From contig NZ_CP134398.1 of assembly GCF_002968335.2 (NCBI RefSeq), positions 3,720,001 to 3,784,000 of the forward strand: DNA of 64,000 nucleotides, read 5' to 3'. The position numbers and the translations under genes are program-made. Of the stretch, positions 1 to 64,000 are shown in pieces. The notes under the pieces were generated by a model. The model ran no database searches, was not told where the DNA came from, and worked only from the letters and a program-made list of their open reading frames with translations. The stretch is from Mycobacterium sp. ITM-2016-00316 (lineage in GTDB: Bacteria; Actinomycetota; Actinomycetes; Mycobacteriales; Mycobacteriaceae). Positions within the stretch are counted from its first letter, which is position 1. Every line of letters starts with the position of its first letter.

Positions 1-147
1 GATCTCGACGAGGTGCGCACCGCACGCGCGAAGACGATCACCGTCGATTCCCCGGGTATCAACGCCTACGCCGACGGTGAATACGTGTGCCCGCTGCCCG
101 TCACCGTCACCGCGGTACCGAACGCGCTGAAGATCCTCACGCCCTAA
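1..147 (+). CDS. Diacylglycerol/lipid kinase, C-terminal end (partial)
   Basis: An open frame runs in from the left edge and stops at TAA 145-147, giving 48 residues. The end, with the pattern DGE..CPLPVTV and the terminus ALKILTP, resembles the C-terminal beta-sandwich of the DagK/YegS family, where a 'DGE' turn precedes the last strands. These enzymes phosphorylate diacylglycerol or related lipids with ATP at the inner face of the membrane. The catalytic N-terminal domain lies outside the window, so activity cannot be judged. Position beside DUF1905/DUF3145 genes and the serine hydrolase agrees with the mycobacterial dagK neighbourhood as I remember it. The family call rests on a short tail only. 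Confidence 0.6.
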   Translation, partial: DLDEVRTARAKTITVDSPGINAYADGEYVCPLPVTVTAVPNALKILTP

Positions 148-156
148 CATCGAGCC

Positions 157-498
157 GTGGACTGGGAGTTCGACGGTGCGGTGTTTCAGTGGCGCGGCCC
201 GGCGCCGTACTTCTTCGTCGCCACCCCCGCCGAGGTCGACGACTTCCTGCACGCGCATCTGGGCGAGCTGACCTACGGCTGGGGTGTCATCCCGGCACGG
301 GTGGGTATCGGCGCCACCACGGTGAGCACATCGCTGATCCCGAAGGACGACGTGTACCTGGTGCCGCTGAAGCTGGCGCTACGCCGGCCCGAGGGTATCG
401 ACGACGGCGATGTCGTGCGGGTGCGCCTCAGCGTCGGTGGTCAGCCGACGCCCCGGTTGAGCCAGCTGACCTCGCCGGTGTCGCCACCGCCGCGGTAG
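157..498 (+). CDS. DUF1905 domain protein
   Basis: A 113-residue protein with a GTG start 9 bases after the previous stop, so probably cotranscribed with the lipid kinase. Nearly the whole length fits the small DUF1905 beta-barrel: an opening FDGAVFQWRG strand, a central 'GWGVIPARVGIG' segment, and the late 'YLVPLKLALR' plus 'GDVVRVRL' strands. The family has no assigned biochemical function. There is no signal peptide or membrane segment, so it should be cytosolic. Its last 58 bases overlap, tail to tail, the end of the DUF3145 gene on the other strand, so both reading frames are under constraint there. Confidence 0.75.
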   Translation: MDWEFDGAVFQWRGPAPYFFVATPAEVDDFLHAHLGELTYGWGVIPARVGIGATTVSTSLIPKDDVYLVPLKLALRRPEGIDDGDVVRVRLSVGGQPTPRLSQLTSPVSPPPR

Positions 499-953
499 GG
501 CTCCAGCGATTCGTCCCATGCGGTGCCGAGCACCGAGTCCAGATCGGCGGCCAGCGCGTCGGCGCCGGAGGCCATCAGGGTGCGCAGCCGCTGCTCACCG
601 ACCATCACGTCCCCGTTGGCGCTCATTGCCCCGCTCCACAGACCGAGTTGCGGGGTGTGGCACCAACGGTGTCCGTCGACGCCCTCACTGGGGTCCTCGG
701 TCACCTCGAAGCGGAGCACCGACCAGGACCGCAGGGCGTTGGCCAACTGCGCACCGGTACCCACCGGACCCACCCAGTTGGTGACGGCACGCAGTTGTCC
801 GGGCATGGCTGGTTGGGGCGTCCACTTGAGGTTCGCCCGCGCCGACAGGGTCGACGAAAGGGCCCACTCGACATGTGGGCATACCGCCGCGGGCGAGGCG
901 TGAACGTAGACCACGCCAGTTGTCGCCTCGGCGAACTGGTTCGACGCACGCAT
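441..953 (-). CDS. DUF3145 domain protein
   Basis: A 170-residue protein starting at ATG 953. The first residues MRASNQFAEATTGVVYVHAS and the 'HRWCHTPQLGLWSG' stretch are characteristic of the DUF3145 family, which is highly conserved in mycobacteria and relatives; length matches the family. Function is unknown. No transmembrane segment or signal is visible. The 3' end overlaps the DUF1905 gene by 58 bases in convergent orientation. Family assignment is from recognition of the sequence, not from a search. Confidence 0.88.
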   Translation of the reverse strand: MRASNQFAEATTGVVYVHASPAAVCPHVEWALSSTLSARANLKWTPQPAMPGQLRAVTNWVGPVGTGAQLANALRSWSVLRFEVTEDPSEGVDGHRWCHTPQLGLWSGAMSANGDVMVGEQRLRTLMASGADALAADLDSVLGTAWDESLEPYRGGGDTGEVSWLNRGVG

Positions 954-1063
954 ACTTCTGCTCCTTCGGCTCCACTAGGGACGTCTTCCCCAACGACCTG
1001 GTGTTACCGAACTGTGCAGCTGTTTCGTGCGTGTCTATTGTGCCTCGTGGGACGCGTGTTGCG

Positions 1064-1948
1064 CTAGTGTGCGCCGAATTCTCTCAGGACTCCATCAGAG
1101 ATGGCCGGCCACAGCGGATACGTCCACTCCCCGAAGTCCCGGTCGGTCAGCACCACAAAGGCCAGGTCAACAGCAGGATCCACCCACAGGAACGTCCCGG
1201 ACTGGCCGAAATGCCCGTAGGTCCGGGCCGAGTTGGATGTGCCGGTCCAGTGCGGCTTTTTCTCCGCCCGGATCTCGAACCCGAGCCCCCAGTCGTTCGG
1301 GCGTTGCGATCCGAACCCGGGCAGTACCCCGTTCAGGCCGGCGAACTGCACCGTCGTCGCCTCGGCGTGCAACTCGGGCGTCACCAGCGCCGGCCGCAGC
1401 AGATCGGCGGCGAAACGCACCAGATCGTCCACCGAGGACTCGCCGCCGTACCCGGCGGCCGGCGCTCCCCCGGCCAGCGTCGAGGACGTCATGCCGAGCG
1501 GTTCGAACACGGCCTCGGACAGGTAGGTCTGCACCGAGATGTCGGTCGCCGCTTCCAGCGCCTCGGCGAGCAGGGTGAACCCGTGATTGGAGTAGATGCG
1601 CCGAGTCCCGGGAGCGGCGAGCACGTCAAATCTCCCGTCGCTTCGCTCGCCCCGGACACCGGATTGCATGGCCACCCCTGACGCATGTGCCAGCAGATGG
1701 CGCACCGTCGAACCCGGCGGGCCGGCCGGCGTGTCCAGTTCGAAGGCGCCCTCCTCCACCGCGACCTGTGCGGCGCGAGCGACCAGCGGCTTGGTGACCG
1801 AGGCGAGCCGGAACCGGTGGGTGGTGTCACCGTGGGCGGCGAGCACGGCAACTCTCCCGTCGCTTCGCTCGCCCCGACCGGCCGGCCCCACCACCGCGGC
1901 GGCAACTGTAGAGACCGGCCAGTCGTCGAGAAGCTCGAGTGCGCCCAC
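1064..1948 (-). CDS. Serine hydrolase, beta-lactamase class C / penicillin-binding-like
   Basis: A 294-residue protein when started at GTG 1948, just downstream of the methyltransferase stop; the longer frame would run into that gene. The class C signature is complete: S-x-x-K at residues 50-53 (SVTK), Y-x-N at 119-121 (YSN), and a C-terminal HFGQSG in place of KTG. Such proteins act as D-Ala carboxypeptidases or esterases rather than true beta-lactamases in many actinobacteria. Two short in-frame blocks (residues about 25-38 and 99-112) are encoded by two copies of one 40-base DNA repeat and look like insertions between conserved elements. It lies 10 bases after the methyltransferase, probably in the same transcript. 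M. tuberculosis has a similar gene next to Rv2258c, from memory. Confidence 0.82.
   Translation of the reverse strand: MGALELLDDWPVSTVAAAVVGPAGRGERSDGRVAVLAAHGDTTHRFRLASVTKPLVARAAQVAVEEGAFELDTPAGPPGSTVRHLLAHASGVAMQSGVRGERSDGRFDVLAAPGTRRIYSNHGFTLLAEALEAATDISVQTYLSEAVFEPLGMTSSTLAGGAPAAGYGGESSVDDLVRFAADLLRPALVTPELHAEATTVQFAGLNGVLPGFGSQRPNDWGLGFEIRAEKKPHWTGTSNSARTYGHFGQSGTFLWVDPAVDLAFVVLTDRDFGEWTYPLWPAISDGVLREFGAH
1615..1654. repeat. 40-base REP-like repeat, copy 1 (inside serine hydrolase gene)
   Basis: This copy matches the one at 1837-1876 in 38 of 40 positions; the last 24 bases, starting TCTCCCGTCGCTTC, are identical. On the coding strand it yields a GERSDGR peptide. Both copies keep the hydrolase frame open. 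Confidence 0.85.
1837..1876. repeat. 40-base REP-like repeat, copy 2 (inside serine hydrolase gene)
   Basis: Second copy of the element at 1615-1654, in the same orientation and the same reading frame, again encoding GERSDGR, 222 bases from the first. Confidence 0.85.
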
Positions 1949-1958
1949 CGAGCAGATG

Positions 1959-3041
1959 CTACTTATGCGCGACGTAGTAGTAGTTGATCGGATCGGACTC
2001 GATCTCGCGCACCTGCACATCGTCGAATCCGGCGTCGGCGAGCATCGCGGTGGCGAGCTCGCGCCCCCAGCAGGTGCCGAGTCCGTCGCCGTCCAGCCCC
2101 AGCGACACGCTCATGCAGTGCATCGTCGACACGGTGTACAGGTAGGGCGCGAACGGCACCCCGATGTTGTCCTCCACCCGGCTGGACGACTTGATGTCGA
2201 CCATCAGGAAGGTGCCGCCGGGCCGCAGGGCGCGATGGATGTTCTGCAGGACGCGGCCCGGATGAGCCTGGTCGTGAATGGCGTCGAACGCCGTGATGAC
2301 ATCGAAGGCCTCCGCGACGTCGTATCCGGCGACATCGGATGCCTGGAAACGCACGTTGCCCAGCCCGCGCTGTTGCGCCTCGCGGGTGCCCACCGACAGC
2401 CCCTCCTCGGAGAAATCGATGCCGACGAACCGGCTGCCCGGGAAAGCAGCGGCCATCACGTTCACGGCGTGGCCACTGCCGCAACCGAAGTCGGCGACAT
2501 CGGCTCCGTCGCGCAGCCGTTGTGGCAGCCCCTCGACCATCGGCAGGATGCCGTCGACCAACGCGGCGTCGAAGACCTCCCCGCTCTCCTCGGCCATCAA
2601 CCGGTGGAAGCGGGGATATTCGGCGTAGGACAGTCCGCCGCCGTGGTGGAAGCAGCCGATCACCTGTTGCTCGACCTCGGCGAGCAGTGGGATGAACTGC
2701 GCCACCCGGGCCAGGTTGTCCGGACCCGCGGCGCGGGTGAGGGCGGCCGCACGGTGCTGCGGGAGCGAATAGGTCTGGGTGGCCGCGTCATAGTCGACGA
2801 TCTGGCCGGCCGCCACGCCACCGAGCCACTCGCGCACATACCGTTCGTGGAGTCCGGCCGCGTCGGCGATCTGGGTGCTGGTGGCCGGCGGCAGGCTCGC
2901 CAGCGTGTCGAACAACTTCGTCTGGTGCCCGATGGACAGCAGAAGCGCGGTACTCGCCGCGTCGATGGTGCCGACGATGCGTCCGGCGAATTCTTCGGTG
3001 GCCTCCGACGTGATGGTCGGATCCTCGTTCAATGTGGTCAT
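1959..3041 (-). CDS. SAM-dependent methyltransferase with N-terminal winged-helix domain (Rv2258c-like)
   Basis: A 360-residue protein started at ATG 3041 (MTTLNEDP). The first 110 residues form a helical/winged-helix dimerisation segment typical of O-methyltransferase-like enzymes ([20 protein letters not shown]). A class I methyltransferase core follows, with SAM-binding motif I '[12 protein letters not shown]', acidic strand 2 'GIDFS' and 'AFDAIHDQ'. The substrate cannot be read from sequence. It precedes the serine hydrolase by 10 bases and sits near mscR as Rv2258c does in M. tuberculosis (remembered synteny), although here a LuxR gene lies between. A 13-base motif at 3060-3072, just upstream, is shared with the LuxR gene upstream region. 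Confidence 0.82.
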
Positions 3042-3059
3042 GGACGCAACGCTAGGCCG

Positions 3060-3072
3060 CCTCAACGGTATT
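3060..3072 (-). promoter_or_regulatory. Shared 13-base upstream motif, methyltransferase copy
   Basis: On the minus strand this reads AATACCGTTGAGG and lies 19-31 bases before the methyltransferase ATG. The identical 13-mer stands at 4756-4768 before the LuxR gene. This suggests a common operator or promoter element; a role is inferred only. Confidence 0.4.
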
Positions 3073-3128
3073 GCCCATCGGGCAGACCATGTGTTTCACC
3101 GGGTGCACTGTGGTGCACATGATGTAGA

Positions 3129-4751
3129 TCAGCTTCCTTCGGCGAGCACTCCCTGTTGGAATGCCCAGCTCGCCGCCGCTGTACGGGTCGAGACCCCGAC
3201 CTTGGCGTAGATGTTCGCCAGGTGCCTGCCCACGGTCTTGTCCGAGAGGTGGAGTTGTTGGGCCACCTGACGATTGGTGGCACCGCCGGCGATGGCGCGG
3301 AGCACTTCGACCTCCCGCCGGGTGAGCCCACCGGGAACCTCACGCCCGCACATCCCGGCAGGCTGCACCGCGAGTTGCTCGTAGATGCTGTCCGCGGTCG
3401 CGAGGTCGGCGCGGGCGGCCTGCTCCTCACCGAGACCACGGTGCGCCAGAGCCATCCACTCGTACACTTCGGCGGTCTCGTAACGGGACCGCTGAGTTCG
3501 ATATTCACGCAGCGCCGACTCCAGAGACTTCAGAGCTGCGGCGTGCTCACCGCGTCGGACCAGTACCGCGCCGCGGGCGTGCGCCGCCCAGGCGCGGTAG
3601 CCGGGTGTGCCGTAGGCCTCGGCGCTCGTTTCCAGCTCGCGGCAGTGCTGTTCGGCTTCATCGAATGCCGCCCGCGCCAAGGCGATCTCGACCGCAGCCC
3701 GAAGCATTCGAATCCTGTCCAGTCCCCCGACACCGGCCATCGCGACCCGCAGGTCGGCCCACGCCGCCTCGGTCTGGCCCAGTCGGCACCGCACCAACGC
3801 CTCACCCGGCTGCGGGTCGGCACCGAGACTGCGCGCCTTGGCGAACGCCACGAGCGCACCGTCGCTGTCACCGCGCAGCCGGCGCACCTCGCCCAGCTGG
3901 TAGTAGCCCTGGGCCCCGACCCAGGCGTTGACACCTTCCAAAGCCACACTGGCGAGCAGCAATTCGTCCTCGAGCCGACGGTAGTCGTCGTCGGCCGCGG
4001 CAAGTTGCAGGCGGTGCACATCGCACACCCGGTAGTAGGTGGTGGTGCCCTCAACCCCACACCAGCGATGCATGGCCTCGGTCCACGAACGCATGCGCGG
4101 CTGGTCGGCGAGCTTGTGGCACAGGTTGAGCACCACGCAGTAGATGTCGCCTGCCCACTCGGCGCGGACTTCGCCGGTCAACAGTGTCAGGATCGCCTCG
4201 TCGACAAGCGCGTACCCGTCGGTCACCCGGGCCTCGTGAAACGCGGCCATCGCCTGGGCGATCAAACACAGCGAGGTCAACGACGGGTCATCGAGCGGGT
4301 CGCAGATGATGCGCATTTCCTGCACGAGACGGTTCAGTTCGGCGGTGTCCTGGACCGCCGATGCCGCAAGGGCCTCAAGGTAGGCGAGATATCCGTGCGT
4401 GGCACCGGGTGGGCTGCCGGCGAGCAGGCGACGTGCGCGATTCATCCACCCGTTGGCGATGTTGACATCGCCGCGGGTCAACCATTCCAGTCCGATGTCG
4501 ACGGCCTTCATCGACGCAGCCGCCGGATCGCTGCGCACCAACTGGACGTACACCCGCTCTGCGAGGCGGACAGCCTCTTTGATGTGACCCAGCCGCCAGG
4601 CACATCCGGAGTAGGCGTCGAGGTCGCCCATCGCCATCGGCCCCAGGCCATCGGCGCTCACGAATGCGTCGTAGGCCGCGCGCCAGTCGCGACGCCCGTA
4701 CGCGTCGCGCGCATCGTGCAGCAGATCCTCGACACTGCGGAAGGCCGTCAT
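3129..4751 (-). CDS. LuxR-family transcriptional regulator with TPR-like N-terminal region
   Basis: A 540-residue protein from ATG 4751. Residues 1 to about 460 are helical repeats rich in Ala/Leu pairs, resembling TPR arrays, with no Walker A motif, so this is not a LAL-type ATPase regulator. The last 65 residues are a LuxR/GerE DNA-binding domain: [15 protein letters not shown], then [20 protein letters not shown]. It is divergent from mscR with about 110 bases between them, so it may control mscR, itself and the methyltransferase behind it; the shared 13-base motif upstream of both minus-strand genes fits that idea. The ligand or signal is unknown. Confidence 0.85.
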
Positions 4752-4755
4752 TTGT

Positions 4756-4768
4756 CCTCAACGGTATT
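4756..4768 (-). promoter_or_regulatory. Shared 13-base upstream motif, LuxR copy
   Basis: Identical on the minus strand to 3060-3072 and located 5-17 bases before the LuxR gene ATG, where it would cover the start region of a leaderless or short-leader transcript. Confidence 0.4.
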
Positions 4769-4800
4769 ACGGCGCGGCGCGTGAAAACAGATCCCGAGCG

Positions 4801-4827
4801 GGACACCTGCGCCAAACTGGACACCTG
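4801..4827 (+). promoter_or_regulatory. Direct repeats in the luxR-mscR divergent region
   Basis: GGACACCTG occurs at 4801-4809 and again at 4819-4827, an 18-base period (nearly two helical turns), upstream of the mscR -10 element. This is a plausible activator site; the protein is not known. Confidence 0.35.
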
Positions 4828-4852
4828 TCCGGCGCACCCGGCGGGCGGGTAT

Positions 4853-4858
4853 TAGGTT
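4853..4858 (+). promoter_or_regulatory. Candidate -10 element of mscR (leaderless mRNA)
   Basis: TAGGTT fits the mycobacterial TANNNT -10 pattern and ends six bases before the mscR ATG at 4865. No Shine-Dalgarno sequence precedes that ATG. Spacing and missing RBS together suggest a leaderless transcript beginning at or next to the ATG. Confidence 0.45.
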
Positions 4859-4864
4859 ATAGGC

Positions 4865-5949
4865 ATGAGTCAGACAGTGCGAGGTGTCATCTCCCGGTCC
4901 AAAGGTCAGCCCGTCGAATTGGTCGACATCGTCATCCCCGATCCCGGTCCCGGCGAGGTCGTGGTGGCGATCCAGGCCTGCGGTGTCTGCCATACCGATC
5001 TGACCTACCGCGAGGGCGGCATCAACGACGAGTACCCGTTCCTGCTCGGCCACGAGGCCGCCGGCATCGTGGAGACCATCGGCGCCGGAGTCACCCACGT
5101 CGAGGTCGGCGACTTCGTCATCCTGAACTGGCGCGCGGTCTGCGGCGAGTGCCGGGCCTGCAAACGCGGCCGCCCGCACCTGTGCTTCGACACCTTCAAC
5201 GCCACCCAGAAGATGACCCTGACCGACGGCACCGAGCTCTCCCCGCACTGGGCATCGGCGCCTTCGCCGACAAGACCCTGGTGCACGAGGGCCAGTGCAC
5301 CAAGGTCGATCCGGCCGCCGACCCGGCCGTCGCCGGTCTGCTGGGCTGCGGTGTGATGGCCGGCCTCGGTGCGGCGGTCAACACCGGTGCGATAAGCCGC
5401 GATGACACCGTCGCGGTCATCGGCTGCGGTGGTGTCGGAGATGCCGCCATCGCCGGTGCCGCCCTGGTCGGCGCGCGCCGCATCATCGCCGTCGACGTGG
5501 ATGACCGCAAGCTGCACGTGGCCCGTGAATTCGGCGCCACCCACACCATCAACGCCAAGGACCTCGACGCGGTGCAGACGATTCAGGACCTCACCGACGG
5601 TTTCGGCGCCGACGTCGTCATCGACGCCGTCGGACGTCCCGAAACCTGGAAGCAGGCGTTCTACGCCCGCGACCTGGCCGGCACCGTGGTCCTGGTCGGG
5701 GTGCCGACCCCGGACATGAAGCTGGAGATGCCGCTGGTCGACTTCTTCTCCCGCGGCGGCTCGCTGAAGTCCTCCTGGTACGGCGACTGCCTGCCCGAAC
5801 GCGACTTCCCCACCCTGATCAGCCTCTACCTGCAGGGCCGGCTGCCGCTGGAGAAGTTCGTCTCCGAACGCATCACGCTGGACGCCGTCGAGGATGCCTT
5901 CCACAAGATGCACGCCGGCGAGGTCCTGCGATCGGTGGTCGTGCTGTGA
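4865..5949 (+). pseudogene. mscR: S-nitrosomycothiol reductase / mycothiol-dependent formaldehyde dehydrogenase, with one-base frameshift
   Basis: Zinc-dependent medium-chain dehydrogenase that oxidises the mycothiol-formaldehyde adduct and reduces S-nitrosomycothiol with NAD(H). The first part has the catalytic zinc ligands ([14 protein letters not shown]) and the structural [15 protein letters not shown] zinc lobe. The second has the Rossmann motif [10 protein letters not shown] and the family C-terminus EVLRSVVVL. After the ACC GAG CTC TCC CCG codons (CCG at 5243-5245), frame 2 runs into unrelated residues and stops at 5356, while the conserved [12 protein letters not shown] continues in frame 1. 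One missing base (probably G) after 5245 accounts for this. Restored, the protein would be 361 residues, the usual MscR length. Nothing else in the gene has decayed, so a sequencing indel or a very recent mutation is likely. The stop overlaps the next GTG by four bases. Confidence 0.9.
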
Positions 5950-6566
5950 GCGTCCAACGCGTCGTCACCAGCGGGAAGTTCGAACTCGACGGCGGCAGCT
6001 GGGACGTCGACAACAACATCTGGCTCGTCGGCGACGACAACGACGTCATCGTCTTCGACGCCGCCCACACCGCGGCCCCGATCATCGACGCCGTGGCGGG
6101 GCGCAACGTCGTCGCGGTGATCTGCACCCACGGGCACAACGACCACATCACCGTCGCCCCCGAACTCGCCGAGACCCTCGACGCCCCGGTCTTCCTGCAC
6201 CCGGCCGACGAGATGCTCTGGCGTGAGATCCACCCGGACAAGGACTTCCACCGCGTCGAAGACGGCCTGGTGCTCACCGCCGGCGGTATCGAACTGCACG
6301 CCCTGCACACCCCGGGGCACTCGCCGGGTTCGGTCTGCTGGTCGGCTCCCGAACTGAATGCCGTCGTGTCCGGCGACACCCTGTTCCAGGGTGGACCGGG
6401 CGCCACCGGGCGGTCCTACTCCGACTTCCCCACCATCCTGGACTCCATCTCCAAGAAGCTGGGCACCCTGCCCGGTGAGACCGTCGTCTACACCGGCCAC
6501 GGCGATACGACGACGATCGGCGGCGAGATCGTGCACTACGACGAATGGGTGGCACGCGGCCACTAG
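5946..6566 (+). CDS. Metallo-beta-lactamase-fold hydrolase (mscR operon, Rv2260-like)
   Basis: A 206-residue protein starting at GTG 5946 inside the mscR stop (GTGA overlap), so translationally coupled to it. The metal-binding signature is present: THGHNDH at residues about 60-66, a later H in [10 protein letters not shown] in SGDTLF, and a final 'YTGHGD'. The glyoxalase II-like spacing suggests thioester hydrolysis. Its place after mscR makes cleavage of an S-formyl- or other acyl-mycothiol product an attractive role, but that is inference. Cytosolic; length is normal for the family. Confidence 0.88.
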
Positions 6567-6568
6567 CC

Positions 6569-7432
6569 ATGCACGCCGTTGACGCCGTCGCGACGATCCT
6601 GCTGTTCGTCGCCCTGCTCGGCTGGGTGGGCCTGTCGGTGTACGCCGGCGCCATGAGCGTCACGCTCAGTGACAGCGGTGCGCCCGGCGTGGCGGTGGTC
6701 GGCGTGCTGCTCGCCGTCATCGGGATACCGGCGTCGGTGATCGCCGTCTATGTGGCGGCGATCGTATATGCCTGGCAGGCAGACGGTTACACCTTCTTCT
6801 ATCCCCTGGTGGCGCTTGCCGCAGGAACGTTGCTAGCCGCACTGGTGGCCGCCGTCGCCTTCGGGTTGGTGCGGCTGGGGCTCCGGCTGCACGGCACCGA
6901 TGCCGACACCGACAAAGGCTCGGAGGTGGTGACCGCACCCGCGGTCTACGCCTTCGACACGGTGCACGAGTTGCGCGACGGCGCTCTCGTGATCGAACTC
7001 GGCATCGAACGCTCCAGCGGTCGGCGGTACCTGAGAACCCCGATGCCGCAACGGGACGGTGAGTACCGCGAGTTCTTCGGCATCGACATCGCGATGTACG
7101 ACTTGTTCTCCGATGACCGTGGCGCGGCGCTCGCCTTCGCCGAGCAGTGCCGCGCCGGGCGGCACGAGGATCGTTGGCTGCCACCGCCCGGGGCGCCGGC
7201 GGCCATTCCGCCCTCCCCCGAGCGCAAGCATCTGGCGCGAAAACGGGCGATCCTGCTGACCGATCACCCCGTCGACGCCTCGGGTGCCGCGGCCCCCGGG
7301 CTACCGGTGGGCATCGCGTTCGTCCGGATCGTCGGCAACCGCGTCGATGCGGACGGCAACCTCGCGGTCCGGCTACCGGGCGAAGGCTCCGACGTCGTGT
7401 CGGTCGACGCCCGCCTGTTGGGTGTGCACTGA
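6569..7432 (+). CDS. Membrane protein of unknown function
   Basis: A 287-residue protein started at ATG 6569, two bases after the preceding stop. Three hydrophobic segments lie at residues about 6-28, 38-62 and 70-95, followed by a cytosolic-looking domain of about 190 residues rich in charged and Pro/Ala residues. No motif I recognise. It may be a passenger of the mscR operon because of the tight spacing. It contains no catalytic signature, so no function is proposed. Confidence 0.7.
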   Translation: MHAVDAVATILLFVALLGWVGLSVYAGAMSVTLSDSGAPGVAVVGVLLAVIGIPASVIAVYVAAIVYAWQADGYTFFYPLVALAAGTLLAALVAAVAFGLVRLGLRLHGTDADTDKGSEVVTAPAVYAFDTVHELRDGALVIELGIERSSGRRYLRTPMPQRDGEYREFFGIDIAMYDLFSDDRGAALAFAEQCRAGRHEDRWLPPPGAPAAIPPSPERKHLARKRAILLTDHPVDASGAAAPGLPVGIAFVRIVGNRVDADGNLAVRLPGEGSDVVSVDARLLGVH

Positions 7433-7457
7433 GCCTGCCGGGCATTAGGCTCTGCCC

Positions 7458-8588
7458 ATGTCGGGGCGGCAATTGCTCACCATGGTCCTGGGGGTGGCGA
7501 TGATGATCGCCGCCATCGCGTGCGCGTCCCCGCTGCCGGACAACCCGCAACGGGCACCGGCGAGGACGACGGCGGCGCCGGAGATCCCTGAACTCGGGGT
7601 GTCGGGGACGTCCCTGACGTTGGACGGCCAACCCTGGTGGCCGATCGGCATCAACGCCTACCAGCTGGCCACCGACTGGTCGGTAAATGCCGGATGCGGC
7701 GCCCAGGTGGATCTCGACACGTATTTCGGTCAGCTGCAACCACATTCGCTGACCAGGTTCAATGCGTTCGCCAGCCTCGCGGTGAACAGGCACACCGGGC
7801 TCCTCGACTTCAGCGCGCTCGATGCGGTGGTCCGCGCCGCCGAACGCCACGGCCAGCTGCTCATCGCGGTGCTCTCCAGCAGCGAGGGCAGCTGCGAAGG
7901 CGACTCCTTCAAGGACTACGGCTGGTACGCAGGGGGCTGGCACACCGAGAACGCGCCCGGCCTGCCGATGACCTTCCGGGCGTGGATGGACGCCGTGGTG
8001 CGACGCTGGGCCGATTCACCGGCGCTGGCCGGCTGGACGGCCGTGGGCGAACCCGAACCGTCGGATTGCCGGGATCCGCAGTGCGACTGGACCCGGCGCT
8101 ACTGTCACCCGGACTCGGCGGAGGTGCTGCGCGCCTTCTTCGACGCCACCGGCGCCCGAATCCGCGAACTCGATCCCGGCACAACGATTTTCAGCGGGCA
8201 CGCCGGTGGCGGTCAGTGCGGTTCGGCCGGTGCGGCGTTCGGGTACGTGAATTCGTCCCCCGGGGTCGACGTGCTGGAATATCACTTCTACCACGGCATC
8301 GACTACCTGCCGGGGAACGCGTTCGACGGGCTCGCGCGGCGCGCCCAGCAGGCCCGGGCGTTGAACAAGCCGCTGCTGATCACCGAGATCGGGATGGCGG
8401 CCGGGTCCTGCGGTTCGTTGGACGAGCGGGAACGGGTGCTCCGTGACGCCTTCACCGAGATGCGCAGACAGGGCACCGCGGGGGCGATGTTCTGGGCCTT
8501 CGTCCCGGACCCGCGTCCCCGGGAATGCACCCTCGACATCGGGCCCGCCGACCCGCTGATGAGACTGGTCGGAACCGCCCCCGGCTGA
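7458..8588 (+). CDS. Glycoside hydrolase family 5-like lipoprotein
   Basis: A 376-residue protein beginning MSGRQLLTMVLGV with a hydrophobic signal and a lipobox-like AAIAC, so it is probably anchored to the outer face of the membrane. The rest has the (beta/alpha)8 features of clan GH-A: an opening 'WWPIGINAYQL' strand, GEPEPSDC near residue 196 (the general acid/base Glu is expected here, normally in NEP), and LLITEIGMA near 308 with the nucleophile Glu. Paired cysteines suggest disulfides. Family members cleave mannans or other beta-glycans; the substrate is not predictable here. In the first motif N is replaced by G, giving GEP instead of NEP, which could alter activity. A second, unrelated-looking GH5 protein lies at 28.9 kb. 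Confidence 0.75.
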   Translation: MSGRQLLTMVLGVAMMIAAIACASPLPDNPQRAPARTTAAPEIPELGVSGTSLTLDGQPWWPIGINAYQLATDWSVNAGCGAQVDLDTYFGQLQPHSLTRFNAFASLAVNRHTGLLDFSALDAVVRAAERHGQLLIAVLSSSEGSCEGDSFKDYGWYAGGWHTENAPGLPMTFRAWMDAVVRRWADSPALAGWTAVGEPEPSDCRDPQCDWTRRYCHPDSAEVLRAFFDATGARIRELDPGTTIFSGHAGGGQCGSAGAAFGYVNSSPGVDVLEYHFYHGIDYLPGNAFDGLARRAQQARALNKPLLITEIGMAAGSCGSLDERERVLRDAFTEMRRQGTAGAMFWAFVPDPRPRECTLDIGPADPLMRLVGTAPG

Positions 8589-8601
8589 CGCGTCCGGCGC
8601 A

Positions 8602-9342
8602 TCACCGGCCGCCGAGCAGCCTGCGCTTCTCGGATTCGAACTCCGCGTCGGTCAGCGCGCCGCAATCACGCAGGGCGGCCAGGTTTTTCAGCTGCTCGAT
8701 GCGGATACCGTCCTCGGTGGGGATGTAGGAGTGCGGCGCCGCGGGTGTGTCGCCGATCGTGAAGGTCGGCGGCGGTGGGCCGGTGGGTACCGGGCGCGGG
8801 GCGCGGCGCACCCTGGCGGCCCAGATCCGCGCGATGACCAGCCCCACGAGGGCGAGCCCGAACGCCGCCGCGCACCACCACGGCAGCGCGCCCCATTGAC
8901 TGCCGTGACCGAAGGCCAGCCGCGGGCTCAGGTATGCCCCGACATTGCCGTCGGTGCGGATCCGGTAGGCGCCGTCCTCGGCGATCCGGGCCACCCACAC
9001 CCGGACCCGGGCGTCGTTGTTCACCGTGGTGGTGCCGCCGATGCTCTCGGTGATCACGGGTTCGGGTGCCCCGGCGGGTGGGTCGATGCCCAGCTGCAGG
9101 TCGGGTATCGGCAGGCCACCACCGCTGGTGCTGCCGATGATCTGGGTGTGAAAGCTGATGGTGACCTCGCCGGCGGGGAGCTGCAATGTCGCCGCACCGG
9201 GGATGGGCACCTCGCCGTACGCGTTGTACCTGTCGAAGACGAACGCGTTGAGAATCAGTGCCACGATGAACCCGATGCCGGCCACCACCATGCCCATCCC
9301 GGCCAGGAGGGTGAGCACACGCGGAACCGTTGCCGGACTCAT
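8602..9342 (-). CDS. Membrane protein with C-terminal SHOCT domain
   Basis: A 246-residue protein from ATG 9342 (MSPATVPRV). A transmembrane helix near residues 8-35 is followed by an extracytoplasmic beta-rich region, a second helix near 150-175 (WWCAAAFGLALVGLVIARIW), a Pro-rich linker and a terminal SHOCT motif (IEQLKNLAALRDCGALTDAE). SHOCT is a short oligomerisation segment found at the ends of many actinobacterial proteins. Function is unknown. It faces away from the neighbouring methyltransferase gene, with 66 bases between them. Confidence 0.75.
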   Translation of the reverse strand: MSPATVPRVLTLLAGMGMVVAGIGFIVALILNAFVFDRYNAYGEVPIPGAATLQLPAGEVTISFHTQIIGSTSGGGLPIPDLQLGIDPPAGAPEPVITESIGGTTTVNNDARVRVWVARIAEDGAYRIRTDGNVGAYLSPRLAFGHGSQWGALPWWCAAAFGLALVGLVIARIWAARVRRAPRPVPTGPPPPTFTIGDTPAAPHSYIPTEDGIRIEQLKNLAALRDCGALTDAEFESEKRRLLGGR

Positions 9343-9408
9343 GGCTGGAAGTCTGGCACGACGCCGGCTTTGACGGCGCGTACCGCGGGACGGGACTACC
9401 CTCACGGC

Positions 9409-10488
9409 ATGCCCGAATCAAGCGTGGTGGTGCGTCCGGTGCCGGTCGGCAGCGGTGACTACAGCGCGAGTGCACGGCTGCAGGCCGCCGGGCTGACGCA
9501 GGCCATCGCGTTGTTCGAGGAGGCCGCCCGGGCGATACCGATCCCGGCTGCGCCGTTGCCGATCGTGATCGCGGACTACGGCGCCGCCAACGGTCACAAT
9601 TCGCTGCTGCCGATCAACGCGGCGATCTCGGCGCTGCGGAAACGGACCCGTCCCGATCAGTCCGTGCTGGTCACGCACACCGATGTGCCGGAGAACGACT
9701 TCAGCGCCCTGTTCAGCACCTTGCGCGAGGATCCCGACAGCTATCTGCGCCACGACCAGGCGGCGTTCTCCTCGGCGGTCGGCCGGTCGTTCTACAGCCA
9801 GATCCTGCCATCCAACACCGTCAGCCTGGGCTGGTCCTCGTGGTCGGTGCTGTGGCTGAGCAGGCTACCCGCGCCGGTCACCGATCATGTCCACGCCTCG
9901 TTCAGCGCCGACGCGGAAACGCGTGCGGCCCACCAACGGCTTGCCGCCCGCGACTGGCATGAGTTCGTCGCCTACCGGGGGCGCGAGCTGTGTCCGGGCG
10001 GACGGGCGGTGGTGATGACGATGGCCGTCGCCGAGAACGGCGAGTTCGGCTATCGACCGTTGTTCGCGGCGCTGATGGCCGAACTGGCCGAACTGGTGCA
10101 GCGCGAGGTCATCTCCGCCGACGAACTGACCGGGATGTGCATCCCGATCAGCGGGCGCCGGGCGGTCGACTTCACCACCCCGTTCGCCCCGTCCGGGCGC
10201 CTCGAGCAGCTCACCATTGAGCACCTGGAGGTGTTCGACGCCGAGGACCGGTTCTGGAGGCAGTACCAGAAGGACCGGGATGCAACGGCTTTCGGAGACC
10301 AGTGGGCCTCGTTCCTGCGAGCCGCGGTGTTCCAGACGCTGGCCGGCGCCCTCGCCGCCGATCGGCGTGCGCCGTTCTGTGATGCGCTCGAAGCCGGGGT
10401 GGCGGCCCGGTTGGCAGACGCCCCGGAACAGATGCAGATCCCGATGGCCCAGGTGGTGTTGCACAAGCGGCCCCGGCCGCCACGCTAA
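9409..10488 (+). CDS. SAM-dependent carboxyl methyltransferase, SABATH-like (Methyltransf_7)
   Basis: A 359-residue protein from ATG 9409. The signs of the SABATH fold are an N-terminal 'MxxxGDYSASARLQ' equivalent of the plant MxGGxGxxSYxxNS motif, 'IVIADYGAANGHNSL' for SAM binding, and a middle 'SSWSVLWLSRLP' corresponding to the 'SSxxLxWLS' carboxylate-substrate loop. Plant members methylate salicylate, benzoate, jasmonate or IAA; bacterial substrates are poorly known. Convergent with the TPP-enzyme gene (4-base overlap of ends), so not in one operon with it. The reaction type is well supported, the substrate is not. Confidence 0.8.
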   Translation: MPESSVVVRPVPVGSGDYSASARLQAAGLTQAIALFEEAARAIPIPAAPLPIVIADYGAANGHNSLLPINAAISALRKRTRPDQSVLVTHTDVPENDFSALFSTLREDPDSYLRHDQAAFSSAVGRSFYSQILPSNTVSLGWSSWSVLWLSRLPAPVTDHVHASFSADAETRAAHQRLAARDWHEFVAYRGRELCPGGRAVVMTMAVAENGEFGYRPLFAALMAELAELVQREVISADELTGMCIPISGRRAVDFTTPFAPSGRLEQLTIEHLEVFDAEDRFWRQYQKDRDATAFGDQWASFLRAAVFQTLAGALAADRRAPFCDALEAGVAARLADAPEQMQIPMAQVVLHKRPRPPR

Positions 10489-12026
10489 CCCCAGGCGGGA
10501 ACGGCGGCGTCGATCAGATGCGGGCCCGGTTCGGCCAGTGCCGCACCGAACTGCTCGGCGAGCTCCTCGGCTGTGGTGGCCCGCGTCGCCGGCACGCCGA
10601 AACCGTGGGCAATGGCCACGAAGTCGATATCCGGCCGACCGATGTCGAGCAGCGACCTGGCACGGTCGCCATCGCCCGTCGCGCCGACGCGGGCCAATTC
10701 CAGCTGCAGAATCGCATAGGCATGGTTGTTGAGGATGACCACGGTGATATCGAGGTGTTCGCGCGCCATCGTCCACAGCGCCGAGATCGTGTACAGCGCG
10801 CTGCCGTCGGCCTGCAGCGCGATGACCGGCCGGTCCGGGGCGGCCACCGCGGCACCGACGGCCACCGGCAGACCTTGACCGATCGCACCGCCGGTCAGCG
10901 TCAACACATCATGGGCGGGCGACGCGGCGGTCGCCGCGGGCAGCAGCACACCGCTGGTATTGGCTTCATCGGAGATGATGGCGTTCTCCGGTAGCAGCGC
11001 ACCGATGACCTCGGCCCAATTCGCCACGGTGAGTGCGCCTTTCGGCAGCGCGGGCGGCGCCGCCTCCGCGGTCGGCACCGGGGGTGCACCGAGATGCTCG
11101 GCGAGCGCGTCGAGGTCGGCGGGGTCCAGCGTGTGCACCTGCGCACCGCTGGGCACCAGGCCGCTGGCCCGGCCCGGGTAGGCGAAGAACGCCACCGGGG
11201 CGCGGGTACCGACCAGGATCAGTTGGGTCGCACCGGCGAGCTGTGTTTCGGCCTGCTCGGCCAGGTAGGCCAGCCGCTCGGTGGCCGGAATCCCGCGGCC
11301 GCGTGCGAGCCGGGCCGGGAATGTCTCCACCAGGAGCCGCGCCCCCGTCGCAGCGGCTATCCGGGCCGCGGCCCGCAGGCCTTCGGCGGTGGTGGCCGAG
11401 CCACCCAGCAGCACAACGGTGTTCGCTGCGTACTCGCGCAGCATCTCGGCCACCGCCGGTACCCCGATCCCTCCGTGGCCGGCATCCGGCGGTGCGGGTT
11501 CGGACAGCGGTGCGCCCGGCTCCGCCGGACCCCATGAGTAGTCGGCGGGCAGGATCACCGTCGCGACCCGGCCCGGCGGGCCGAGGGCACCGGCGATCGC
11601 CGCGTCGACGGATGCGGCGAGCCCGGATGCCGAATGCGGCCGGAAGACCAGGCCTTCCGGCCAGGTGGCCAGGGCCTCGATATCCGATTCCAGCGGGGCA
11701 TCGAACTCCACGTGGTGGGTGGCGTGATCACCGACCACGTTCACCACCGGGGTGTGCGCCCGCCGGGCGTTGTGCAGGTTCGCCAACCCGTTGGCCAGTC
11801 CCGGGCCCAGGTGAAGCAGGGTGGCCGCGGGCCCGCCGGCGATGCGGGCGTAGCCGTCGGCCGCGCCGGTGGCGACCCCTTCGAACAGGCACAGCACCGC
11901 GCGCATCTGCGGGCTGTCATCCAGTGCGGCAACGAAATGCATTTCCGAGGTGCCGGGGTTGGCGAAGCACACCGACACCCCGCCCGCCAGGAGCCGCTGC
12001 AGGACGGTGCTTGCTCCGGTGGTCAT
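10485..12026 (-). CDS. Thiamine-diphosphate enzyme, acetolactate synthase large-subunit-like (IlvX-like)
   Basis: A 513-residue protein with three ThDP-enzyme domains: N-terminal pyrimidine domain with the conserved Glu49 in FEGVATGAADGY, a central domain, and a C-terminal pyrophosphate domain with ADGSALYTI...ILNNHAY, the GDG-type metal/ThDP motif in slightly altered form (ADG). The opening 'VCFANPGTSEMHFVAALD' is closely similar to IlvX of M. tuberculosis as I recall it. Such proteins may be decarboxylases of 2-oxo acids rather than true acetolactate synthases. Its ATG overlaps the stop of the upstream reductase gene (TGATG), so the two are cotranslated. Confidence 0.8.
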   Translation of the reverse strand: MTTGASTVLQRLLAGGVSVCFANPGTSEMHFVAALDDSPQMRAVLCLFEGVATGAADGYARIAGGPAATLLHLGPGLANGLANLHNARRAHTPVVNVVGDHATHHVEFDAPLESDIEALATWPEGLVFRPHSASGLAASVDAAIAGALGPPGRVATVILPADYSWGPAEPGAPLSEPAPPDAGHGGIGVPAVAEMLREYAANTVVLLGGSATTAEGLRAAARIAAATGARLLVETFPARLARGRGIPATERLAYLAEQAETQLAGATQLILVGTRAPVAFFAYPGRASGLVPSGAQVHTLDPADLDALAEHLGAPPVPTAEAAPPALPKGALTVANWAEVIGALLPENAIISDEANTSGVLLPAATAASPAHDVLTLTGGAIGQGLPVAVGAAVAAPDRPVIALQADGSALYTISALWTMAREHLDITVVILNNHAYAILQLELARVGATGDGDRARSLLDIGRPDIDFVAIAHGFGVPATRATTAEELAEQFGAALAEPGPHLIDAAVPAWG

Positions 12027-13099
12027 CAGCGAATCGTGCCGGCACCCGGGATGAGCGGCAGATCCAGCGCGGTCACCCAGCCCGGCGGCAGATCGTTGAC
12101 GGCGGGTACCGCGTTGAGCGCGCGCAGCCCGGTGGCCAGACAGCCCGCGGCGGCGGCGTCACGCCCGGAACCGTCGGTGAACCGGAAGGCGGTCTCCTGC
12201 GAGATGCTGGGCGTGCCTTCGATATCGACGCGGTACACATCGTTGTCGTTGCCGGTCGGCCAGTCCGGGGCGGCGTCGAGCCCGATCCGGTTGACATGCT
12301 CGAGCTGGATGCGGGTCTCACCGTGGAACCGGCCGTTGATGGTGAACCGGACCGCGGCCACCTTGCCCGCCTCGATGACTCCCTTGGCGGACTTACGGTC
12401 CTCCGGGGTCACCCATTTCTCCCAGCTGGTGGTGATGTCATCGAGCGTGATGCCTGCCGCGTGCGCAATCATCGGAACCGTGGCGCCCCAGGCCATGATC
12501 AGGATCTCCGGGCTTTCCAGCAGCGGCCGGTACTCCGGTGGCCGACCGATGCCCATCTCGAACTCATAATCGCCCGTGTAGTTCGTGTAGTCGAGCAACT
12601 CCGAGGCCCGCACCGTCTGCACTTCCGAGCACAGGCCCATCAGCGTCAGCGGGAACAGATCGTTGGCGAACCCCGGGTCGATACCGGTGGTGAAGCACGA
12701 CGCTCCCCCGGCCTCGCAGGCGTCGGTGATCGGCTGGATCCAGTTCGGCGGGTTGAGGTGCATCTTCGGCCACACCCACGGTGTCATCGCCGTCGAGCTG
12801 ACATCGATACCGGCCCGCAGGAACCGGCCGATCAGTTCGATGTTGGCGTCGGCCTGCGCGGCCGTCGGTCCGTAGTGCACCAGGGCATCGGGTTTCAGGG
12901 CGATCAGCGCGTCGATGTCGTCGGTCGCCGTCAGCCCCAAGGGTGCACCCAGAGAACAGATCTCGCCGACATCGCGGCCCACCTTGTCGGGGTTGCTCAC
13001 CCCCACCCCGACGAGCTCGAAGTGCGGGTGTTTCACGATCTCGGCGATCACCATTGTCCCGACGAAACCGGTACCCCAGACCACGACGCGTTTGGTCAC
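12026..13099 (-). CDS. Dihydrodipicolinate reductase-like NAD(P)-dependent oxidoreductase
   Basis: A 357-residue protein from ATG 13099. An N-terminal Rossmann motif VVVWGTGFVGTMV is followed by 'HPHFELVGVGVSNPDKVG', the layout of the DapB / amine dehydrogenase-like family common in mycobacteria (related to 2,4-diaminopentanoate dehydrogenase). It is longer than DapB (about 245 residues), so it is not the lysine enzyme. It is the first gene of a two-gene unit with the ThDP enzyme, linked by a one-base stop/start overlap, which suggests successive steps in one carbonyl or amino-acid catabolic route (inference). Confidence 0.78.
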   Translation of the reverse strand: MTKRVVVWGTGFVGTMVIAEIVKHPHFELVGVGVSNPDKVGRDVGEICSLGAPLGLTATDDIDALIALKPDALVHYGPTAAQADANIELIGRFLRAGIDVSSTAMTPWVWPKMHLNPPNWIQPITDACEAGGASCFTTGIDPGFANDLFPLTLMGLCSEVQTVRASELLDYTNYTGDYEFEMGIGRPPEYRPLLESPEILIMAWGATVPMIAHAAGITLDDITTSWEKWVTPEDRKSAKGVIEAGKVAAVRFTINGRFHGETRIQLEHVNRIGLDAAPDWPTGNDNDVYRVDIEGTPSISQETAFRFTDGSGRDAAAAGCLATGLRALNAVPAVNDLPPGWVTALDLPLIPGAGTIR

Positions 13100-13127
13100 G
13101 AACTTCCTCTCGGAGAAAACGGCGGAG

Positions 13128-13664
13128 CTACCAGCAGCGCTTCAGGCCGCCGGGCTCGCAGACCAGGGGGTACTCGTTGACCGGGATCGGCAGCGGATCG
13201 CGGAAGCTGATGGAGAACGGCTTGGTGTCCAGCGTTGCCGGCAGCCCGCACACCTGGCTGTGCGACATGGTGCGGGTGCCGGTCATGGTCCTGGTGTCGA
13301 ACTTGAAGGTCTCGTCGATCGGCGCCGTACCACCGTCGGGGCAGGTGAGCCCGTCCACTGTTCTCACGCTGTAGGCCCACACGCCGCCGGTGAGCTTCGC
13401 GTCGCCACCCCGGGCCACCGCCGACGGGGTCGAAGCGACGTGCAGGATGCAGGCGACCGGATCCCGGATCTCGGCCCGCAGGTCACCCACCACCGGCACG
13501 CAGACCGGGAAGATCGTCCAGTTCGCGTCCGGCAACCCCTCCTGCTTATAGGTGTAGTTGCCCTCCAGCACCTGCTGCTGCGGGTTCGCCTGGGCCGGTG
13601 CGGCAAAGCCGACCATGCCCAGGGTGAGCAGCACGACACTGAACAACCCGCGAAGTATGTTCAC
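13128..13664 (-). CDS. Secreted protein, function unknown
   Basis: A 178-residue protein taken from GTG 13664 (VNILRGLFSVVLL); upstream frame would run into the SDR gene. A classical signal peptide ends near AAPAQA, with predicted cleavage at residue about 27. The mature part holds six cysteines (PVCVP, ACILH, LTCPDG, QVCGL, LVCEPG, KRCW), likely three disulfides, as in small mycobacterial secreted proteins. No enzymatic motif. It is separated from the reductase gene by 28 bases on the same strand and could share its transcript. Confidence 0.75.
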   Translation of the reverse strand: MNILRGLFSVVLLTLGMVGFAAPAQANPQQQVLEGNYTYKQEGLPDANWTIFPVCVPVVGDLRAEIRDPVACILHVASTPSAVARGGDAKLTGGVWAYSVRTVDGLTCPDGGTAPIDETFKFDTRTMTGTRTMSHSQVCGLPATLDTKPFSISFRDPLPIPVNEYPLVCEPGGLKRCW

Positions 13665-13728
13665 ACCTCGCAGTATTGCAGCACGCCTCTGGCACGTCCG
13701 CGGTTTGCCCCGTGAGAGAGTCACGAAC

Positions 13729-14469
13729 ATGACCTCATTGGACGGAAAAGTGGCATTGGTGACGGGCGCGTCGGCCGGGCTCGGCGCGGCGACGGCAAAG
13801 CTGTTCGCCGAACGCGGCGCGACGGTGTACGGGGTGGCCCGTGACGGTGACCGGATGGCCGACGTGTTCGCCGAGGTGCCCGGCGGCCGGTTCGGGTCCT
13901 ATGACATCGGCACCGCCGACGCGTGCAAGCAGGCCGTCGAAGACTGCGTCGCGGCGTTCGGGCGCATCGATGTGCTGGCCAATGTGGCGGGCTTCCACCA
14001 GATGCGGCGCACCGCGTCGGTGACCGACGCGGACTGGGATCTCGATCTGGCGGTCAACCTCAACGGGCCGTTCTATCTGAGCCGGGCCGCGCTGCCGCAT
14101 CTGCTGGAATCCGGCGGCAACATCGTCAACGTCTCCTCGGTGGCCGGCGTCGAGGGCGAGGTGTATTCGGCGGGCTACTGCGCGGCCAAGCACGGACTGA
14201 TCGGGTTGACCCGCGCGATGGCCGTCGAGTTCACCAAGGAGACGCTCCGGGTCAACGCGGTGTGCCCGGGCGGGATGCTGACCGCGCAGGTCACCGAGTT
14301 CTCCGCACCGGAGGACGCCGACTGGGAGCTGATCATGCGGATCGCCGCCCCGCGCGGAATGATGGATCCGGTCGATGTCGCGAAGACCATCGCGTTCCTG
14401 GCCAGCGATGACGCGGCCGCGATCCACGGCGCGGTGTACCGCGTCGACAACGGGAAGGGCGCCGACTGA
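13729..14469 (+). CDS. Short-chain dehydrogenase/reductase (SDR)
   Basis: A 246-residue classical SDR from ATG 13729. Cofactor motif TGASAGLGAATA at residues about 11-22, NVAGFH (NNAG equivalent), and catalytic Ser in 'VNVSSVAG' with Tyr-x3-Lys in YCAAK. C-terminal 'DNGKGAD' lies close to the usual SDR end. Cytosolic oxidoreductase of an alcohol/ketone substrate not identified here. Its TGA overlaps the ATG of the Ser/Cys lattice protein (TGATG), so the two are made together, an unusual partner for an SDR. Confidence 0.85.
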   Translation: MTSLDGKVALVTGASAGLGAATAKLFAERGATVYGVARDGDRMADVFAEVPGGRFGSYDIGTADACKQAVEDCVAAFGRIDVLANVAGFHQMRRTASVTDADWDLDLAVNLNGPFYLSRAALPHLLESGGNIVNVSSVAGVEGEVYSAGYCAAKHGLIGLTRAMAVEFTKETLRVNAVCPGGMLTAQVTEFSAPEDADWELIMRIAAPRGMMDPVDVAKTIAFLASDDAAAIHGAVYRVDNGKGAD

Positions 14470-14891
14470 TGAACGAGATCCGCTCCGAGACAGGCTCGGT
14501 CGGCACCGACTCTGTCGCGACCGTGGGCAGCATCGCGGTGCAGGGTTCCATCGCCACCGTCGGCAGTGCGGCGGTGGCCGGTTCGATCGGCACCGTGGGC
14601 AGCGCCGCGGTCGCCGGGTCGATCGCCACCGTGCAAAGCGCCGGTGTCGCCGGCTCGATCGGCACCGGCGGCAGCGCCGGGGTCGCCGGTGGTTTCGCCG
14701 TGGTGGGCAGCGCGTTCCTGCTGCTGTGCGCGGCGCTCGTCGGGTGCGTGGCCTGCATCGGATGCGTGGCCTGCCAGCAGTGCCGGGCCTGCATCGGCTG
14801 CGTGGCCTGCACCGACTGTGTGGGTTGCGTCGGATGCGTCAACTGCTCGGGCCTGCGCGGGGCCGTCGGCCTGCGCAATGTGCACGCCTGA
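14469..14891 (+). CDS. Unusual Ser/Gly hexapeptide-repeat and Cys-every-third-residue protein
   Basis: A 140-residue protein of unknown family, coupled to the SDR by a TGATG overlap. Residues 14-80 are ten hexapeptides of the type G-S-[IA]-[AG]-[TV]-x, with Ser at 15, 21, 27 and so on to 69 and again at 81, alternating GSI.TV and GSA.VA units. Residues 75-92 are hydrophobic (FAVVGSAFLLLCAALVG), a possible membrane segment. From residue 93 a Cys occurs every third position to 126 (12 in a row: CVA, CIG, CVA, CQQ, CRA ...), plus Cys87. All Ser and Cys positions are divisible by three, so the two parts share one register. This could be a solenoid or beta-roll, or a metal- or disulfide-rich rod; no function is claimed. 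The frame is supported by coupling and by regular peptide repeats with varied codons. Confidence 0.75.
   Translation: MNEIRSETGSVGTDSVATVGSIAVQGSIATVGSAAVAGSIGTVGSAAVAGSIATVQSAGVAGSIGTGGSAGVAGGFAVVGSAFLLLCAALVGCVACIGCVACQQCRACIGCVACTDCVGCVGCVNCSGLRGAVGLRNVHA
14511..14711 (+). repeat. 18-base-period coding repeat (hexapeptide units)
   Basis: Encodes the G-S-I/A-x-x-x hexapeptides, residues 15-81 of the lattice protein. A 36-base superperiod reflects alternation of GSIxTV and GSAxVA units. Confidence 0.8.
14745..14852 (+). repeat. 9-base-period coding repeat (Cys-x-x triplets)
   Basis: Twelve consecutive Cys-x-x codon triplets, residues 93-128. TGC dominates, with one TGT near 14817. Confidence 0.85.
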
Positions 14892-14992
14892 GCGCGCCGA
14901 CTGGCGCGGCTACACCTGCCGGCGCCGGCCCATCAGACCGGCCGCACCGACGGCTCCGAGGCTGAGCACCGCGCAGGCGACGGCCGCAATGA

Positions 14993-16633
14993 TCAGTGCG
15001 GTCTGGCCGCCGCCGGAGTCGAGGGAGCCTCCTCCGACGCCAGCCGCAACCGGTAGTCGCCGGGCAGCGGACCCTCACGCGGGGTGTCCAGGCCCGGGTA
15101 CTGCTGGGTGCGGTGGATCTCGAATTGCCGTTCGCCAGCGGCGTTCTGCTTCCACACGCCCCAGGCCGGGGTCACGCCGTCGAGCAGCACCCGGCGCTCG
15201 CCGTAGCGTGCGTCGTCACCGACGTCGACGATGCGCTGCACCCGGAAGGGCTCGTACACCGCGTCCGAGTAGCGCACCTGCACCGGCACGTCGTCATAGC
15301 GGAACAGCGGCGGCGGGGGCGGCGGCGCAAAGTTCCCGATGTTCGCGATGTTCGGGATGAAGCCGCCGCCGAAGAAGCTGCCCACCGCCACGCCCACCGC
15401 GGTGCTGACCACCGTGTTGACGGTGTTGAGCACCACCGCGGTGAAGCTGTAGGCCGCAAGGTCGGCCACGTACATGACCATCCGCTGCAACGGCGGGATC
15501 GTCACGACCCGCGGCCGGTTCTCGTACTCGTAGACGATCCGCACCGGATCCCGGTAGGGGTTGACGATCATGGGCCGGTAGAACTCGTCGTACTGCACCC
15601 AATCCGGGCTCCACTGGCGCACCCGGTTATCCCAGTCGCGCTGCTCGGCGCGCAGTTCGCGCTGGTCGTCCCGCAACTCGCGCTGGTCTTCCCGCAGTTG
15701 ACGGCGCTCCTCGTCGAGGCGGTCCCGCTCATTCGACACGCCGACCAACGACGACAGCTGCGCGAGCTCCTCAAGCTTGGCCGGCTCCGGGTTGACCTCC
15801 ACCGGCTTGGCGCTGGCGGCGAGCTGGACGTCGGCGACCGGGGCGTCCAGAACCTCGGGCTTGAGCGTCTTGGTGACGCGCGCGGCCTGCTGCTCGACCG
15901 CCGATGTCTCGGAAACCCCTTCCTCGGCAGAGGTTTCAGCGGATGTCTCGGCGGAGGTTTCAGCGGACGTCTCGGTGGGGGTCGCGCTGGATTCCGGTGC
16001 CTCGTCCGCGGTCCGGGGCACGTCCGTCCTGGACGGCGCCTCGCTGGACGGTGCGGGCCCGGCGGACGCGGACGAGGGTGCCGGGCTCGGGGCAGCCGAG
16101 CTGGACGGCGCCGGCCGCGATGACGGTGTGTCCTCTGGTTCGGCGGTCGGCGCCGACGGGGACGTGGTGACCTGCGTGCTGGGCCGCTTGGTGCTGGTGG
16201 TCGTCGGCTGCTCGACCGCGGGCTGCGGCTTGGGTGCCGGCGCCGGTGCGGGCTCGGGCTGCGGGGCCACGGTCTCGGGGGCGACGGTCGCCCGCGGCGT
16301 CTCGACCGGCGCCACGGTCTGCACCGGCGCCTGCGTCACGACGGGTGCCTCGGTCTGGGCCGGTGCCTGGGTGGCCGCGGGTGCCTGGGTCTGCGCCGGC
16401 GCCTCAGCGGTCACGGCCGGTTCGACGTACGGCGACTCCTCCTGGCTGCCGCGTCCCTGGCCGCCCGATCCGCCGGACTCCTGCGGAGCCTCCGCCGTCG
16501 TCGTCGCCACGATCTCGGGTTCGGCGGCCGCCGGCGCCACGCCGGCGGTGAGTGCGGTCAGCGATATCACCACGGTGGAGGCCAATCCGGCCACCATGCT
16601 TCGCCTCAGGAATTCCTCACGCGCTGCACCCAT
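14993..16633 (-). CDS. Exported Pro/Thr/Ser-rich surface protein; C-terminal anchor lost by frameshift
   Basis: A 546-residue protein from ATG 16633. Signal peptide to about residue 37 (GVAPAAAEP). Residues 40-240 are low-complexity Pro/Ala/Thr/Ser/Gln-rich, with TSAE repeated four times. Residues about 300-330 form a charged coiled segment (LREDQRELRDDQREL). A globular C-terminal region follows, with 'PPPPPPLFRYDD'. The frame ends at TGA 14993-14995. In the next frame, from about 15035 down to a TAG at 14910-14912, there is a Gly-rich linker, one transmembrane helix (IIAAVACAVLSLGAVGAAGL) and a basic tail MGRRRQV, exactly what should end a surface-anchored protein. One missing base near 15029-15035 would restore a 574-residue protein. 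The product is probably wall or membrane associated; its role is unknown. Confidence 0.8.
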   Translation of the reverse strand: MGAAREEFLRRSMVAGLASTVVISLTALTAGVAPAAAEPEIVATTTAEAPQESGGSGGQGRGSQEESPYVEPAVTAEAPAQTQAPAATQAPAQTEAPVVTQAPVQTVAPVETPRATVAPETVAPQPEPAPAPAPKPQPAVEQPTTTSTKRPSTQVTTSPSAPTAEPEDTPSSRPAPSSSAAPSPAPSSASAGPAPSSEAPSRTDVPRTADEAPESSATPTETSAETSAETSAETSAEEGVSETSAVEQQAARVTKTLKPEVLDAPVADVQLAASAKPVEVNPEPAKLEELAQLSSLVGVSNERDRLDEERRQLREDQRELRDDQRELRAEQRDWDNRVRQWSPDWVQYDEFYRPMIVNPYRDPVRIVYEYENRPRVVTIPPLQRMVMYVADLAAYSFTAVVLNTVNTVVSTAVGVAVGSFFGGGFIPNIANIGNFAPPPPPPLFRYDDVPVQVRYSDAVYEPFRVQRIVDVGDDARYGERRVLLDGVTPAWGVWKQNAAGERQFEIHRTQQYPGLDTPREGPLPGDYRLRLASEEAPSTPAAARPH

Positions 16634-16827
16634 CGTGCTTCGACTCCTCGATTTCCGGAGCAGGGCAATTCTCAGCCACTACTGCGATTCGCAGTCATCT
16701 CCCCCGACACCGGCCCTCTGGCCCAGCAGCTGTCTCGAATAGTTCATCGCCGTGAGCGCCACGGCGTTACAACCCGGAGCGGGAGAACGCCGCGTGTTCG
16801 CTCAGGGCGATCTGACACCATCGTCGC

Positions 16828-19194
16828 GTGCCCGCCCGCGAGTTCGTACTGACCGACGAGTTCCGCGACGCCATGGCCCTGTTGGCGCAGGGCAGACACG
16901 TCTTCCTCACCGGCAAGGCCGGCACCGGAAAGTCGACACTGATCCGCCGGTTCATGTCCCAGACGGATCGCAATTGCGTCGTCGTCGCGCCCACCGGTAT
17001 CGCGGCCCTCAATGTCGAGGGGTACACCATCCACCGGCTGTTCGGCTTCACCAGCACCACCAGCCTCACCGACATCAGCACCGGCCGCTACTACCCCGGC
17101 CGGTTCGCCAGGACGCTCAAGGCGCTGGACACTCTCATCATCGACGAGGCGTCGATGGTCCGCGCCGACCTGTTCGACAAGATCGCCGCCGCGTTGCACC
17201 GTTTCGGCCCCGACCCGGGCAGCGCGTTCGGGGGCGTGCAGATCGTCCTGGTCGGCGACCTGTACCAACTGCCCCCGGTCGTCACCGAGGCCGAGGCCGC
17301 GTTCTTCACCGACCGGTACGCCACCCCGTACTTCTTCTCCGCCGACACGTTCCACCGCGACGAGTTCCCGATGGTGGCGTTGACGACGGTGTTCCGCCAG
17401 CTCGGCGACGACCGGATGACCGCGATCCTCAACGAGATCCGCGAGGGCCTGCTGCTCGGGCACGCCCAGGAGCAGCTCAATGCGCGCACCGATCCCGATT
17501 TCGTGCCACCCGATGACGAGTTCTGGTTGACGCTCGCGCCGACGAACCGGCTGGTGACCGCCCGCAACCGGCAGCAGCTGGAGCGCCTCGCCGGCGAGGA
17601 GATCGTGCAGCACGCCCGCCAGACCGGTGATCTGAGCCTGTTCGACCCACCCGCCGACGACATCCTGCGGTTCAAGGTCGGCGCCCAGATCATGATGCTC
17701 ACCAACGACCAGTCCGATCGCTGGGTCAACGGGACGCTGGGCAAGGTGGTCGCCCGGGTCGCCGGCCCGGAGGCCGCCGTCGTTGTCGAGTTCACCGACG
17801 GCAGCCGCGCCGAGGTGGGGCTCAACACCTGGGAGGCCACCCAGCCGGTCGTGGACGGCGGCTCGCTGCGCCACGAGGTCTGCGGCACCTTCACCCAACT
17901 GCCGTTCAAGCTCGCCTGGGCGATCACCATCCACAAGAGCCAGGGCCAGACGCTGGACCGCCTCGTCGTCGATCTGACCGGCGGCATGTTCTCCTACGGC
18001 CAGCTCTACGTGGCGCTCAGCCGGTGCACCTCGATGAGCGGGCTGGTGCTCAAACGTCCGGTGCTCCCCAAGGATCTGAAGACCGACCGCCGGATCGCGC
18101 GGTTCCTGCAGGGCACGGGCGAGGACGGCGGCGCGCACCGGTTCTGCGCCATCGCGATATCGACCGTCGGCGACGAGGGCCGGATGTCGCGGCCCCGTCC
18201 GGTGGAGCTCGCCGTCGCCTTCGAGGACGGCACGGCGGTGAGCACCCTGGTCAACCCGCAACGCGATCTGGCCGACGCGCGCACGGCGTACGGGATCGGC
18301 GTGTCCGACATCCTGCTCGCACCGACCCTCGCCGAGGCATGGGGGGTGATCGCCCCGATGCTGACCGGCTGCACACCGGTGGGCGCGGGCATCGACGAGA
18401 CGCTGGGCCTGATCGACTTCGAGCTCAAACGCCTCGGCCAGGTGACGGCGATGCCGCTCGGTGTGGAACTGGGGCGCCGCGCGGTCGCATCGTCGGGCTC
18501 CGCGCTGGAGCAGGCGACGGCCACGCTGGCCGCGTTCACCGCATCGGGTGCCGGCCCCTCGGGTGCGACCCCGTTCGGCGATCCCCCAGAATCGTGGTCC
18601 GGGCATCTGGTCACCCGCAGCCACACGCTGGCGACGCCGACGCTGACGGCGCTGCCCGCGCTCTCGGCGCTGCTGGCCGTCAGCAGGCAGATCGGTCCCG
18701 CGCTGCTCGGTGTGCAGCGTCCCGTCGAGGACCTGCCGGCCACCCCGTGGATCGCCGGGGCACGGCATTCGGTGGCCGGCCAGCTGCGTGCGGCGGCCAC
18801 CAGGGTCCGCCTCACCGAGGATGCGGTGGCGCGGCTGCGGGCCGCGCAACAGCTGCTCGGTGTCGAGATCGTGGACGACACCGTCGAATCGGCGCTGACC
18901 GGCACCTCGATCGAATCGGTCCTGGTGCCGGGCGCCCGCGTCTGTTTCACCGGCACCGCGCAGGACGCCGCCGGCCGCGAGGTCTCCCGGGAGGAGATGT
19001 CGCGGCTCGCCGCGGCGGCCGGGCTGGCGCCGGTGAAGACGGTGACCAAGACCCGCTGCGAGGTACTCGTCACCGCCGAGGTCGGCACCCAGTCGGGCAA
19101 GGCCCGCAAGGCCCACGAACTGGGCAAGCCGGTGATCTCGGCCGACGACTTCCTGGCCTGGGTCGGCTCCGGCAGCCGAGCGAACCGTCGCTGA
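16828..19194 (+). CDS. Pif1-like superfamily 1 helicase fused to DnaQ-like and BRCT domains
   Basis: A 788-residue protein from GTG 16828. Residues 1-430 are a Pif1/RecD2-type helicase: Walker A GKAGTGKST at about 30, VVAPTGIAA, IIDEASM (Walker B), GDLYQLPPV (motif III), and TIHKSQGQTLDRL (motif V) near 371. Residues about 435-560 look like a DnaQ exonuclease fold ('LVNPQRDL...IGVSDI...LAEAW'), but the first catalytic Asp-x-Glu is missing, so it is probably inactive. Residues about 700-785 form a BRCT domain (GARVCFTGTAQDAAGREVSREE, then TKTRCEVLVTAE), like the phosphopeptide-binding end of NAD ligase. It acts on DNA, probably at replication or repair intermediates. The triple-domain order is notable. 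No close neighbour suggests a partner. Confidence 0.85.
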   Translation: MPAREFVLTDEFRDAMALLAQGRHVFLTGKAGTGKSTLIRRFMSQTDRNCVVVAPTGIAALNVEGYTIHRLFGFTSTTSLTDISTGRYYPGRFARTLKALDTLIIDEASMVRADLFDKIAAALHRFGPDPGSAFGGVQIVLVGDLYQLPPVVTEAEAAFFTDRYATPYFFSADTFHRDEFPMVALTTVFRQLGDDRMTAILNEIREGLLLGHAQEQLNARTDPDFVPPDDEFWLTLAPTNRLVTARNRQQLERLAGEEIVQHARQTGDLSLFDPPADDILRFKVGAQIMMLTNDQSDRWVNGTLGKVVARVAGPEAAVVVEFTDGSRAEVGLNTWEATQPVVDGGSLRHEVCGTFTQLPFKLAWAITIHKSQGQTLDRLVVDLTGGMFSYGQLYVALSRCTSMSGLVLKRPVLPKDLKTDRRIARFLQGTGEDGGAHRFCAIAISTVGDEGRMSRPRPVELAVAFEDGTAVSTLVNPQRDLADARTAYGIGVSDILLAPTLAEAWGVIAPMLTGCTPVGAGIDETLGLIDFELKRLGQVTAMPLGVELGRRAVASSGSALEQATATLAAFTASGAGPSGATPFGDPPESWSGHLVTRSHTLATPTLTALPALSALLAVSRQIGPALLGVQRPVEDLPATPWIAGARHSVAGQLRAAATRVRLTEDAVARLRAAQQLLGVEIVDDTVESALTGTSIESVLVPGARVCFTGTAQDAAGREVSREEMSRLAAAAGLAPVKTVTKTRCEVLVTAEVGTQSGKARKAHELGKPVISADDFLAWVGSGSRANRR

Positions 19195-19221
19195 GGGGAA
19201 CATGCCCTCGGCGTCCTAGGT

Positions 19222-19291
19222 GCGAGATCGAGCTGAGGGTCGTGAAACAAGGCCCATCACCCCCAAAACACAACCCTCAGCTCGATCTCGC
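19222..19291. repeat. 19-base perfect inverted repeat, 32-base loop (terminator or REP-like)
   Basis: Arm GCGAGATCGAGCTGAGGGT at 19222-19240 and its exact complement at 19273-19291, in the 187-base gap between helicase and permease genes. The stem could end helicase transcription, but the long loop and lack of a T-tract fit a dispersed palindromic repeat better. Confidence 0.7.
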
Positions 19292-19381
19292 CCCTGGCGT
19301 TCAGCACGCGTAGTGCTCTCGATCCCCCGGATCCCGGTGCCATCGCGCGCGCACCCCGCGGGGCACCTTTAAGGTCGTACC

Positions 19382-20794
19382 GTGAACCGGCTGGACCGCT
19401 TCTTCGAAATCACCGCACGCGGATCGACGATCTCCTCCGAGATGCGTGGCGGTGTCGTCACCTTCATCGCGATGGCCTACATCATCGTGCTCAACCCGAT
19501 CATCCTGTCCGGGTCGCCGGACGTCGCAGGCAATCAGCTGGGCTTCACCCAGGTCTCGGCGGTCACGTCGCTGGCCGCCGGCGTGATGACCATCGTGTTC
19601 GGGGTCGTCGCCCGGCTGCCGTTCGCCTTCGCGGCCGGCCTCGGCATCAACTCGTTCCTGGCGTCCTCGGTGGTGGGTTCGCTCACCTGGCCCGAGGCCA
19701 TGGGCCTGGTGGTCATCAACGGGCTGATCATCGTGCTGCTGGCGGTCACCGGCCTGCGCCGGATGATCTTCGACGCGGTGCCGATGCCGCTGAAACTGGC
19801 CATCACGGCCGGTATCGGTTTGTTCATCCTGTTCATCGGCCTCGTCGACGCCGGGTTCGTCGCCTCCACCGGCAGCCCGTCCCCACCGGTCGGCCTCGGC
19901 GGCCAGGGCGAGGGGTCGGTCACCAGCATCCCCACCGTGGTGTTCGTCTTCACGCTGCTGATCACCGCCATCCTGGTCGCCCGTAAGGTGCGCGGCGGCA
20001 TCCTGATCGGACTGATCGCCGGCACCGTCGTGGCGGTCGTCATCGAGGCCATCTGGCATCTGGGCTCGGCCACCGAGAAGCCCGGCGGCTGGGGGCTGTC
20101 GGTGCCGACGCTGAGCGGATCCCCGTTCGCGGTGCCCGATCTGTCGCTGGTCGGCGAGTTCAGCCTGGACAGCTTCGGGCGCATCGGCATCCTGGCCGCG
20201 GTGATGCTGGTGTTCACCCTGGTGTTCACCAACTTCTTCGATGCGATGGGCACCTTCACCGGCCTGTCCCGCCAGGCCGGTGTCGCCGACGAGCACGGCA
20301 ACTTCCCGCGGCTGCAGTCGGCATTGGTGGTCGAGGGTGCCGGCGCGGTGGTCGGCGGCGCGGCCTCGGCGTCGTCGAACACGGTGTTCATCGAGTCCGG
20401 CGCCGGTATCGGCGAGGGCGCGCGGACCGGACTGGCCAGCCTGGTGACCGGCGGATTGTTCCTGGCCGCAATGTTTCTCACGCCGCTGGCCGCCATCGTT
20501 CCCACCGAGGTGGCGGCCGCCGCGCTGGTCATCGTCGGCGCCATGATGGCCTCGCATCTGCGTGAGATCGACCTCGCCGATTTCTCCATCGCCCTGCCGG
20601 TGGTGCTGACGGTCGCGGTGATGCCGCTGAGCTATTCGATCGCCAACGGTATCGGTGTCGGCTTCATCTCCTGGGCCATCGTGCGGACGGCAGCGGGTAA
20701 GGGCCGTGAGGTCAGCCCGCTGCTGTGGGTCGTCGCGGCGGGCTTCCTGCTGTACTTCGCGCGCGGCTGGGTCGACTCCCTGATCGGGGCGTGA
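19382..20794 (+). CDS. NCS2 family purine permease (AzgA-like)
   Basis: A 470-residue polytopic membrane protein, GTG start at 19382. It has about 12-14 hydrophobic segments and the AzgA-type features: GGVVTFIAMAYIIVLNP near the N-terminus, 'AFAAGLGINSFLAS', the TNFFDAMGTFTGLSRQAG loop, and 'GASASSNTVFIESGAGIGEG'. The family imports adenine, guanine or hypoxanthine with protons. Length is typical. It is followed with a four-base overlap by the TVP38-like gene, so they are cotranslated. No riboswitch is recognisable in the short upstream gap. Confidence 0.88.
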   Translation: MNRLDRFFEITARGSTISSEMRGGVVTFIAMAYIIVLNPIILSGSPDVAGNQLGFTQVSAVTSLAAGVMTIVFGVVARLPFAFAAGLGINSFLASSVVGSLTWPEAMGLVVINGLIIVLLAVTGLRRMIFDAVPMPLKLAITAGIGLFILFIGLVDAGFVASTGSPSPPVGLGGQGEGSVTSIPTVVFVFTLLITAILVARKVRGGILIGLIAGTVVAVVIEAIWHLGSATEKPGGWGLSVPTLSGSPFAVPDLSLVGEFSLDSFGRIGILAAVMLVFTLVFTNFFDAMGTFTGLSRQAGVADEHGNFPRLQSALVVEGAGAVVGGAASASSNTVFIESGAGIGEGARTGLASLVTGGLFLAAMFLTPLAAIVPTEVAAAALVIVGAMMASHLREIDLADFSIALPVVLTVAVMPLSYSIANGIGVGFISWAIVRTAAGKGREVSPLLWVVAAGFLLYFARGWVDSLIGA

Positions 20795-21486
20795 GGGTCG
20801 TCGACGTCGTCAAGCCCGACCGGCGAGCCCATATCGTCCGGCTCGCCCTGCTGGCCGCGTTTCTGCTGGGGCTGTGGTACCTGATCGGCGTCGCGCGCAT
20901 TCTCGACCTCACCGATATCCGCGATGCGGTGGCCTCCACCGGGCCGGCCGCCCCGCTGGTCTATGTGGTGGTGTCCGCGGTGCTGGGCAGCCTGTTCGTG
21001 CCGGGGCCCCTGCTGGCCGCAGGCAGCGGTCTGCTGTTCGGGCCGGTGCTGGGCACCTTCGTCACCCTGGGTGCGACGGTCGGTACCGCCACGATCGCCG
21101 GCCTGGCCGGGCGCCGGGCCGGTCGCGAGAGCACCCGCGCCCTGCTGGGTGCGGATCGCGCCGACCGTATCGACGCGCTCATCGCCCGCGGCGGGCTCTG
21201 GGCGGTGGTCGGCCAGAAGTTCGTTCCCGGCATCTCGGATGCGGCGGCCTCCTATGCCTTCGGGGCGTTCGGAGTTCCGTTGTGGCAGATGATGATCGGA
21301 GCGCTCATCGGATCGGCGCCACGGGCGTTCGCCTACACCGCGCTGGGAGCCTCGGTGGGTGATCTGTCCTCACCGCTGGTGTACGTGGCCATCGCCGTGT
21401 GGTGCGCGACGGCGGTGATCGGTGCGTTCGCCGCGCACCGCGGCTATCGGGGCTGGCGCGCCAGCCGCACCGACTCGGCCGAGTAG
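20791..21486 (+). CDS. TVP38/TMEM64 (SNARE-associated, DedA-like) membrane protein
   Basis: A 231-residue protein from GTG 20791, overlapping the permease stop (GTGA). Four to five membrane segments with the family core: GSLFVPGPLLAAGSGLLFG, then 'GLWAVVGQKFVPGISDAAAS', the re-entrant motif resembling F/R-x-x-P-G, and 'LWQMMIGALIGSAPRAFAYT'. Bacterial members of this superfamily act in lipid scrambling or membrane homeostasis. Coupling to a purine permease is not explained by known function. Confidence 0.82.
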   Translation: MRVVDVVKPDRRAHIVRLALLAAFLLGLWYLIGVARILDLTDIRDAVASTGPAAPLVYVVVSAVLGSLFVPGPLLAAGSGLLFGPVLGTFVTLGATVGTATIAGLAGRRAGRESTRALLGADRADRIDALIARGGLWAVVGQKFVPGISDAAASYAFGAFGVPLWQMMIGALIGSAPRAFAYTALGASVGDLSSPLVYVAIAVWCATAVIGAFAAHRGYRGWRASRTDSAE

Positions 21487-21541
21487 CGCACCGAAGGCAC
21501 GCCAGTTCGCATGTTCGCGGCGACTCACGCATGATCGGGGC

Positions 21542-22345
21542 ATGCAACGGGATGTCGGGGCCGAGCTCGAGGTCGAGATCAATGCGCCGACGACACTGGA
21601 GTTTCAGATCGCGGTGGCACCACACCCCGGCGCCGAGGTGACCGAGTCGCTGAGCTTCGTGCTGAACGGGCAGCCGATCACACCCCTGGAGATCAGCGGT
21701 ACCCACGGCAACCGCATCCACAAGTTCGATGCCGGGGTCGGTCATCTGCGGGTCGACTATTCGGCCACCATCGTCGGCTATGCCGATCCGCCGCCGGTCA
21801 CCGACTACGACCAGTCGATGTATCTGCGACCCAGCCGCTACGCCGAGTCCGACAAGCTCTTCGGTTTTGCCGGAACCGAATTCGGTCAGCTCAACGACTC
21901 GGCGACCCTGCTGGAACGCGTCTCCTCCTGGGTGGGTCAGCGCCTGCTGTACGTGCCGGGTTCCAGCGATCCGATCGACGGCGCGGTCGACACCATGCTG
22001 GCCGGCGCCGGGGTCTGCCGGGACTACGCACACCTGGTGGTCGCGCTGCTGCGTGCGGTCAAGGTGCCGGCCCGGTTGGTCTCGGTCTATGCACCGGGGT
22101 TGTACCCGATGGATTTCCACGCCGTCGCCGAGGCGTTCGTCGACGGACAGTGGCGCGTGGTCGACGCGACGCTGCTGGCCCCGCGGGACAGCCTGGTGCG
22201 CATCGCCACCGGACGTGATGCCGCGGACACCGCGTTCCTGGACAACCACAACGGGTCGATCTTTCTCAGCCTGCTCAACGTCCGCGCCGTCACCGACGGG
22301 ATGTTGCCCTCGGATTCGCCCGCCGAGCTGGCGACGCTGCACTGA
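21542..22345 (+). CDS. Transglutaminase-like cysteine protease family protein
   Basis: A 267-residue protein from ATG 21542. Catalytic triad in the usual order: Cys in 'AGAGVCRDYAHL', His in 'MDFHAVAEAF' and Asp in 'WRVVDAT'. The N-terminal 95 residues form a beta domain seen in bacterial transglutaminase-like proteins. No signal peptide. In other bacteria such proteins sit beside peptide-ligation or proteasome-tag genes; no such neighbour exists here. It is separated by 55 bases from the TVP38-like gene on the same strand. Confidence 0.85.
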   Translation: MQRDVGAELEVEINAPTTLEFQIAVAPHPGAEVTESLSFVLNGQPITPLEISGTHGNRIHKFDAGVGHLRVDYSATIVGYADPPPVTDYDQSMYLRPSRYAESDKLFGFAGTEFGQLNDSATLLERVSSWVGQRLLYVPGSSDPIDGAVDTMLAGAGVCRDYAHLVVALLRAVKVPARLVSVYAPGLYPMDFHAVAEAFVDGQWRVVDATLLAPRDSLVRIATGRDAADTAFLDNHNGSIFLSLLNVRAVTDGMLPSDSPAELATLH

Positions 22346-22357
22346 CATACTCAGGTG

Positions 22358-22372
22358 AGGACAGGCTGTCCT
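22358..22372 (+). promoter_or_regulatory. Perfect palindrome upstream of mmpL
   Basis: AGGACA-GGC-TGTCCT, arms of six bases around a 3-base centre, 67-81 bases before the mmpL start. A candidate operator for an unidentified dimeric regulator. Confidence 0.4.
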
Positions 22373-22438
22373 GCCATCGGCATCGCGGATCTGGTAAAAA
22401 TTAAGTACCTCTAAACATGATCAGGAGAGCGACCGGAC

Positions 22439-25318
22439 GTGCCCGACTCTTCAGCGGCCACGGTCGTCACCCCCCATCAGCAGCAGCGACGCGGCGGCAT
22501 CGCCGGATTCATCCGCAAGTTCGCCGTCCTGATCATCATCGGCTGGATCGGCATCGTCGCCGTGCTCAGCCTGACGATTCCGCCGCTGGAAACCGTCGGC
22601 CAGATGCGCTCGGTGTCGATGACCCCGGAGTACGCCCCGTCGGTGATCGCCAGCAAGCGGGTCGGCGAGGTGTTCGACGAGTACAAGTCGGACAGTTCGG
22701 TGATGGTCGTGCTGGAGGGCGAGGAGCGCCTCGGCGCCGATGCGCACTACTGGTACAACGACATGGTCGACCGGTTGCTCGCCGACCCCGCACACGTCGA
22801 GCACGTTCAGGACTTCTGGGGCGACCCGCTGACCGAGTCCGGGGCGCAGAGCTCGGATGGTTTGTCGGCCTACGTCCAGGTGTATCTGGCCGGCAACATG
22901 GGCGAGTCGCTGGCCAACGAATCCGTGGAGGCCGCGAAGAAGATCATCGAGGCCGAACCACCCCCGCCGGGGGTGAAGGTCTATGTGACCGGCATGTCGG
23001 CGCTGGCCGCCGATCAGCAGATCTCCGGTGATCGCAGCGTCAAGATCATCGAGGGCGCCATCTTCGTCGTCATCATCACGATGCTGCTGCTGGTGTATCG
23101 CTCGATCATCACCACGATCCTGGTGCTGGTCATGGTGGTGCTGGGGTTGACCGCGGCGCGCGGAGTCGTCGCCTTCCTGGGCTATCACGAGCTGATCGGG
23201 CTCTCCACGTTCGCCACCCAATTGCTGGTGACGCTGGCCGTGGCGTCGGCCACCGACTACGCGATCTTCCTGATCGGCCGATATCAGGAGGCACGATCGG
23301 TCGGCGAGGACCGGGAATCGGCCTACTTCAGCATGTTTCACGGCACCGCCCATGTGGTGCTCGGATCGGGCCTGACCATCGCCGGCGCCATGCTGTGCCT
23401 GCACTTCACCCGGCTGCCGTACTTCCAGACCCTGGGTATCCCGATGGCCTTCGGCATGGTGGTGGTGGTGTTGGCCGCGCTCACCCTGGGCCCGGCCGTG
23501 GTGACCGTGGCCAGCCGGTTCGGGAAGGTCCTGGAACCCAAGCGCGCCATGCGCATCCGGAGCTGGCGACGGGTGGCCGCGGTCGTGGTGCGCTGGCCCG
23601 GAGCGGTGCTGCTGGCCACCATCGCGCTGTCGCTGATCGGCCTGCTGGCGCTGCCCGGCTACCAGACCAACTACAACGACCGCAATTATCTGCCGCAGGA
23701 TCTGCCCGCCCAGCAGGGGTTCGCGGCCGCCGAACGGCACTTCGGCGTGGCCCGGATGAACCCCGAACTGCTGCTCATCGAGACCGACCGCGATCTGCGC
23801 AACTCGGCGGACTTCCTGGTGATCGACAAGATCGCCAAGGCCGTCTTCAAGGTGCCCGGCGTCGGCAACGTGCAGGCCATCACCCGCCCGTCGGGCGAGC
23901 CTCTGGAGTTCAGCACCATTCCCGCTCAGATGAGCATGAGTGGCGCGAGTCAGGAGATGAACCAGAAGTACCAGGAAGACATGTTCGCCAACATGCTGGT
24001 GCAGGCCGACGACATGCAGTCCACCATCGACACGATGAACCGCATGGTGGCCCTCATGCGGGAGATGAGCGCTACCACGCACAGCATGGTCGGCAAGACC
24101 GAGGACATGGCCGTCGACGTCGCGGAACTGCGCGACAACATCTCGAACTTCGACGACTTCTTCCGGCCGATCCGCAACTATTTCTACTGGGAGCCGCACT
24201 GCTACAACATCCCGCTGTGCTGGTCGATGCGCTCGGTGTTCGACGCCCTCGACGGCACCGACCGGCTGACCACTCAGTTCGAATCGGTCATTCCGGACCT
24301 GCAGCAGCTCGACGCGCTGATGCCGCAGATGCTGGAAACGATGCCGGCACAGATCGCGACGATGGAGTCCTCCCGCGACATGATGCTGCGGATGTATCAG
24401 ACCCAGAAGGGTATGCAGGACCAGGGCATGGCGATGTCGGAGAATCAGCACGCCATGGGCGAAGCGTTCAACGACGCCAAGAATGACGACACCTTCTACC
24501 TGCCGCCGGAGACCTTCAACAACGAAGACTTCAAGCGCGGTATGGACAGCTTCATCTCCCCCGACGGTAAATCGGTGCGGTTCATCATCTCCCACCAAGA
24601 TGACCCGCTGACCCCCGACGGCATCAAGCTGATCGACGAGATCAAGACCGCGGCAAAGGAAGCCGTGAAGGGCACCCCGCTGGAGGGGTCGAAGATCTAC
24701 CTCGCCGGAACCGCGGCGGCCTTCAAGGACATGCAGGAAGGCAACAACTGGGACCTGGTCATCGCCGGGATCGCGGCGCTGAGCCTGATCTTCATCATCA
24801 TGCTGCTCATCACCCGAGCGCTGGTGGCCGCGGCCGTCATCGTCGGCACGGTGGTGTTGTCACTGGGTGCATCGTTCGGGCTGTCCGTCCTGGTCTGGCA
24901 GCACATCATGGGTGTGGAGCTGCACTTCATGGTGATGGCCATGGCGGTGATCGTGCTGCTCGCCGTCGGCGCGGATTACAACCTGCTCCTCGTCGCGCGC
25001 ATGAAGGAGGAGATCGCCGCGGGTCTCAATACCGGCATCATCCGCGCGATGGGTGGCACGGGTTCGGTGGTGACGGCCGCCGGGCTGGTCTTCGCGTTCA
25101 CCATGATGGCGATGGTGGTCAGCGAGATGACGGTGGTGGCCCAGATCGGCACGACCATCGGCCTCGGCCTGCTGTTCGACACGCTGGTGATCCGGTCGTT
25201 CATGACCCCGGCCATCGCCGCGCTGATGGGCAAATGGTTCTGGTGGCCGCAGATTGTCCGGCAACGGCCCGCGCAGCCCGCCACGCCGCCGCGGCCGCTG
25301 GAGCCCGCCCAGCCTTAG
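22439..25318 (+). CDS. MmpL family RND transporter (MmpL4/MmpL5-type)
   Basis: A 959-residue inner-membrane protein, GTG start at 22439 preceded by AGGAG at 22423-22427. Two halves, each one helix plus a periplasmic porter domain plus five to six helices: '[17 protein letters not shown]' in half 1 and '[15 protein letters not shown]' in half 2 are the proton-relay helices. The second porter domain carries a long Met-rich alpha-helical hairpin ([20 protein letters not shown] onward, to about residue 680), typical of the MmpL4/5 group that exports siderophores or glycopeptidolipids. No mmpS gene is adjacent, unlike most of that group. The end overlaps the convergent hydrolase gene by four bases. 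Confidence 0.9.
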
Positions 25319-26205
25319 TCCGTGATGAACGCCAGGGCCGCGTCCAGGGCCGGGCGGTGCCGCAACAAGCGGTAGTGCGCCAGGCGCCCCAGCCCCTTGG
25401 TGGTGTGCAGCTTCGCGTTCGGCCACGCGGCGACGATCTCTTCGCTGAACCGGTACGGGCTGTCGGGATCGTCGGGATCGTGGATCACCAGCAGCGGCGG
25501 GTTCTCGGGGCGGTCGGCCACGGCGGAGATATCGGTGTCGAACAGCGGCATCCTGAGCTTCTGGTCCAGCCGGCGGTGCAGCCCTTCCCGGATGCGCGGC
25601 CCGAAACCGTGGCGTTGCGTGAAAACGTCCATATACCAGGAGAAGTCGCCCATCGGGGCGAGGAACACCAGACGTTGCGCGGCGGTCCCCCATGACACCG
25701 CGAGGGAGGTCGCCTTGGCGCCGAGCGAGTGACCGATGACGGCGTGCGCGGGACCGAACTCGTCGACGACGGCGTGCACGGCCCGGGCGCACTCCACGAT
25801 GGTGGTGCGGCCAGGGGCCATCGCACCCGGATCGGACCCGTTGTGGCTGGGCAGGTCGAAGGCGATGACGCGGTAGCCGGCCTCGACGAGAGGTTTGACG
25901 AAAACGCCCATGTGGGCCTGGCAGCCTCCCCATCCGTGCACCAGGTACACCGGGTCACCCTCGCCCCACGATTCGCCGATGATCCGGTTGCCGTCCCAGG
26001 CCGCTTCGATCGGCTGACTCGGTGGGACACCGGGCGGCATCCGCAGACTCATCTCCACCGCCGGCGGGGTGCACCATAATTCGGTGGCCCACCGGGCCCC
26101 CTCACCGGGCGCGAACCGCTCCAGCAGATCGAACCGTTCCCGCACATGGGCTGCGATCGGTGGCTCGACGCCGGAGCCGGCCTGCTCGTGCCCGGGCTCA
26201 GTCAT
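25315..26205 (-). CDS. Alpha/beta hydrolase
   Basis: A 296-residue protein taken from ATG 26205 (MTEPGHEQ); ATG 26217 is possible too. Fold elements: oxyanion loop [15 protein letters not shown], nucleophile elbow [10 protein letters not shown], acid in '[14 protein letters not shown]' and late His in '[12 protein letters not shown]'. No signal peptide, so an intracellular esterase, lipase or thioesterase; the substrate is unknown. The gene is divergent from the small secreted protein at 26291, with an 85-base gap. Confidence 0.8.
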
Positions 26206-26290
26206 CTCGGTCCCCATGGGGGTGACTGTAGTGATCCCGTTCGGCTGGTCCGCGGCTGCCGTAGCGCAGGTGCCGCTACGCTCTGCAGCT

Positions 26291-26536
26291 GTGGATAAAT
26301 TGGCTCTCGCGTCAATACTGGTGGCGTTCGGCCTTCTGAGCGCACCGGTTGTGACCGCCGAGCAGCAGTCGTCGTGCGATTCCAATTACTCCGGCGCCTG
26401 TGTCCCGGAGGCCAGCGATGTCGACTGCGAGGGTGGCAGTGGCAACGGACCGGAATACGTGGCCGGCCCCGTGACGGTGATCGGAGACGACATCTACGGG
26501 CTCGACAATGACGGCAACGGGGTTGGCTGCGAGTAG
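26291..26536 (+). CDS. Small secreted protein with excalibur-like calcium-binding end
   Basis: An 81-residue protein from GTG 26291. Signal peptide of about 23 residues (LALASILVAFGLLSAPVVTA). The mature end has the pattern D-x-D-C-...-GLDNDGNGVGCE, which matches the excalibur module (D-x-D-x-D-G-x-x-C-E), a short extracellular calcium-binding motif. Four cysteines in the mature part. Longer starts upstream would extend antisense to the hydrolase gene and lose the signal peptide. Confidence 0.7.
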   Translation: MDKLALASILVAFGLLSAPVVTAEQQSSCDSNYSGACVPEASDVDCEGGSGNGPEYVAGPVTVIGDDIYGLDNDGNGVGCE

Positions 26537-26568
26537 AACTGGACCATTCCGGCCCGCACCGAGGTCGC

Positions 26569-27882
26569 CTAATTCGTTGTCGGTGGTGGTGGTTCGAATG
26601 GTGTGTACCACCACCATTGGGCGCGTTCGCCTTTCGGTCCGGGGCAGGGCGGCACTTGCGGTGCTGGTGTGGTGGGTGGTCTGGCCAGTGAGCTGTCGGT
26701 CATTGGCTCGCCGTCGCTGTCGGTGACCTTGAGCTTGTCGGCGGGCCCGGTGAGGGTGATACCGCCTTTGTGGTGCAGGCGGTGGTGGAACGGGCAGACC
26801 AGCACCAGATTCCACAGTTCGGTCGGCCCGCCGTTCTCCCAGTGCACCAGGTGATGGGCGTGCAAACCTCGGGTGGCCCCGCAGCCGGGCACCACGCAGG
26901 TCTGGTCGCGGTGCTCCAGGGCGCGGCGGAGCCGGCGGTTGATGGTGCGGGTGGCCCGCCCGACGCCGATGGGGCGGCCGTGGCGTTCGAACCACACCTC
27001 ACAGGTGGCATCGCAGAGCAGATATCGGCGGTCGTCTGCGGTGAGGGCCGGGCCCAGATGCAGGGCCGCGACCCGTTTCTCGAGGTCGAGGTGCATGACC
27101 ACGGTGGTGTGCTGGCCGTGCGGGCGCCGCGCCACGTCGCTGTCCCAGCCGGCCTCGATCAGGCTCATGAACGCATCGACCGCGTCGGGGAACGGCGGGG
27201 CCTGCTCAGAAACCGTGGATTCCTGGTCCCAGACGCGGGCGCTGCCGTCCTCGGGCTCGATGCTGTCCTGCGCATCGTGGTCACGTTTCCAGTCCGCCAC
27301 CAAAGCGTCCCGATGTGATTGCAGGCCGGCTTCGAACTTCGCGGCCTCCACCTTGGGAAGGGTGATCCGCCACGTCGTGGAATCGTCGTTCTCGATCTTG
27401 GTGATCTTGCGCTTGGGTTCGGGCTTGGACTCGGGCTCGGGGCGGGGTTCCTGCTTGACCGCGGTGCGCAACTGGCTCACGGTGGCGACCTTCACCAACT
27501 CCGCGTAATGCTCATCGCAGCCCTGGCCACCGCCTTCAGCGATCACCCCGATCTGATCCAAGGACACCCGACCCTCCTGCAACCCTGCGACGCAGCGTTC
27601 GAGTTCATCAATGCGATGCGCGACGGCGACCATAGTTTCGGCGTTGCGAGGAGAGATACCGGCCTTCCAGGCGACCAGCGCTTCGATCGACCGGCAGCCG
27701 GTCGCACCCCACAGCGAGTTCCCGTCATTTGTGCCTCTGCCGTCGATCTCGGCGACGATCTCCACCAACCGGCCATCAATCGCATTACGCTGCCCGGTCA
27801 ACTCCGCCATCTCCTCGAACAACACCTCCAAACGCGACACCCGAGGTGTGTGTGCGGCGAAAGGTGTTGTCGGCGGCGGCAT
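26569..27882 (-). CDS. DUF222 / HNH endonuclease domain protein (13E12 repeat family)
   Basis: A 437-residue protein from ATG 27882. N-terminal DUF222 region (LEVLFEEMAELTGQRNAIDG), a charged Lys/Glu/Pro linker near residues 145-160, then a C-terminal HNH nuclease: 'CVVPGCGATRGLHAHHLVHW' with the His pair, 'NGGPTELWNLVLVCPFHH', and zinc-type cysteines. These genes exist in many copies in mycobacteria (REP13E12 family) and are linked with mobile DNA, although a role for each copy is unproven. No inverted repeats or second copy occur in this window. Confidence 0.88.
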   Translation of the reverse strand: MPPPTTPFAAHTPRVSRLEVLFEEMAELTGQRNAIDGRLVEIVAEIDGRGTNDGNSLWGATGCRSIEALVAWKAGISPRNAETMVAVAHRIDELERCVAGLQEGRVSLDQIGVIAEGGGQGCDEHYAELVKVATVSQLRTAVKQEPRPEPESKPEPKRKITKIENDDSTTWRITLPKVEAAKFEAGLQSHRDALVADWKRDHDAQDSIEPEDGSARVWDQESTVSEQAPPFPDAVDAFMSLIEAGWDSDVARRPHGQHTTVVMHLDLEKRVAALHLGPALTADDRRYLLCDATCEVWFERHGRPIGVGRATRTINRRLRRALEHRDQTCVVPGCGATRGLHAHHLVHWENGGPTELWNLVLVCPFHHRLHHKGGITLTGPADKLKVTDSDGEPMTDSSLARPPTTPAPQVPPCPGPKGERAQWWWYTPFEPPPPTTN

Positions 27883-27938
27883 ACCACGATTCTAACGAGA
27901 CGGTCCGACAAGTTCGGCTACCTTCGCAGGGCTACCGC

Positions 27939-27945
27939 AAGGAGG
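27939..27945 (+). promoter_or_regulatory. Strong ribosome-binding site that fixes the SDR start
   Basis: AAGGAGG at 27939-27945 abuts one ATG (27946) but stands six bases before a second ATG (27952). The spacing favours the second as the true start. Confidence 0.65.
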
Positions 27946-27951
27946 ATGTCG

Positions 27952-28800
27952 ATGGATCGCACGGCTTCGCACCGCCGGCGCTTGAAGCCACTGCGTCGGT
28001 CGCGCATCCGCGACTACCGGGGCGGCTGGGCGGTCGTGACCGGCGCGGCCCGCGAGGTCGGCCTCGGCTACGCGTTCGCACGGCAGTTGGCCGCCGAAGG
28101 CGTGAACCTGATTCTCGTCGACGTCCTCGACGAGGAGCTGACCGCCCGCGCCGCCGAGCTGCGTGGTGATTTCGGCGTCGAAGTACGGGCCGTGCCCTGT
28201 GACATGGCCGATACCAACGCGATTGAGCTGATCGAGAGTGCCGCGACCGGCGTCGATATCGATGTGCTGGTGTGCAACCACATGTTCACGCCCGCGGATA
28301 CTCCGAGAATCTTGGACATGTCGCTCGATGTGCACCGCCGCATGATCGATATCAATTCCCGTGGCTACACCGACCTCGTGCACCGCTTCGGAAATCAGAT
28401 GCGCTCTCGGGGAACGGGTTCGATCATCATCGTCGCGTCCGGCGTCGGCCTCACCTCAAGTCCTTTCACCGGTGCCTACGGCGCGAACAAGGCGTTCCAG
28501 ATCGGCCTCGGCGAGGCGCTCTGGTTCGAACTGCTCGGCAGCGGGGTCGACGTGCTGGTGATGGTGGGTGGGCTGATGAACACCCAGGGCGACCTCTTCG
28601 ACAGATACCCCCAGTGGCTGATCTCCGAACCGCATGCGGTGGTGCGACGGGTGCTCGCGGCGGTAGGCCGCAAGCACATGTTGGTGCCGAGCCTGCCCAA
28701 CCGGCTGTTCCTGCTCGCCCAGACCCGGCTGATGTCACGCCGGCGTGCAGTGGTGTCGATCGGGGAATTCATGGCGAAAGGCCTCGGGAAGACGGACTGA
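27952..28800 (+). CDS. Short-chain dehydrogenase/reductase, KR-like
   Basis: A 282-residue SDR. NAD(P)-binding motif TGAAREVGLGYAFA, DVLDEEL at the adenosine-ribose loop, CNHMF in place of NNAG, Ser in 'IIIVASGVG' and Y-x3-K in 'YGANK'. This resembles the 3-ketoacyl / 17-beta-hydroxysteroid dehydrogenase-like group found in mycobacterial lipid genes. The basic N-terminus (HRRRLKPLRRSRIRDY) could bind membrane or nucleic acid. It stands alone between HNH and GH5 genes. Confidence 0.8.
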   Translation: MDRTASHRRRLKPLRRSRIRDYRGGWAVVTGAAREVGLGYAFARQLAAEGVNLILVDVLDEELTARAAELRGDFGVEVRAVPCDMADTNAIELIESAATGVDIDVLVCNHMFTPADTPRILDMSLDVHRRMIDINSRGYTDLVHRFGNQMRSRGTGSIIIVASGVGLTSSPFTGAYGANKAFQIGLGEALWFELLGSGVDVLVMVGGLMNTQGDLFDRYPQWLISEPHAVVRRVLAAVGRKHMLVPSLPNRLFLLAQTRLMSRRRAVVSIGEFMAKGLGKTD

Positions 28801-28881
28801 TCATCACGGTTTGACCTCCGAGTGATTGCGAAGCAGTTCGCGGGGTCGAAGTCGACGTTCGCCGCACCGTAGATTCTGTAG

Positions 28882-30015
28882 GTGCACCGTCGGACGGCCC
28901 TCAAGCTCCCCCTTTTCCTGGCAGCGGGCTCAGCGCTGACCCACCTGCCCACCGCCTCCGCGGCGGCGAACCGCTGGCCGGCGGCCCGTGCGAACAGTTG
29001 GTATGAGGCCCAAGGCTGGCTGGTCGGCGCCAACTACGTTCCCGTGACGGCAAGCAATCAGATCGAGATGTGGCAGGCCGGTACCTACGACCCGCGGCGC
29101 ATCGACGGTGAATTCCAGCTGGCTCGACGGGTCGGGATGAACACCATGCGGGTGTTCCTGCACGATCAGCTGTGGGCCCAGGACCGTGCCGGATTCCTAC
29201 GCCGCATGCAGCAGTTCGTCAACATCGCCTCCAACCGAGGCATCAAGCCGCTGTTCGTGCTCTTCGACTCCTGCTGGGATCCGCATCCGAAAGTCGGTCC
29301 GCAACGCGCGCCGACTCCGGGGGTGCACAACTCGGGTTGGGTGCAGGGACCCGGCGCCGACCTGATCGACGACCCCGCCTACCTTCCCGTGCTGCGCGAC
29401 TACGTCGCCGGGGTCATCGGTGCGTTCCGCAATGACAATCGCATCCTGGGCTGGGACCTCTGGAACGAACCCGACAACCCCGCCAAGCAGTACCGCAAAG
29501 TCGAACGCGCCGACAAGCAGCAGGTGGTCGCCAAACTGCTGCCGCAGGTCTTCGAGTGGGCACGGTCGGTTGATCCCGTCCAACCGCTGACCAGCGGGGT
29601 GTGGCAGGGCAACTGGGCCTCCGGCCGCCGCAGCGCCATCGCCTCGATTCAGCTGGACAACTCCGACGTCATCACGTTCCACAGCTATGGCAACCCAGAC
29701 GAATTCGACGCTCGCATAGACGAACTCGCCCCACTGGGCCGTCCCATGATGTGCACTGAGTACCTGGCCCGCGAGGAGGGCAGCACCGTCGAGGGCATCC
29801 TCCCCATCGCGAAGAAGCGGGGTGTCGGCGTCTACAACTGGGGACTCATCGCAGGCCGCACGCAGACCTACCTCCCGTGGGACTCCTGGGACAAGCCCTA
29901 CAAGGAGGCCCCCAAGACGTGGTTCCACGATCTGATCCAGCCGGACGGTAGCGCCTATCGCCCCAGCGAGATCGCGACCATTCAGAAGCTGACGGCCAAG
30001 GCCCCGCCCGCCTGA
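28882..30015 (+). CDS. Secreted glycoside hydrolase family 5-like protein
   Basis: A 377-residue protein from GTG 28882. The N-terminus HRRTALKLPLFLAAG followed by TASAAAN resembles a signal peptide, Sec or weak Tat (RR near the start). GH-A clan residues are complete: 'WDLWNEPDN' near 194 (acid/base Glu) and 'MMCTEYLAR' near 291 (nucleophile Glu). Length is typical of bacterial cellulase/mannanase-type GH5 enzymes. Exported, probably acting on beta-glucan or beta-mannan; substrate not predictable. Confidence 0.83.
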   Translation: MHRRTALKLPLFLAAGSALTHLPTASAAANRWPAARANSWYEAQGWLVGANYVPVTASNQIEMWQAGTYDPRRIDGEFQLARRVGMNTMRVFLHDQLWAQDRAGFLRRMQQFVNIASNRGIKPLFVLFDSCWDPHPKVGPQRAPTPGVHNSGWVQGPGADLIDDPAYLPVLRDYVAGVIGAFRNDNRILGWDLWNEPDNPAKQYRKVERADKQQVVAKLLPQVFEWARSVDPVQPLTSGVWQGNWASGRRSAIASIQLDNSDVITFHSYGNPDEFDARIDELAPLGRPMMCTEYLAREEGSTVEGILPIAKKRGVGVYNWGLIAGRTQTYLPWDSWDKPYKEAPKTWFHDLIQPDGSAYRPSEIATIQKLTAKAPPA

Positions 30016-30113
30016 CATCACTCGGTCACCCTGCACCCAACGATTAAATGTCGAAGTCGTAAATTGCGGGCGATCGGCTGAGAGACACCCCGACAAGCGC
30101 ATACGCTGCGTGG

Positions 30114-33100
30114 ATGCCCGACTTCTCGCCGTCGCTGCCGCCGGCATTGGACAACGTGCCGTCTATCGAAGGGCAGCCGCTGCCCACGGCGGCGGACCTG
30201 GCCGGGCGGCCCTATGCCCTGCCCATCGACATCCTGGCGGAGCGGCACGGCCCGATCTTCTATGCGGACTGGAACGGCATCCGCAAGCTTTATGCGTGCT
30301 CGATGGAACTCGTCGACGACCTCTGCGATGAAAGCAGATTCGCCAAGAACATGACCCCGACGCTTGCCCGGGTGCGCCCACTGGCCGGGGATGGCCTGTT
30401 CACCGCGTACTACGGCGAACCGAACTGGCAGAAGGCGCACGACGTGCTCCTGCCGGGCTTCAGCTATGCGGGGCTGCGGAACTACCACGACGCGATGCTT
30501 CGAGATCAACGTGCAACTGGTCGATCGGTGGGATGCGGCCGCCGGACATACGCCGGTGAACGTCTCCGACGACCTGCAGAAGTTGGCGATGGATACCGTG
30601 GGGCTGGCGGGGTTCGGGGCACGGTTCGACTCGTTCGACCATGACGGATTGGCCCCCATTCCCGCGTGCTTCACCTCCGCGCTCGTCGAGTCCGTAACCA
30701 ACGGCGAGACAACCGCGTTGGCGGCCGACCGCGCCACCCTGCACAGCTACTTCGACGAGTTGATCGCCGGGCACCGCGCGGCCGGCACGGGTGACGATCT
30801 GCTCTACGTCATGCTCGGCGGCAGCGGCGACGGTCAACCGCTGCTCGACACCGCAAATATCCGCAACCAGATCATGACGTTTTTGATCGCCGGTCAGCTC
30901 ACGACCTCCGAGCTCATGCCCAACACGGTCTACAACCTGGTGCGCCACCCGGCGGTGCTGGCGCGCGTGCAGAGCGAAGTGGACGCGGTCTTCGGATCCG
31001 ACGACGACTACCTGCCGACCTACGACGATATCGGCAAGCTCTCCTATCTGCGTCAGGTGATCAGCGAGACCCTGAGGCTGTCCCCTCCGGTGCTGAACTT
31101 CGACCGGATGGCGTTGGCGGACACCATCATCGGAGGCAAGTATCCGATCAAGGCCGGCGAAGCCGTGACCATCCTCACCGGAGCGCTGCACCGCCAGCCC
31201 CAGTGGGGCGACAACGTCGAACTGTTCGACCCGTCCCGGTTCGACCCTGCCGCCGCCGAGGGCCGCTCGACCTCGTTGTTCAAGCCGTTCGGCACCGGTG
31301 AGCGATCCTGTATCGGACGGCAGTTCGCGCTGCATGAGGCGGCCATGTTGATCGCCCGCCTCGTCCACCGCTACCGCCTGGTGGACTCGCAGCATTATGT
31401 GCTGCAGTGGGAAGGTCTGAGCCGGCGGCCCGTCGGGTTCCAGCTCGACCTCATCCGCCGCTCCCCCGCGGACCGCCACGTCGCGGTGGCGGAACCGTCG
31501 ACGCCGGCCGTGGTGGGAACCTCGATGCCCGTCAGAGCGGGCACCACGCTGGCGATCCTGCACGGATCCAACCTCGGCACCTGCCGGGCGCTGGCAAAGC
31601 AACTCGCCGAGGAGGCCGCCGATATCGGTTGTGCCACAACCGTGGCGCCCCTCGACGACGCCGCCGGCGGGCTACCCGACGCCGATGCCGTTCTGATCGT
31701 CGCGTCGTCCTACAACGGGCAGCCGACCGATGATGCCCGCGGTTTCGTGGACTGGCTGTTCAGCGAGGACACTATTCTCGGCGGCAGCCCGCGCTTCGCC
31801 GTGCTCGGCGTCGGTGATCACAACTGGGCGGACACCTACCAGGCCGTGCCGATCCGAATCGACCAGCGGCTGAACGAACTTGGGGCCCAACCCCTGGTCC
31901 CGCGCGCCGCCGCCGATACCTCGGGTGACCTCACCGGAGCACTGGAGGAATTCACCACCGCGTTCTGGGCAGCACTGTCCGAACAGTTCGGCGACCCCGA
32001 CGCGGCACCGCTGACCGACAACAACGAACCGCTCTACGATCTGAAGCTCATCACCGGCCCGGTCACCGCGGCCATCGACACCAGGTTTGCGGTGGAGCCG
32101 ATGATCGTGGTGCTCAACGATGAACTGGTGAGCGCCGACAACTCGCTGGGTCAGGCCAAACGCTATGTCCGCGTGACCCTTCCGGATGACGTGGACTATC
32201 ACACCGGCGATCACCTCACCGTGCTCGCGGACAATCCCCCCGACGTGGTGGACATGGTGCTCGAACTGCTGGGCATCGATGCGAACCTGCGGCTGTCGAT
32301 CAACCCACGCCGCACATCACGGCGGCTCATCGCACTCGACCGCGAGGTCAGCGTCCGCGAACTCCTCACCCACTTCGTCGAGCTCCGCAAACCCGCGACC
32401 CAGAGTCAGCTTCGCCGGCTTGCCGCCACCAACCCTTGTGTCCCCGAGAAGCAGCGCCTCGAAGAACTCGCCGCGTCCGAGGAGCAGTGCGCGCTCAGCC
32501 CGTTGGAGTGTCTGCAAGAATTCCCGGCCTGCGCACTGACCGGCGCCGAACTCCTCGAGCTGCTCGAACCCATGACCCCGCGCCACTATTCGATCGCCTC
32601 GTCGTCCCGGCTCTCACCGAAGGAGGTGGCGCTGATCGTCAGCGTGCTGGACACCACGGCGCGGTCGGGCAAGGGACTGTTCAAGGGAGTCGCGTCCAAC
32701 CATCTGGCGGACATCGCCCCCGGGGCGCACATCCGCGCCAGGGTGGACCCGGCCCGCCAGGCGTTCCGCGCGGGCGCGGAACCGGAGAAGAACGTGATCC
32801 TGGTCAGCGCGGGCACCGGTGTGGCGCCGTTCTGCGGGTTCCTCGGTGATCGGCTGGCGGCCAAACAAGCCGGGGCACCGTTCGCACCGGCACTGTGCTT
32901 CTTCGGGGTGCGCGACCCCGACGTCGACTACATCTTCCGGGAAGAATTCGAGGACGCTGAGCGCCAGGGCATCGTCGTGATGCGACCCGCGTTCTCCCGG
33001 GCGCCGCAGAACGGTGTGCGCTACGTGCAGGACCGGATCGCCGCCGACGCCGACCTTGTCTGGGAGCTCATCGGGAATCCGGCCAAGGACACCCATGTGT

Positions 33101-33258
33101 TCATCTGCGGGGACGGCGGCCGGATGGCCCCGGCGGTGCGCACGGCGTTCCGGGACATCTACCGGGCGCGTACCGGCGCCGACGAGGACGCGGCCCGCGA
33201 CTGGCTGGAGGGCCTGGTCGCGTCCGACCACTACGTCGAGGACGTCTGGGCGGGCTGA
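30114..33258 (+). pseudogene. CYP102 (P450BM3)-type self-sufficient cytochrome P450 / NADPH reductase, with one-base frameshift
   Basis: Fatty-acid hydroxylase fused to its own reductase. P450 domain: 'AGQLTTSELMPNTVYNLV' in the I-helix region, E-x-x-R in SETLRLSP and the haem ligand in FKPFGTGERSCIGRQFALHE near 398. FMN domain: LAILHGSNLGTCRALAKQLA onward. FAD/NADPH domain: RHYSIASSS, 'VSAGTGVAPFCGFLGDR' and a terminal 'DVWAG'. The N-terminal frame leads to YHDAML and is then lost; from about 30501 the rest reads in another frame as EINVQLVDRWD. One extra base (C at about 30500-30501) explains this. Corrected, the protein has 1047 residues, practically the P450BM3 length. A start further inside would lose the first 130 residues. 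The 3' end overlaps the convergent DsbA-like gene by 28 bases. Confidence 0.88.
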
Positions 33259-33962
33259 TCGGGAGCCCCGGGGCCACCGAAGCTGATCACCTCGCCGCGG
33301 TTGATCGAGACCCAGTCACGAGCCTCCAGATAGGGGCGGAAGGTCTCGGCGATCAGCCGCTCGTCGGCGCCGGTCTTGGGCCGCTGAAGCTCGTAGAGGT
33401 GTGGGAACTCGGTCCAGGCCAGGACGGCATCCCAGAGTCGGACGGCGGCCTGCCCGGTCGGCGGATCGAGGAGCACCGGCCCGAAGAGGCACTGCCCGTC
33501 GGGGAAGAACATCGTCGGTACGCCGTAACCGTCGGCATCGACCACCCGCCGGTGTTCGGCCAGCACCTCGTCGTTGGTGGTGGGGTCGGCGATCGCCGCC
33601 TCGACGAGCCCGGAGTCGAAGCCGAGTTCCGCAAGGAGGTGTTCGGCGACCGCCTTTTCATGTGGCTTGTGCCCGTCGACGTGCAGGGCCTTTCCGGCTC
33701 GGCTGTACCAGGCGTCCAGGTCTTCCATCGAGTTGCGGCGCAGCAGGGCGCCGATGCGCATCATCGACCAGCCGTAGGACCAGTCCCGTTCCCACGGGTG
33801 CTTTTTGCCTTCCTGACGGTTGATCTCTTCGAGGCTGAAGAAGCGCCAATTCACGGTGAGGCCGGTCTGCGCGCGCACCTCGCGGATCCACAGCGAGGTC
33901 TGATATGCGTAGGGGCACATGATGTCGAAGTGGAAATCGACGGATGCGGGTGGGTTCGTCAC
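33231..33962 (-). CDS. DsbA-family thioredoxin-like oxidoreductase
   Basis: A 243-residue protein from GTG 33962 ([13 protein letters not shown]), overlapping the previous stop by four bases. It opens with the FrnE/DsbA-type beta strand and active site '[18 protein letters not shown]', where only the first Cys of C-x-x-C remains (CPYA), as in many actinobacterial intracellular members including mycothiol- or glutathione-linked S-transferases. Central helical insertion, then '[17 protein letters not shown]' with the cis-Pro loop. Coupling to a mycothiol-dependent isomerase-family gene suggests a thiol-linked substrate route (inference). Confidence 0.83.
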
Positions 33963-34747
33963 ATCGTGAACCTGAGGTTGCGGGCGGCCCGCTCGCCGAG
34001 TTCCGCGTCGCCGTTCCACCTGATCGCACCGGAGTCGATCGCCTGTTGAGGATCGATGCGTCCGCAGGCGAGCTGGATGAATGTGGTTGATTCGGCCATG
34101 ATCTCGACGTCCGGATGCGGCAGGTGGTCGACCATGGTGGCCTTGCCGTCGACGGCGATGTTGAGATCGCGAACGATCGGCCCGGTGAGGTGGAAGGCGA
34201 TGCTCTTGCCGTCGGGCAGTCCGATCTTCTTGCCGACGATGTAGCCCAGCGAACCCTCCACCTCGCCGAGTGCGATCTCGGCGTCGACGCCGGTGTCGTC
34301 GGTCTCGATGCCCAGCGGGGTCGCGATATCGCGTTCATGGACCCAGAAGTCGAAGACCCGGATCTCCAGGAATCGCCCGTAGGTTTTCGGGCCGACCGGC
34401 GTCCAGGAAGGTCGTTGCAGATCCACCTCGGTCAAGGAGGCGAGATTGCGCCGGCGGTGATCGTAGATGGCGCAGACCTTTTCGAGGAAGGCCGCGTTGT
34501 CCAGACCGGCGGTGTCGCGTTCGCACTCCGTCATCTTCTCCAGCGGCGGAAGCGCCGCGGCGTCCTCGGGTAGCCAGTCAGACAGCACCGCTTCAATGCT
34601 GGTGACATGGCTGACGACGGCTCGGACATTCCAGTCCGGGCAGAGCGACTGCGCCTGCCAGTCGGCGTCGTCGAGTCCGGCGCAGATGGTCTCCGTGGCC
34701 TGAAAGGACCGTTCGGTGGCGGTACGGATCTCGCCGAGGCTCCTCAT
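33959..34747 (-). CDS. Maleylpyruvate isomerase-family mycothiol-dependent protein (DinB-like)
   Basis: A 262-residue protein from ATG 34747. N-terminal DinB-like four-helix bundle with the family signature '[18 protein letters not shown]', where the His belongs to the metal site, and '[15 protein letters not shown]' with a second His. C-terminal SCP2-like segment ([16 protein letters not shown]). Members use mycothiol as cofactor for cis-trans isomerisation or other transfers. The ATG overlaps the TGA of a 22-codon leader ORF, so expression may respond to translation of that leader. First structural gene of the pair with the DsbA-like protein. Confidence 0.83.
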
Positions 34748-34812
34748 TGTGCGACCTCCGCGCACCGGTTGGGTGCGTCTGTTGCACGTGAGCCGAATCG
34801 TGTTCGTGTCAT
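34744..34812 (-). CDS. 22-codon leader ORF coupled to the isomerase-family gene
   Basis: ATG 34812 follows a perfect AGGAGGT-like site (complement of 34822-34827) at nine bases. It encodes MTRTRFGSRATDAPNRCAEV and two further residues. The TGA at 34744-34746 overlaps the next ATG (ATGA). Strong RBS plus coupling makes translation likely. The peptide itself may be irrelevant, serving as a regulatory uORF; it is basic, with one Cys. Confidence 0.55.
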   Translation of the reverse strand: MTRTRFGSRATDAPNRCAEVAQ

Positions 34813-35166
34813 GGACTTTTGACCTCCTCAGATCAGGTTCGGGGCTGATGGTGTTGCCAGTACTGCTACGACCGTACTGCGCCAGTGCCGGCTGCTCGGG
34901 CGTGGGATCGTCAAGCCCGAAGATCGAATCCGGGCGGCGCACGAAAGGTGCCAGCGTCAGGTGCGGAAAGATCAAGCAGATCTGGAGTCGCTCGACGCAT
35001 GTCTCTAGTCCGAGTGTCCACAGCCGCTGCACATTTCACGATTGAAACCAATTCCGTCTTCACACAGAAATACATGCTGACAAGAGAATTCATAAGTGAA
35101 TAGGGGGATCTCTCACCGGATCGTGCAACAGACCCTTTACCGACACCGTCTCTACATACGTACAGA
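34813..35166. other. 354-base intergenic stretch without a recognised gene
   Basis: It carries the leader ORF ribosome-binding site at its left end. The rest, between that and the end of the PE-PPE hydrolase gene, shows no coding frame, tRNA or clear hairpin. The right part (35030-35170) is noticeably richer in A/T than its surroundings. It must hold the promoter of the leader/isomerase operon, but I cannot fix one. Confidence 0.5.
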
Positions 35167-36495
35167 TTACTCGGCGGCGTCACCTGGATCGGCTGCCGGA
35201 GCGTCCGCCTTCTTGGCGTCGAGTTCCGCTTCCTTCTCCGCCCTCGCGGCGGCACGTTCGGCCTTCTTGGCGTCGCGTTCCGCTTGCTTCTCCGCCTCCG
35301 CGGCCGCACGTTCGGCCTTCTTGGCTTCGCGTTCCGCTTGCTTCTCCGCCTCCGCGGCGGCACGCTCGGCCTTCTTGGCGTCGCGCTTCTCGGTAGGTGT
35401 CTCCAACGATGCGCTGGCGATGTCGGTCGGAGACGCGGTGGCCACCTTCACGGATTCGGTACTGACCATCGGCGACGCGGTGGCCACCTTCACAGGTTCG
35501 GTACTGGCCATCGGCGATGCGGTGTCCACCTCACCCGATGGCAACGCAGCCCGCAGGGACTCGACGACCGTCTCAGCGGTGTCTTCGGTGGACAGGGAGA
35601 CCCGTTGGGTACGCGCTTCCGGTTCGGCAGTGGGAGCGGGAACGGTGATCCCGCTGCCGTGGGCGGGAAGGCGGTAGTCCGCGTCGATGATCGGACGCAA
35701 GATGTCGTCGACCCATCGCGCGACGCCGTTGAGACCGATCCACGTCAGCGGGACGGCGAGCGGAATCAGGTCGGTGTGGTTCACCACGTAGTAGGTGCCG
35801 CCGGACTTCCAAATGCGGTTCACCTCGCCGTTTGGGTCGGCGGCGAGGGCTTCGAGAATCCCCTCCTCGGTGTAGGGAGCGTCGTCCACCTCGTCGTACT
35901 CGTTGTGGATGGTGAACATGCCCATCGTTGCGTTGAGGGCGGAGAGCAGCCCTAGTCTGGTGGGCCAGTTCCCCCAGCCGTCGTATTGCTGGACGATGGT
36001 GATGACCGCATACCCGCTGTCCTCAGGGGTGGACGGGTCGGTGAACCCGAAAAAGTCACGGAACCCGCCTGGGGATTCTGGGCTTCCCACCGTCACAAAG
36101 GTGACGTCGCCCTGACGAGCGGCCGTGGCACCGTGGATGTCCAGCCATCCGGTGATGACCTGCCCGCCCTGGCTGAGACCGAAGACGGTGATGCCCGTGC
36201 TCTGATCCTCGATCAGGGTCTGATGCAGGTTGGCGATACCGGTGGGAATAGAGCCCGCGCTCAGGTCGGCGGGATGCTCGATGACGGTGCACTGCCCCTG
36301 TCCGCACGGGCGTCCCGAAAGCACGGGCGTGACCGCGTCGCCGCGGCCCAGGAGCAGCGGCTGGATTCCGTAGGTGTTGGCTGTGAGCCCCACCTCGCGC
36401 GCGGCGGTCTGCACAGGGGCGGTGTGCGCCCCCACACCCGATACCAGCGCGGCGGCGCAGAAGAGGGCGGCTGCCGCACGGACGGGTCCTAGCAT
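35167..36495 (-). CDS. PE-PPE-domain serine hydrolase with repeat tail
   Basis: A 442-residue protein taken from ATG 36495; a GTG two codons earlier is possible. Signal-like N-terminus (AAAALFCAAALVSGVGAHTA). Residues 30-290 match the PE-PPE alpha/beta-hydrolase domain: TANTYGIQPLLLGRG, nucleophile elbow VFGLSQGGQVITGW, and 'DGWGNWPTRLGL'. The remainder is low complexity: a 15-residue repeat (ATASPM.STE.VKV), then three 18-residue units starting AKKAERAAAEAEKQAER, predicted as a continuous charged helix. No PE or PPE N-terminal domain is present. Exported esterase-like enzyme; the tail may bind the wall or oligomerise. Such domains hydrolyse medium-chain esters in known cases. Confidence 0.82.
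   Translation of the reverse strand: MLGPVRAAAALFCAAALVSGVGAHTAPVQTAAREVGLTANTYGIQPLLLGRGDAVTPVLSGRPCGQGQCTVIEHPADLSAGSIPTGIANLHQTLIEDQSTGITVFGLSQGGQVITGWLDIHGATAARQGDVTFVTVGSPESPGGFRDFFGFTDPSTPEDSGYAVITIVQQYDGWGNWPTRLGLLSALNATMGMFTIHNEYDEVDDAPYTEEGILEALAADPNGEVNRIWKSGGTYYVVNHTDLIPLAVPLTWIGLNGVARWVDDILRPIIDADYRLPAHGSGITVPAPTAEPEARTQRVSLSTEDTAETVVESLRAALPSGEVDTASPMASTEPVKVATASPMVSTESVKVATASPTDIASASLETPTEKRDAKKAERAAAEAEKQAEREAKKAERAAAEAEKQAERDAKKAERAAARAEKEAELDAKKADAPAADPGDAAE
35218..35379 (-). repeat. Three tandem 54-base coding repeats
   Basis: Units of 18 codons (AKKAERAAAEAEKQAERE and variants) near the 3' end of the PE-PPE hydrolase gene, with a partial fourth unit (AKKADAPAA) downstream. 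Likely to vary in number between strains. Confidence 0.8.
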
Positions 36496-36706
36496 GGTCA
36501 CCTACCAGGTGAGGGCGGATGAATCGCAACCTATAACACGGCTCCCGCCCAGCGCTGAGTTGTTGGGAACTTTGCGGAAACAGGGTCCAGGAGGGAGTGC
36601 AGGAGCAACTTCCTCAATACCTCAACGCCCACGCTTGCAGAAAACTGAAGACGCTCTCCATAGCCGCGTTGAGTCAGACCAGCACAAATCGAGGTTGCGC
36701 ATGTGA

Positions 36707-36745
36707 GTACGCATTTCGTACTCTTTAAGAGTACGAAATGCGTAC
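36707..36745. promoter_or_regulatory. 39-base inverted repeat, operator candidate of the AbiE operon
   Basis: Two perfect 19-base arms around a single T: GTACGCATTTCGTACTCTT and its complement. It ends 13 bases before the proposed AbiEi start and surely overlaps the promoter. Characterised AbiEi antitoxins repress their own promoter by binding inverted repeats, so this is the natural target. Confidence 0.75.
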
Positions 36746-36758
36746 TTGAGGAGTGAAC

Positions 36759-37412
36759 GTGGCGCCAACCCGCAGCACGCCGATTCCTGCCGCCCTGGCA
36801 CAGGCTCCGCTGCGGACGATCCGGCCCCGCGATGCCGGCGCTGTGTATGCCCATCCCAGGACCCAGCTGGTCCGACTGGCCGATCATGGTCTGCTCCACC
36901 GCCTCGCCGACGGCTACTACGTTGTCGTTCCCCAGGACATGGTGGGACGTCGGTGGATCCCCGACCTGGAGGCCGCCGCCGCGGGAATCGCCACAACGAT
37001 CTACGGCCATGACGACATCGTCGTCATGGGACTCAGTGCCGCACGTCTGCACGGAGTCCTTCCGCGCGCCGTGGCAACCGCAGTCGTGGCAGTGCCACGC
37101 CGACACCATCCCATCGCACTGACCGATCGTCCCGCGGTCGTGCGGTTCGTACAGCGCGACACCCGCAGTCTCGACGCCGAACGCATCCCTACCGAACTGG
37201 GGCCGGCATTAGTGACCACGCCTGAACAGACAGTCCTCGACCTCGCCCACCGCCCAACCCTCGGCGATAACGAATCCGACGTTCCTGACACTGTCGCCGC
37301 CCTGTACTCACGCAGCGACAAGAAACGCCTCCAGCGCCTCGCCACCGAACAACGCCGCCTGGCATCCCTGCGCCGGGCAGAAGACTGGGCGGAAGTTGAT
37401 CATCGACCCTGA
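36759..37412 (+). CDS. abiEi: AbiEi-type antitoxin (type IV toxin-antitoxin)
   Basis: A 217-residue protein. GTG 36759 is chosen because GAGGAG at 36748-36753 is correctly spaced from it; GTG 36753 would overlap the RBS. N-terminal winged helix (TQLVRLADHGLLHRLADGYYVVV) as in AbiEi, and a C-terminal domain with 'VTTPEQTVLDLAHRP'. It represses the operon and counters the AbiEii nucleotidyltransferase without direct binding in known systems. Overlaps the toxin frame by 17 bases. The operon lies between the PE-PPE gene and a tRNA, an accessory position. Confidence 0.8.
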   Translation: MAPTRSTPIPAALAQAPLRTIRPRDAGAVYAHPRTQLVRLADHGLLHRLADGYYVVVPQDMVGRRWIPDLEAAAAGIATTIYGHDDIVVMGLSAARLHGVLPRAVATAVVAVPRRHHPIALTDRPAVVRFVQRDTRSLDAERIPTELGPALVTTPEQTVLDLAHRPTLGDNESDVPDTVAALYSRSDKKRLQRLATEQRRLASLRRAEDWAEVDHRP

Positions 37413-38178
37413 CGAACGCGACTCGGTCGCAACGCAGTTCGGTGTGTCCACCGAACAAGTCGAGCGCGACCACCTTATTTCCCACATCCTCGCGTTCCTC
37501 AGCCGTGAGTTCGGTGACCGCCTCCACTTCATAGGCGGCACCGCCCTGGCCCGTACCCACCTTCCCGACGGACGGCTGAGTGAGGACATCGACCTCATCG
37601 CCATCGGCAGCCGCAAAGCGGTGGCCAACGAGCTCGACGCCACACTCCCCCGCGCCGTCGCGCGCACCCACGGCAAGCTGACCGTCGAACCCGCCCTAAG
37701 CGTTACAGCAGATACCCTGCCGGTGCTACTGCGCCCTTCGGACCGACGCCCAGTGCGCCTCCAATTGCTATCCGCACGCGACCGGGTCGTGTGGCCGACG
37801 GAACGCCGCGATCTATTACAGCGCTATGCGGAAGCACCCGCTGCTGAACTGCTTGTGCCAACTCTCCCCGCGTTCGCGGCGTCGAAGACGGCGACATGGA
37901 CGGACCGGCACGCAGCCCGCGATCTCTGGGACCTTTGGGCACTTAGCCGAGTCGGCGCTATTGACGCAGACGCTGCGGCGCTGTTTCGGCGGTACGGACC
38001 AACCAACAAGGCGCCGACGCTGCGCATGTTCGACCGAACCCCGACGGACGCCGAGTGGCAGGCGCAGCTGGCCGGACAGACCCGCCTGACCGTGACGGCA
38101 GCCGAAGCGCTCGCCGCCGTACGCGAGGCGTGGCGGCAGGCATTACGAGCTGCGAAGACGGTCATGAACGGTGAATAA
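37396..38178 (+). CDS. abiEii: AbiEii-type toxin, nucleotidyltransferase
   Basis: A 260-residue protein with TTG start 37396, inside the antitoxin gene. The DUF1814/AbiEii motifs are intact: 'FIGGTALARTHL' (motif I, GG-T-A), 'RLSEDIDLIAI' (acidic motif II, D-x-D), and 'ASKTATWTDRHAARDLWDL' (motif III/IV, K and R-D). These toxins transfer nucleotides, for example to tRNA acceptor ends in characterised mycobacterial relatives (MenT), and give phage abortive infection in AbiE systems. Its neighbour tRNA-Met is suggestive only by position. Confidence 0.83.
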   Translation: MIIDPDERDSVATQFGVSTEQVERDHLISHILAFLSREFGDRLHFIGGTALARTHLPDGRLSEDIDLIAIGSRKAVANELDATLPRAVARTHGKLTVEPALSVTADTLPVLLRPSDRRPVRLQLLSARDRVVWPTERRDLLQRYAEAPAAELLVPTLPAFAASKTATWTDRHAARDLWDLWALSRVGAIDADAAALFRRYGPTNKAPTLRMFDRTPTDAEWQAQLAGQTRLTVTAAEALAAVREAWRQALRAAKTVMNGE

Positions 38179-38222
38179 ACGATGAGTTCCCAAGAGTTGA
38201 TCTTGAGAAACACCCTCTGAAG

Positions 38223-38296
38223 TGGGGCGGGCGGGGCTCGAACCCGCGACCAAGGGATTATGAGTCCCCGGCTCTGACCAACTGAGCTACCGCCCC
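38223..38296 (-). tRNA. tRNA-Met (anticodon CAU)
   Basis: A 74-base cloverleaf on the minus strand. Acceptor GGGGCGG pairs with CCGCCCC, discriminator A, D-arm AGCTCAGTTGG, anticodon loop ACTCATAAT, T-arm GCGGGTTCGAGCCCCGC. CAU may be elongator Met or the lysidine-modified Ile tRNA; the pairing alone does not tell. CCA is not encoded. Confidence 0.93.
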
Positions 38297-38365
38297 GACG
38301 CGTATAGCGGCACCTATGTTCGCACAGCGCCCCCGACCGGCCCGCACCCCGGTTACGCTCACCGG

Positions 38366-38746
38366 GTGATCAGATTCCTGCTGCGCATCGCCGTGTTCCT
38401 GGGGTCCTCGGCCATCGGGCTGCTGGTCGCCTCGCTGATCGTGCCCGGCGTGACACTGCGCCCGCTCGGATTCCTCACCGCGGTGGTCATTTTCACCGTC
38501 GCGCAGGGCATCCTGTCGCCGTTCTTCCTCAAGATGGCCAGCCGCTACGCCTCGGCCTTCCTCGGCGGGATCGGCCTGGTCTCCACTCTGGCCGCACTGA
38601 TCCTGGCCTCGCTGTTCTCCAGCGGTATCAGCATCCGCGGCATCGGTTCCTGGGTCGCCGCCACCGTGCTCGTCTGGCTGGTCACCGCGGTGGCCACGTT
38701 GGTGCTGCCGATGCTGGTGATCAAGAAGAAGACCGCCACCAGCTGA
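38366..38746 (+). CDS. Four-helix membrane protein, phage holin IV-like (Mycobacterium 4TMS family)
   Basis: A 126-residue protein from GTG 38366 with four hydrophobic segments (about residues 5-27, 33-52, 60-85, 90-117) and the family landmark 'LIVPGVTLRPLGFLTAVVIF'. The terminus KKKTATS is basic. Despite the holin name, in mycobacteria this is a chromosomal family of unknown role. No lysin or phage gene is near. Confidence 0.8.
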   Translation: MIRFLLRIAVFLGSSAIGLLVASLIVPGVTLRPLGFLTAVVIFTVAQGILSPFFLKMASRYASAFLGGIGLVSTLAALILASLFSSGISIRGIGSWVAATVLVWLVTAVATLVLPMLVIKKKTATS

Positions 38747-38766
38747 AGTCAAGTGCTGCGAAAATC

Positions 38767-38997
38767 GTGTGCACAGACGCGCCCGCGGCGTGGACCGTCG
38801 TCAAGATCCTGCGCACCGTCGAGCTCTTCAAATCGTCGAAGGTGTAAGAGATCTGGCGTTTGACCGACCATGTCGAGCGCCTAGAGAAAAAGACCGAGCC
38901 GCAGACCAACGACTATCTGTTCCGCCGCAGCGAGCCCGCAGACGCCGGCGCGATGGGACGACCGGTCACCCGAGGGAGAGAGTTCCTGTCGGGCTGA
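38767..38997 (+). pseudogene. Possible remnant of a SnoaL/NTF2-like protein, in-frame stop
   Basis: One frame from GTG 38767 to TGA 38995-38997 reads 'AWTVVKILRTVELFKSSKV', then a TAA, then 'EIWRLTDHVERLEKK' and on to a stop. The piece resembles the last strands of SnoaL-like proteins, where '...VEI...DGKV.E' is common. Only this tail is present and the end overlaps the LLM gene. It may instead be chance. Confidence 0.25.
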
Positions 38998-39853
38998 TGG
39001 ACCAGCGGTCGGCCAGCGCCGACACCCAGTCGTGCACTGTATGAGGGTCGGCAGGCGGACCCTCGACCAGCACCAACTCGTCCACGCCGAGATCGGCCAG
39101 CGGACCGACATCTGCGATGCGCGGTTCACGAAGGGCCACGGCCAGCCGCAGTTCACGTGGATCGCGACCGCTCTCCGCACACCTGCGGCGCAGAAACGCG
39201 ATGCGCTCGGCCACCGTCGGCACGTCGGCCAGGTTGAAGCCGTACCAGCCATCACCCCACGCGGCCACCCGGCCCAGGGCAGCATCACTGTTGCCGCCCA
39301 GCACGATCGGGATGCTTCCTGCGACGGGTTTCGGATTGACCCGGATCGAATCGAAACGGACGAAATCGCCGTCGAACGAAGCCACGTCCTCGCGCCACAG
39401 CATCCGCATCGCCGCGGCATACTCCGCCGTGCGCGCAGTACGCCGTTCGAACGGGACACCCAGCGCGTCGAACTCCTCACGAGACCAGCCGACACCGACC
39501 CCGAGGGTGAAGCGCCCCCCGGACAGCGTGTCCAGGGTCGCCGCCTGCTTGGCCATCACCACCGGATTGTGTTCGGGCAGCAACAACACGCCGGTCGCGA
39601 TACCGATCGTCGAGGTCGCCGCGGCGGCGAAGCTCAAACCGATCAGCGGGTCGATCCAGTCGGCGGTCGACGGCACGGCGATCTGCCCGTCGTCGGAATA
39701 CGGGTAGCGGGACTGCGAACTGTCCACCATCACGACGTGTTCACCCGACCACAGGGTGGCGAAACCGCAGCGCTCAGCGGCGACCGCGACGGCGTCAAGA
39801 ATCAGACGATTGGCCCCGTTGCCGATGCCCAGTGCGTGCAGGCCGATCCGCAT
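38966..39853 (-). CDS. LLM class F420-dependent oxidoreductase
   Basis: A 295-residue protein from ATG 39853. Luciferase-like TIM barrel of the mycobacterial F420 group: 'RCGFATLWSGEHVV', 'GIATGVLLLPEHNPVVMAKQ', LSGGRFTLGVGVGWSREEF and 'IPIVLGGNSDAALGRVA'. It uses reduced coenzyme F420 for hydride transfer; the substrate is unknown. The stop region overlaps the putative remnant at 38767-38997. It begins 37 bases after the AhpD-like gene on the same strand, so the two may be cotranscribed. Confidence 0.87.
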   Translation of the reverse strand: MRIGLHALGIGNGANRLILDAVAVAAERCGFATLWSGEHVVMVDSSQSRYPYSDDGQIAVPSTADWIDPLIGLSFAAAATSTIGIATGVLLLPEHNPVVMAKQAATLDTLSGGRFTLGVGVGWSREEFDALGVPFERRTARTAEYAAAMRMLWREDVASFDGDFVRFDSIRVNPKPVAGSIPIVLGGNSDAALGRVAAWGDGWYGFNLADVPTVAERIAFLRRRCAESGRDPRELRLAVALREPRIADVGPLADLGVDELVLVEGPPADPHTVHDWVSALADRWSISPTGTLSLG

Positions 39854-39890
39854 CGGATGATCGTCTCACGTGGCGATCCCGGGTGTGCCG

Positions 39891-40724
39891 TCAGCTGAAC
39901 ACGGGCTGCCCGTCGACACCCAGCAGGTAGTGCTCCACCCCGTCGGCCACCCGTGGCGTATCGCCACCGAGCGCGACCGCGATCTTGTTGGTGCCGTTGC
40001 GCATCACATCCAGCGTGATCTCCAGGGCCTGCTCGGCCGAGAAGTGTTCGAGCACAACGGCGGCCGCCTCGTCGACCGATGACGGTGTCCAGATCAGCGC
40101 ATCGACATAGCGCAGCGCCGCCTTGTGCGCCGGCGTCAGCTGCTCGGACTCTCCATAGGCCCCGATGTCGTCATACAGCGACTCGGTGCCGCCCGCATCC
40201 AGGGCGGTCGTCTCGCGCAGCGACTTACAGAGCCTGCAGTTGTGCTGGGTGGCCCCGCGCAGCCGGATGATCTCGGTGGTCAACGGGTCCAGCCCGCGCA
40301 TCGCGCCGACCGCGGAGGTGAAGCGGTTCAACAGCGCATCCGCCGGATGGGTGGCGTGATCCCAGCCGTCCGGGTCCGGAAACGTCAGGCCCAGCGCGCT
40401 CAGCCCGGCGCGCACCCGGGGCACGAAATCGGCGACGTACATCAGCGCCGCCACCCCGAGCACCTCGGCCCCGTACGCGGCCATCAGAGCGGCCCGCTGC
40501 TCGGCAGACACCCCGGCGACGTCGACGCTGAACTGCTCGGCGAACTCGGCCAGCACCGGATCCGCCTCCGGGGATGCCGTCACCGCCTCAAACGGCAGCG
40601 GCGCCAGCCCCACCGCCTGGGCGCACACCGTGCGCATCAGCATGTTTTCGCGGGTGAGCCCGTCCGGGGAGAGCGCCACCAGATCGGTCAGTAGGTCCAG
40701 CACGGCCTTGATCCTCCCCCACAA
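39891..40724 (-). CDS. Carboxymuconolactone decarboxylase (AhpD-like) family protein
   Basis: A 277-residue protein with TTG start 40724. The C-terminal half contains the CMD/AhpD motif 'LRGATQHNCRLCKSLRETT', with the C-x-x-C redox pair and flanking His. The N-terminal half is a diverged helical copy, giving a two-domain length above that of AhpD (about 175). Likely a thiol-based peroxidase or disulfide reductase. It lies upstream of the F420-type oxidoreductase and is divergent from the leader ORF at 40837. Confidence 0.8.
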   Translation of the reverse strand: MWGRIKAVLDLLTDLVALSPDGLTRENMLMRTVCAQAVGLAPLPFEAVTASPEADPVLAEFAEQFSVDVAGVSAEQRAALMAAYGAEVLGVAALMYVADFVPRVRAGLSALGLTFPDPDGWDHATHPADALLNRFTSAVGAMRGLDPLTTEIIRLRGATQHNCRLCKSLRETTALDAGGTESLYDDIGAYGESEQLTPAHKAALRYVDALIWTPSSVDEAAAVVLEHFSAEQALEITLDVMRNGTNKIAVALGGDTPRVADGVEHYLLGVDGQPVFS

Positions 40725-40836
40725 CGCACCTGAGTCGGCGGAAACCTCGAAACTTCAGGTGTGAAAGTGCGATGTGGTGGGCGAGGTAATGTTGCGGGCA
40801 TAGGGGCCGCTCAGGCCTCATAGTAAAGGGCTCGCT

Positions 40837-40908
40837 ATGTCTGATAAATCTGATCGAAAAACTATGACCCGACGCTCCGTCCCATCGCGTTCGGCTGGCT
40901 GCGCATGA
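40837..40908 (+). CDS. 23-codon leader ORF coupled to the CEOS-like gene
   Basis: ATG 40837, preceded at about eight bases by AAAGGG, encodes MSDKSDRKTMTRRSVPSRSA and three more residues (GCA). The stop 40906-40908 overlaps the next ATG (ATGA). Small, basic, with one Cys near the end, as in the leader at 34744. Possible uORF; a weaker RBS makes it less sure. Confidence 0.4.
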   Translation: MSDKSDRKTMTRRSVPSRSAGCA

Positions 40909-42062
40909 CAACCACTGAGGCGGAACTACTTTCACTCGGCGTCATGGCCCGCTCGCGGAAACCGAACGAGCAGCGGCTGCCGATTCACCCGGCGCACTTC
41001 AGCAGGATCGAACCCGAACTTCGGCAGCGGATCTTCCTGGAGCACGGCTACGGCGAGGACTTCGGCGCCACCGACGAGGGGCTGGCGGAACTCGTCGGCG
41101 GAATGAGGTCCCGGGCGGAGCTGATCGCCGAGTGTGACGTCATCGTGTTGCCCAAGGTGCAGGCCGAGGACCTCGCGGCGCTGAGAGTGGGGCAGGTCGT
41201 CTGGGGGTGGCCGCACTGCGTGCAGGATTTCACCCAGACCCAGGTCGCCATCGACCGGCGGCAGACGCTGATCGCGTTTGAGGCGATGAACCACTGGCAG
41301 GCGGACGGGGGCTTCGGCTTGCACGTCTTCCACAAGAACAACGAACTCGCGGGCTACTGCTCCGTGCTGCACGCCATGCAGCTCGCCGGCGTGACCGGCA
41401 GTTACGGTCGCCGACTGCGGGCCGCTGTCCTGGGCTTCGGCGCGACGGCCCGCGGCGCGGTCACCGCCCTGAACGCACACGGTGTCGACGACGTCCGGGT
41501 GCTCACCAACCGCGACGTGGCCGCGGTCGGGTCACCGATCCCGTCGACTCAGATCATCCAGATGCGGCCCGATGACGACAACCCCGAGCAGATACTGGCC
41601 GACACACCGGACGACGGCGCCGTACCGGTGGCACGCCTGCTGGCCGAGAACGACATCGTCGTCAACTGTGTGCTCCAGGATCCCAACGCTCCCCTGATCT
41701 TCGTCACCGAGGACGATCTCGCGGCATTCACACCGGACAGCCTGCTCATCGACGTGTCCTGTGATGCCGGAATGGGTTTCAGCTGGGCGCGCCCCACCTC
41801 GTTCACCGACCCGGTCATCGAGAAGGCCAATGGCATCCACTATTACGCGGTGGATCACAGCCCGTCCTACCTGTGGAACTCGGCCACGTGGGAAATCAGC
41901 GAGGCGCTGCTTCCGCATATCGAAACGGTCCTCAACGGACCTGCCGCGTGGGATGCCAGCGCGACGATTTCGCGCGCCATCGAGATTCGGGACGGCACGA
42001 TCATCAATCCCGAGATCCTCAAATTCCAGCGCCGCGAAGAGGCCTACCCCCACCTGACCTAG
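40905..42062 (+). CDS. N5-(carboxyethyl)ornithine synthase / alanine dehydrogenase-like protein
   Basis: A 385-residue protein from ATG 40905. The AlaDH/PNT fold shows in 'RKPNEQRLPIHPAHFSRI' (K/R and E of the substrate site), 'VLPKVQAED', 'IAFEAMNHW' and Rossmann 'AAVLGFGATARGAVTALNAHG'. The late 'SLLIDVSCDAGMGFSWARPT' and 'HYYAVDHSPSYLWNSATW' are typical of carboxyethylornithine synthases, which condense pyruvate with ornithine or a related amine using NADPH. Possibly opine-like metabolism; the exact substrate is uncertain. Confidence 0.78.
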   Translation: MTTTEAELLSLGVMARSRKPNEQRLPIHPAHFSRIEPELRQRIFLEHGYGEDFGATDEGLAELVGGMRSRAELIAECDVIVLPKVQAEDLAALRVGQVVWGWPHCVQDFTQTQVAIDRRQTLIAFEAMNHWQADGGFGLHVFHKNNELAGYCSVLHAMQLAGVTGSYGRRLRAAVLGFGATARGAVTALNAHGVDDVRVLTNRDVAAVGSPIPSTQIIQMRPDDDNPEQILADTPDDGAVPVARLLAENDIVVNCVLQDPNAPLIFVTEDDLAAFTPDSLLIDVSCDAGMGFSWARPTSFTDPVIEKANGIHYYAVDHSPSYLWNSATWEISEALLPHIETVLNGPAAWDASATISRAIEIRDGTIINPEILKFQRREEAYPHLT

Positions 42063-42079
42063 CGGCCTCGGAGAGGCGC

Positions 42080-43450
42080 CTACTGCGCCTGACTGACCGA
42101 GGACATGTGAAAGTCGGGAATCCGCAAGGACGGCATGGTCGCCCGGGTCGCCCAGTCGCCCCATTCCCGCGGCAGGGTCGGCTCGCTGATGCCGGCCTCG
42201 GTGGCGCGGCGCAGCAGATCCAGCGGGCTCTCGTTGAACCGGAAGTTGTTGACCGCAGCGGTCACCGCCCCGTCCTCGATCAGGTAGACCCCGTCGCGGG
42301 TCAGCCCGGTCAGCAGCAACACCGCCGGGTCCACCGTGCGGATGTACCAGAGCGTGGTCAGCAGCAGCCCGCGTTCGGTGCCGGCGATCATGTCCGCCAG
42401 CGATCTGGTCCCGCCCGTCATCAGCAGGTTGTCGGCCGGAACCGTCACCGGCGCACCGAATTCCGCGGCCGCGGCCCGCGGGTAGGCCAGCGCGTTGATG
42501 GTGCCATCGCGCAGCCAGTCGACCCGGCCGATGTCCATGCCGTTGTCGAAGATCGAGGACTGCTCCGAGGAACGCGACGCCACCACGAACGGCGTGCACT
42601 CCTGCCCCGGCGCGGCCGGATCCGAATACAGCGTCAGGCCCAGATCGGTGAGCTTCTCCCCCACCCGGGTGCCGCCGGGTGCCGACAGCGCGGTGCGACC
42701 CTCCTGCGCACCGCGGCCATCCATGCTCCAGCCCAGGTAGATGAGCATGTCGGCGACGGTCGACGGCGGCATCAGCGTCTCGTATCGACCGGCGGGCAGC
42801 TCGACCGTGCGCGCCGCCCAGCCCAGCCGGGTCGACAACTCGTCGAGCAGACCGTCGGTGGGCACGTTGACGAAATCGGGTGTGCCGACGCCGGCCCACG
42901 CGCTGGCACCGCCACGTTTGGCGTTGATCTCCACCGAGCCGGTCGGCTGGGTGAAACGCCGGCGCAGCCCGCCCGAGGTGGCCACGAACGTGGTCTCCAG
43001 GATGTGCCGGGCGTACCCGTAGAGCCGGTCCTCGCCGCGGAAGCCGCGCACCAGACTGGTTGCCACATCGGCGAATACGTCGGCCCCGGTGCTCGGCACG
43101 GGTGTGTCCCAGTCCTCGGGGGCCGGCCCGCCGGGCAGCGCGGGGGCATTGTCGCTGGCCGCCGGCGCCGACGTCGCGGCGGCCTGGGACGCCGCGACCA
43201 GCGCCGCGAGGGCGGCCTGATCGACCTCGGTGGAGCTCACCGACCCGACGTGCGCCTGCTCACCGCGGCGCACCACCGAGATGACCGTGGTGCTGCGGCC
43301 CCGGGATTCGCCGTTGGTGGTCATCGAATTGCCGGCCCAGCGCAGCGACGCGTCGGCGCGGTCGGTGACGATGACGGTGGTCTCGTCGGCACCGCCGAGG
43401 CGCGCGGCCTCGGCGAGCACCTGGTCGACAAGCTGCTGTGCGGCGATCAT
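42080..43450 (-). CDS. TldE/PmbA-family protein, partner of TldD
   Basis: A 456-residue protein from ATG 43450, overlapping the TldD stop (ATGA). It has the PmbA fold (VLAEAARLGGADETTVIVTD at the start; 'GRSTTVISVVRRGEQ') but lacks the HExxxH zinc motif, as expected for the non-catalytic subunit. TldD and TldE form a heterodimeric protease degrading unfolded or modified peptides; the pair acts in microcin B17 and peptide-antitoxin processing in other bacteria. Confidence 0.87.
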   Translation of the reverse strand: MIAAQQLVDQVLAEAARLGGADETTVIVTDRADASLRWAGNSMTTNGESRGRSTTVISVVRRGEQAHVGSVSSTEVDQAALAALVAASQAAATSAPAASDNAPALPGGPAPEDWDTPVPSTGADVFADVATSLVRGFRGEDRLYGYARHILETTFVATSGGLRRRFTQPTGSVEINAKRGGASAWAGVGTPDFVNVPTDGLLDELSTRLGWAARTVELPAGRYETLMPPSTVADMLIYLGWSMDGRGAQEGRTALSAPGGTRVGEKLTDLGLTLYSDPAAPGQECTPFVVASRSSEQSSIFDNGMDIGRVDWLRDGTINALAYPRAAAAEFGAPVTVPADNLLMTGGTRSLADMIAGTERGLLLTTLWYIRTVDPAVLLLTGLTRDGVYLIEDGAVTAAVNNFRFNESPLDLLRRATEAGISEPTLPREWGDWATRATMPSLRIPDFHMSSVSQAQ

Positions 43451-44973
43451 GAGCGGCCCGATTCGGCTTGGGTGTTCAGCACATTCACTCCTCGGAACAG
43501 TGCCGACGGGCAGCCGTGGCTGACCGGCGCGACCTGGCCGGGTTGGGCCTTACCGCAGTTGAAGGCTCCGCCGAGCCGCCACGTGGACGGCCCCCCGACG
43601 GCTTCCATCGATCCCCAGAAGTCGGTGGTGGTGGCCTGGTAGGCGACATCGCGCAGCTGTCCATCCAGCTTGCCGTCCCGGATACGAAAGAACCGCTGCC
43701 CGGTGAACTGGAAGTTGTACCGCTGCATGTCGATTGACCAGGATTTGTCGCCGACGATGTAGATGCCCTCGGACACCCGGGAGATCAGGTCGTCGGTGCT
43801 GAGGTCCGCGGCGCCCGGCTGCAGCGAGACATTCGCCATCCGCTGGATCGGCACGTGGTGGGCGGAGTCCGCGTAGGAACATCCGTTGGACCGTGACTCC
43901 CCCAGCCGCGGCGCGAACACCCGGTCCAGCTGGTAGCCGACGAACAGTCCGTCGCGCACCAGGTCCCAACTCTGCGCGCGCACCCCCTCGTCGTCGAAAC
44001 CGATGGTGGCCAAGCCGTGTTCGACGGTCCGGTCGGCGGTCACGTTCATCACCGGTGAGCCGTACTGCATGCTGTTCAGCTTGTCCGGGGTGGCGAACGA
44101 GGTGCCGGCGTAGGCGGCTTCGTAGCCGATGGCCCGGTCGTATTCGGTGGCGTGCCCGATGGATTCGTGGATGGTGAGCCACAGGTTGGACGGGTCGATG
44201 ACCAGGTCGCATGCGCCGGCGGTGACGGTGGGCGCCTTCACCTTCTCGGCCAGCAACGCCGGCAACTCGGCCAGCTCGGCGCTCCAGTTCCAGACGCTGT
44301 CATCGGCGACGGCCTCCCAGCCGCGCGCCGTCGGCGGTGCCAGCGTGCGCATCGTCTCGAACGATCCGGCCGACGGGTCCACGCTGACAGCCTCCAGCGA
44401 CGGCTGCACCCGCACCCGCTGCTGAGTCGTGGAGGTGCCGAAGGTGTCGGCGTAGTAGGTCTGCTCCTTGACCGCCTGCAGGCTGGCCGACACGTGGTCC
44501 ACACCGTCGGCGGCCAGTAGTCGTTCCGAATAGTCGGCGAGCACGGCGATCTTGTCCGGTCCGGGCACCGTGAAGGGATCGATGCGGTAGTCCGACACCC
44601 AGCTCAGGTCGTCATAGACCGGCTCGGCGGCCAGCTCGATGCGTTCGCCGTTCAGCGGGGCCAGCGTGGTCGCGACCCGCACGGCGCGGCGCGCGGTGTC
44701 GGCGGCGACGGCCGGATCCAGTTCGGCGTGCGAGGCGAAGCCCCAGGTGCCGTCGACGATCACGCGCACCGCCAGCCCGATCTCGCGGTCCAGGGTGGAA
44801 CTCTCCAGCTCGCCGTCGCGTAGCTGCACGACTTCGGTGGTGAGGCGGTGGATCCGCAGATCGGCGTAGCTGGCCCCGGCCGCGCGGGCCGCCGACAACG
44901 CGGCATCGGCCAGCGCCCGGCGGGGCAGCGCGAGGAAGTCGGGGTCGACGGTTCGACGTGTCACGGAACCCAC
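43447..44973 (-). CDS. tldD: TldD-family metalloprotease
   Basis: A 508-residue protein from GTG 44973; GTG 44964 (VTRRTVDPDF) is an equally good start. The zinc site HESIGHATEYD is at about residue 268, with the third ligand Cys expected in 'SNGCSYADSAHHVP'. N-terminal 'GASYADLRIHRLTTEVVQLR' is the usual TldD opening. It supplies the catalytic subunit for the TldD/TldE heterodimer with the next gene, to which it is coupled by a four-base overlap. No peptide substrate gene is evident nearby. Confidence 0.9.
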   Translation of the reverse strand: MGSVTRRTVDPDFLALPRRALADAALSAARAAGASYADLRIHRLTTEVVQLRDGELESSTLDREIGLAVRVIVDGTWGFASHAELDPAVAADTARRAVRVATTLAPLNGERIELAAEPVYDDLSWVSDYRIDPFTVPGPDKIAVLADYSERLLAADGVDHVSASLQAVKEQTYYADTFGTSTTQQRVRVQPSLEAVSVDPSAGSFETMRTLAPPTARGWEAVADDSVWNWSAELAELPALLAEKVKAPTVTAGACDLVIDPSNLWLTIHESIGHATEYDRAIGYEAAYAGTSFATPDKLNSMQYGSPVMNVTADRTVEHGLATIGFDDEGVRAQSWDLVRDGLFVGYQLDRVFAPRLGESRSNGCSYADSAHHVPIQRMANVSLQPGAADLSTDDLISRVSEGIYIVGDKSWSIDMQRYNFQFTGQRFFRIRDGKLDGQLRDVAYQATTTDFWGSMEAVGGPSTWRLGGAFNCGKAQPGQVAPVSHGCPSALFRGVNVLNTQAESGRS

Positions 44974-45042
44974 CGTAATGGCAGGAGATTGTCGTCAGGG
45001 GCGGGTGGTCGCCGCGCCGCCCCTGACGACGGGTGGAAAGTG

Positions 45043-46293
45043 CTAGCGCAACGGGTCGAAGGCACGCAGGGCTTCGGGTTGCTTACCGGTGGTGATCTGT
45101 TCGGTCAGCAGCCGGCCGGTGACCGGTCCGTGCGCCAGGCCCCACATGCCGTGCCCGCCGGCCACATAGAGCCCGGCGCTGACCTGCCCGACCACCGGCA
45201 GTCCGTCCGCGCTGACCGGGCGCGGGCCGACCCAGACATCGCTGCGTCCCTCCCAGCGCACACCGTCGAGCAGGCGGGCCGCCGAGTCGACGATCGCGCG
45301 CACCCGGGCCGGGACCACGGGCTCATCGGGGCCGCGAAATTCCATGGTGCCCGCCACCCGCATCGCGCCACGGTAGGGCGTGCAGGCCACCCGCACGGTC
45401 GGCAGATAGATCGGGCCGGGCATCGCGCGGTCCAGCGGGACGGTGAACGAGTACCCCCGGCCGGCCCGGATCGGCACCCGGATCCAGTGCTCGGCGAGGT
45501 GGGGTAGCCATGCGCCGGTGGCCAGGACGACGGCGTCGGCGGTGAGGTCCTGACCACCGGCGGTGCGCACGACCACCCGGCCGTTGGTGCTCACATCGAC
45601 GACGCGTTCGGTACGCAGCGTGGCACCGCGTTCGATCACCGCCCGCCCCAGTGCGGTCACGAACCGGCCGGGGTCGACGTAGCGCTGCCCTTCGACGGCC
45701 AGCGCCACGGTGGCGTCCGGCGCCGCCAGCGGCACCGCGTCACGTAGCGCCGCCCCGCTGAGTCGGCGGGTCTGCACCGGCAGTCCGGCACGCTCGAGCA
45801 TCCCGATCTCGGCACCCAGTTCGTCGGCCGCGGCGTCGTTCTCGAACAGCGCGACAATCGGCGAGTCGGTGACCGGTGCGTCCACCCCGTTGGCGACGAG
45901 AACGTCGAAGGCCTCCACACATTCGGCGTTGAGCGGTTGGTTGGCGCGCACCACCCGCTCGGCGGAGGCATGGTTGCAGTGGCGCGCGAAGCTGGCCAGG
46001 AACCGGGCCAGCCCGAAGTCGGCGCGCAGTGGAATATGCAGTGGGGCCGAGGAATTGAACAGGGAACGCAACCCGTAGCCGAGGACGCCGGGCTGGTTGA
46101 GCGGAAGGGTCAGTGCCGGTGAGACCCACCCGGCGTTACCCCAGGACGAACCGGCCGCCACCCCCTCGCGGTCCACCACGGTGACCGCGACACCGCGCTC
46201 CTGCAGGAACCACGCCGTGGACAACCCGACGATCCCGGCTCCCACCACGATGACACTGCGCGGCCCCTCGCCGACGCGATCGACGCCGACCAT
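45043..46293 (-). CDS. FAD-dependent D-amino-acid dehydrogenase-like oxidoreductase (DadA family)
   Basis: A 416-residue protein from ATG 46293. Dinucleotide motif VIVVGAGIVGLSTAWFLQERG and 'VTVVDREGVAAGSSWGNAGW', with the DadA hallmark SxxNAG, then 'VWVGPRPVSADGLPVVGQV' and a final 'AGGHGMWGLAHGPVTG'. Oxidises D-amino acids to 2-oxo acids with electron transfer to quinone or another acceptor. A single gene, 137 bases downstream of the EcfT stop. No racemase gene is adjacent. Confidence 0.83.
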   Translation of the reverse strand: MVGVDRVGEGPRSVIVVGAGIVGLSTAWFLQERGVAVTVVDREGVAAGSSWGNAGWVSPALTLPLNQPGVLGYGLRSLFNSSAPLHIPLRADFGLARFLASFARHCNHASAERVVRANQPLNAECVEAFDVLVANGVDAPVTDSPIVALFENDAAADELGAEIGMLERAGLPVQTRRLSGAALRDAVPLAAPDATVALAVEGQRYVDPGRFVTALGRAVIERGATLRTERVVDVSTNGRVVVRTAGGQDLTADAVVLATGAWLPHLAEHWIRVPIRAGRGYSFTVPLDRAMPGPIYLPTVRVACTPYRGAMRVAGTMEFRGPDEPVVPARVRAIVDSAARLLDGVRWEGRSDVWVGPRPVSADGLPVVGQVSAGLYVAGGHGMWGLAHGPVTGRLLTEQITTGKQPEALRAFDPLR

Positions 46294-46430
46294 GTGATCC
46301 CTCCGCTCCTTGGCTGGTAGTCACACCATCATGGGAGGGCCGCAGCGCGACGGCGCTGCGGAATCGGCCAATCCGCCGAGCGCCGATTGTCGGGTCCCGA
46401 CAACCGGCAGGCAGGACCGGTCCGGGTGTG

Positions 46431-47252
46431 TCAGCTGGTGCTGAGGAAGGACGCCGCTTCGAGATACCCGGCGGCGCCGCAGACCACCGCCACCAGCGCG
46501 AGCACCACGTAATCGGCGGCGCTGGGGCGCGCCGGGGCGGCCGCGATCTGACCGGCCCCGCCGCGTGCGGTGATGGCATCGCCCATCTCGTCGGCGCGCC
46601 GCAGCGCCACCGTGACCGCGGCGGCCAGCAGGTCGATCACCTCGGAGATCCACTGCTTGCGTCGTTCACGACGGGTCTGCGCCCGGAGCCGCGGGCGCAG
46701 CCGCCGCGCCGCGTACAGCACGCTGAACTCGTCCATCAGCATCGGGAACGCCCGTAGCGCCAGCGCCAGGGTGGCGGCCCAGTCATCGACGGGCAGTTTC
46801 AGCCAGCGCAGCGGCCGGCACAACGTCGATACCGCAGGCGCGATTTCGGCGACGTTGGTGGTCCAGGACACCAGCGCGCCCAGGCCCAGCAGCACGATCG
46901 ACACCGCGGTGACGCGCAGGAACTTCAGCAGCCCGCCGAGTTCGAGCTCGAGTCCGGCGAGGTCGACGATCGGGGTGCCGCCGGCGAAGGCCGCGGTGAC
47001 CCCACCGAGCAGCACGATCAACCACAGCCAGCCCGGAATCGAGGGCAGCGCGCCCCGCGGGATCCGCGCCAGCACCACTGCGGCCGCCACCAGCAGCGTG
47101 ACCAGCGCGATGGGCAGCCACCCTGGGTAGAACATCAACAGCACCGCCAGGGCGAGCACGGTGACGAGTTTCGTTCCGGCCCAGAGCCGGTGGATGACGG
47201 AGTCGCCGGGCACCGGTCGCAGCAGCACGACCGGGCGGCGTTGCGCGCTCAT
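46431..47252 (-). CDS. Energy-coupling factor transporter T component (EcfT-like)
   Basis: A 273-residue membrane protein from ATG 47252, overlapping the fused-component stop (ATGA). Five to six helices and the EcfT motif region '[23 protein letters not shown]', in which the A-R-R sequence contacts the ATPases. With the upstream fused gene it makes a complete group II-like ECF vitamin or metal importer. From memory it corresponds to Rv2325c. Confidence 0.85.
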
Positions 47253-49261
47253 GAGGCGGCTCCCGACGCGACGGGCACCAGCGCGCCCTCATGGAGGTGC
47301 AGGGTGCGCGGGCACAGTTCTTCCAGCCCGGCGAAATCGTGGGATATCACCACGACCGTCAGCCCGCCCCGGCGCAGTTCCTCCAGCAGCCGCAGCAGTC
47401 CGCGGGCGCTGGCGGCGTCGAGCCCGGCCAACGGTTCGTCGAGCACGATGGCTCGCGGTGAGCGGGCCAGCAGCCCGGCCAGCACGACGCGGCGCATCTG
47501 GCCCCCGGAGAGTTGGTCGATACGACGGTCCGCCAGTGCGGGTTCCAGCCCGACGGTGGCCAGCGCGGCGACCACCCGGGCCCGGTCGCGGGCGGGGAAA
47601 CCGGCGGCAGAGGCGATCTCGCGGTGCACGTGGCTGCGCATCAACTGCAGCCGGGCGGCCTGGAAGGACAGTGCGACCGCGCCGACCTGATCAGAGACCG
47701 GCTTGCCGTCGAGCAGACAGGTTCCGGTGGTGGGCAGGGTCAGCCCGGCGAGGATCCACGCCAGCGTCGACTTACCGGAGCCGTTGAGTCCGTGGATCAA
47801 CACACCGTCACCCTCGTGCACGACCAGGTTGATATCGCGCAGAGCGGTTTTGGCCCAGGGGGTTCCGTCGGCGTAGCGGTGGCTGACGCCGGTGAGCTCC
47901 AGCACCGGCACCTCCGAGCGAGTCTCACCGCTGGGGGTGGGCACCTCGGCGGACTGCACCATCTCCGATCCGCCGGCCAGGTTGACCACCCGGTCGGCGG
48001 CCTCGGCTTCCTCGTTGTAGTGCGTGATGTGCACCAGCGACATGTCGCGCTTGCGGGTCAGCCCACCCAGCACCGACATCAGGCCGTCGCGGCCCTGCTG
48101 GTCGACCATGCTGGTGACCTCGTCGGCGATCAGCAGCGCGGGCTTGCGTGCCAGCGCGGCGGCCACCGCCAGACGTTGCAGCTCGCCGCCGGACAAACTG
48201 CCGGTGTCGCGTTCGCCCAGCCCCTCCAAGCCCACCTCGGAGAGCAGCTCGGGCACGTCGACGTGGGTACCTGGGGGCAGCCCCCACACCACATCGTCGG
48301 CAACCCGGGTGCCCAGCACCTGGCTCTCGGGGTGCTGCATGATCACCGCGGTGCCGCCCGGGGCGCCGAGCCCGACCCCGCCGGGACGCGCCACGGTGCC
48401 CTCGGTGGGTTCGCGTCCGGCGAGGATCAGCATCAGCGTGGTCTTGCCGGATCCGTTGGCGCCGGTGACGGCGAGGTGTTCGCCGGGGTGTACGTCCATC
48501 GACAGCGGGCCGAGCGCGTCGCGGGTGGTTCCGGGATAGCGGAACACCACATCACGCAGGGCCATCGGGACCGGCACGACCGGTCCGTCGGTGATGACGG
48601 TCTCCAGCTTGTGCACATCGGGCACCCCGAGCAGCCGGGCCAGTACCCGCGACAGTGCCCACCAGCCGACCAGGCTGACGCCCATGATGGCGAACAGTCC
48701 GTAGCAGAAGATGAGGATCGGCCAGTGCTCCAGGGCCAGCCCGAACAGTTCCCGGAACTTCTCGGCGGCGGGGCGAAGCTCGGGGATGTAGCTCCAGATC
48801 GCGACCGAGCCGTCGACGTTGGCGGTCATGGCAGTGAACACGAGCTCACGCAGCCGGGAGGCGATGAGCAGCGCGACCACGGCCGCGATACCGAATATGG
48901 CGCCGGCCACCACGGATACCAGCACCACGACCGGCAGGCCGCGGCCACGGCGTTTGACGATGCCGGTGAGCCCGCCGATATAGGCGCAGTTGATGACGGT
49001 CATCAGGCCGCCGAAGCCGCCGATCAGGAAGGCGATGAGCGCGGCGGCGATGGTCGCGGCCAGCACGACGCGCAGCCGGTACCGGTAGGCGAGCAAGCCC
49101 ATCGGGACGGTGCCCAGCAGGGACAGCGCGGCCGCGAACGGGACGACGACGGCGATGATCGCGATGGCCGCGCACAGAGCCGCCATCACGGCGGCCTGGG
49201 CAAGTTCGTTCGGCTGCAATGACCCGGCCCGGCGCAACGTTGGCGAACCGGGAGGCATCAC
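47249..49261 (-). CDS. ECF transporter: fused substrate-binding (S) and two ATPase (A, A') domains
   Basis: A 670-residue protein. About 210 residues of membrane helices (S component) are followed by two ABC domains. ABC1: Walker [11 protein letters not shown] near 265, signature [17 protein letters not shown], Walker [12 protein letters not shown]2: Walker [12 protein letters not shown] near 490, [17 protein letters not shown], '[10 protein letters not shown]'. The substrate is a small vitamin or cofactor precursor in characterised ECF systems; the S-domain class is not clear to me. Similar to Rv2326c, which also fuses all three. Divergent from the MarR gene, which may regulate it. Confidence 0.88.
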
Positions 49262-49337
49262 CCGATTCTGCCAGTTCGCCGGAGTGCTTCGGTCGTCCGG
49301 ACTGTGACGGCTCCCACGTCACCCCGTTTTGCCCATG

Positions 49338-49352
49338 CATAGCGTCCCTATG
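49338..49352. promoter_or_regulatory. Inverted repeat and -10 of the marR-like gene
   Basis: CATAG-N5-CTATG lies between the divergent ECF and MarR genes. TAACCT (TANNNT type) follows at 49354-49359 and ends six bases before the MarR GTG, compatible with a leaderless, autoregulated transcript. Confidence 0.4.
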
Positions 49353-49365
49353 TAACCTTGGGCAG

Positions 49366-49809
49366 GTGACTCGCCCGGACAACACCGCGGCTCTCGGCGC
49401 CGACCTGCTGGCCGTCGTCGCGCGGATCAACCGGCTGGCCAATCAGCGCATCGAGCTTCCGCTGCCCTTCGCCCAAGCCCGACTGCTCTCGACCATCGAA
49501 GACCAGGGACAGACCCGCATCTCCGATCTGGCCGCCCTCGATCACTGCTCGCAACCGACGATGACCACCCAGGTGCGCCGTCTCGAGGACGCCGGCCTGG
49601 TGCAGCGTGCCGAGGACCCCGACGACGCCCGGGCCGTCCTCATCGGCATCACCGAAGAGGGCCGCCAGATCCTCAGCCGGGTGCGCGCCGATCGCAGTGC
49701 CGCGATCAACCCCTATCTGGAACATCTCGACAAAGCCGAGCGCGCCGCGCTCGTCGACGCGATCCGGGTGCTGCGCGGGCTGCTCGATGACGCCCAGCAT
49801 GAACGCTAA
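49366..49809 (+). CDS. MarR-family transcriptional regulator
   Basis: A 147-residue protein from GTG 49366. Winged helix with 'RISDLAALDHCSQPTMTTQVRRLEDAGLVQR' (recognition helix and wing; counted across the domain) and 'DPDDARAVLIGITEEGRQIL'. Divergent from the ECF transporter gene and close to the palindrome at 49338-49352, so likely to control itself and that operon. Rv2327 is a MarR regulator in the same place in M. tuberculosis, from memory. Confidence 0.87.
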   Translation: MTRPDNTAALGADLLAVVARINRLANQRIELPLPFAQARLLSTIEDQGQTRISDLAALDHCSQPTMTTQVRRLEDAGLVQRAEDPDDARAVLIGITEEGRQILSRVRADRSAAINPYLEHLDKAERAALVDAIRVLRGLLDDAQHER

Positions 49810-49870
49810 TACGCGAATGGTCGTAAATCTCGCCGGTTCACGACCACTCGCGCAATTCGAGGTGGACCTC

Positions 49871-50602
49871 TCAGGTAACCGCAACTCCGACAACGGATCC
49901 CACGAGGTAGGTGACGGCGATCGCGACGCCACCGAGCGACAGCAGACGCAACGCCGACCACCACGGCGGCTTGCGGGTGAACTTGGCCGCCAGGCCGCCG
50001 GTGATCAGCAGGCCCAGACCGCCGCAGGCCAGCCCGGCCCACAGCGATGCGAAGCCGAGCAGATACGGGATGAGCGGCACGATCGCGCCGAGGGTGAACA
50101 TCACGAACGACGATCCCGCGGCCACCCAGGGTGAGGGCTTCTCGCGGGGGTCCACCCCGAGTTCCTGCACCAGGTGGAAGTTCAGCGCCCGCGTCTCGTC
50201 GCGGTGAATCTCGGCGGTCGCCGTGGCCGCCGTCGCCGGCGTCATGCCCATATCGACGAGCATCGCCGTCAACTCCGCTTGCTCAGCATCGGGGTGATTG
50301 CGGAACGAGCGGCGTTCCACCTTCACCTCGGAGTCGATCTGCTCATTGGCCGTTGTCACCGAGGTGAACTCGCCCAGCGCCATCGAGAAGGCCCCGGCCA
50401 GCAGACCGGCGATCCCGGCCAGCACCACGGCATGCGCATTAGCCGCGGCCGCCACACCCGCGATCAGTGCGGTGTTGCTCACGAGGCCGTCCATCGCGCC
50501 GAAGGTGGCCGCGCGCAGCCACCCGCCGGTGACGTCGGCGTGCTGATGATCGGCCACGTGAGGCAGGCCGGTGGGTGATTCGGGTTCGGACCGTTCGGTC
50601 AT
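49871..50602 (-). CDS. VIT1/CCC1-family iron/manganese transporter
   Basis: A 243-residue membrane protein from ATG 50602. An N-terminal cytosolic segment is followed by 'GAMDGLVSNTALIAGVAAA', a long helix pair with MALGEF and the 'VKVERRSFRNHPDAEQAELT' insertion, the E-rich metal-binding site of the family, then three more helices. Moves Fe2+ or Mn2+ out of the cytosol against protons. Divergent from the acyl-CoA oxidase-like gene by 81 bases. No metal-regulator box is clear. Confidence 0.87.
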   Translation of the reverse strand: MTERSEPESPTGLPHVADHQHADVTGGWLRAATFGAMDGLVSNTALIAGVAAAANAHAVVLAGIAGLLAGAFSMALGEFTSVTTANEQIDSEVKVERRSFRNHPDAEQAELTAMLVDMGMTPATAATATAEIHRDETRALNFHLVQELGVDPREKPSPWVAAGSSFVMFTLGAIVPLIPYLLGFASLWAGLACGGLGLLITGGLAAKFTRKPPWWSALRLLSLGGVAIAVTYLVGSVVGVAVT

Positions 50603-50683
50603 GTCGCAAATTCAACGCCGACGATTTTTCGTCGTTGTACTCAGGTTTGCCTTTGTCGATGCGGGGGCAAGTTACCGTCAACT

Positions 50684-52657
50684 ATGACCACTACCGCAGA
50701 TCATCTCCGCAACGCGCTCGACGGCCGCTGGCGCGATGTCAAGAACGAGGTACGTGCCGAATTGTCCGGTGAGGTGTTCCGGCCGCACTACACGCCCAAC
50801 ACCGTCATCGCCCGCACCAAGGTCGGCGAGCAGATGAAGATCATGGCCTCCCGCGGCGCGGCCGAGGACGGCTTCAAGAAGGAGCACGGCGGCAACGGTG
50901 ACGTCGGCGCCGCCGTCACCCAGATCGAGATGCTCGCGATGAGCGATCTGTCGCTGATGGTCAAGGCCGGTGTGCAGTGGGGCCTGTTCGGCGGTGCCAT
51001 CGAGAATCTTGGCACCGAGCGGCACCACAACGCCTACGTCAAGAAGATCATCAACCTGGAACTGCTGGGCTGCTTCGCGATGACCGAGACCGGTCACGGC
51101 AGCGACGTCCAGTCCCTGGAGACCACGGCCACCTACGACCCGGCGGCACAGGAGTTCATCATCGACTCCCCCACCCCGTCGTCGCGCAAGGACTACATCG
51201 GCGGCGCCGCCCAGACCGCAAGAGTGGCAGCGGTGTTCGCTCAGCTCATCACCGCCGACGGGGAGGGGCACGGCGTGCATTGCTTTGTCGTGCCCATCCG
51301 CGACGACGCCGGCAACGACCTACCTGGCGTCACCACCTCGGACTGTCACTACAAGGGTGGACTGCCCGGCGTCGACAACGGCCGCATCCAGTTCGACCAC
51401 GTGCGCATCCCGCGGGAGAACCTGCTCAACAAGTACGCCGATGTCGCCGAGGACGGCACCTACTCCTCACCGATCGAGAATGTCGGCAGGCGCTTTTTCA
51501 CCATGCTCGGCACGCTCATCCGCGGACGCGTCACCGTCGGCGGCAGCGCCGGCGCCGCAGCCCGGGTGGCGCTTGACATCGCCACCCGATATGCGTTGGA
51601 GCGCAGGCAGTTCGATGCTCCCGGCGCCGATCAGGAAGTGCTGATCATGGACTACCTGGTGCATCAGCGCCGGCTGTTCCCACTGATCGCCAAGTCCTAC
51701 GCGCTGCAGTTCGCCCAGAACGAACTGGTGGCCAAAACCCACGAGCTACAGACCTCGGACAGCCCGGACGCCGAGGAGCAGCGCGAGCTGGAATCGCGCG
51801 CCGCGGGCCTGAAGGCCGCCAACACCTGGCATGCGACAGCGGCGATCCAGGAGGCGCGCGAAGCCTGCGGTGGCGCAGGCTATCTGGCGGAGAACCGGCT
51901 GATCGCGCTCAAGGCGGACACCGACGTGTTCACCACCTTCGAGGGTGACAACCACGTGCTGACCCAGCTGGTGGCCAAGGAACTGCTGACGGCCTACGCC
52001 GATGACATCAAGGGCATGAGCCCGGTGGAATGGGTGCGCTTTGCCGCCAACTTCGCCGGCGAGCGGGTGCTCAAGCGCACCGCCGCGCAGACGATCATGC
52101 AGACCATCGTGGACACCCGCGAGGACAACGAGGAAGAGGGCTCGCTGTTCAACCGCGGTACCCAGGTGAAGATGTTCGAGGACCGCGAGGAGTACATGCT
52201 CGCCTCGGTGGCCCGCCGACTGCAGAGCAAGGCCAAGGAGATGTCACCGTTCGAGGCGTTCAACGCGGTGCAGGACCACGTGTTGCACACCGCGCAGGCG
52301 CACATCGACCGAATCATCCTGGAGGCCTTCGTCGCCGGCATCGACGCCTGCCCGGATGAGGACGCCCGCGAGATCCTCGGCCTGGTGTGTGATCTGTACG
52401 CGCTGTCGGTGATCGAAGACGACAAGGCCTGGTTCGTCGAGCACCGCTTCCTGTCGGTCGAACGCTCCAAGGCCGTCACCCGCGCCATCAACGACCGGTG
52501 CCGCAAGCTGCGCCCGCACGCCGAACTGCTCGTCGACGGGTTCGGGATCCCCGAGCAGCTGCGCTACGCCGAGATGCTGCATCCCGAGCACATCCCGGAC
52601 GCCGACGAGCACGAGGAGCAGGACGCCGTCAGCGCCGGCACCATCGAGCCGAAGTAG
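50684..52657 (+). CDS. Acyl-CoA oxidase/dehydrogenase-like protein (large, ACOX type)
   Basis: A 657-residue protein from ATG 50684. Middle-domain signature 'GCFAMTETGHGSDVQSLETT' (flavin side), C-terminal 'AREACGGAGYLAENRL' and the catalytic-base region FEGDNHVLTQLVAKELL. The FEGDN motif and the length above 600 residues point to acyl-CoA oxidase rather than the 380-residue dehydrogenases, with an extra C-terminal helical domain (residues about 470-657). Acts at the first step of fatty-acid beta-oxidation. Whether electrons go to oxygen or ETF cannot be told from sequence. Confidence 0.83.
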   Translation: MTTTADHLRNALDGRWRDVKNEVRAELSGEVFRPHYTPNTVIARTKVGEQMKIMASRGAAEDGFKKEHGGNGDVGAAVTQIEMLAMSDLSLMVKAGVQWGLFGGAIENLGTERHHNAYVKKIINLELLGCFAMTETGHGSDVQSLETTATYDPAAQEFIIDSPTPSSRKDYIGGAAQTARVAAVFAQLITADGEGHGVHCFVVPIRDDAGNDLPGVTTSDCHYKGGLPGVDNGRIQFDHVRIPRENLLNKYADVAEDGTYSSPIENVGRRFFTMLGTLIRGRVTVGGSAGAAARVALDIATRYALERRQFDAPGADQEVLIMDYLVHQRRLFPLIAKSYALQFAQNELVAKTHELQTSDSPDAEEQRELESRAAGLKAANTWHATAAIQEAREACGGAGYLAENRLIALKADTDVFTTFEGDNHVLTQLVAKELLTAYADDIKGMSPVEWVRFAANFAGERVLKRTAAQTIMQTIVDTREDNEEEGSLFNRGTQVKMFEDREEYMLASVARRLQSKAKEMSPFEAFNAVQDHVLHTAQAHIDRIILEAFVAGIDACPDEDAREILGLVCDLYALSVIEDDKAWFVEHRFLSVERSKAVTRAINDRCRKLRPHAELLVDGFGIPEQLRYAEMLHPEHIPDADEHEEQDAVSAGTIEPK

Positions 52658-52661
52658 CGCA

Positions 52662-55600
52662 TCAGCCGCGCCGGGCCTTGCCCGGCCACCAGATCCGGTC
52701 ACCGATCAGCGACATGGCGGCCGGCACCAGGATGGTGCGCACCAGCGTGATGTCGATGAGCAGTCCGACGCCGACGGTGAAGCCGATCTGCAACAGGTTG
52801 ATCACCCGTCCGCTCATCAGTGCGAACATCGTCAGCGCGAAAACCACGCCCGCCGTGGTGATCACGCTGCCGGTGCTGGCGAAGCTGCGCAGGATGCCGC
52901 GCCGCATCCCGTCGGCGGATTCGTCTCTGATACGGGCGGCGAACAGCATGCTGTAGTCGGCGCCGACGGCGATCAGTGCCATGAACGACACCGGGAAGAC
53001 CGACCAGTCGATATCGATGCCGATCAGGTGCTGCCAGACGAGCACGCTGACTCCGGCCGCCGCGGCGAAGGACAGCGTCACCACCGCGACCATGAACACC
53101 GGTGCGGCGATGCTGCGCAGCAGCACGATCAGCACCAGCAGGACACCGACGATGGCGACGGCGGCGTAGACGGCGAAGTCCCGCCACACCTGATCGCGCA
53201 TATCGGCCGACAGCGAGGCCAGGCCGGTGCTGGCGAAGTGCGCACCGGCCAGCGAGGTCCCGGTGGCGGCCTCCCCGGCCGCCACCGGCAGGTGCCGGGT
53301 CGCATCCAGCGCCTCGGCGCTGTACGGGTTGACCTGCCAGATCACCAGCAGCCGGGCGGTCTTGCCGTCGGGCGCGAACAGCAACTGCTCGGCGGCACGG
53401 AAGCCGGCGTCGGTGAGCCCCTGGGGCGGAAGGTAGAAGCCCGCACCCGGCCCGTCGGAGGTGTGCGCGCTCAGCGTGGACAGATAGTCGGTGGCCTCCG
53501 AGAGCCCGTCGCTGAGCGCTCCGGTGAGACCGACCACCTGATCGACGCCGCCCTTGACCTGATCCAGGCCGGCCGACAGCTCCGAGACACCGTCGGACAG
53601 CCGGTCCGCGCCGCGCACCAGTTCGTCGAGCCGGGCCCGGCTCTGCGCCGGTGAGTCCCCCGGCGCGGTGGCCACCAGCTTCTGCAGGCCCGCCACCGTG
53701 TTCCTGATCGCGGGTTCGGCCGCGCGCACCCTGTCGATGGTCTCCTGCGGCATCGCCGTGGCCAGCTGTACCTGGCGCAGTGCCCGGCCGACCGCCCCGC
53801 CGGATATCGCATCCAGATCGGCGATGCCGGCGCGGGCCCGCGCGCAGATCGGGTCGGCCAGGCAGTCCGGTCGCGCCTCCACGGCCAGCGCCGGTCCCAG
53901 CGCCGCGCTCATGGTGCGGCCCGCATCGAGCACCTGGGTGTTCTGGGTGAGCACCTGCAGCGCCACGTCGAGCAGATTCACCGAGGAGTTCAGGTCGGCC
54001 AGCACCGCGTCCAGGTCGGCGGGCGCTCCGGTCGCGGTGGCCAGCGCGGTGTTCGCGGACTCGTAGCTGCCCAGCACCTCATGCGCCAGCGCGGTGACTT
54101 CTTTTATGCCGGAGACCAATTGGGGAAGTTGGGCGTCCGCGGTGGCGGCACCGTCACGCAGCGCGGAGGTGCCCGACGCCAGGCGCTGCAGATCGGGGTG
54201 CGCGGCGTCAACGCGGTCACGGGCCGAACCGAGACGATCGGCGACCACACCGGCCTGATAGCCGACGGTGGTCTGCTTGAGCTGGTGTCCGTCCGGGCGG
54301 GTCAACGCGCGCACGTACGCGACTTCGGGGAGCTTGGTGATCCGTTCGGCGATCTGGTCCAGCGCGGCGAGATCGTTGGTGTTCCGCATGTCATGGTCGG
54401 CAGTGACGATGAGGTACTCGGGTGCGACTTCGTTGACGCCCCAATGCTGATAGGCCTTCTGATAGCCGGCGGAACTCTCGGTGGCGTCGAGTTGCATGGC
54501 GTTCTCGTCGAAGTTGACCCGGAAGGTGAGCAGCACCGTGGCCGCGGCGATCAGCAGCACCAGCGAGGCCGCCGCGAGCGCGCCCGACCGGCGCAGCACC
54601 GTGGATCCGATGCGACGCCAACGCCTTTCGTCGAGTCGGCGCGGTTCGGCCAACCCGCGCCTGCCGAGCACGGACAGCAAGGCATAGGGCAGCGTCATCG
54701 ACACCGCCAGCGCGATCACGATGGCGATCGCGATGGGCGGGCCCGCTGCCTTGAACATGCCGAGTTCGGTGAAGCCCATCGCGGTCGCGGCGGCCGCGAT
54801 GGTGAGCATCGAGGCGATCAGGATGCCCGATACCCGGCCACCGGCGTAGGCCAATGAATCGTTGACGGACAACTTCTTTCGGCGCCCCTCGTGATAGCCG
54901 GCGAGGATGAAGATCGCGTAGTCGGTGGCCGCGCCGAGCAGCATCGCGGTCATCAGGGCGATGGTGAAGTTCGAGACCGTCAGCGTGCCGGATGCCCCCA
55001 GCAGTGACACCACCGGGCGGGCGGCCCCCATCGCGATCCCGATGGTGAGCAGCGGAATGAGCGCGGTGACCACCGATCGGTGGACCGTCAGCAGCACCAG
55101 CATGATCAGCACCACCGACACCGCGGTGATGATCAACAGCGAGAAGTCCATGGAGCTGAACAGATCCGCCAGTGTCGGCGACGGGCCGGTGTAGTAGAGC
55201 TGCACGCCCGGCGGGGTCGGCAGCGAGTGAATGGTGTCGCGTATCGCAATCGTGTTCTTGTGCGCCTCGGTGGAGCCGACATCGCCGACGCCGGCCACCA
55301 GCACGTTGATGGCCTTGCCGTCCGGGCTCAGCGCGATGTCGCGCAACCGCTCGTTGCCGAATACGTCCAATGCGTAGGCCACATTGCCGGTGTCGGCACG
55401 CAGCGCCTCGACGAGTTCACCGTAGAGCTTCTCCTCCGCGGGTCCGATGCCCTGCTCGTTGACCATGAGCACGCTGCCGATGGCCGAGGATTCGGGCACC
55501 CCGAACGCCTGCGACATCTGCCGCAGTGTCTGCGCGGCCGGGATATCGGCGGGCATGAACGGCGCCGACCGTTCCGCCACGGTCTGTTCGAGCTGCGGGA

Positions 55601-55712
55601 TGGCGATGTTGAGTGCGCCGACGAGCACCACCCAGAACCCGATGACCACCCAGGCGTGCCGGGCGCAGAACCTGCTGAACGCGCCGAAGCGCCGACTGTC
55701 GCTGTGCTGCAT
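52662..55712 (-). CDS. MMPL-family RND transporter
   Basis: A 1016-residue inner-membrane protein from ATG 55712. Two MMPL halves with 'GAATDYAIFILAGYHEGRR' and 'AVGADYSMLFAARIRDES' as proton-relay helices; the second porter domain is long and coiled (about residues 480-740, Ala/Asp/Leu rich, with SDGVSELSAGLDQVKGGV). The sequence differs clearly from the MmpL at 22.4 kb and is nearer to the MmpL/YdfJ group. The divergent TetR gene and the palindrome between them suggest local repression. Exported lipid or drug unknown. Confidence 0.88.
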   Translation of the reverse strand: MQHSDSRRFGAFSRFCARHAWVVIGFWVVLVGALNIAIPQLEQTVAERSAPFMPADIPAAQTLRQMSQAFGVPESSAIGSVLMVNEQGIGPAEEKLYGELVEALRADTGNVAYALDVFGNERLRDIALSPDGKAINVLVAGVGDVGSTEAHKNTIAIRDTIHSLPTPPGVQLYYTGPSPTLADLFSSMDFSLLIITAVSVVLIMLVLLTVHRSVVTALIPLLTIGIAMGAARPVVSLLGASGTLTVSNFTIALMTAMLLGAATDYAIFILAGYHEGRRKKLSVNDSLAYAGGRVSGILIASMLTIAAAATAMGFTELGMFKAAGPPIAIAIVIALAVSMTLPYALLSVLGRRGLAEPRRLDERRWRRIGSTVLRRSGALAAASLVLLIAAATVLLTFRVNFDENAMQLDATESSAGYQKAYQHWGVNEVAPEYLIVTADHDMRNTNDLAALDQIAERITKLPEVAYVRALTRPDGHQLKQTTVGYQAGVVADRLGSARDRVDAAHPDLQRLASGTSALRDGAATADAQLPQLVSGIKEVTALAHEVLGSYESANTALATATGAPADLDAVLADLNSSVNLLDVALQVLTQNTQVLDAGRTMSAALGPALAVEARPDCLADPICARARAGIADLDAISGGAVGRALRQVQLATAMPQETIDRVRAAEPAIRNTVAGLQKLVATAPGDSPAQSRARLDELVRGADRLSDGVSELSAGLDQVKGGVDQVVGLTGALSDGLSEATDYLSTLSAHTSDGPGAGFYLPPQGLTDAGFRAAEQLLFAPDGKTARLLVIWQVNPYSAEALDATRHLPVAAGEAATGTSLAGAHFASTGLASLSADMRDQVWRDFAVYAAVAIVGVLLVLIVLLRSIAAPVFMVAVVTLSFAAAAGVSVLVWQHLIGIDIDWSVFPVSFMALIAVGADYSMLFAARIRDESADGMRRGILRSFASTGSVITTAGVVFALTMFALMSGRVINLLQIGFTVGVGLLIDITLVRTILVPAAMSLIGDRIWWPGKARRG

Positions 55713-55732
55713 TACCGCCCCCTGGTCATGCA

Positions 55733-55750
55733 GTAGACCAAATGGTCTAC
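55733..55750. promoter_or_regulatory. TetR operator candidate between mmpL and tetR
   Basis: GTAGACCA-AA-TGGTCTAC, 8-base perfect arms. A second palindrome, ACTGATCAGT, is at 55773-55782, next to the tetR start. Both are placed to block the two divergent promoters. Confidence 0.6.
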
Positions 55751-55802
55751 CGGACCGGGCAGACGTTAGTAGACTGATCAGTACACCGCAAGAGAGGTTC
55801 CC

Positions 55803-56372
55803 ATGCAGGCACGCGATCGGCTCGTCACCAGTGCCATCGATCTGATCCGGCGCAACGGCGTCGCCGGTACCGGCCTGTCGCTGTTACTGGAGCTCAGCGG
55901 CACCGCACGCCGGTCGCTGTATCTGAATTTCCCCGGCGGCAAGGCCGAACTCGTCGCCGATGCCACCCTGGCCGCGGGCCGCTACACCGGCGATGCCATC
56001 GATCACCTGGCCGCCACCCTCGGCCCGGTTCCCGCGGTGCGGGCCTTCGTCGCCGCGTGGCGAGACACCCTCACCCACAGCGACTTTCTGTCCGGATGCC
56101 CGATCGTGGCCGCCGCGCTGGGCCGCTCGGAGGCCGACAAAGCTGCCGACAACGCCGGCGCGGTCTTCATCGACTGGCAACGCCGACTGGCACGCCACCT
56201 CGAGGCCGCCGATGTCAGCGCCGAGGACGCCGCGCGGCTGGCCAGCGTCACGGTGTCCGCGGTCGAGGGCGCCATCGTCGTGTGCCAGGCCACCAAATCG
56301 GCCGAGCCGCTGCAGCATGTCGAGGACGCGCTCATCGAGCTCTACGAGTCGAAAGTCGGCACTAAGGAGTAG
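55803..56372 (+). CDS. TetR-family transcriptional regulator
   Basis: A 189-residue protein from ATG 55803 with AGAGAGG upstream. N-terminal HTH: 'AIDLIRRNGVAGTGLSLLLE' and 'GTARRSLYLNFPGGKAELVA'. The C-terminal half resembles the LmrA/YxaF group (FIDWQRRLARHLEAA). Placed head to head with the MMPL gene and its palindrome, so it most likely represses that transporter and itself. Ligand unknown. Confidence 0.88.
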   Translation: MQARDRLVTSAIDLIRRNGVAGTGLSLLLELSGTARRSLYLNFPGGKAELVADATLAAGRYTGDAIDHLAATLGPVPAVRAFVAAWRDTLTHSDFLSGCPIVAAALGRSEADKAADNAGAVFIDWQRRLARHLEAADVSAEDAARLASVTVSAVEGAIVVCQATKSAEPLQHVEDALIELYESKVGTKE

Positions 56373-56847
56373 GGGTCGGGATCGGATCCAACGCCTGGAG
56401 CGCGCCGTCCTCGCCGATCTGGAAGCGCACCTGAGCGATCCCGGTCGGGCAGCACGGCTTGTCCTGACCCTGCAGCCACTGGTACTGCACCGTGGCGATC
56501 TTCTCCCCCAACGGGACCACGGTGGTGTACGGGCGGGGCCGCGGGGTCGGCGGGCCCAGCGGCGCATCGCGGTCGAAGAACAGCACCTGCACGGCGGCAT
56601 CCTGGGCGGTGTCCCCGGTGCCGATCACCACCCAGTGCAGGCGGCAGTCACCGGTGTTACCCCGCGATACCTCCGACCAGCGTTCACCGACCTTCTGCAC
56701 GGCGGTCTTGACTGTCTCGGCGGTCGGGGTGTCCGCGGCCGGGCAGTCCGAGGTGGACTGCGGCGCCGAGTTGGGTGGGCTCCACCCACATGAAGCCAGG
56801 GCGAATGTGAGGGCCGTGAGGGCCGAGGCGATCCGGGTGAGCCGCAT
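56362..56847 (-). CDS. LppP/LprE-family lipoprotein
   Basis: A 161-residue protein from ATG 56847. Lipobox LASC at residue 20 after a hydrophobic signal, so diacylated and anchored outside the membrane. The mature part has conserved Cys (TSDCPAAD, GDCRLHWV, DKPCCPTG) and the family segment 'HWVVIGTGDTAQDAAVQVLF'. Function unknown. Its 3' end overlaps the TetR gene by 11 bases in convergent orientation. Confidence 0.82.
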   Translation of the reverse strand: MRLTRIASALTALTFALASCGWSPPNSAPQSTSDCPAADTPTAETVKTAVQKVGERWSEVSRGNTGDCRLHWVVIGTGDTAQDAAVQVLFFDRDAPLGPPTPRPRPYTTVVPLGEKIATVQYQWLQGQDKPCCPTGIAQVRFQIGEDGALQALDPIPTPTP

Positions 56848-56951
56848 GGCAGTGAGCTTACGGAGTGAACATCGCTCTCCCCGATCCTCCGGCGCCGGCC
56901 AGTCCCGTCGCCCGGATGTGCTCAGCGAACACTCCGCGTAGCATCCAGGCC

Positions 56952-57614
56952 ATGGGAATACGCCATTTACGCCGGTTGGTCGTTGTCGGCGCGCTGACCG
57001 CTTCGATGCTGGCAACCGGCTCCGCCCCTGGCGCCTCCGCCGAACCATGCCCCGATGCCGAGGTGGTCTTCGCCCGCGGCAGCGACGAGCCACCCGGCCT
57101 CGGTGCCACCGGCCAGGCGTTCGTCGACACCCTGCGCGCGCAGTCCCCCGGTAAGTCCATCGGCGTCTACCCGGTGAACTACCCCGCCAGCGGCGATTTC
57201 GAGAACCGGGCGGTGTTCCCGGCCACCATGTTCGACGGTGTCGGTGACGCCGCCGCACGAGTGCGGTCGACGGCCGCGAACTGCCCGAACACCAAACTCA
57301 TCGTCGGCGGATACTCCCAGGGTGCAGCGGTCGCCGCCTACGCCACCGCAGACCTGCCGGCCGACGTGCAGAGCCGGGTCGCCGGACTGGTGCTGTTCGG
57401 TAAACCGAGCGCGTCGCTGTTGTCCCAATACGGTGCGCCGCCGGCCAACATCGCACCGTCGTACTCGGGTAAGTCACTGGACCTGTGTGCACCGGGCGAC
57501 AACATCTGCGATGGCTCGCCGGCTTCGCTGCTGGGTTCGCTGGCCCATGCGACCTATCCCTACAACGGTCTGACCGACGCGGCAGCGGCGGCCGCCGCGG
57601 GCAGGATCGCCTAG
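56952..57614 (+). CDS. Cutinase-family secreted serine esterase
   Basis: A 220-residue protein from ATG 56952. Signal peptide to about residue 30 (APGASAEP). Cutinase-type catalytic triad: Ser in IVGGYSQGAAV, Asp in 'DLCAPGDNICDG' and His in 'LAHATYPYN'; Cys pairs at both ends. Mycobacterial members (Culp) cleave fatty-acid esters, phospholipids or Tweens. Followed after 9 bases by the tRNA-Asn terminator copy, which marks the island border. Confidence 0.9.
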   Translation: MGIRHLRRLVVVGALTASMLATGSAPGASAEPCPDAEVVFARGSDEPPGLGATGQAFVDTLRAQSPGKSIGVYPVNYPASGDFENRAVFPATMFDGVGDAAARVRSTAANCPNTKLIVGGYSQGAAVAAYATADLPADVQSRVAGLVLFGKPSASLLSQYGAPPANIAPSYSGKSLDLCAPGDNICDGSPASLLGSLAHATYPYNGLTDAAAAAAAGRIA

Positions 57615-57623
57615 AAAGCAGTG

Positions 57624-57646
57624 AGGCCGGCGCTTGCGCGCCGGCC
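57624..57646 (-). terminator. Terminator copy 1, downstream of tRNA-Asn fragment
   Basis: AGGCCGGCGCTTGCGCGCCGGCC: a nine-base perfect stem with a short loop. Identical to 62752-62774 and placed as the original terminator of tRNA-Asn; it may serve the cutinase gene as well. Confidence 0.75.
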
Positions 57647-57651
57647 TGTCG

Positions 57652-57689
57652 TGCTCCCCCGGATGGACTCGAACCATCAACCGTCCGAT
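57652..57689 (-). other. attL: 38-base copy of the tRNA-Asn 3' half
   Basis: Identical over 38 bases to 62780-62817. On the minus strand it holds the discriminator, acceptor 3' strand, T-arm and 3' anticodon stem of tRNA-Asn. To the right the match ends at the anticodon loop. The classic footprint of a tRNA-integrated element. Confidence 0.88.
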
Positions 57690-57839
57690 GCGGATATGTC
57701 GTCCCGACGGATCTCCTCAAAGGTTCGCGAAAGTGCTGGCGGGCAGCAGGATTCGTTTACCGCTGCCCATGCCAGTTCATTGCGTGTATCCGGTATGTCA
57801 GAGGTGTTATGCGAGGAAGGTACGGGCAGGCAGTACCTC

Positions 57840-58013
57840 CTACCGCCGGGCGGTGGTGACTACCGCTCCGACAACCAGACACAGGACGAACCATCCGATG
57901 TAGGCCAGCCACCCGAGGCCGATCGTCGCGCCGAAGAAACCCGCGAAGAACCCGATGACCAGCAGGGCAACTCCGACGAGGATTGCATACGCGATCGCCA
58001 TGATGCAGATCAT
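57840..58013 (-). CDS. Small membrane protein
   Basis: A 57-residue protein from ATG 58013 (MICIMAIAYA). Two hydrophobic segments (about residues 5-27 and 30-50) split by a Gly-rich turn, ending TTARR. First gene after attL, on the minus strand. No family recognised. An extended frame to 58118 would lack a sensible start. It could be a prophage-type toxin or a holin-like protein; not determined. Confidence 0.5.
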   Translation of the reverse strand: MICIMAIAYAILVGVALLVIGFFAGFFGATIGLGWLAYIGWFVLCLVVGAVVTTARR

Positions 58014-58230
58014 GGCACTCAGGTCGGTCCCGCGAGCTACGAACCCGACTGTAGGTCGACCCGAAGATGCCGTGACCGGCCGTGGTGCGGATCGGACAAC
58101 AGCAGAACTATCTGCCACACCTTGCGACTGGATCGATAGCGCAGAGTTTCGCCGATGTCATTCATCGTTGGTGTGTCCGGCCCCATTGAACATCTGCTGT
58201 GACCTGGTATCACACGTACCATCAGGGGTG

Positions 58231-58398
58231 ATGTCCAAGCAACTGAGTGAACAAGCGGCCGCCGCGGTGTCAGCGCCGCGCGACGATTTGGCCGCTGGTC
58301 ACAGCGAGGCTGCCATCGAAATCGAACCCGACGAGGTCGCCCAGTTGCTCACTAAGCACACCCGCCGATGGGCCGGTGTCCTTGAGCGCCTGAAGTGA
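58231..58398 (+). CDS. Small partner (antitoxin-like) of the Doc-like protein
   Basis: A 55-residue acidic protein from ATG 58231 (GTG 58228 also possible): MSKQLSEQAAAAVSAPRDDL followed by an IEIEPDEVAQLLTKHTRRW segment. Its TGA overlaps the GTG of the next gene (GTGA). Size, order and coupling match Phd/antitoxin partners of Doc, but the sequence is not a recognisable Phd fold. Probable antitoxin by context. Confidence 0.55.
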   Translation: MSKQLSEQAAAAVSAPRDDLAAGHSEAAIEIEPDEVAQLLTKHTRRWAGVLERLK

Positions 58399-59288
58399 CC
58401 TACTACCTGGGCGCCCAGTCGCTGATCGCCATCAACGAAAGCCAGGTAGGCCCTGGTTGCGTCGGCGACATGCATGGCGTGGAGTCAGCTGCTTTCCGAC
58501 CCCAGAGCGGCTTCGGCGACGCCGACCTTTTCCCCGATATCTGGGCGAAGGCAGGCGCGCTGCTCCACTCAATCGCCAGCAACCAGTACTTCACCGACGG
58601 TAACAAACGAACCGCATGGTTGGCCGCCAACATCTTCCTGGACAAGAACGGCTACGAACTCCCTCACATCAACGACATCGGCGCCGAGATCTTCGTGCAA
58701 TCGATCGGCCAGGACATCTTCAAGACCGAGGATGAGCCGAACGCGTCGATCGGTAAAGCAGGCGAGTTTCTGCATACCGCATGGGCCCGTCAGCGAGCCG
58801 GTGCCTCGAAGCACCATCGGCTGGAATATGTGTTCTTGGCTGAGGCCGTACAACCCTTCGGCAACGGCACGTTCAACGTTATGAGGGGCGGCATCTTCTC
58901 CTTCACGGTCGAGGATCATCCGGGACTGTTTCCGCTGCCGTTCGAGTTCGCGGTGATTGGCCGCTTCCATTGGAACTCCGGCGACAACATCGTCCCTCAC
59001 ACCCTGACCGCGACTCTCGTTCCCGAGCCGGGCGGAAAGCGCATCAACACGCCTTCTGCGACTCTTGAACTCAGGCAATTCTCACCACCGCCGAGCGGAC
59101 ATCCCCAGCACGCTCAGTCGGGTCTACTGCCCCTGTTGTTCCACATCCAACTAACCCCGATCTTCCTGGCGTTCGGGCCAGCAACGGTCGAACTTAGCCT
59201 CGACGGTGAAGTGATCGCGGAGTTGCCTTTTCAGTTGCTTAAACAGGAGGGTGCTCCGAACTTGGCCAGCCTGGCCGCCACGCTCTAA
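58395..59288 (+). CDS. Doc-like (Fic superfamily) protein fused to a DUF6941-like domain
   Basis: A 297-residue protein, GTG start 58395, coupled to the small upstream gene. Residues 1-130 follow the Doc plan ('GVESAAFRPQSGFGDADLFP', 'AALLH'-like helix, then NQYFTDGNKRTAWLAANIF). In Doc the motif is H-x-F-x-D-x-N-K-R; here residue 64 is Gln, so the catalytic His appears lost while D68, N70, K71 and R72 remain. Residues about 143-290 form a separate beta-rich part (LEYVFLAEAVQPFGNGTFNV, 'HTLTATLVPEPGGKR') resembling the DUF6941 family. Doc normally ends near 125 residues, so the fusion is unusual. It could be a nucleotide-binding sensor or a non-canonical toxin. Confidence 0.7.
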   Translation: MTYYLGAQSLIAINESQVGPGCVGDMHGVESAAFRPQSGFGDADLFPDIWAKAGALLHSIASNQYFTDGNKRTAWLAANIFLDKNGYELPHINDIGAEIFVQSIGQDIFKTEDEPNASIGKAGEFLHTAWARQRAGASKHHRLEYVFLAEAVQPFGNGTFNVMRGGIFSFTVEDHPGLFPLPFEFAVIGRFHWNSGDNIVPHTLTATLVPEPGGKRINTPSATLELRQFSPPPSGHPQHAQSGLLPLLFHIQLTPIFLAFGPATVELSLDGEVIAELPFQLLKQEGAPNLASLAATL

Positions 59289-59296
59289 GCATCCAC

Positions 59297-59485
59297 CTAC
59301 CGGCCATCGCGGGTGCAGGTTCGGCGTACCCAGCGCACATCCGACAGCAAGCACTCTGGGATATCCGAAAGCAGCGCGATGGTGGCGGTGACGTTGAACT
59401 GTGGACCCAGCCACCGCGCCGACTCCGCCGGTGACGTTGCCTTGCGTTCACGGCGGGCCGCCAGCAGCGCACCCGCGCCGATCAT
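59297..59485 (-). CDS. Hypothetical 62-residue protein
   Basis: ATG 59485; starts MIGAGALLAARRERKATSPA, ends RTCTRDGR. It lies just downstream of the RHH gene on the same strand, in a 240-base gap. No family. Kept only because the gap is otherwise empty and the codon bias is plausible. Confidence 0.3.
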   Translation of the reverse strand: MIGAGALLAARRERKATSPAESARWLGPQFNVTATIALLSDIPECLLSDVRWVRRTCTRDGR

Positions 59486-59528
59486 GCCTCCAACGACATG
59501 AGCAGGGAGTCGCAGGCAGCGTGAGCGA

Positions 59529-60017
59529 TTACGGACGCTCGGCAGGCACCTCGGTGGTCTTCTCTCCCCGAGACTGCGAGAATTCCGCGAAACCGCCATC
59601 GATCTTCGATGTACACGTCGCGACTAACGTCAGCATCTGAGACATCTCCTGTTGCATTGACCCCATGCGCTGCAGTGTCGCCGCCAAGAACTTCGCTGCG
59701 TCCTCCACCGAAGCCGGACCGCTAGTGGAGTAACTCACGAACACTCCTCGGTGCTCATCGCGCTCGGGCTGCGTTCTGATCAACGACAGCAGATGCTCCC
59801 GTGCAATCGTCGACACTGGCAGGTCACGGCCGGCCGCAATCCCCTCCAGCGCCTCGAACTCGTCCGGGCTGAGCCGAACCTGCAGCACCTTCGACCGACC
59901 ACGCCCAGGCCGGCTCACCGACACATTGTCCGGCAGTGGCCGATCCGACTGGTCAGCCTCGCCGTCCTCCGCTTCCGTACCGATCCGCGTTAGACGATCG
60001 TCAAACGATTCCCTCAT
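59529..60017 (-). CDS. Ribbon-helix-helix-type antitoxin-like protein
   Basis: A 162-residue protein from ATG 60017, overlapping the toxin stop by one base (TGATG). Residues about 46-80 (KVLQVRLSPDEFEALEGIAA, then DLPVSTIAREHL) form a ribbon-helix-helix DNA-binding segment as in BrnA/CopG antitoxins. The C-terminal 80 residues are helical, with Met-rich 'LATLQRMGSMQQEMSQM', an unusual extension. It would neutralise the upstream BrnT-like protein and repress the pair. Confidence 0.68.
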   Translation of the reverse strand: MRESFDDRLTRIGTEAEDGEADQSDRPLPDNVSVSRPGRGRSKVLQVRLSPDEFEALEGIAAGRDLPVSTIAREHLLSLIRTQPERDEHRGVFVSYSTSGPASVEDAAKFLAATLQRMGSMQQEMSQMLTLVATCTSKIDGGFAEFSQSRGEKTTEVPAERP

Positions 60018-60301
60018 CAGTCCGTGCCTCCCTGCTCGTAGTAGCGCCGATCCCGCGCATTGGCCTTCCAAGCGTTCGCACCGTAGGTGACGTCATCCTC
60101 GTGGCTGAAGACGGTGATGACGGTCAGAATCGCACCGGCGCTCGGCGAGTAACCGATGGTGCGGTTGCTCTCGCCAGACGTGCTGTTGTAGTCCGGGATA
60201 AAGACCACGCGCTCCGGGTCTGCGAGTGCTTCGTTGGCCTGGGCCACGGACACGTAATGCTTGGCGATGTACCAGCCTCGCTTGCTCCAGTTGATCGCCA
60301 T
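60017..60301 (-). CDS. BrnT-like toxin family protein
   Basis: A 94-residue protein from ATG 60301 (MAINWSKRGWYIAKHYVSVA). The BrnT pattern is visible: N-terminal strand, K-H, 'QANEALADPERVVFIPD', 'RTIGYSPSAGAILTVIT' and a C-terminal 'NAWKANARDRRYYEQGG' equivalent to the R-x-x-x-R-R-Y end of BrnT, an RNase toxin. Toxin-first order and stop/start overlap with the RHH gene match brnTA. The start sits beside the palindrome at 60308-60318. Confidence 0.65.
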   Translation of the reverse strand: MAINWSKRGWYIAKHYVSVAQANEALADPERVVFIPDYNSTSGESNRTIGYSPSAGAILTVITVFSHEDDVTYGANAWKANARDRRYYEQGGTD

Positions 60302-60307
60302 ACCTGA

Positions 60308-60318
60308 GTGTAATACAC
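60308..60318. promoter_or_regulatory. Operator candidate of the BrnT-like operon
   Basis: GTGTA-A-TACAC is a perfect 5+1+5 palindrome. GTAATAC also repeats at 60310-60316 and 60320-60326. It sits directly upstream of the toxin ATG and 44 bases before the plus-strand gene at 60362, so it could control both. Confidence 0.5.
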
Positions 60319-60361
60319 AGTAATACAGACGGCAACCGCTTAAAGCGGTAAAGTCCACTCC

Positions 60362-60715
60362 ATGCCTCTATTCGACCTCGACGACTTCCTCGCCGAAGCC
60401 ATCGAAACCGCCGCACTCAACAATCTGACCCTCCTCTACGACAGCGGAGACACCCCCGCGACAGAGCGCCAAATCGTCTTTGGCGACCGAGCGGCCGCTG
60501 CCACCTGGGACCAAGGCGCAAACGACGGCTACCAAGTCACCATCAACATCGACGAACACCATGCCGGAATCAAGACCGCCACCGCCAGCGAACTCGGCGT
60601 CAGCAGGGGAACCATCGAAGAGAACGACCCCAAGACGCAAAGCGAGCGATCCGAGAGCATCCTGATCATGCTGTCACGGCCCTCGATGCCGATCGGCCGC
60701 AACATAACCCGGTAG
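60362..60715 (+). CDS. Hypothetical island protein
   Basis: A 117-residue acidic protein from ATG 60362 (MPLFDLDDFLAEAIETAALN). No recognised domain. Divergent from the BrnT-like pair by 60 bases. A plausible phage or island protein; 12 bases separate it from the excisionase-like gene, suggesting one transcript. Confidence 0.55.
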   Translation: MPLFDLDDFLAEAIETAALNNLTLLYDSGDTPATERQIVFGDRAAAATWDQGANDGYQVTINIDEHHAGIKTATASELGVSRGTIEENDPKTQSERSESILIMLSRPSMPIGRNITR

Positions 60716-60727
60716 GAATAGACCGTC

Positions 60728-60952
60728 GTGGCTCAGCTCTACATGTCGATATCTCAGGTCGAAGAACGCCTTGGCCTAGCCCCTCGCAGCCTGTCCAAGG
60801 CCAAAATGCCCGATCCCGACGTCATCGTCGGGCCAGTCCAAGCGGACGGACAGCCCGAACGTGGCGCCGCCCGCGGCTGGCTACCTGAAACCATTGACGA
60901 GTGGCACGCCAACAGACCGGGCCGCGGCGCCCGCACCGACCTTCAAAGCTGA
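60728..60952 (+). CDS. Excisionase/helix-turn-helix-like DNA-binding protein
   Basis: A 74-residue protein from GTG 60728. MSISQVEERLGLAPRSLSKA looks like a MerR/Xis-type HTH (S-x-x-E-x-x-x-x-L), with a C-terminal 'RGWLPETIDEWHANRPGRG' like the W-x-x-x-x-I-x-x-W end of such proteins. In a tRNA island this would be the directionality factor or regulator, but the partner integrase is missing. Confidence 0.6.
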   Translation: MAQLYMSISQVEERLGLAPRSLSKAKMPDPDVIVGPVQADGQPERGAARGWLPETIDEWHANRPGRGARTDLQS

Positions 60953-60966
60953 CCCGCACACAACAG

Positions 60967-60997
60967 CGGCCCGTCACCCCACCAGGGTGACGGGCCG
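60967..60997 (+). terminator. Terminator hairpin between convergent island genes
   Basis: CGGCCCGTCACC at 60967-60978 pairs perfectly with GGTGACGGGCCG at 60986-60997 over a 7-base loop; a bidirectional stop between 60728-60952 and 61011-61316. Confidence 0.75.
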
Positions 60998-61010
60998 ATC
61001 TGTCCGTGAC

Positions 61011-61316
61011 TCACTCGTCGTTGGCGGTCGCCTCCGCCTCGGGCCCCTCTGAGAACAACATCTCGCCACCTTCGACGTAGTCGCCCTGCCGTAGGTGTGC
61101 GGCCACCTCGCGCAGCGCCCGGATATACCCTTTCTGGTACTCCTCGCTACCGAAAGTCCTGTCCTCCGCTCGCTTGGCCCATCCTCGTAGAGCTTGTGCT
61201 ACGCGCAGGTGATTCAAAAACACGGCCGGCTGCTCGGTCAGCAGCTTGTCGGTCTTCTCGGGCTCGTATGCCCCAAGGTTGTCTGCGTCGAAATTGAAGA
61301 TGCTAGGTGTAGGCAT
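61011..61316 (-). CDS. Hypothetical island protein
   Basis: A 101-residue protein from ATG 61316 (MPTPSIFNFDADNLGAYEPE). Helical centre 'FLNHLRVAQALRGWAKRAED' and an acidic C-terminus. No family recognised, no signal peptide. Convergent with the excisionase-like gene across the terminator at 60967. Confidence 0.6.
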   Translation of the reverse strand: MPTPSIFNFDADNLGAYEPEKTDKLLTEQPAVFLNHLRVAQALRGWAKRAEDRTFGSEEYQKGYIRALREVAAHLRQGDYVEGGEMLFSEGPEAEATANDE

Positions 61317-61341
61317 TGTCCGACCGTAACCTGCGCGAGCC

Positions 61342-62028
61342 TCAACGGTCGATTACGGTCCGCGACTTCACTTCAGAGGTTCTCACCACGTGGATGGTTC
61401 TGTCGAGCGACACCATGAATCGCGTCCACTCGCCATCCGAACTCAAGACGTAACCGTCGACTGTGGGACGGCCTTTAACCTCGATCGTTTCCCATGGCAA
61501 CCACAAAGTGTCATTCGAAACGAAAGAAATCAGCAACGCCACAACCGTGACGATAAAAACCATCCCACCAAGAGCTGTAACTCGATCCCGCGGTTTTCCT
61601 TCCGCCATTTGTTGGTGGGCGACGACCGTCAGCAAGGCGACCACCAATAAGCCGACACACACCAACAGCTGCCCGCGTGGCATGGCGACCCACACGATCG
61701 CGCCGGTGATTGGGAGTAGGCAAAAGAACGCGGCTTTCACCAATCGGCGATACTCCGGTTTCGTAACGCCGGCGTACGCGAATAGCCACAGCGTTACCTG
61801 GATCCAGAACACCACCGTGCCGCCGAGAGGCAAGATCGTCGCAAGCACAAGCGTCTTCAGGTCAAGGTTCTGCACCAATACGCGAAGCGTGTTCGGATCA
61901 CCCTCGGAAACCACCAGCACTCGCATTGCGCAGAACACGATCGGGAACACGGCGAACACCGCGCCCAGCAGGGTGAAGAACTCTGCGCGACTGAGTTTGG
62001 CCGTCGGTGGCCGAGGCGAGGCGCTCAC
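61342..62028 (-). CDS. Hypothetical membrane protein
   Basis: A 228-residue protein from GTG 62028. Five to six hydrophobic segments (for example 'FFTLLGAVFAVFPIVFCAM', 'TLVLATILPLGGTVVFWIQV', 'LLVCVGLLVVALLTVVAH'), then a cytosolic C-terminus of about 55 residues. No transporter signature. Upstream neighbour on the same strand is 62095-62373. Confidence 0.6.
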   Translation of the reverse strand: MSASPRPPTAKLSRAEFFTLLGAVFAVFPIVFCAMRVLVVSEGDPNTLRVLVQNLDLKTLVLATILPLGGTVVFWIQVTLWLFAYAGVTKPEYRRLVKAAFFCLLPITGAIVWVAMPRGQLLVCVGLLVVALLTVVAHQQMAEGKPRDRVTALGGMVFIVTVVALLISFVSNDTLWLPWETIEVKGRPTVDGYVLSSDGEWTRFMVSLDRTIHVVRTSEVKSRTVIDR

Positions 62029-62094
62029 AGTCTCGGACTATCGCATGCGCAGTCGCTCGCTTGGATGCGGCGCGCCCCGCGCCAACTGTTTCGA

Positions 62095-62373
62095 CTACAG
62101 CTCGCGAACCCGCCGCCACACCTGCCGGACATTGTGATTGTCGTAACCAACCGTCTTCGGCCCCTCACCGTCGAGCGGCTCAAGCACAAAACCCCGACTG
62201 CCCAGCTCCTTCTCCCAATCCGGCTGATTCGGGCCCGCATCCACGATCCGCGCTACCCGCAGCCATGAGAAGTTGCCGTTCCACTTCACCACGTCATCCA
62301 CCACGAGATCGCGCGGGTAAACCTCTTCAATCGGCCACGGCGCATCGGTCGGTCTCTGCATCGGTTCTTCCAT
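62095..62373 (-). CDS. Hypothetical island protein
   Basis: A 92-residue protein from ATG 62373 (MEEPMQRPTDAPWPIEEVYP). 'RDLVVDDVVKWNGNFSWLRV' and 'VRQVWRRVREL' suggest a small SH3-like beta fold; no function assigned. Possibly one transcript with the membrane protein. Confidence 0.55.
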   Translation of the reverse strand: MEEPMQRPTDAPWPIEEVYPRDLVVDDVVKWNGNFSWLRVARIVDAGPNQPDWEKELGSRGFVLEPLDGEGPKTVGYDNHNVRQVWRRVREL

Positions 62374-62415
62374 GGCAACGTGCCTACCACCGCTCGCCCA
62401 GCGCCACCCGCGGTT

Positions 62416-62628
62416 TTAAGAGACCCCGCGCAACGCCTCTGTGATCGCGGCGACCAGCTCGCCGACCGTCAGAATCCCCGACACCGAGAACATGTGTCCA
62501 GATTCGACGTCCTGTCGCAGTGGAACCCCGGGTGCTGCCGCGCCTGGTCCCGCAGCCCGGCCGCGATCGCCCGCGCCTATCCGCTCCCGCAGCACCGCCT
62601 CCCGGACCACGACATCCGCCAGTCGCAT
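62416..62628 (-). CDS. Hypothetical 70-residue protein
   Basis: From ATG 62628 (MRLADVVVREAVLRERIGAG), ends 'TVGELVAAITEALRGVS'. Helical ends are plausible, but the Gly/Arg/Pro middle looks like a high-GC shadow. Kept as a low-confidence candidate because it occupies a stretch otherwise without genes near attR. Confidence 0.3.
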   Translation of the reverse strand: MRLADVVVREAVLRERIGAGDRGRAAGPGAAAPGVPLRQDVESGHMFSVSGILTVGELVAAITEALRGVS

Positions 62629-62751
62629 TACGCGCAGCGGCGGACGTCGTGGTCCGGATGCCCGGGCTGTGTTGCAGAAATTCTCGGGAGGCGTGATGGT
62701 GCGGGATGATTTTGCGGGGAAAGTACGGGATTCGGCCCCTGGATAGCACTC

Positions 62752-62774
62752 AGGCCGGCGCTTGCGCGCCGGCC
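62752..62774 (-). terminator. Terminator copy 2, downstream of intact tRNA-Asn
   Basis: Identical to 57624-57646: GGCCGGCGC/GCGCCGGCC stem, eight bases from the tRNA 3' end. Its presence on both borders means the element carried a terminator copy with its att site. Confidence 0.75.
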
Positions 62775-62779
62775 GTGGT

Positions 62780-62817
62780 TGCTCCCCCGGATGGACTCGA
62801 ACCATCAACCGTCCGAT
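62780..62817 (-). other. attR: 38-base tRNA-Asn 3' half in the intact tRNA
   Basis: Identical to attL at 57652-57689; here it continues into the complete tRNA, so the island supplied the replacement 3' half and the host the 5' half. Confidence 0.88.
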
Positions 62818-62854
62818 TAACAGTCGGAAGCTCTGCCAATTGAGCTACAGGGGA
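62782..62854 (-). tRNA. tRNA-Asn (anticodon GUU)
   Basis: A 73-base cloverleaf on the minus strand. Acceptor TCCCCTG pairs with CGGGGGA (one T-G wobble), discriminator G, anticodon loop CTGTTAA, T-arm ending GGTTCGAGTCC. Reconstituted after insertion; the tail to tail neighbour and dnaG match the M. tuberculosis asnT region as I recall it. Confidence 0.93.
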
Positions 62855-62984
62855 ATGATGCGGAACAGACTCTAGCGTATGCACCCGGCTGCTCCCGAAT
62901 CGCCATGTCAGACGCCCCTTCACCCGCGTTCCGGGTGCGTGAGGCAGGATATAAGCAATCTGTTGTCACCGTGAGGGGAGCCCT

Positions 62985-63260
62985 GTGTTCCGGTTCGTGT
63001 TCGTACTGGGGGTCGGCTATGTGTTGGGCGCGAAAGCGGGCCGGCGCCGATACGAGCAGATCTCTGCCACCTATAAAGCGGTCACCGAGAACCCGGCGAC
63101 CAAGGCCGTGCTGGACGCCGGGCGCCGCAAGGTGGCCGACCGGGTGTCACCCGATCCGGCGATGGTGAGATTGACGGCGATCGACGCCGAGACATCGGTG
63201 CTGCACCCCGAGCAGGTCGACGTCGAGACGCCGAACCCGCAGAACGGGAAGAGCTTCTAA
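62985..63260 (+). CDS. Small conserved mycobacterial protein next to dnaG (Rv2342-like)
   Basis: A 91-residue protein from GTG 62985 with GTGAGGGGAG ahead. Starts with a hydrophobic segment FRFVFVLGVGYVLGAKAGRR, a YtxH-like glycine helix, followed by 'RYEQISATYKAVTENPATKA'. It looks like a small membrane-anchored protein of unknown role, at the position Rv2342 holds in M. tuberculosis. Confidence 0.78.
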   Translation: MFRFVFVLGVGYVLGAKAGRRRYEQISATYKAVTENPATKAVLDAGRRKVADRVSPDPAMVRLTAIDAETSVLHPEQVDVETPNPQNGKSF

Positions 63261-63261
63261 C

Positions 63262-63552
63262 TCAGCCGAACGGGATGCTGGTGTTCCAGGTGTTGCCCGG
63301 GAAGATCGGCGAGGTGCAGAACCCGCCGTTGCACAGCCCGGCACCGGGGGTACCGACGGCCACACCGTTGCCGTTGGAGGTGGACAGGCAATTGCCGTCC
63401 TCCTTGTTGCCGAACCAGGCCAGGCAGGCCGGACCGGCCTGCGTGGAGGCGTCCGGAGTCGTCGAAAGTGCCAGCGCGGGCGCCGCAACGGCGGCGACCG
63501 CGAAGGCGCCGGCGAAGAGGAACTTGCGTGTCTGATCGCTCAGAGATGCCAC
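63262..63552 (-). CDS. Small secreted cysteine-containing protein (DUF7155-like)
   Basis: A 96-residue protein from ATG 63552. Signal peptide with cleavage near ALALS (FAGAFAVAAVAAPALALS). The mature part has Cys in GPACLAWFG, DGNCLSTS, LCNGGFCTSP and a Gly/Asn-rich middle. Tail to tail with the Rv2342-like gene (one base between). Function unknown. Confidence 0.75.
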   Translation of the reverse strand: MASLSDQTRKFLFAGAFAVAAVAAPALALSTTPDASTQAGPACLAWFGNKEDGNCLSTSNGNGVAVGTPGAGLCNGGFCTSPIFPGNTWNTSIPFG

Positions 63553-63607
63553 GGCGAAGCCTTTCTAGACAGTTAGCTGCGCACTCACTGTAACGCGTGC
63601 GTCACGA

Positions 63608-64000
63608 TCATGCAGTCAAGTCATCACCGCTGGCCTGCTCCAGCAGGCTGCGGCGGTAGGTCTCCATGGCCACCAGGTCCCCGAACAGGGCGTGGTACTC
63701 GTCGCTGTTGTCCACCGGGGACATCCGCTGCAGCTTCGACTTGACCTCGGCGATCTGGCGGCCGACCGACACTTCCTGCAGCCGGGCCAGCACCCCGGAG
63801 ATGTAGCGGGCCAGCTTCTCGTCGTCCTCGATCCGGATGGCGTCCACCGAGAGCTCGTTGATCAGGTTGGCCGCCTCCGGTGAACCGGCCATATCGCGCA
63901 CGGTGTCGATCCACTGGCCGCCCGAGAGCCCGGACGTCATGCCGCCGGCGGCGGCGATCGCCGTGCGCACCGCGGCATAGCCGGGATGGGTGAAATTCTC
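63608..64000 (-). CDS. dnaG: DNA primase DnaG, C-terminal end (partial)
   Basis: The frame enters from the right edge; about 130 residues are visible, ending LLEQASGDDLTA. 'LINELSVDAIRIEDDEKLAR', 'GRQIAEVKSKLQRMSP' and 'YHALFGDLVAMETYRRSLLE' form the helical domain that binds DnaB helicase. DnaG makes RNA primers for the lagging strand. The TOPRIM core and zinc domain lie outside the window. Confidence 0.9.
   Translation of the reverse strand, partial: ENFTHPGYAAVRTAIAAAGGMTSGLSGGQWIDTVRDMAGSPEAANLINELSVDAIRIEDDEKLARYISGVLARLQEVSVGRQIAEVKSKLQRMSPVDNSDEYHALFGDLVAMETYRRSLLEQASGDDLTA

Follow-up and report, generated by a model that had tools for sequence, protein, structure and literature searches.

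A serine and cysteine lattice beside an SDR gene

The window, which is the whole 64 kb stretch of DNA analysed here, belongs to a mycobacterial genome of 5.99 Mb that is 99.99% complete and consists of a single contig. Positions 13729–14469 of the plus strand encode an SDR-family oxidoreductase of 246 residues, which matches adh_short_C2/adh_short in Pfam (E 2.4e-52). Positions 14469–14891 of the same strand carry an open reading frame from ATG to TGA that encodes a protein of 140 residues, the Cys-x-x/Ser-hexad protein, whose gene is referred to below as the Cys gene. The two genes share the sequence TGATG, in which the last base of the SDR stop codon (TGA) is simultaneously the first base of the ATG of the Cys gene. 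Re-reading of the sequence returned the same frame, coordinates and Ser/Cys lattice that the first-pass annotation had described for positions 14469–14891.

The N-terminal part of the lattice (residues 15–86, 14511–14726, plus strand) is composed of 12-residue repeats of two hexads, GS-I/A-A/G-T/V-V/A, predicted to form a solenoid with a Ser/Thr/Val core. Ser is situated at residues 15, 21, 27 and onwards to 69, and at 81, with Gly at 75. The C-terminal part (residues 93–126, 14745–14846, plus strand) contains twelve Cys-x-x units, which correspond to three coils of 12 residues, each with four Cys on the lattice. Cys is located at residue 87 and then at 93, 96 and onwards to 126; every Cys position is divisible by three, in one register with the Ser residues. 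This common register, which had already been claimed from the single sequence, extends to the family, the two parts having the same phase modulo 6 in 70 of 74 aligned homologues. Inside the Cys block, residues 116–123 (D-C-V-G-C-V-G-C, 14814–14837, plus strand) form the most conserved segment, and the protein is closed by a conserved cap at residues 127–140 (SGLRGAVGLRNVHA, 14847–14888, plus strand), whose lattice positions are L-A-L-V. In 20,000 shuffles of the whole protein the longest run of Cys-x-x units was 5, and 20,000 shuffles of the 50-residue tail reached a maximum of 8 consecutive units, against the 12 observed. The next longest run in any of the six reading frames across the window has 4 units.

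Two further proteins of the neighbourhood have no Pfam match. The minus strand at 14993–16633 encodes a protein of 546 residues with a Pro/Thr/Ser-rich N-terminal half, whose relatives occur in 14 of 132 clustered loci and stand directly downstream of the Cys gene in 12. Divergent from the SDR gene, the minus strand at 13128–13730 encodes a protein of 200 residues that looks secreted by eye; its relatives (cluster 9, 15 loci) recur near the SDR gene, also where the Cys gene is missing.

Distribution, repeat period and predicted fold of the family

Homologues were detected at E 1e-3 in 137 of 297 genomes of the genus, mostly with one copy each, and in 121 of the 275 genomes of good quality. The first-pass annotation had allowed for a frame with no homologue at all; relatives exist both in these genomes and in several actinobacteria beyond the genus. 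A sample of related genomes contained a match at the same cut-off in 25 of 61, the window's own counted; two of these matches come from outside the genus, and both are weak. A contig scan of genomes yielded 96 qualifying loci, of which 80 were kept, distributed over Mycobacterium/Mycolicibacterium, Williamsia, Gordonia, Pseudonocardia, Actinomycetospora, Geodermatophilus and Solirubrobacterales. Matches at E 1e-6 were present in 11 of 396 genomes drawn from across the phylum, three of them close to the cut-off, and the tail as the query matched 21 of 298 genomes drawn from the order. A large protein database contains 11 relatives by sequence and at least 32 by profile. The nearest named homologue is that of Mycolicibacterium frederiksbergense LB 501T, with 93% protein identity, and its SDR is 99% identical. 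Against 13 homologues dN/dS ranges from 0.12 to 0.51, and the third codon positions are the most variable. The frame is under selection, and the Cys-x-x/Ser-hexad frame is a real conserved gene under purifying selection.

The full protein has no match in Pfam, and in NCBIfam it reaches only a collagen-adhesin model below the threshold (E 0.047). Within the 74 aligned homologues (alignment A1; their tails form alignment A2), Pfam places collagen PF01391 in 6 (best E 9.5e-7) and SSP160 in 2. The collagen matches are attributed to the Gly/Ala content of these six members; collagen itself was rejected, since Gly is not situated at every third residue and the lattice is built from Ser/Thr/Val and Cys. 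A search of A1 against the sequences of the PDB gave best E values of 0.052 and 0.077, which were put down to chance. With the low-complexity filter on, which makes for a weak test, tblastn gave no match of the protein to plasmids and named phages at E 1e-3, nor of the tail to named phages at E 10. Furthermore, the open-access literature, with the best matches judged by title and abstract opening, yielded nothing on a Cys-x-x/Ser-hexad family or on phage Cys-x-x arrays. The protein is without description in the searched libraries and literature; it is predicted to belong to the beta-solenoids and would have an unusual core of Cys alone. A conserved gene without a family model is present in 137 of the 297 sampled genomes of the genus.

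Two proteins of other architecture were also recorded. In P0032 (113 residues) the Cys block follows an N-terminal segment of unrelated sequence that lacks Ser hexads, and Pfam gives no match; P0029 (224 residues) continues well past the cap, and Pfam gives only collagen below the threshold.

The Ser part had been described as a hexapeptide repeat. Ser does recur at every sixth residue, but the true repeat unit is 12 residues rather than 6. In the 74 homologues, the Ser part matches itself better when shifted by 12 or 24 residues (identity autocorrelation 0.571 and 0.499) than when shifted by 6 or 18 (0.357 and 0.352), and the fourth residue of the hexad alternates between Thr and Val in 786 of 882 adjacent hexad pairs. 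The hexapeptide family of left-handed beta-helices, in which a coil has 18 residues, was rejected, lag 18 being no better than lag 6 and Thr and Val alternating. In the Cys part, the hydropathy of the outward residues correlates with r = 0.79 and 0.71 for shifts of 12 and 24 residues, whereas shifts of 9, 3 and 6 give 0.38, 0.36 and 0.01; the column pairs are few (n = 15, 7, 17, 21 and 19 for lags 12, 24, 9, 3 and 6). Plain residue identity in this part does not separate lags 9 and 12 (0.300 and 0.306). The repeat is 12 residues in the Ser part, and the Cys block has the same period.

Read at every third residue, the core string is typically S-T-S-L or S-T-S-M, twelve Cys and L-A-L-V, the lattice running on beyond the Cys block; the 74 homologues contain 42 distinct strings that differ mainly in their flanks, and that of the window protein starts S-L-C-L. 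The longest uninterrupted Cys-x-x run has 12 units in 54 of the 74, 11 in 10, 9 in 7, and 13, 10 or 8 in a single homologue apiece. Between 4 and 16 hexads led by Ser are present per homologue (10 to 16 in 70 of 74). As the size of the Cys block is held while the number of hexads varies, the Cys coils appear to be under tighter constraint than the rod. Lattice Cys total 12 in 36 homologues, 13 in 18, 11 in 11, 10 in 6, 14 in 2 and 8 in 1, and each of the twelve block positions is Cys in 62 to 74 of the 74. Off-lattice Cys exist in 8 homologues, one of which is counted twice: two inside the block, two beyond it and five before it. The segment CVGCVGC is invariant in A1; the same holds in A2, save for a single Val with a conservation of at least 90%. 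D116 is conserved at 90% or more in both alignments, and L129 and R130 of the cap at 90% or more in A1. With the motif itself as the anchor, the columns of D-C-V-G-C-V-G-C are conserved in all 74 homologues, partly by construction, since the anchor contains D-C-x-[GA]-C-x-[GA]-C; A1 is free of this effect.

A beta-solenoid, which the first-pass annotation had put forward for structure prediction, is indeed the fold predicted by AlphaFold (AF2), with confidence only in the Cys part. Residues 11–90 are modelled with strands of about three residues every six (pLDDT blocks 38–68). The Cys part reaches pLDDT blocks of 83–88 in the full-length model and 84–91 when modelled alone, with one bridge at every third residue in two runs on overlapping input. 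Neither AF2 model lists a helix of four or more residues, and fold searches gave no significant match among the matches listed. Taken at face value, the predicted coil amounts to a simple sequence code, with an inward residue at every third position, 12 residues per coil, and a core that can be switched from Ser/Thr/Val to Cys.

Genomic neighbourhood and phage Cys-x-x arrays

The coupling to an SDR gene, proposed as a hint of a dedicated function, holds as a recurrent linkage but not as an obligate partnership. By tblastn, 130 distinct loci were obtained after the spurious L027 and L028 had been dropped, and 7 with less than 1 kb on one side were set aside, leaving 123 testable loci. An SDR orthologue (74–100% identity) is directly adjacent in 51 of these, 29 times upstream and 22 times downstream. 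It lies on the strand of the Cys gene in every case, with gaps of 0–55 nt where it adjoins downstream; the other 72 have no adjacent SDR on either side. At E 1e-80 the SDR does not co-occur with the Cys gene among the 297 genomes (108 with both, 29 with the gene only, 124 with the SDR only, 36 with neither; p 0.89). At E 1e-118, a cut-off taken afterwards from the table of E values, the close SDR orthologue gives 87, 50, 64 and 96 genomes in the same order, with an odds ratio of 2.6 (p 7e-5) that is uncorrected for kinship, the species not being independent samples. The close orthologue is missing in 50 of the 137 gene carriers, and the gene is missing in 64 of the 151 genomes with the close SDR. 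The carriers without it, together with SDR loci without the gene, rule out an obligate partner; what links the two genes is a neighbourhood that recurs and an association of modest strength. From the adjacency counts and the presence/absence tables, the Cys gene is best described as a movable accessory gene, often beside the SDR and not needing it.

The SDR gene often ends an oligopeptide ABC-transporter cluster (SBP_bac_5, BPD_transp_1, ABC_tran/oligo_HPY), with or without the Cys gene. In 20 SDR loci where the Cys gene is absent or elsewhere, no convincing copy was found, the best match (37% identity, E 1e-8) lying in repetitive sequence. At one locus (L227), the match to the SDR and the match to a gene that we take to be Usp-like are separated by about 20 nt, and three others (L126, L127 and L132) carry the Cys gene between the two; these are occupied and empty versions of one site and provide a clean case for gene gain or loss. 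Other contexts include succinate dehydrogenase with an acyl-CoA dehydrogenase-family gene, 2-oxoacid dehydrogenase acyltransferase with lipoyl synthase, and acyl-CoA dehydrogenase. Metal genes were absent among the scanned neighbours of the Cys gene. A SigF-type promoter upstream was rejected, with 1 of 126 against a mean of 2.5 in shuffles. At L068, in the Mycobacterium MAG WOFB04, tblastn did not find the SDR, the upstream DNA resembles decayed SDR remnants and the Cys gene is open; here the Cys gene may persist without its SDR neighbour.

Runs of Cys-x-x had been called very rare, which is wrong in general, as viral contigs carry many, with up to 53 units in a row in frames judged to be coding. 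When IMG/VR was scanned for runs of nine units, at least 120 stretches emerged; many are low-complexity DNA or out-of-frame repeats, and for 20 no open frame contained the run. Several viral frames nevertheless look coding, with varied x residues and, among the matches listed, runs of 53, 47, 46, 35, 31, 29 and 25 units; frames with 25–53 consecutive units are situated at L288, L305, L263, L320, L326, L265 and L295, and several start NGNRW...EEA...L. All ten sampled viral proteins match PHROG 15341, a phage family without an assigned function, and none matches Pfam. A profile scan of viral contigs yielded 9 loci, by eye phage-type repeat arrays or probable DNA repeats, none with Ser hexads.

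The mycobacterial protein shares uninterrupted Cys-x-x triplets with PHROG 15341, whose profile is matched by 74 of the 74 tails (best E 6.2e-8; own genome E 6.1e-6); three other PHROGs are matched by one or two tails. However, the window protein covers only positions 42–83 of the 276 in this profile, and the match may reflect Cys content. The phage arrays have mostly polar x residues and run to as many as 53 units; they differ also in their N-terminal segment and in lacking Ser hexads. The NGNRW...EEA...L segment is missing in the window protein; the best stretch starts at profile position 1–13 in 7 of 10 phage proteins. In the comparison of C-caps, for which 20 of 122 arrays passed the filter, LR occurs within 14 residues in 5 of 20 phage arrays against 2.1 expected (p 0.036), two of the five being near relatives, and GLR in 1 of 20 (p 0.13). 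L270, the only phage protein compared with the PDB by sequence, reaches entry 1EZG at E 0.028; a repetitive LIM-domain protein ranks first in that search (E 6e-14), and the 1EZG match is therefore due in part to composition. Weak PF02420 matches were noted for a relative of another sampled viral protein by those who deposited Campylobacter phage CPt10. The mycobacterial family serves as a pointer to a set of phage Cys-x-x proteins without an assigned function.

Possible roles of the cysteine core and comparison with known systems

Our best guess, held tentatively, is a thiol-lined beta-solenoid scaffold that binds soft metal ions. The protein would be a small and probably cytosolic beta-solenoid (no export signal is seen by eye), with 12 residues per coil and every third residue, four per coil, pointing inward. 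The N-terminal coils, variable in number and with Ser-Thr-Ser-Val cores, would act as a rod, ending in three coils in which all four inward positions are Cys and closed by the Leu-Ala-Leu-Val cap. The twelve stacked thiols would then provide a pre-organised thiolate core for soft metals, most likely Cu(I) or Zn(II). Such a protein would work like a copper storage protein, a rigid Cys-lined scaffold, transferred to a beta-solenoid frame; the Cys-lined Cu(I) cores of the Csp proteins, as set out in an excerpt of PMC7558416, are a precedent for the metal reading. Among its possible forms, one in which the three coils enclose an inner channel, with its twelve thiols arranged in storeys of four around a short column of metal ions (a thiolate wire or a polynuclear Cu-S/Fe-S core), is doubtful. 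If it were true, the thiolate-column beta-solenoid would be a metal-storing or electron-handling fold of unknown kind, paralleled by the longer phage Cys-x-x arrays. The hydrophobic outside of the modelled solenoid gives a hint of side-by-side assembly, or of contact with a membrane or with lipid.

Metal binding is held almost equal to a structural role of the Cys core, itself a tentative reading, in which the Cys residues are small, slightly hydrophobic packing residues, either reduced or joined in a disulfide ladder, and create a very rigid rod end. Function would then lie outside, for example in self-assembly or docking via the flat Val/Ala faces and the invariant C-V-G-C-V-G-C. The phage arrays of up to 53 units suggest Cys as a plain core filler, which speaks against metal binding, as does the lack of metal genes among the scanned neighbours; the hydrophobic outward positions also agree with a structural core, as do the C2–C8 disulfides that the beetle antifreeze model, in the excerpt of its description, assumes in the inner core. 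However, the N-terminal coils are already filled by Ser/Thr/Val, so Cys is not needed for packing, and the length of the Cys block is far more constant than that of the rod. A cytosolic setting would moreover keep the thiols reduced, and the odd counts of 11 or 13 lattice Cys in 29 of the 74 homologues argue against obligatory disulfide pairing. Together with the few off-lattice Cys in the block and the conserved CVGCVGC and cap, the restrained block length and the odd counts make a thiol site more likely than a disulfide ladder.

That the protein serves the neighbouring SDR enzyme as a redox or thiol partner, whether as substrate carrier, thiol relay or regulator, is unlikely. The co-directional adjacency in 51 of 123 loci, the TGATG overlap in the window and the association of the close orthologue all agree with it, but the association vanishes at the looser cut-off, the gene and the close orthologue are each often found without the other, and 72 of the 123 loci lie in other contexts, the SDR locus itself existing without the gene. 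Far less probable is a thiazole-modified peptide precursor of the heterocycloanthracin type with cyclised Cys. The Cys-x-x repeats presumably resemble that family, and TIGR03601 of NCBIfam is touched by 3 of the 74 tails (best E 0.0075); against this, the 99.99% complete genome of the window gives 0 matches to YcaO cyclodehydratase, which 5 of 14 control genomes match, and the protein has a long conserved N-terminal part and a cap. An ice-binding protein is equally improbable, as the TCT (TxT) ice-binding rank is not present in the residue tables of the 74 homologues, where Thr is flanked by Ala, Val, Gly and Ile, and PF02420 matches none of the 74 at E 0.01.

The family is a case of a predicted beta-solenoid that may hold metal, and it can be set beside several known systems. 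Like the beetle antifreeze protein TmAFP (PDB 1EZG/1L1I; PF02420), it is built on a 12-residue tandem repeat, which in TmAFP, as given in the excerpt of its description, spaces C2, S5, C8 and A11 by three. In contrast, the mycobacterial protein possesses an all-Cys lattice in three coils, Ser/Thr/Val elsewhere and a hydrophobic outside. S5 and A11 of the TmAFP repeat presumably also point inward, as all four lattice residues would then do; by analogy, and not by any demonstrated homology, the mycobacterial protein would be the TmAFP coil plan with Ser/Thr/Val inside and with Cys at all four inner positions in three coils. What it would have in common with Csp1 and Csp3 is the concept of a scaffold that is rigid and folded in advance, its interior lined by Cys; the excerpt of PMC7558416 describes copper storage proteins as having a rigid apo-fold with a Cys-lined core, and Csp1 as binding 13 Cu(I). 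The Csp proteins are four-helix bundles, whereas the mycobacterial protein has no predicted helix. Bacterial metallothioneins such as SmtA and MymT are likewise small and Cys-rich, and metallothioneins fold on Cu binding, according to the same excerpt; the mycobacterial protein differs from SmtA and MymT in its regular lattice and predicted repeat fold, and has no family match in Pfam or NCBIfam. The pentapeptide-repeat proteins and the hexapeptide left-handed beta-helices are also repeat-coded beta-solenoids, the former with four pentapeptides per coil (PMC8145042, in excerpt), and the period of 12 residues in the mycobacterial protein is distinct from the 5/20 of the pentapeptide and the 6/18 of the hexapeptide solenoids.
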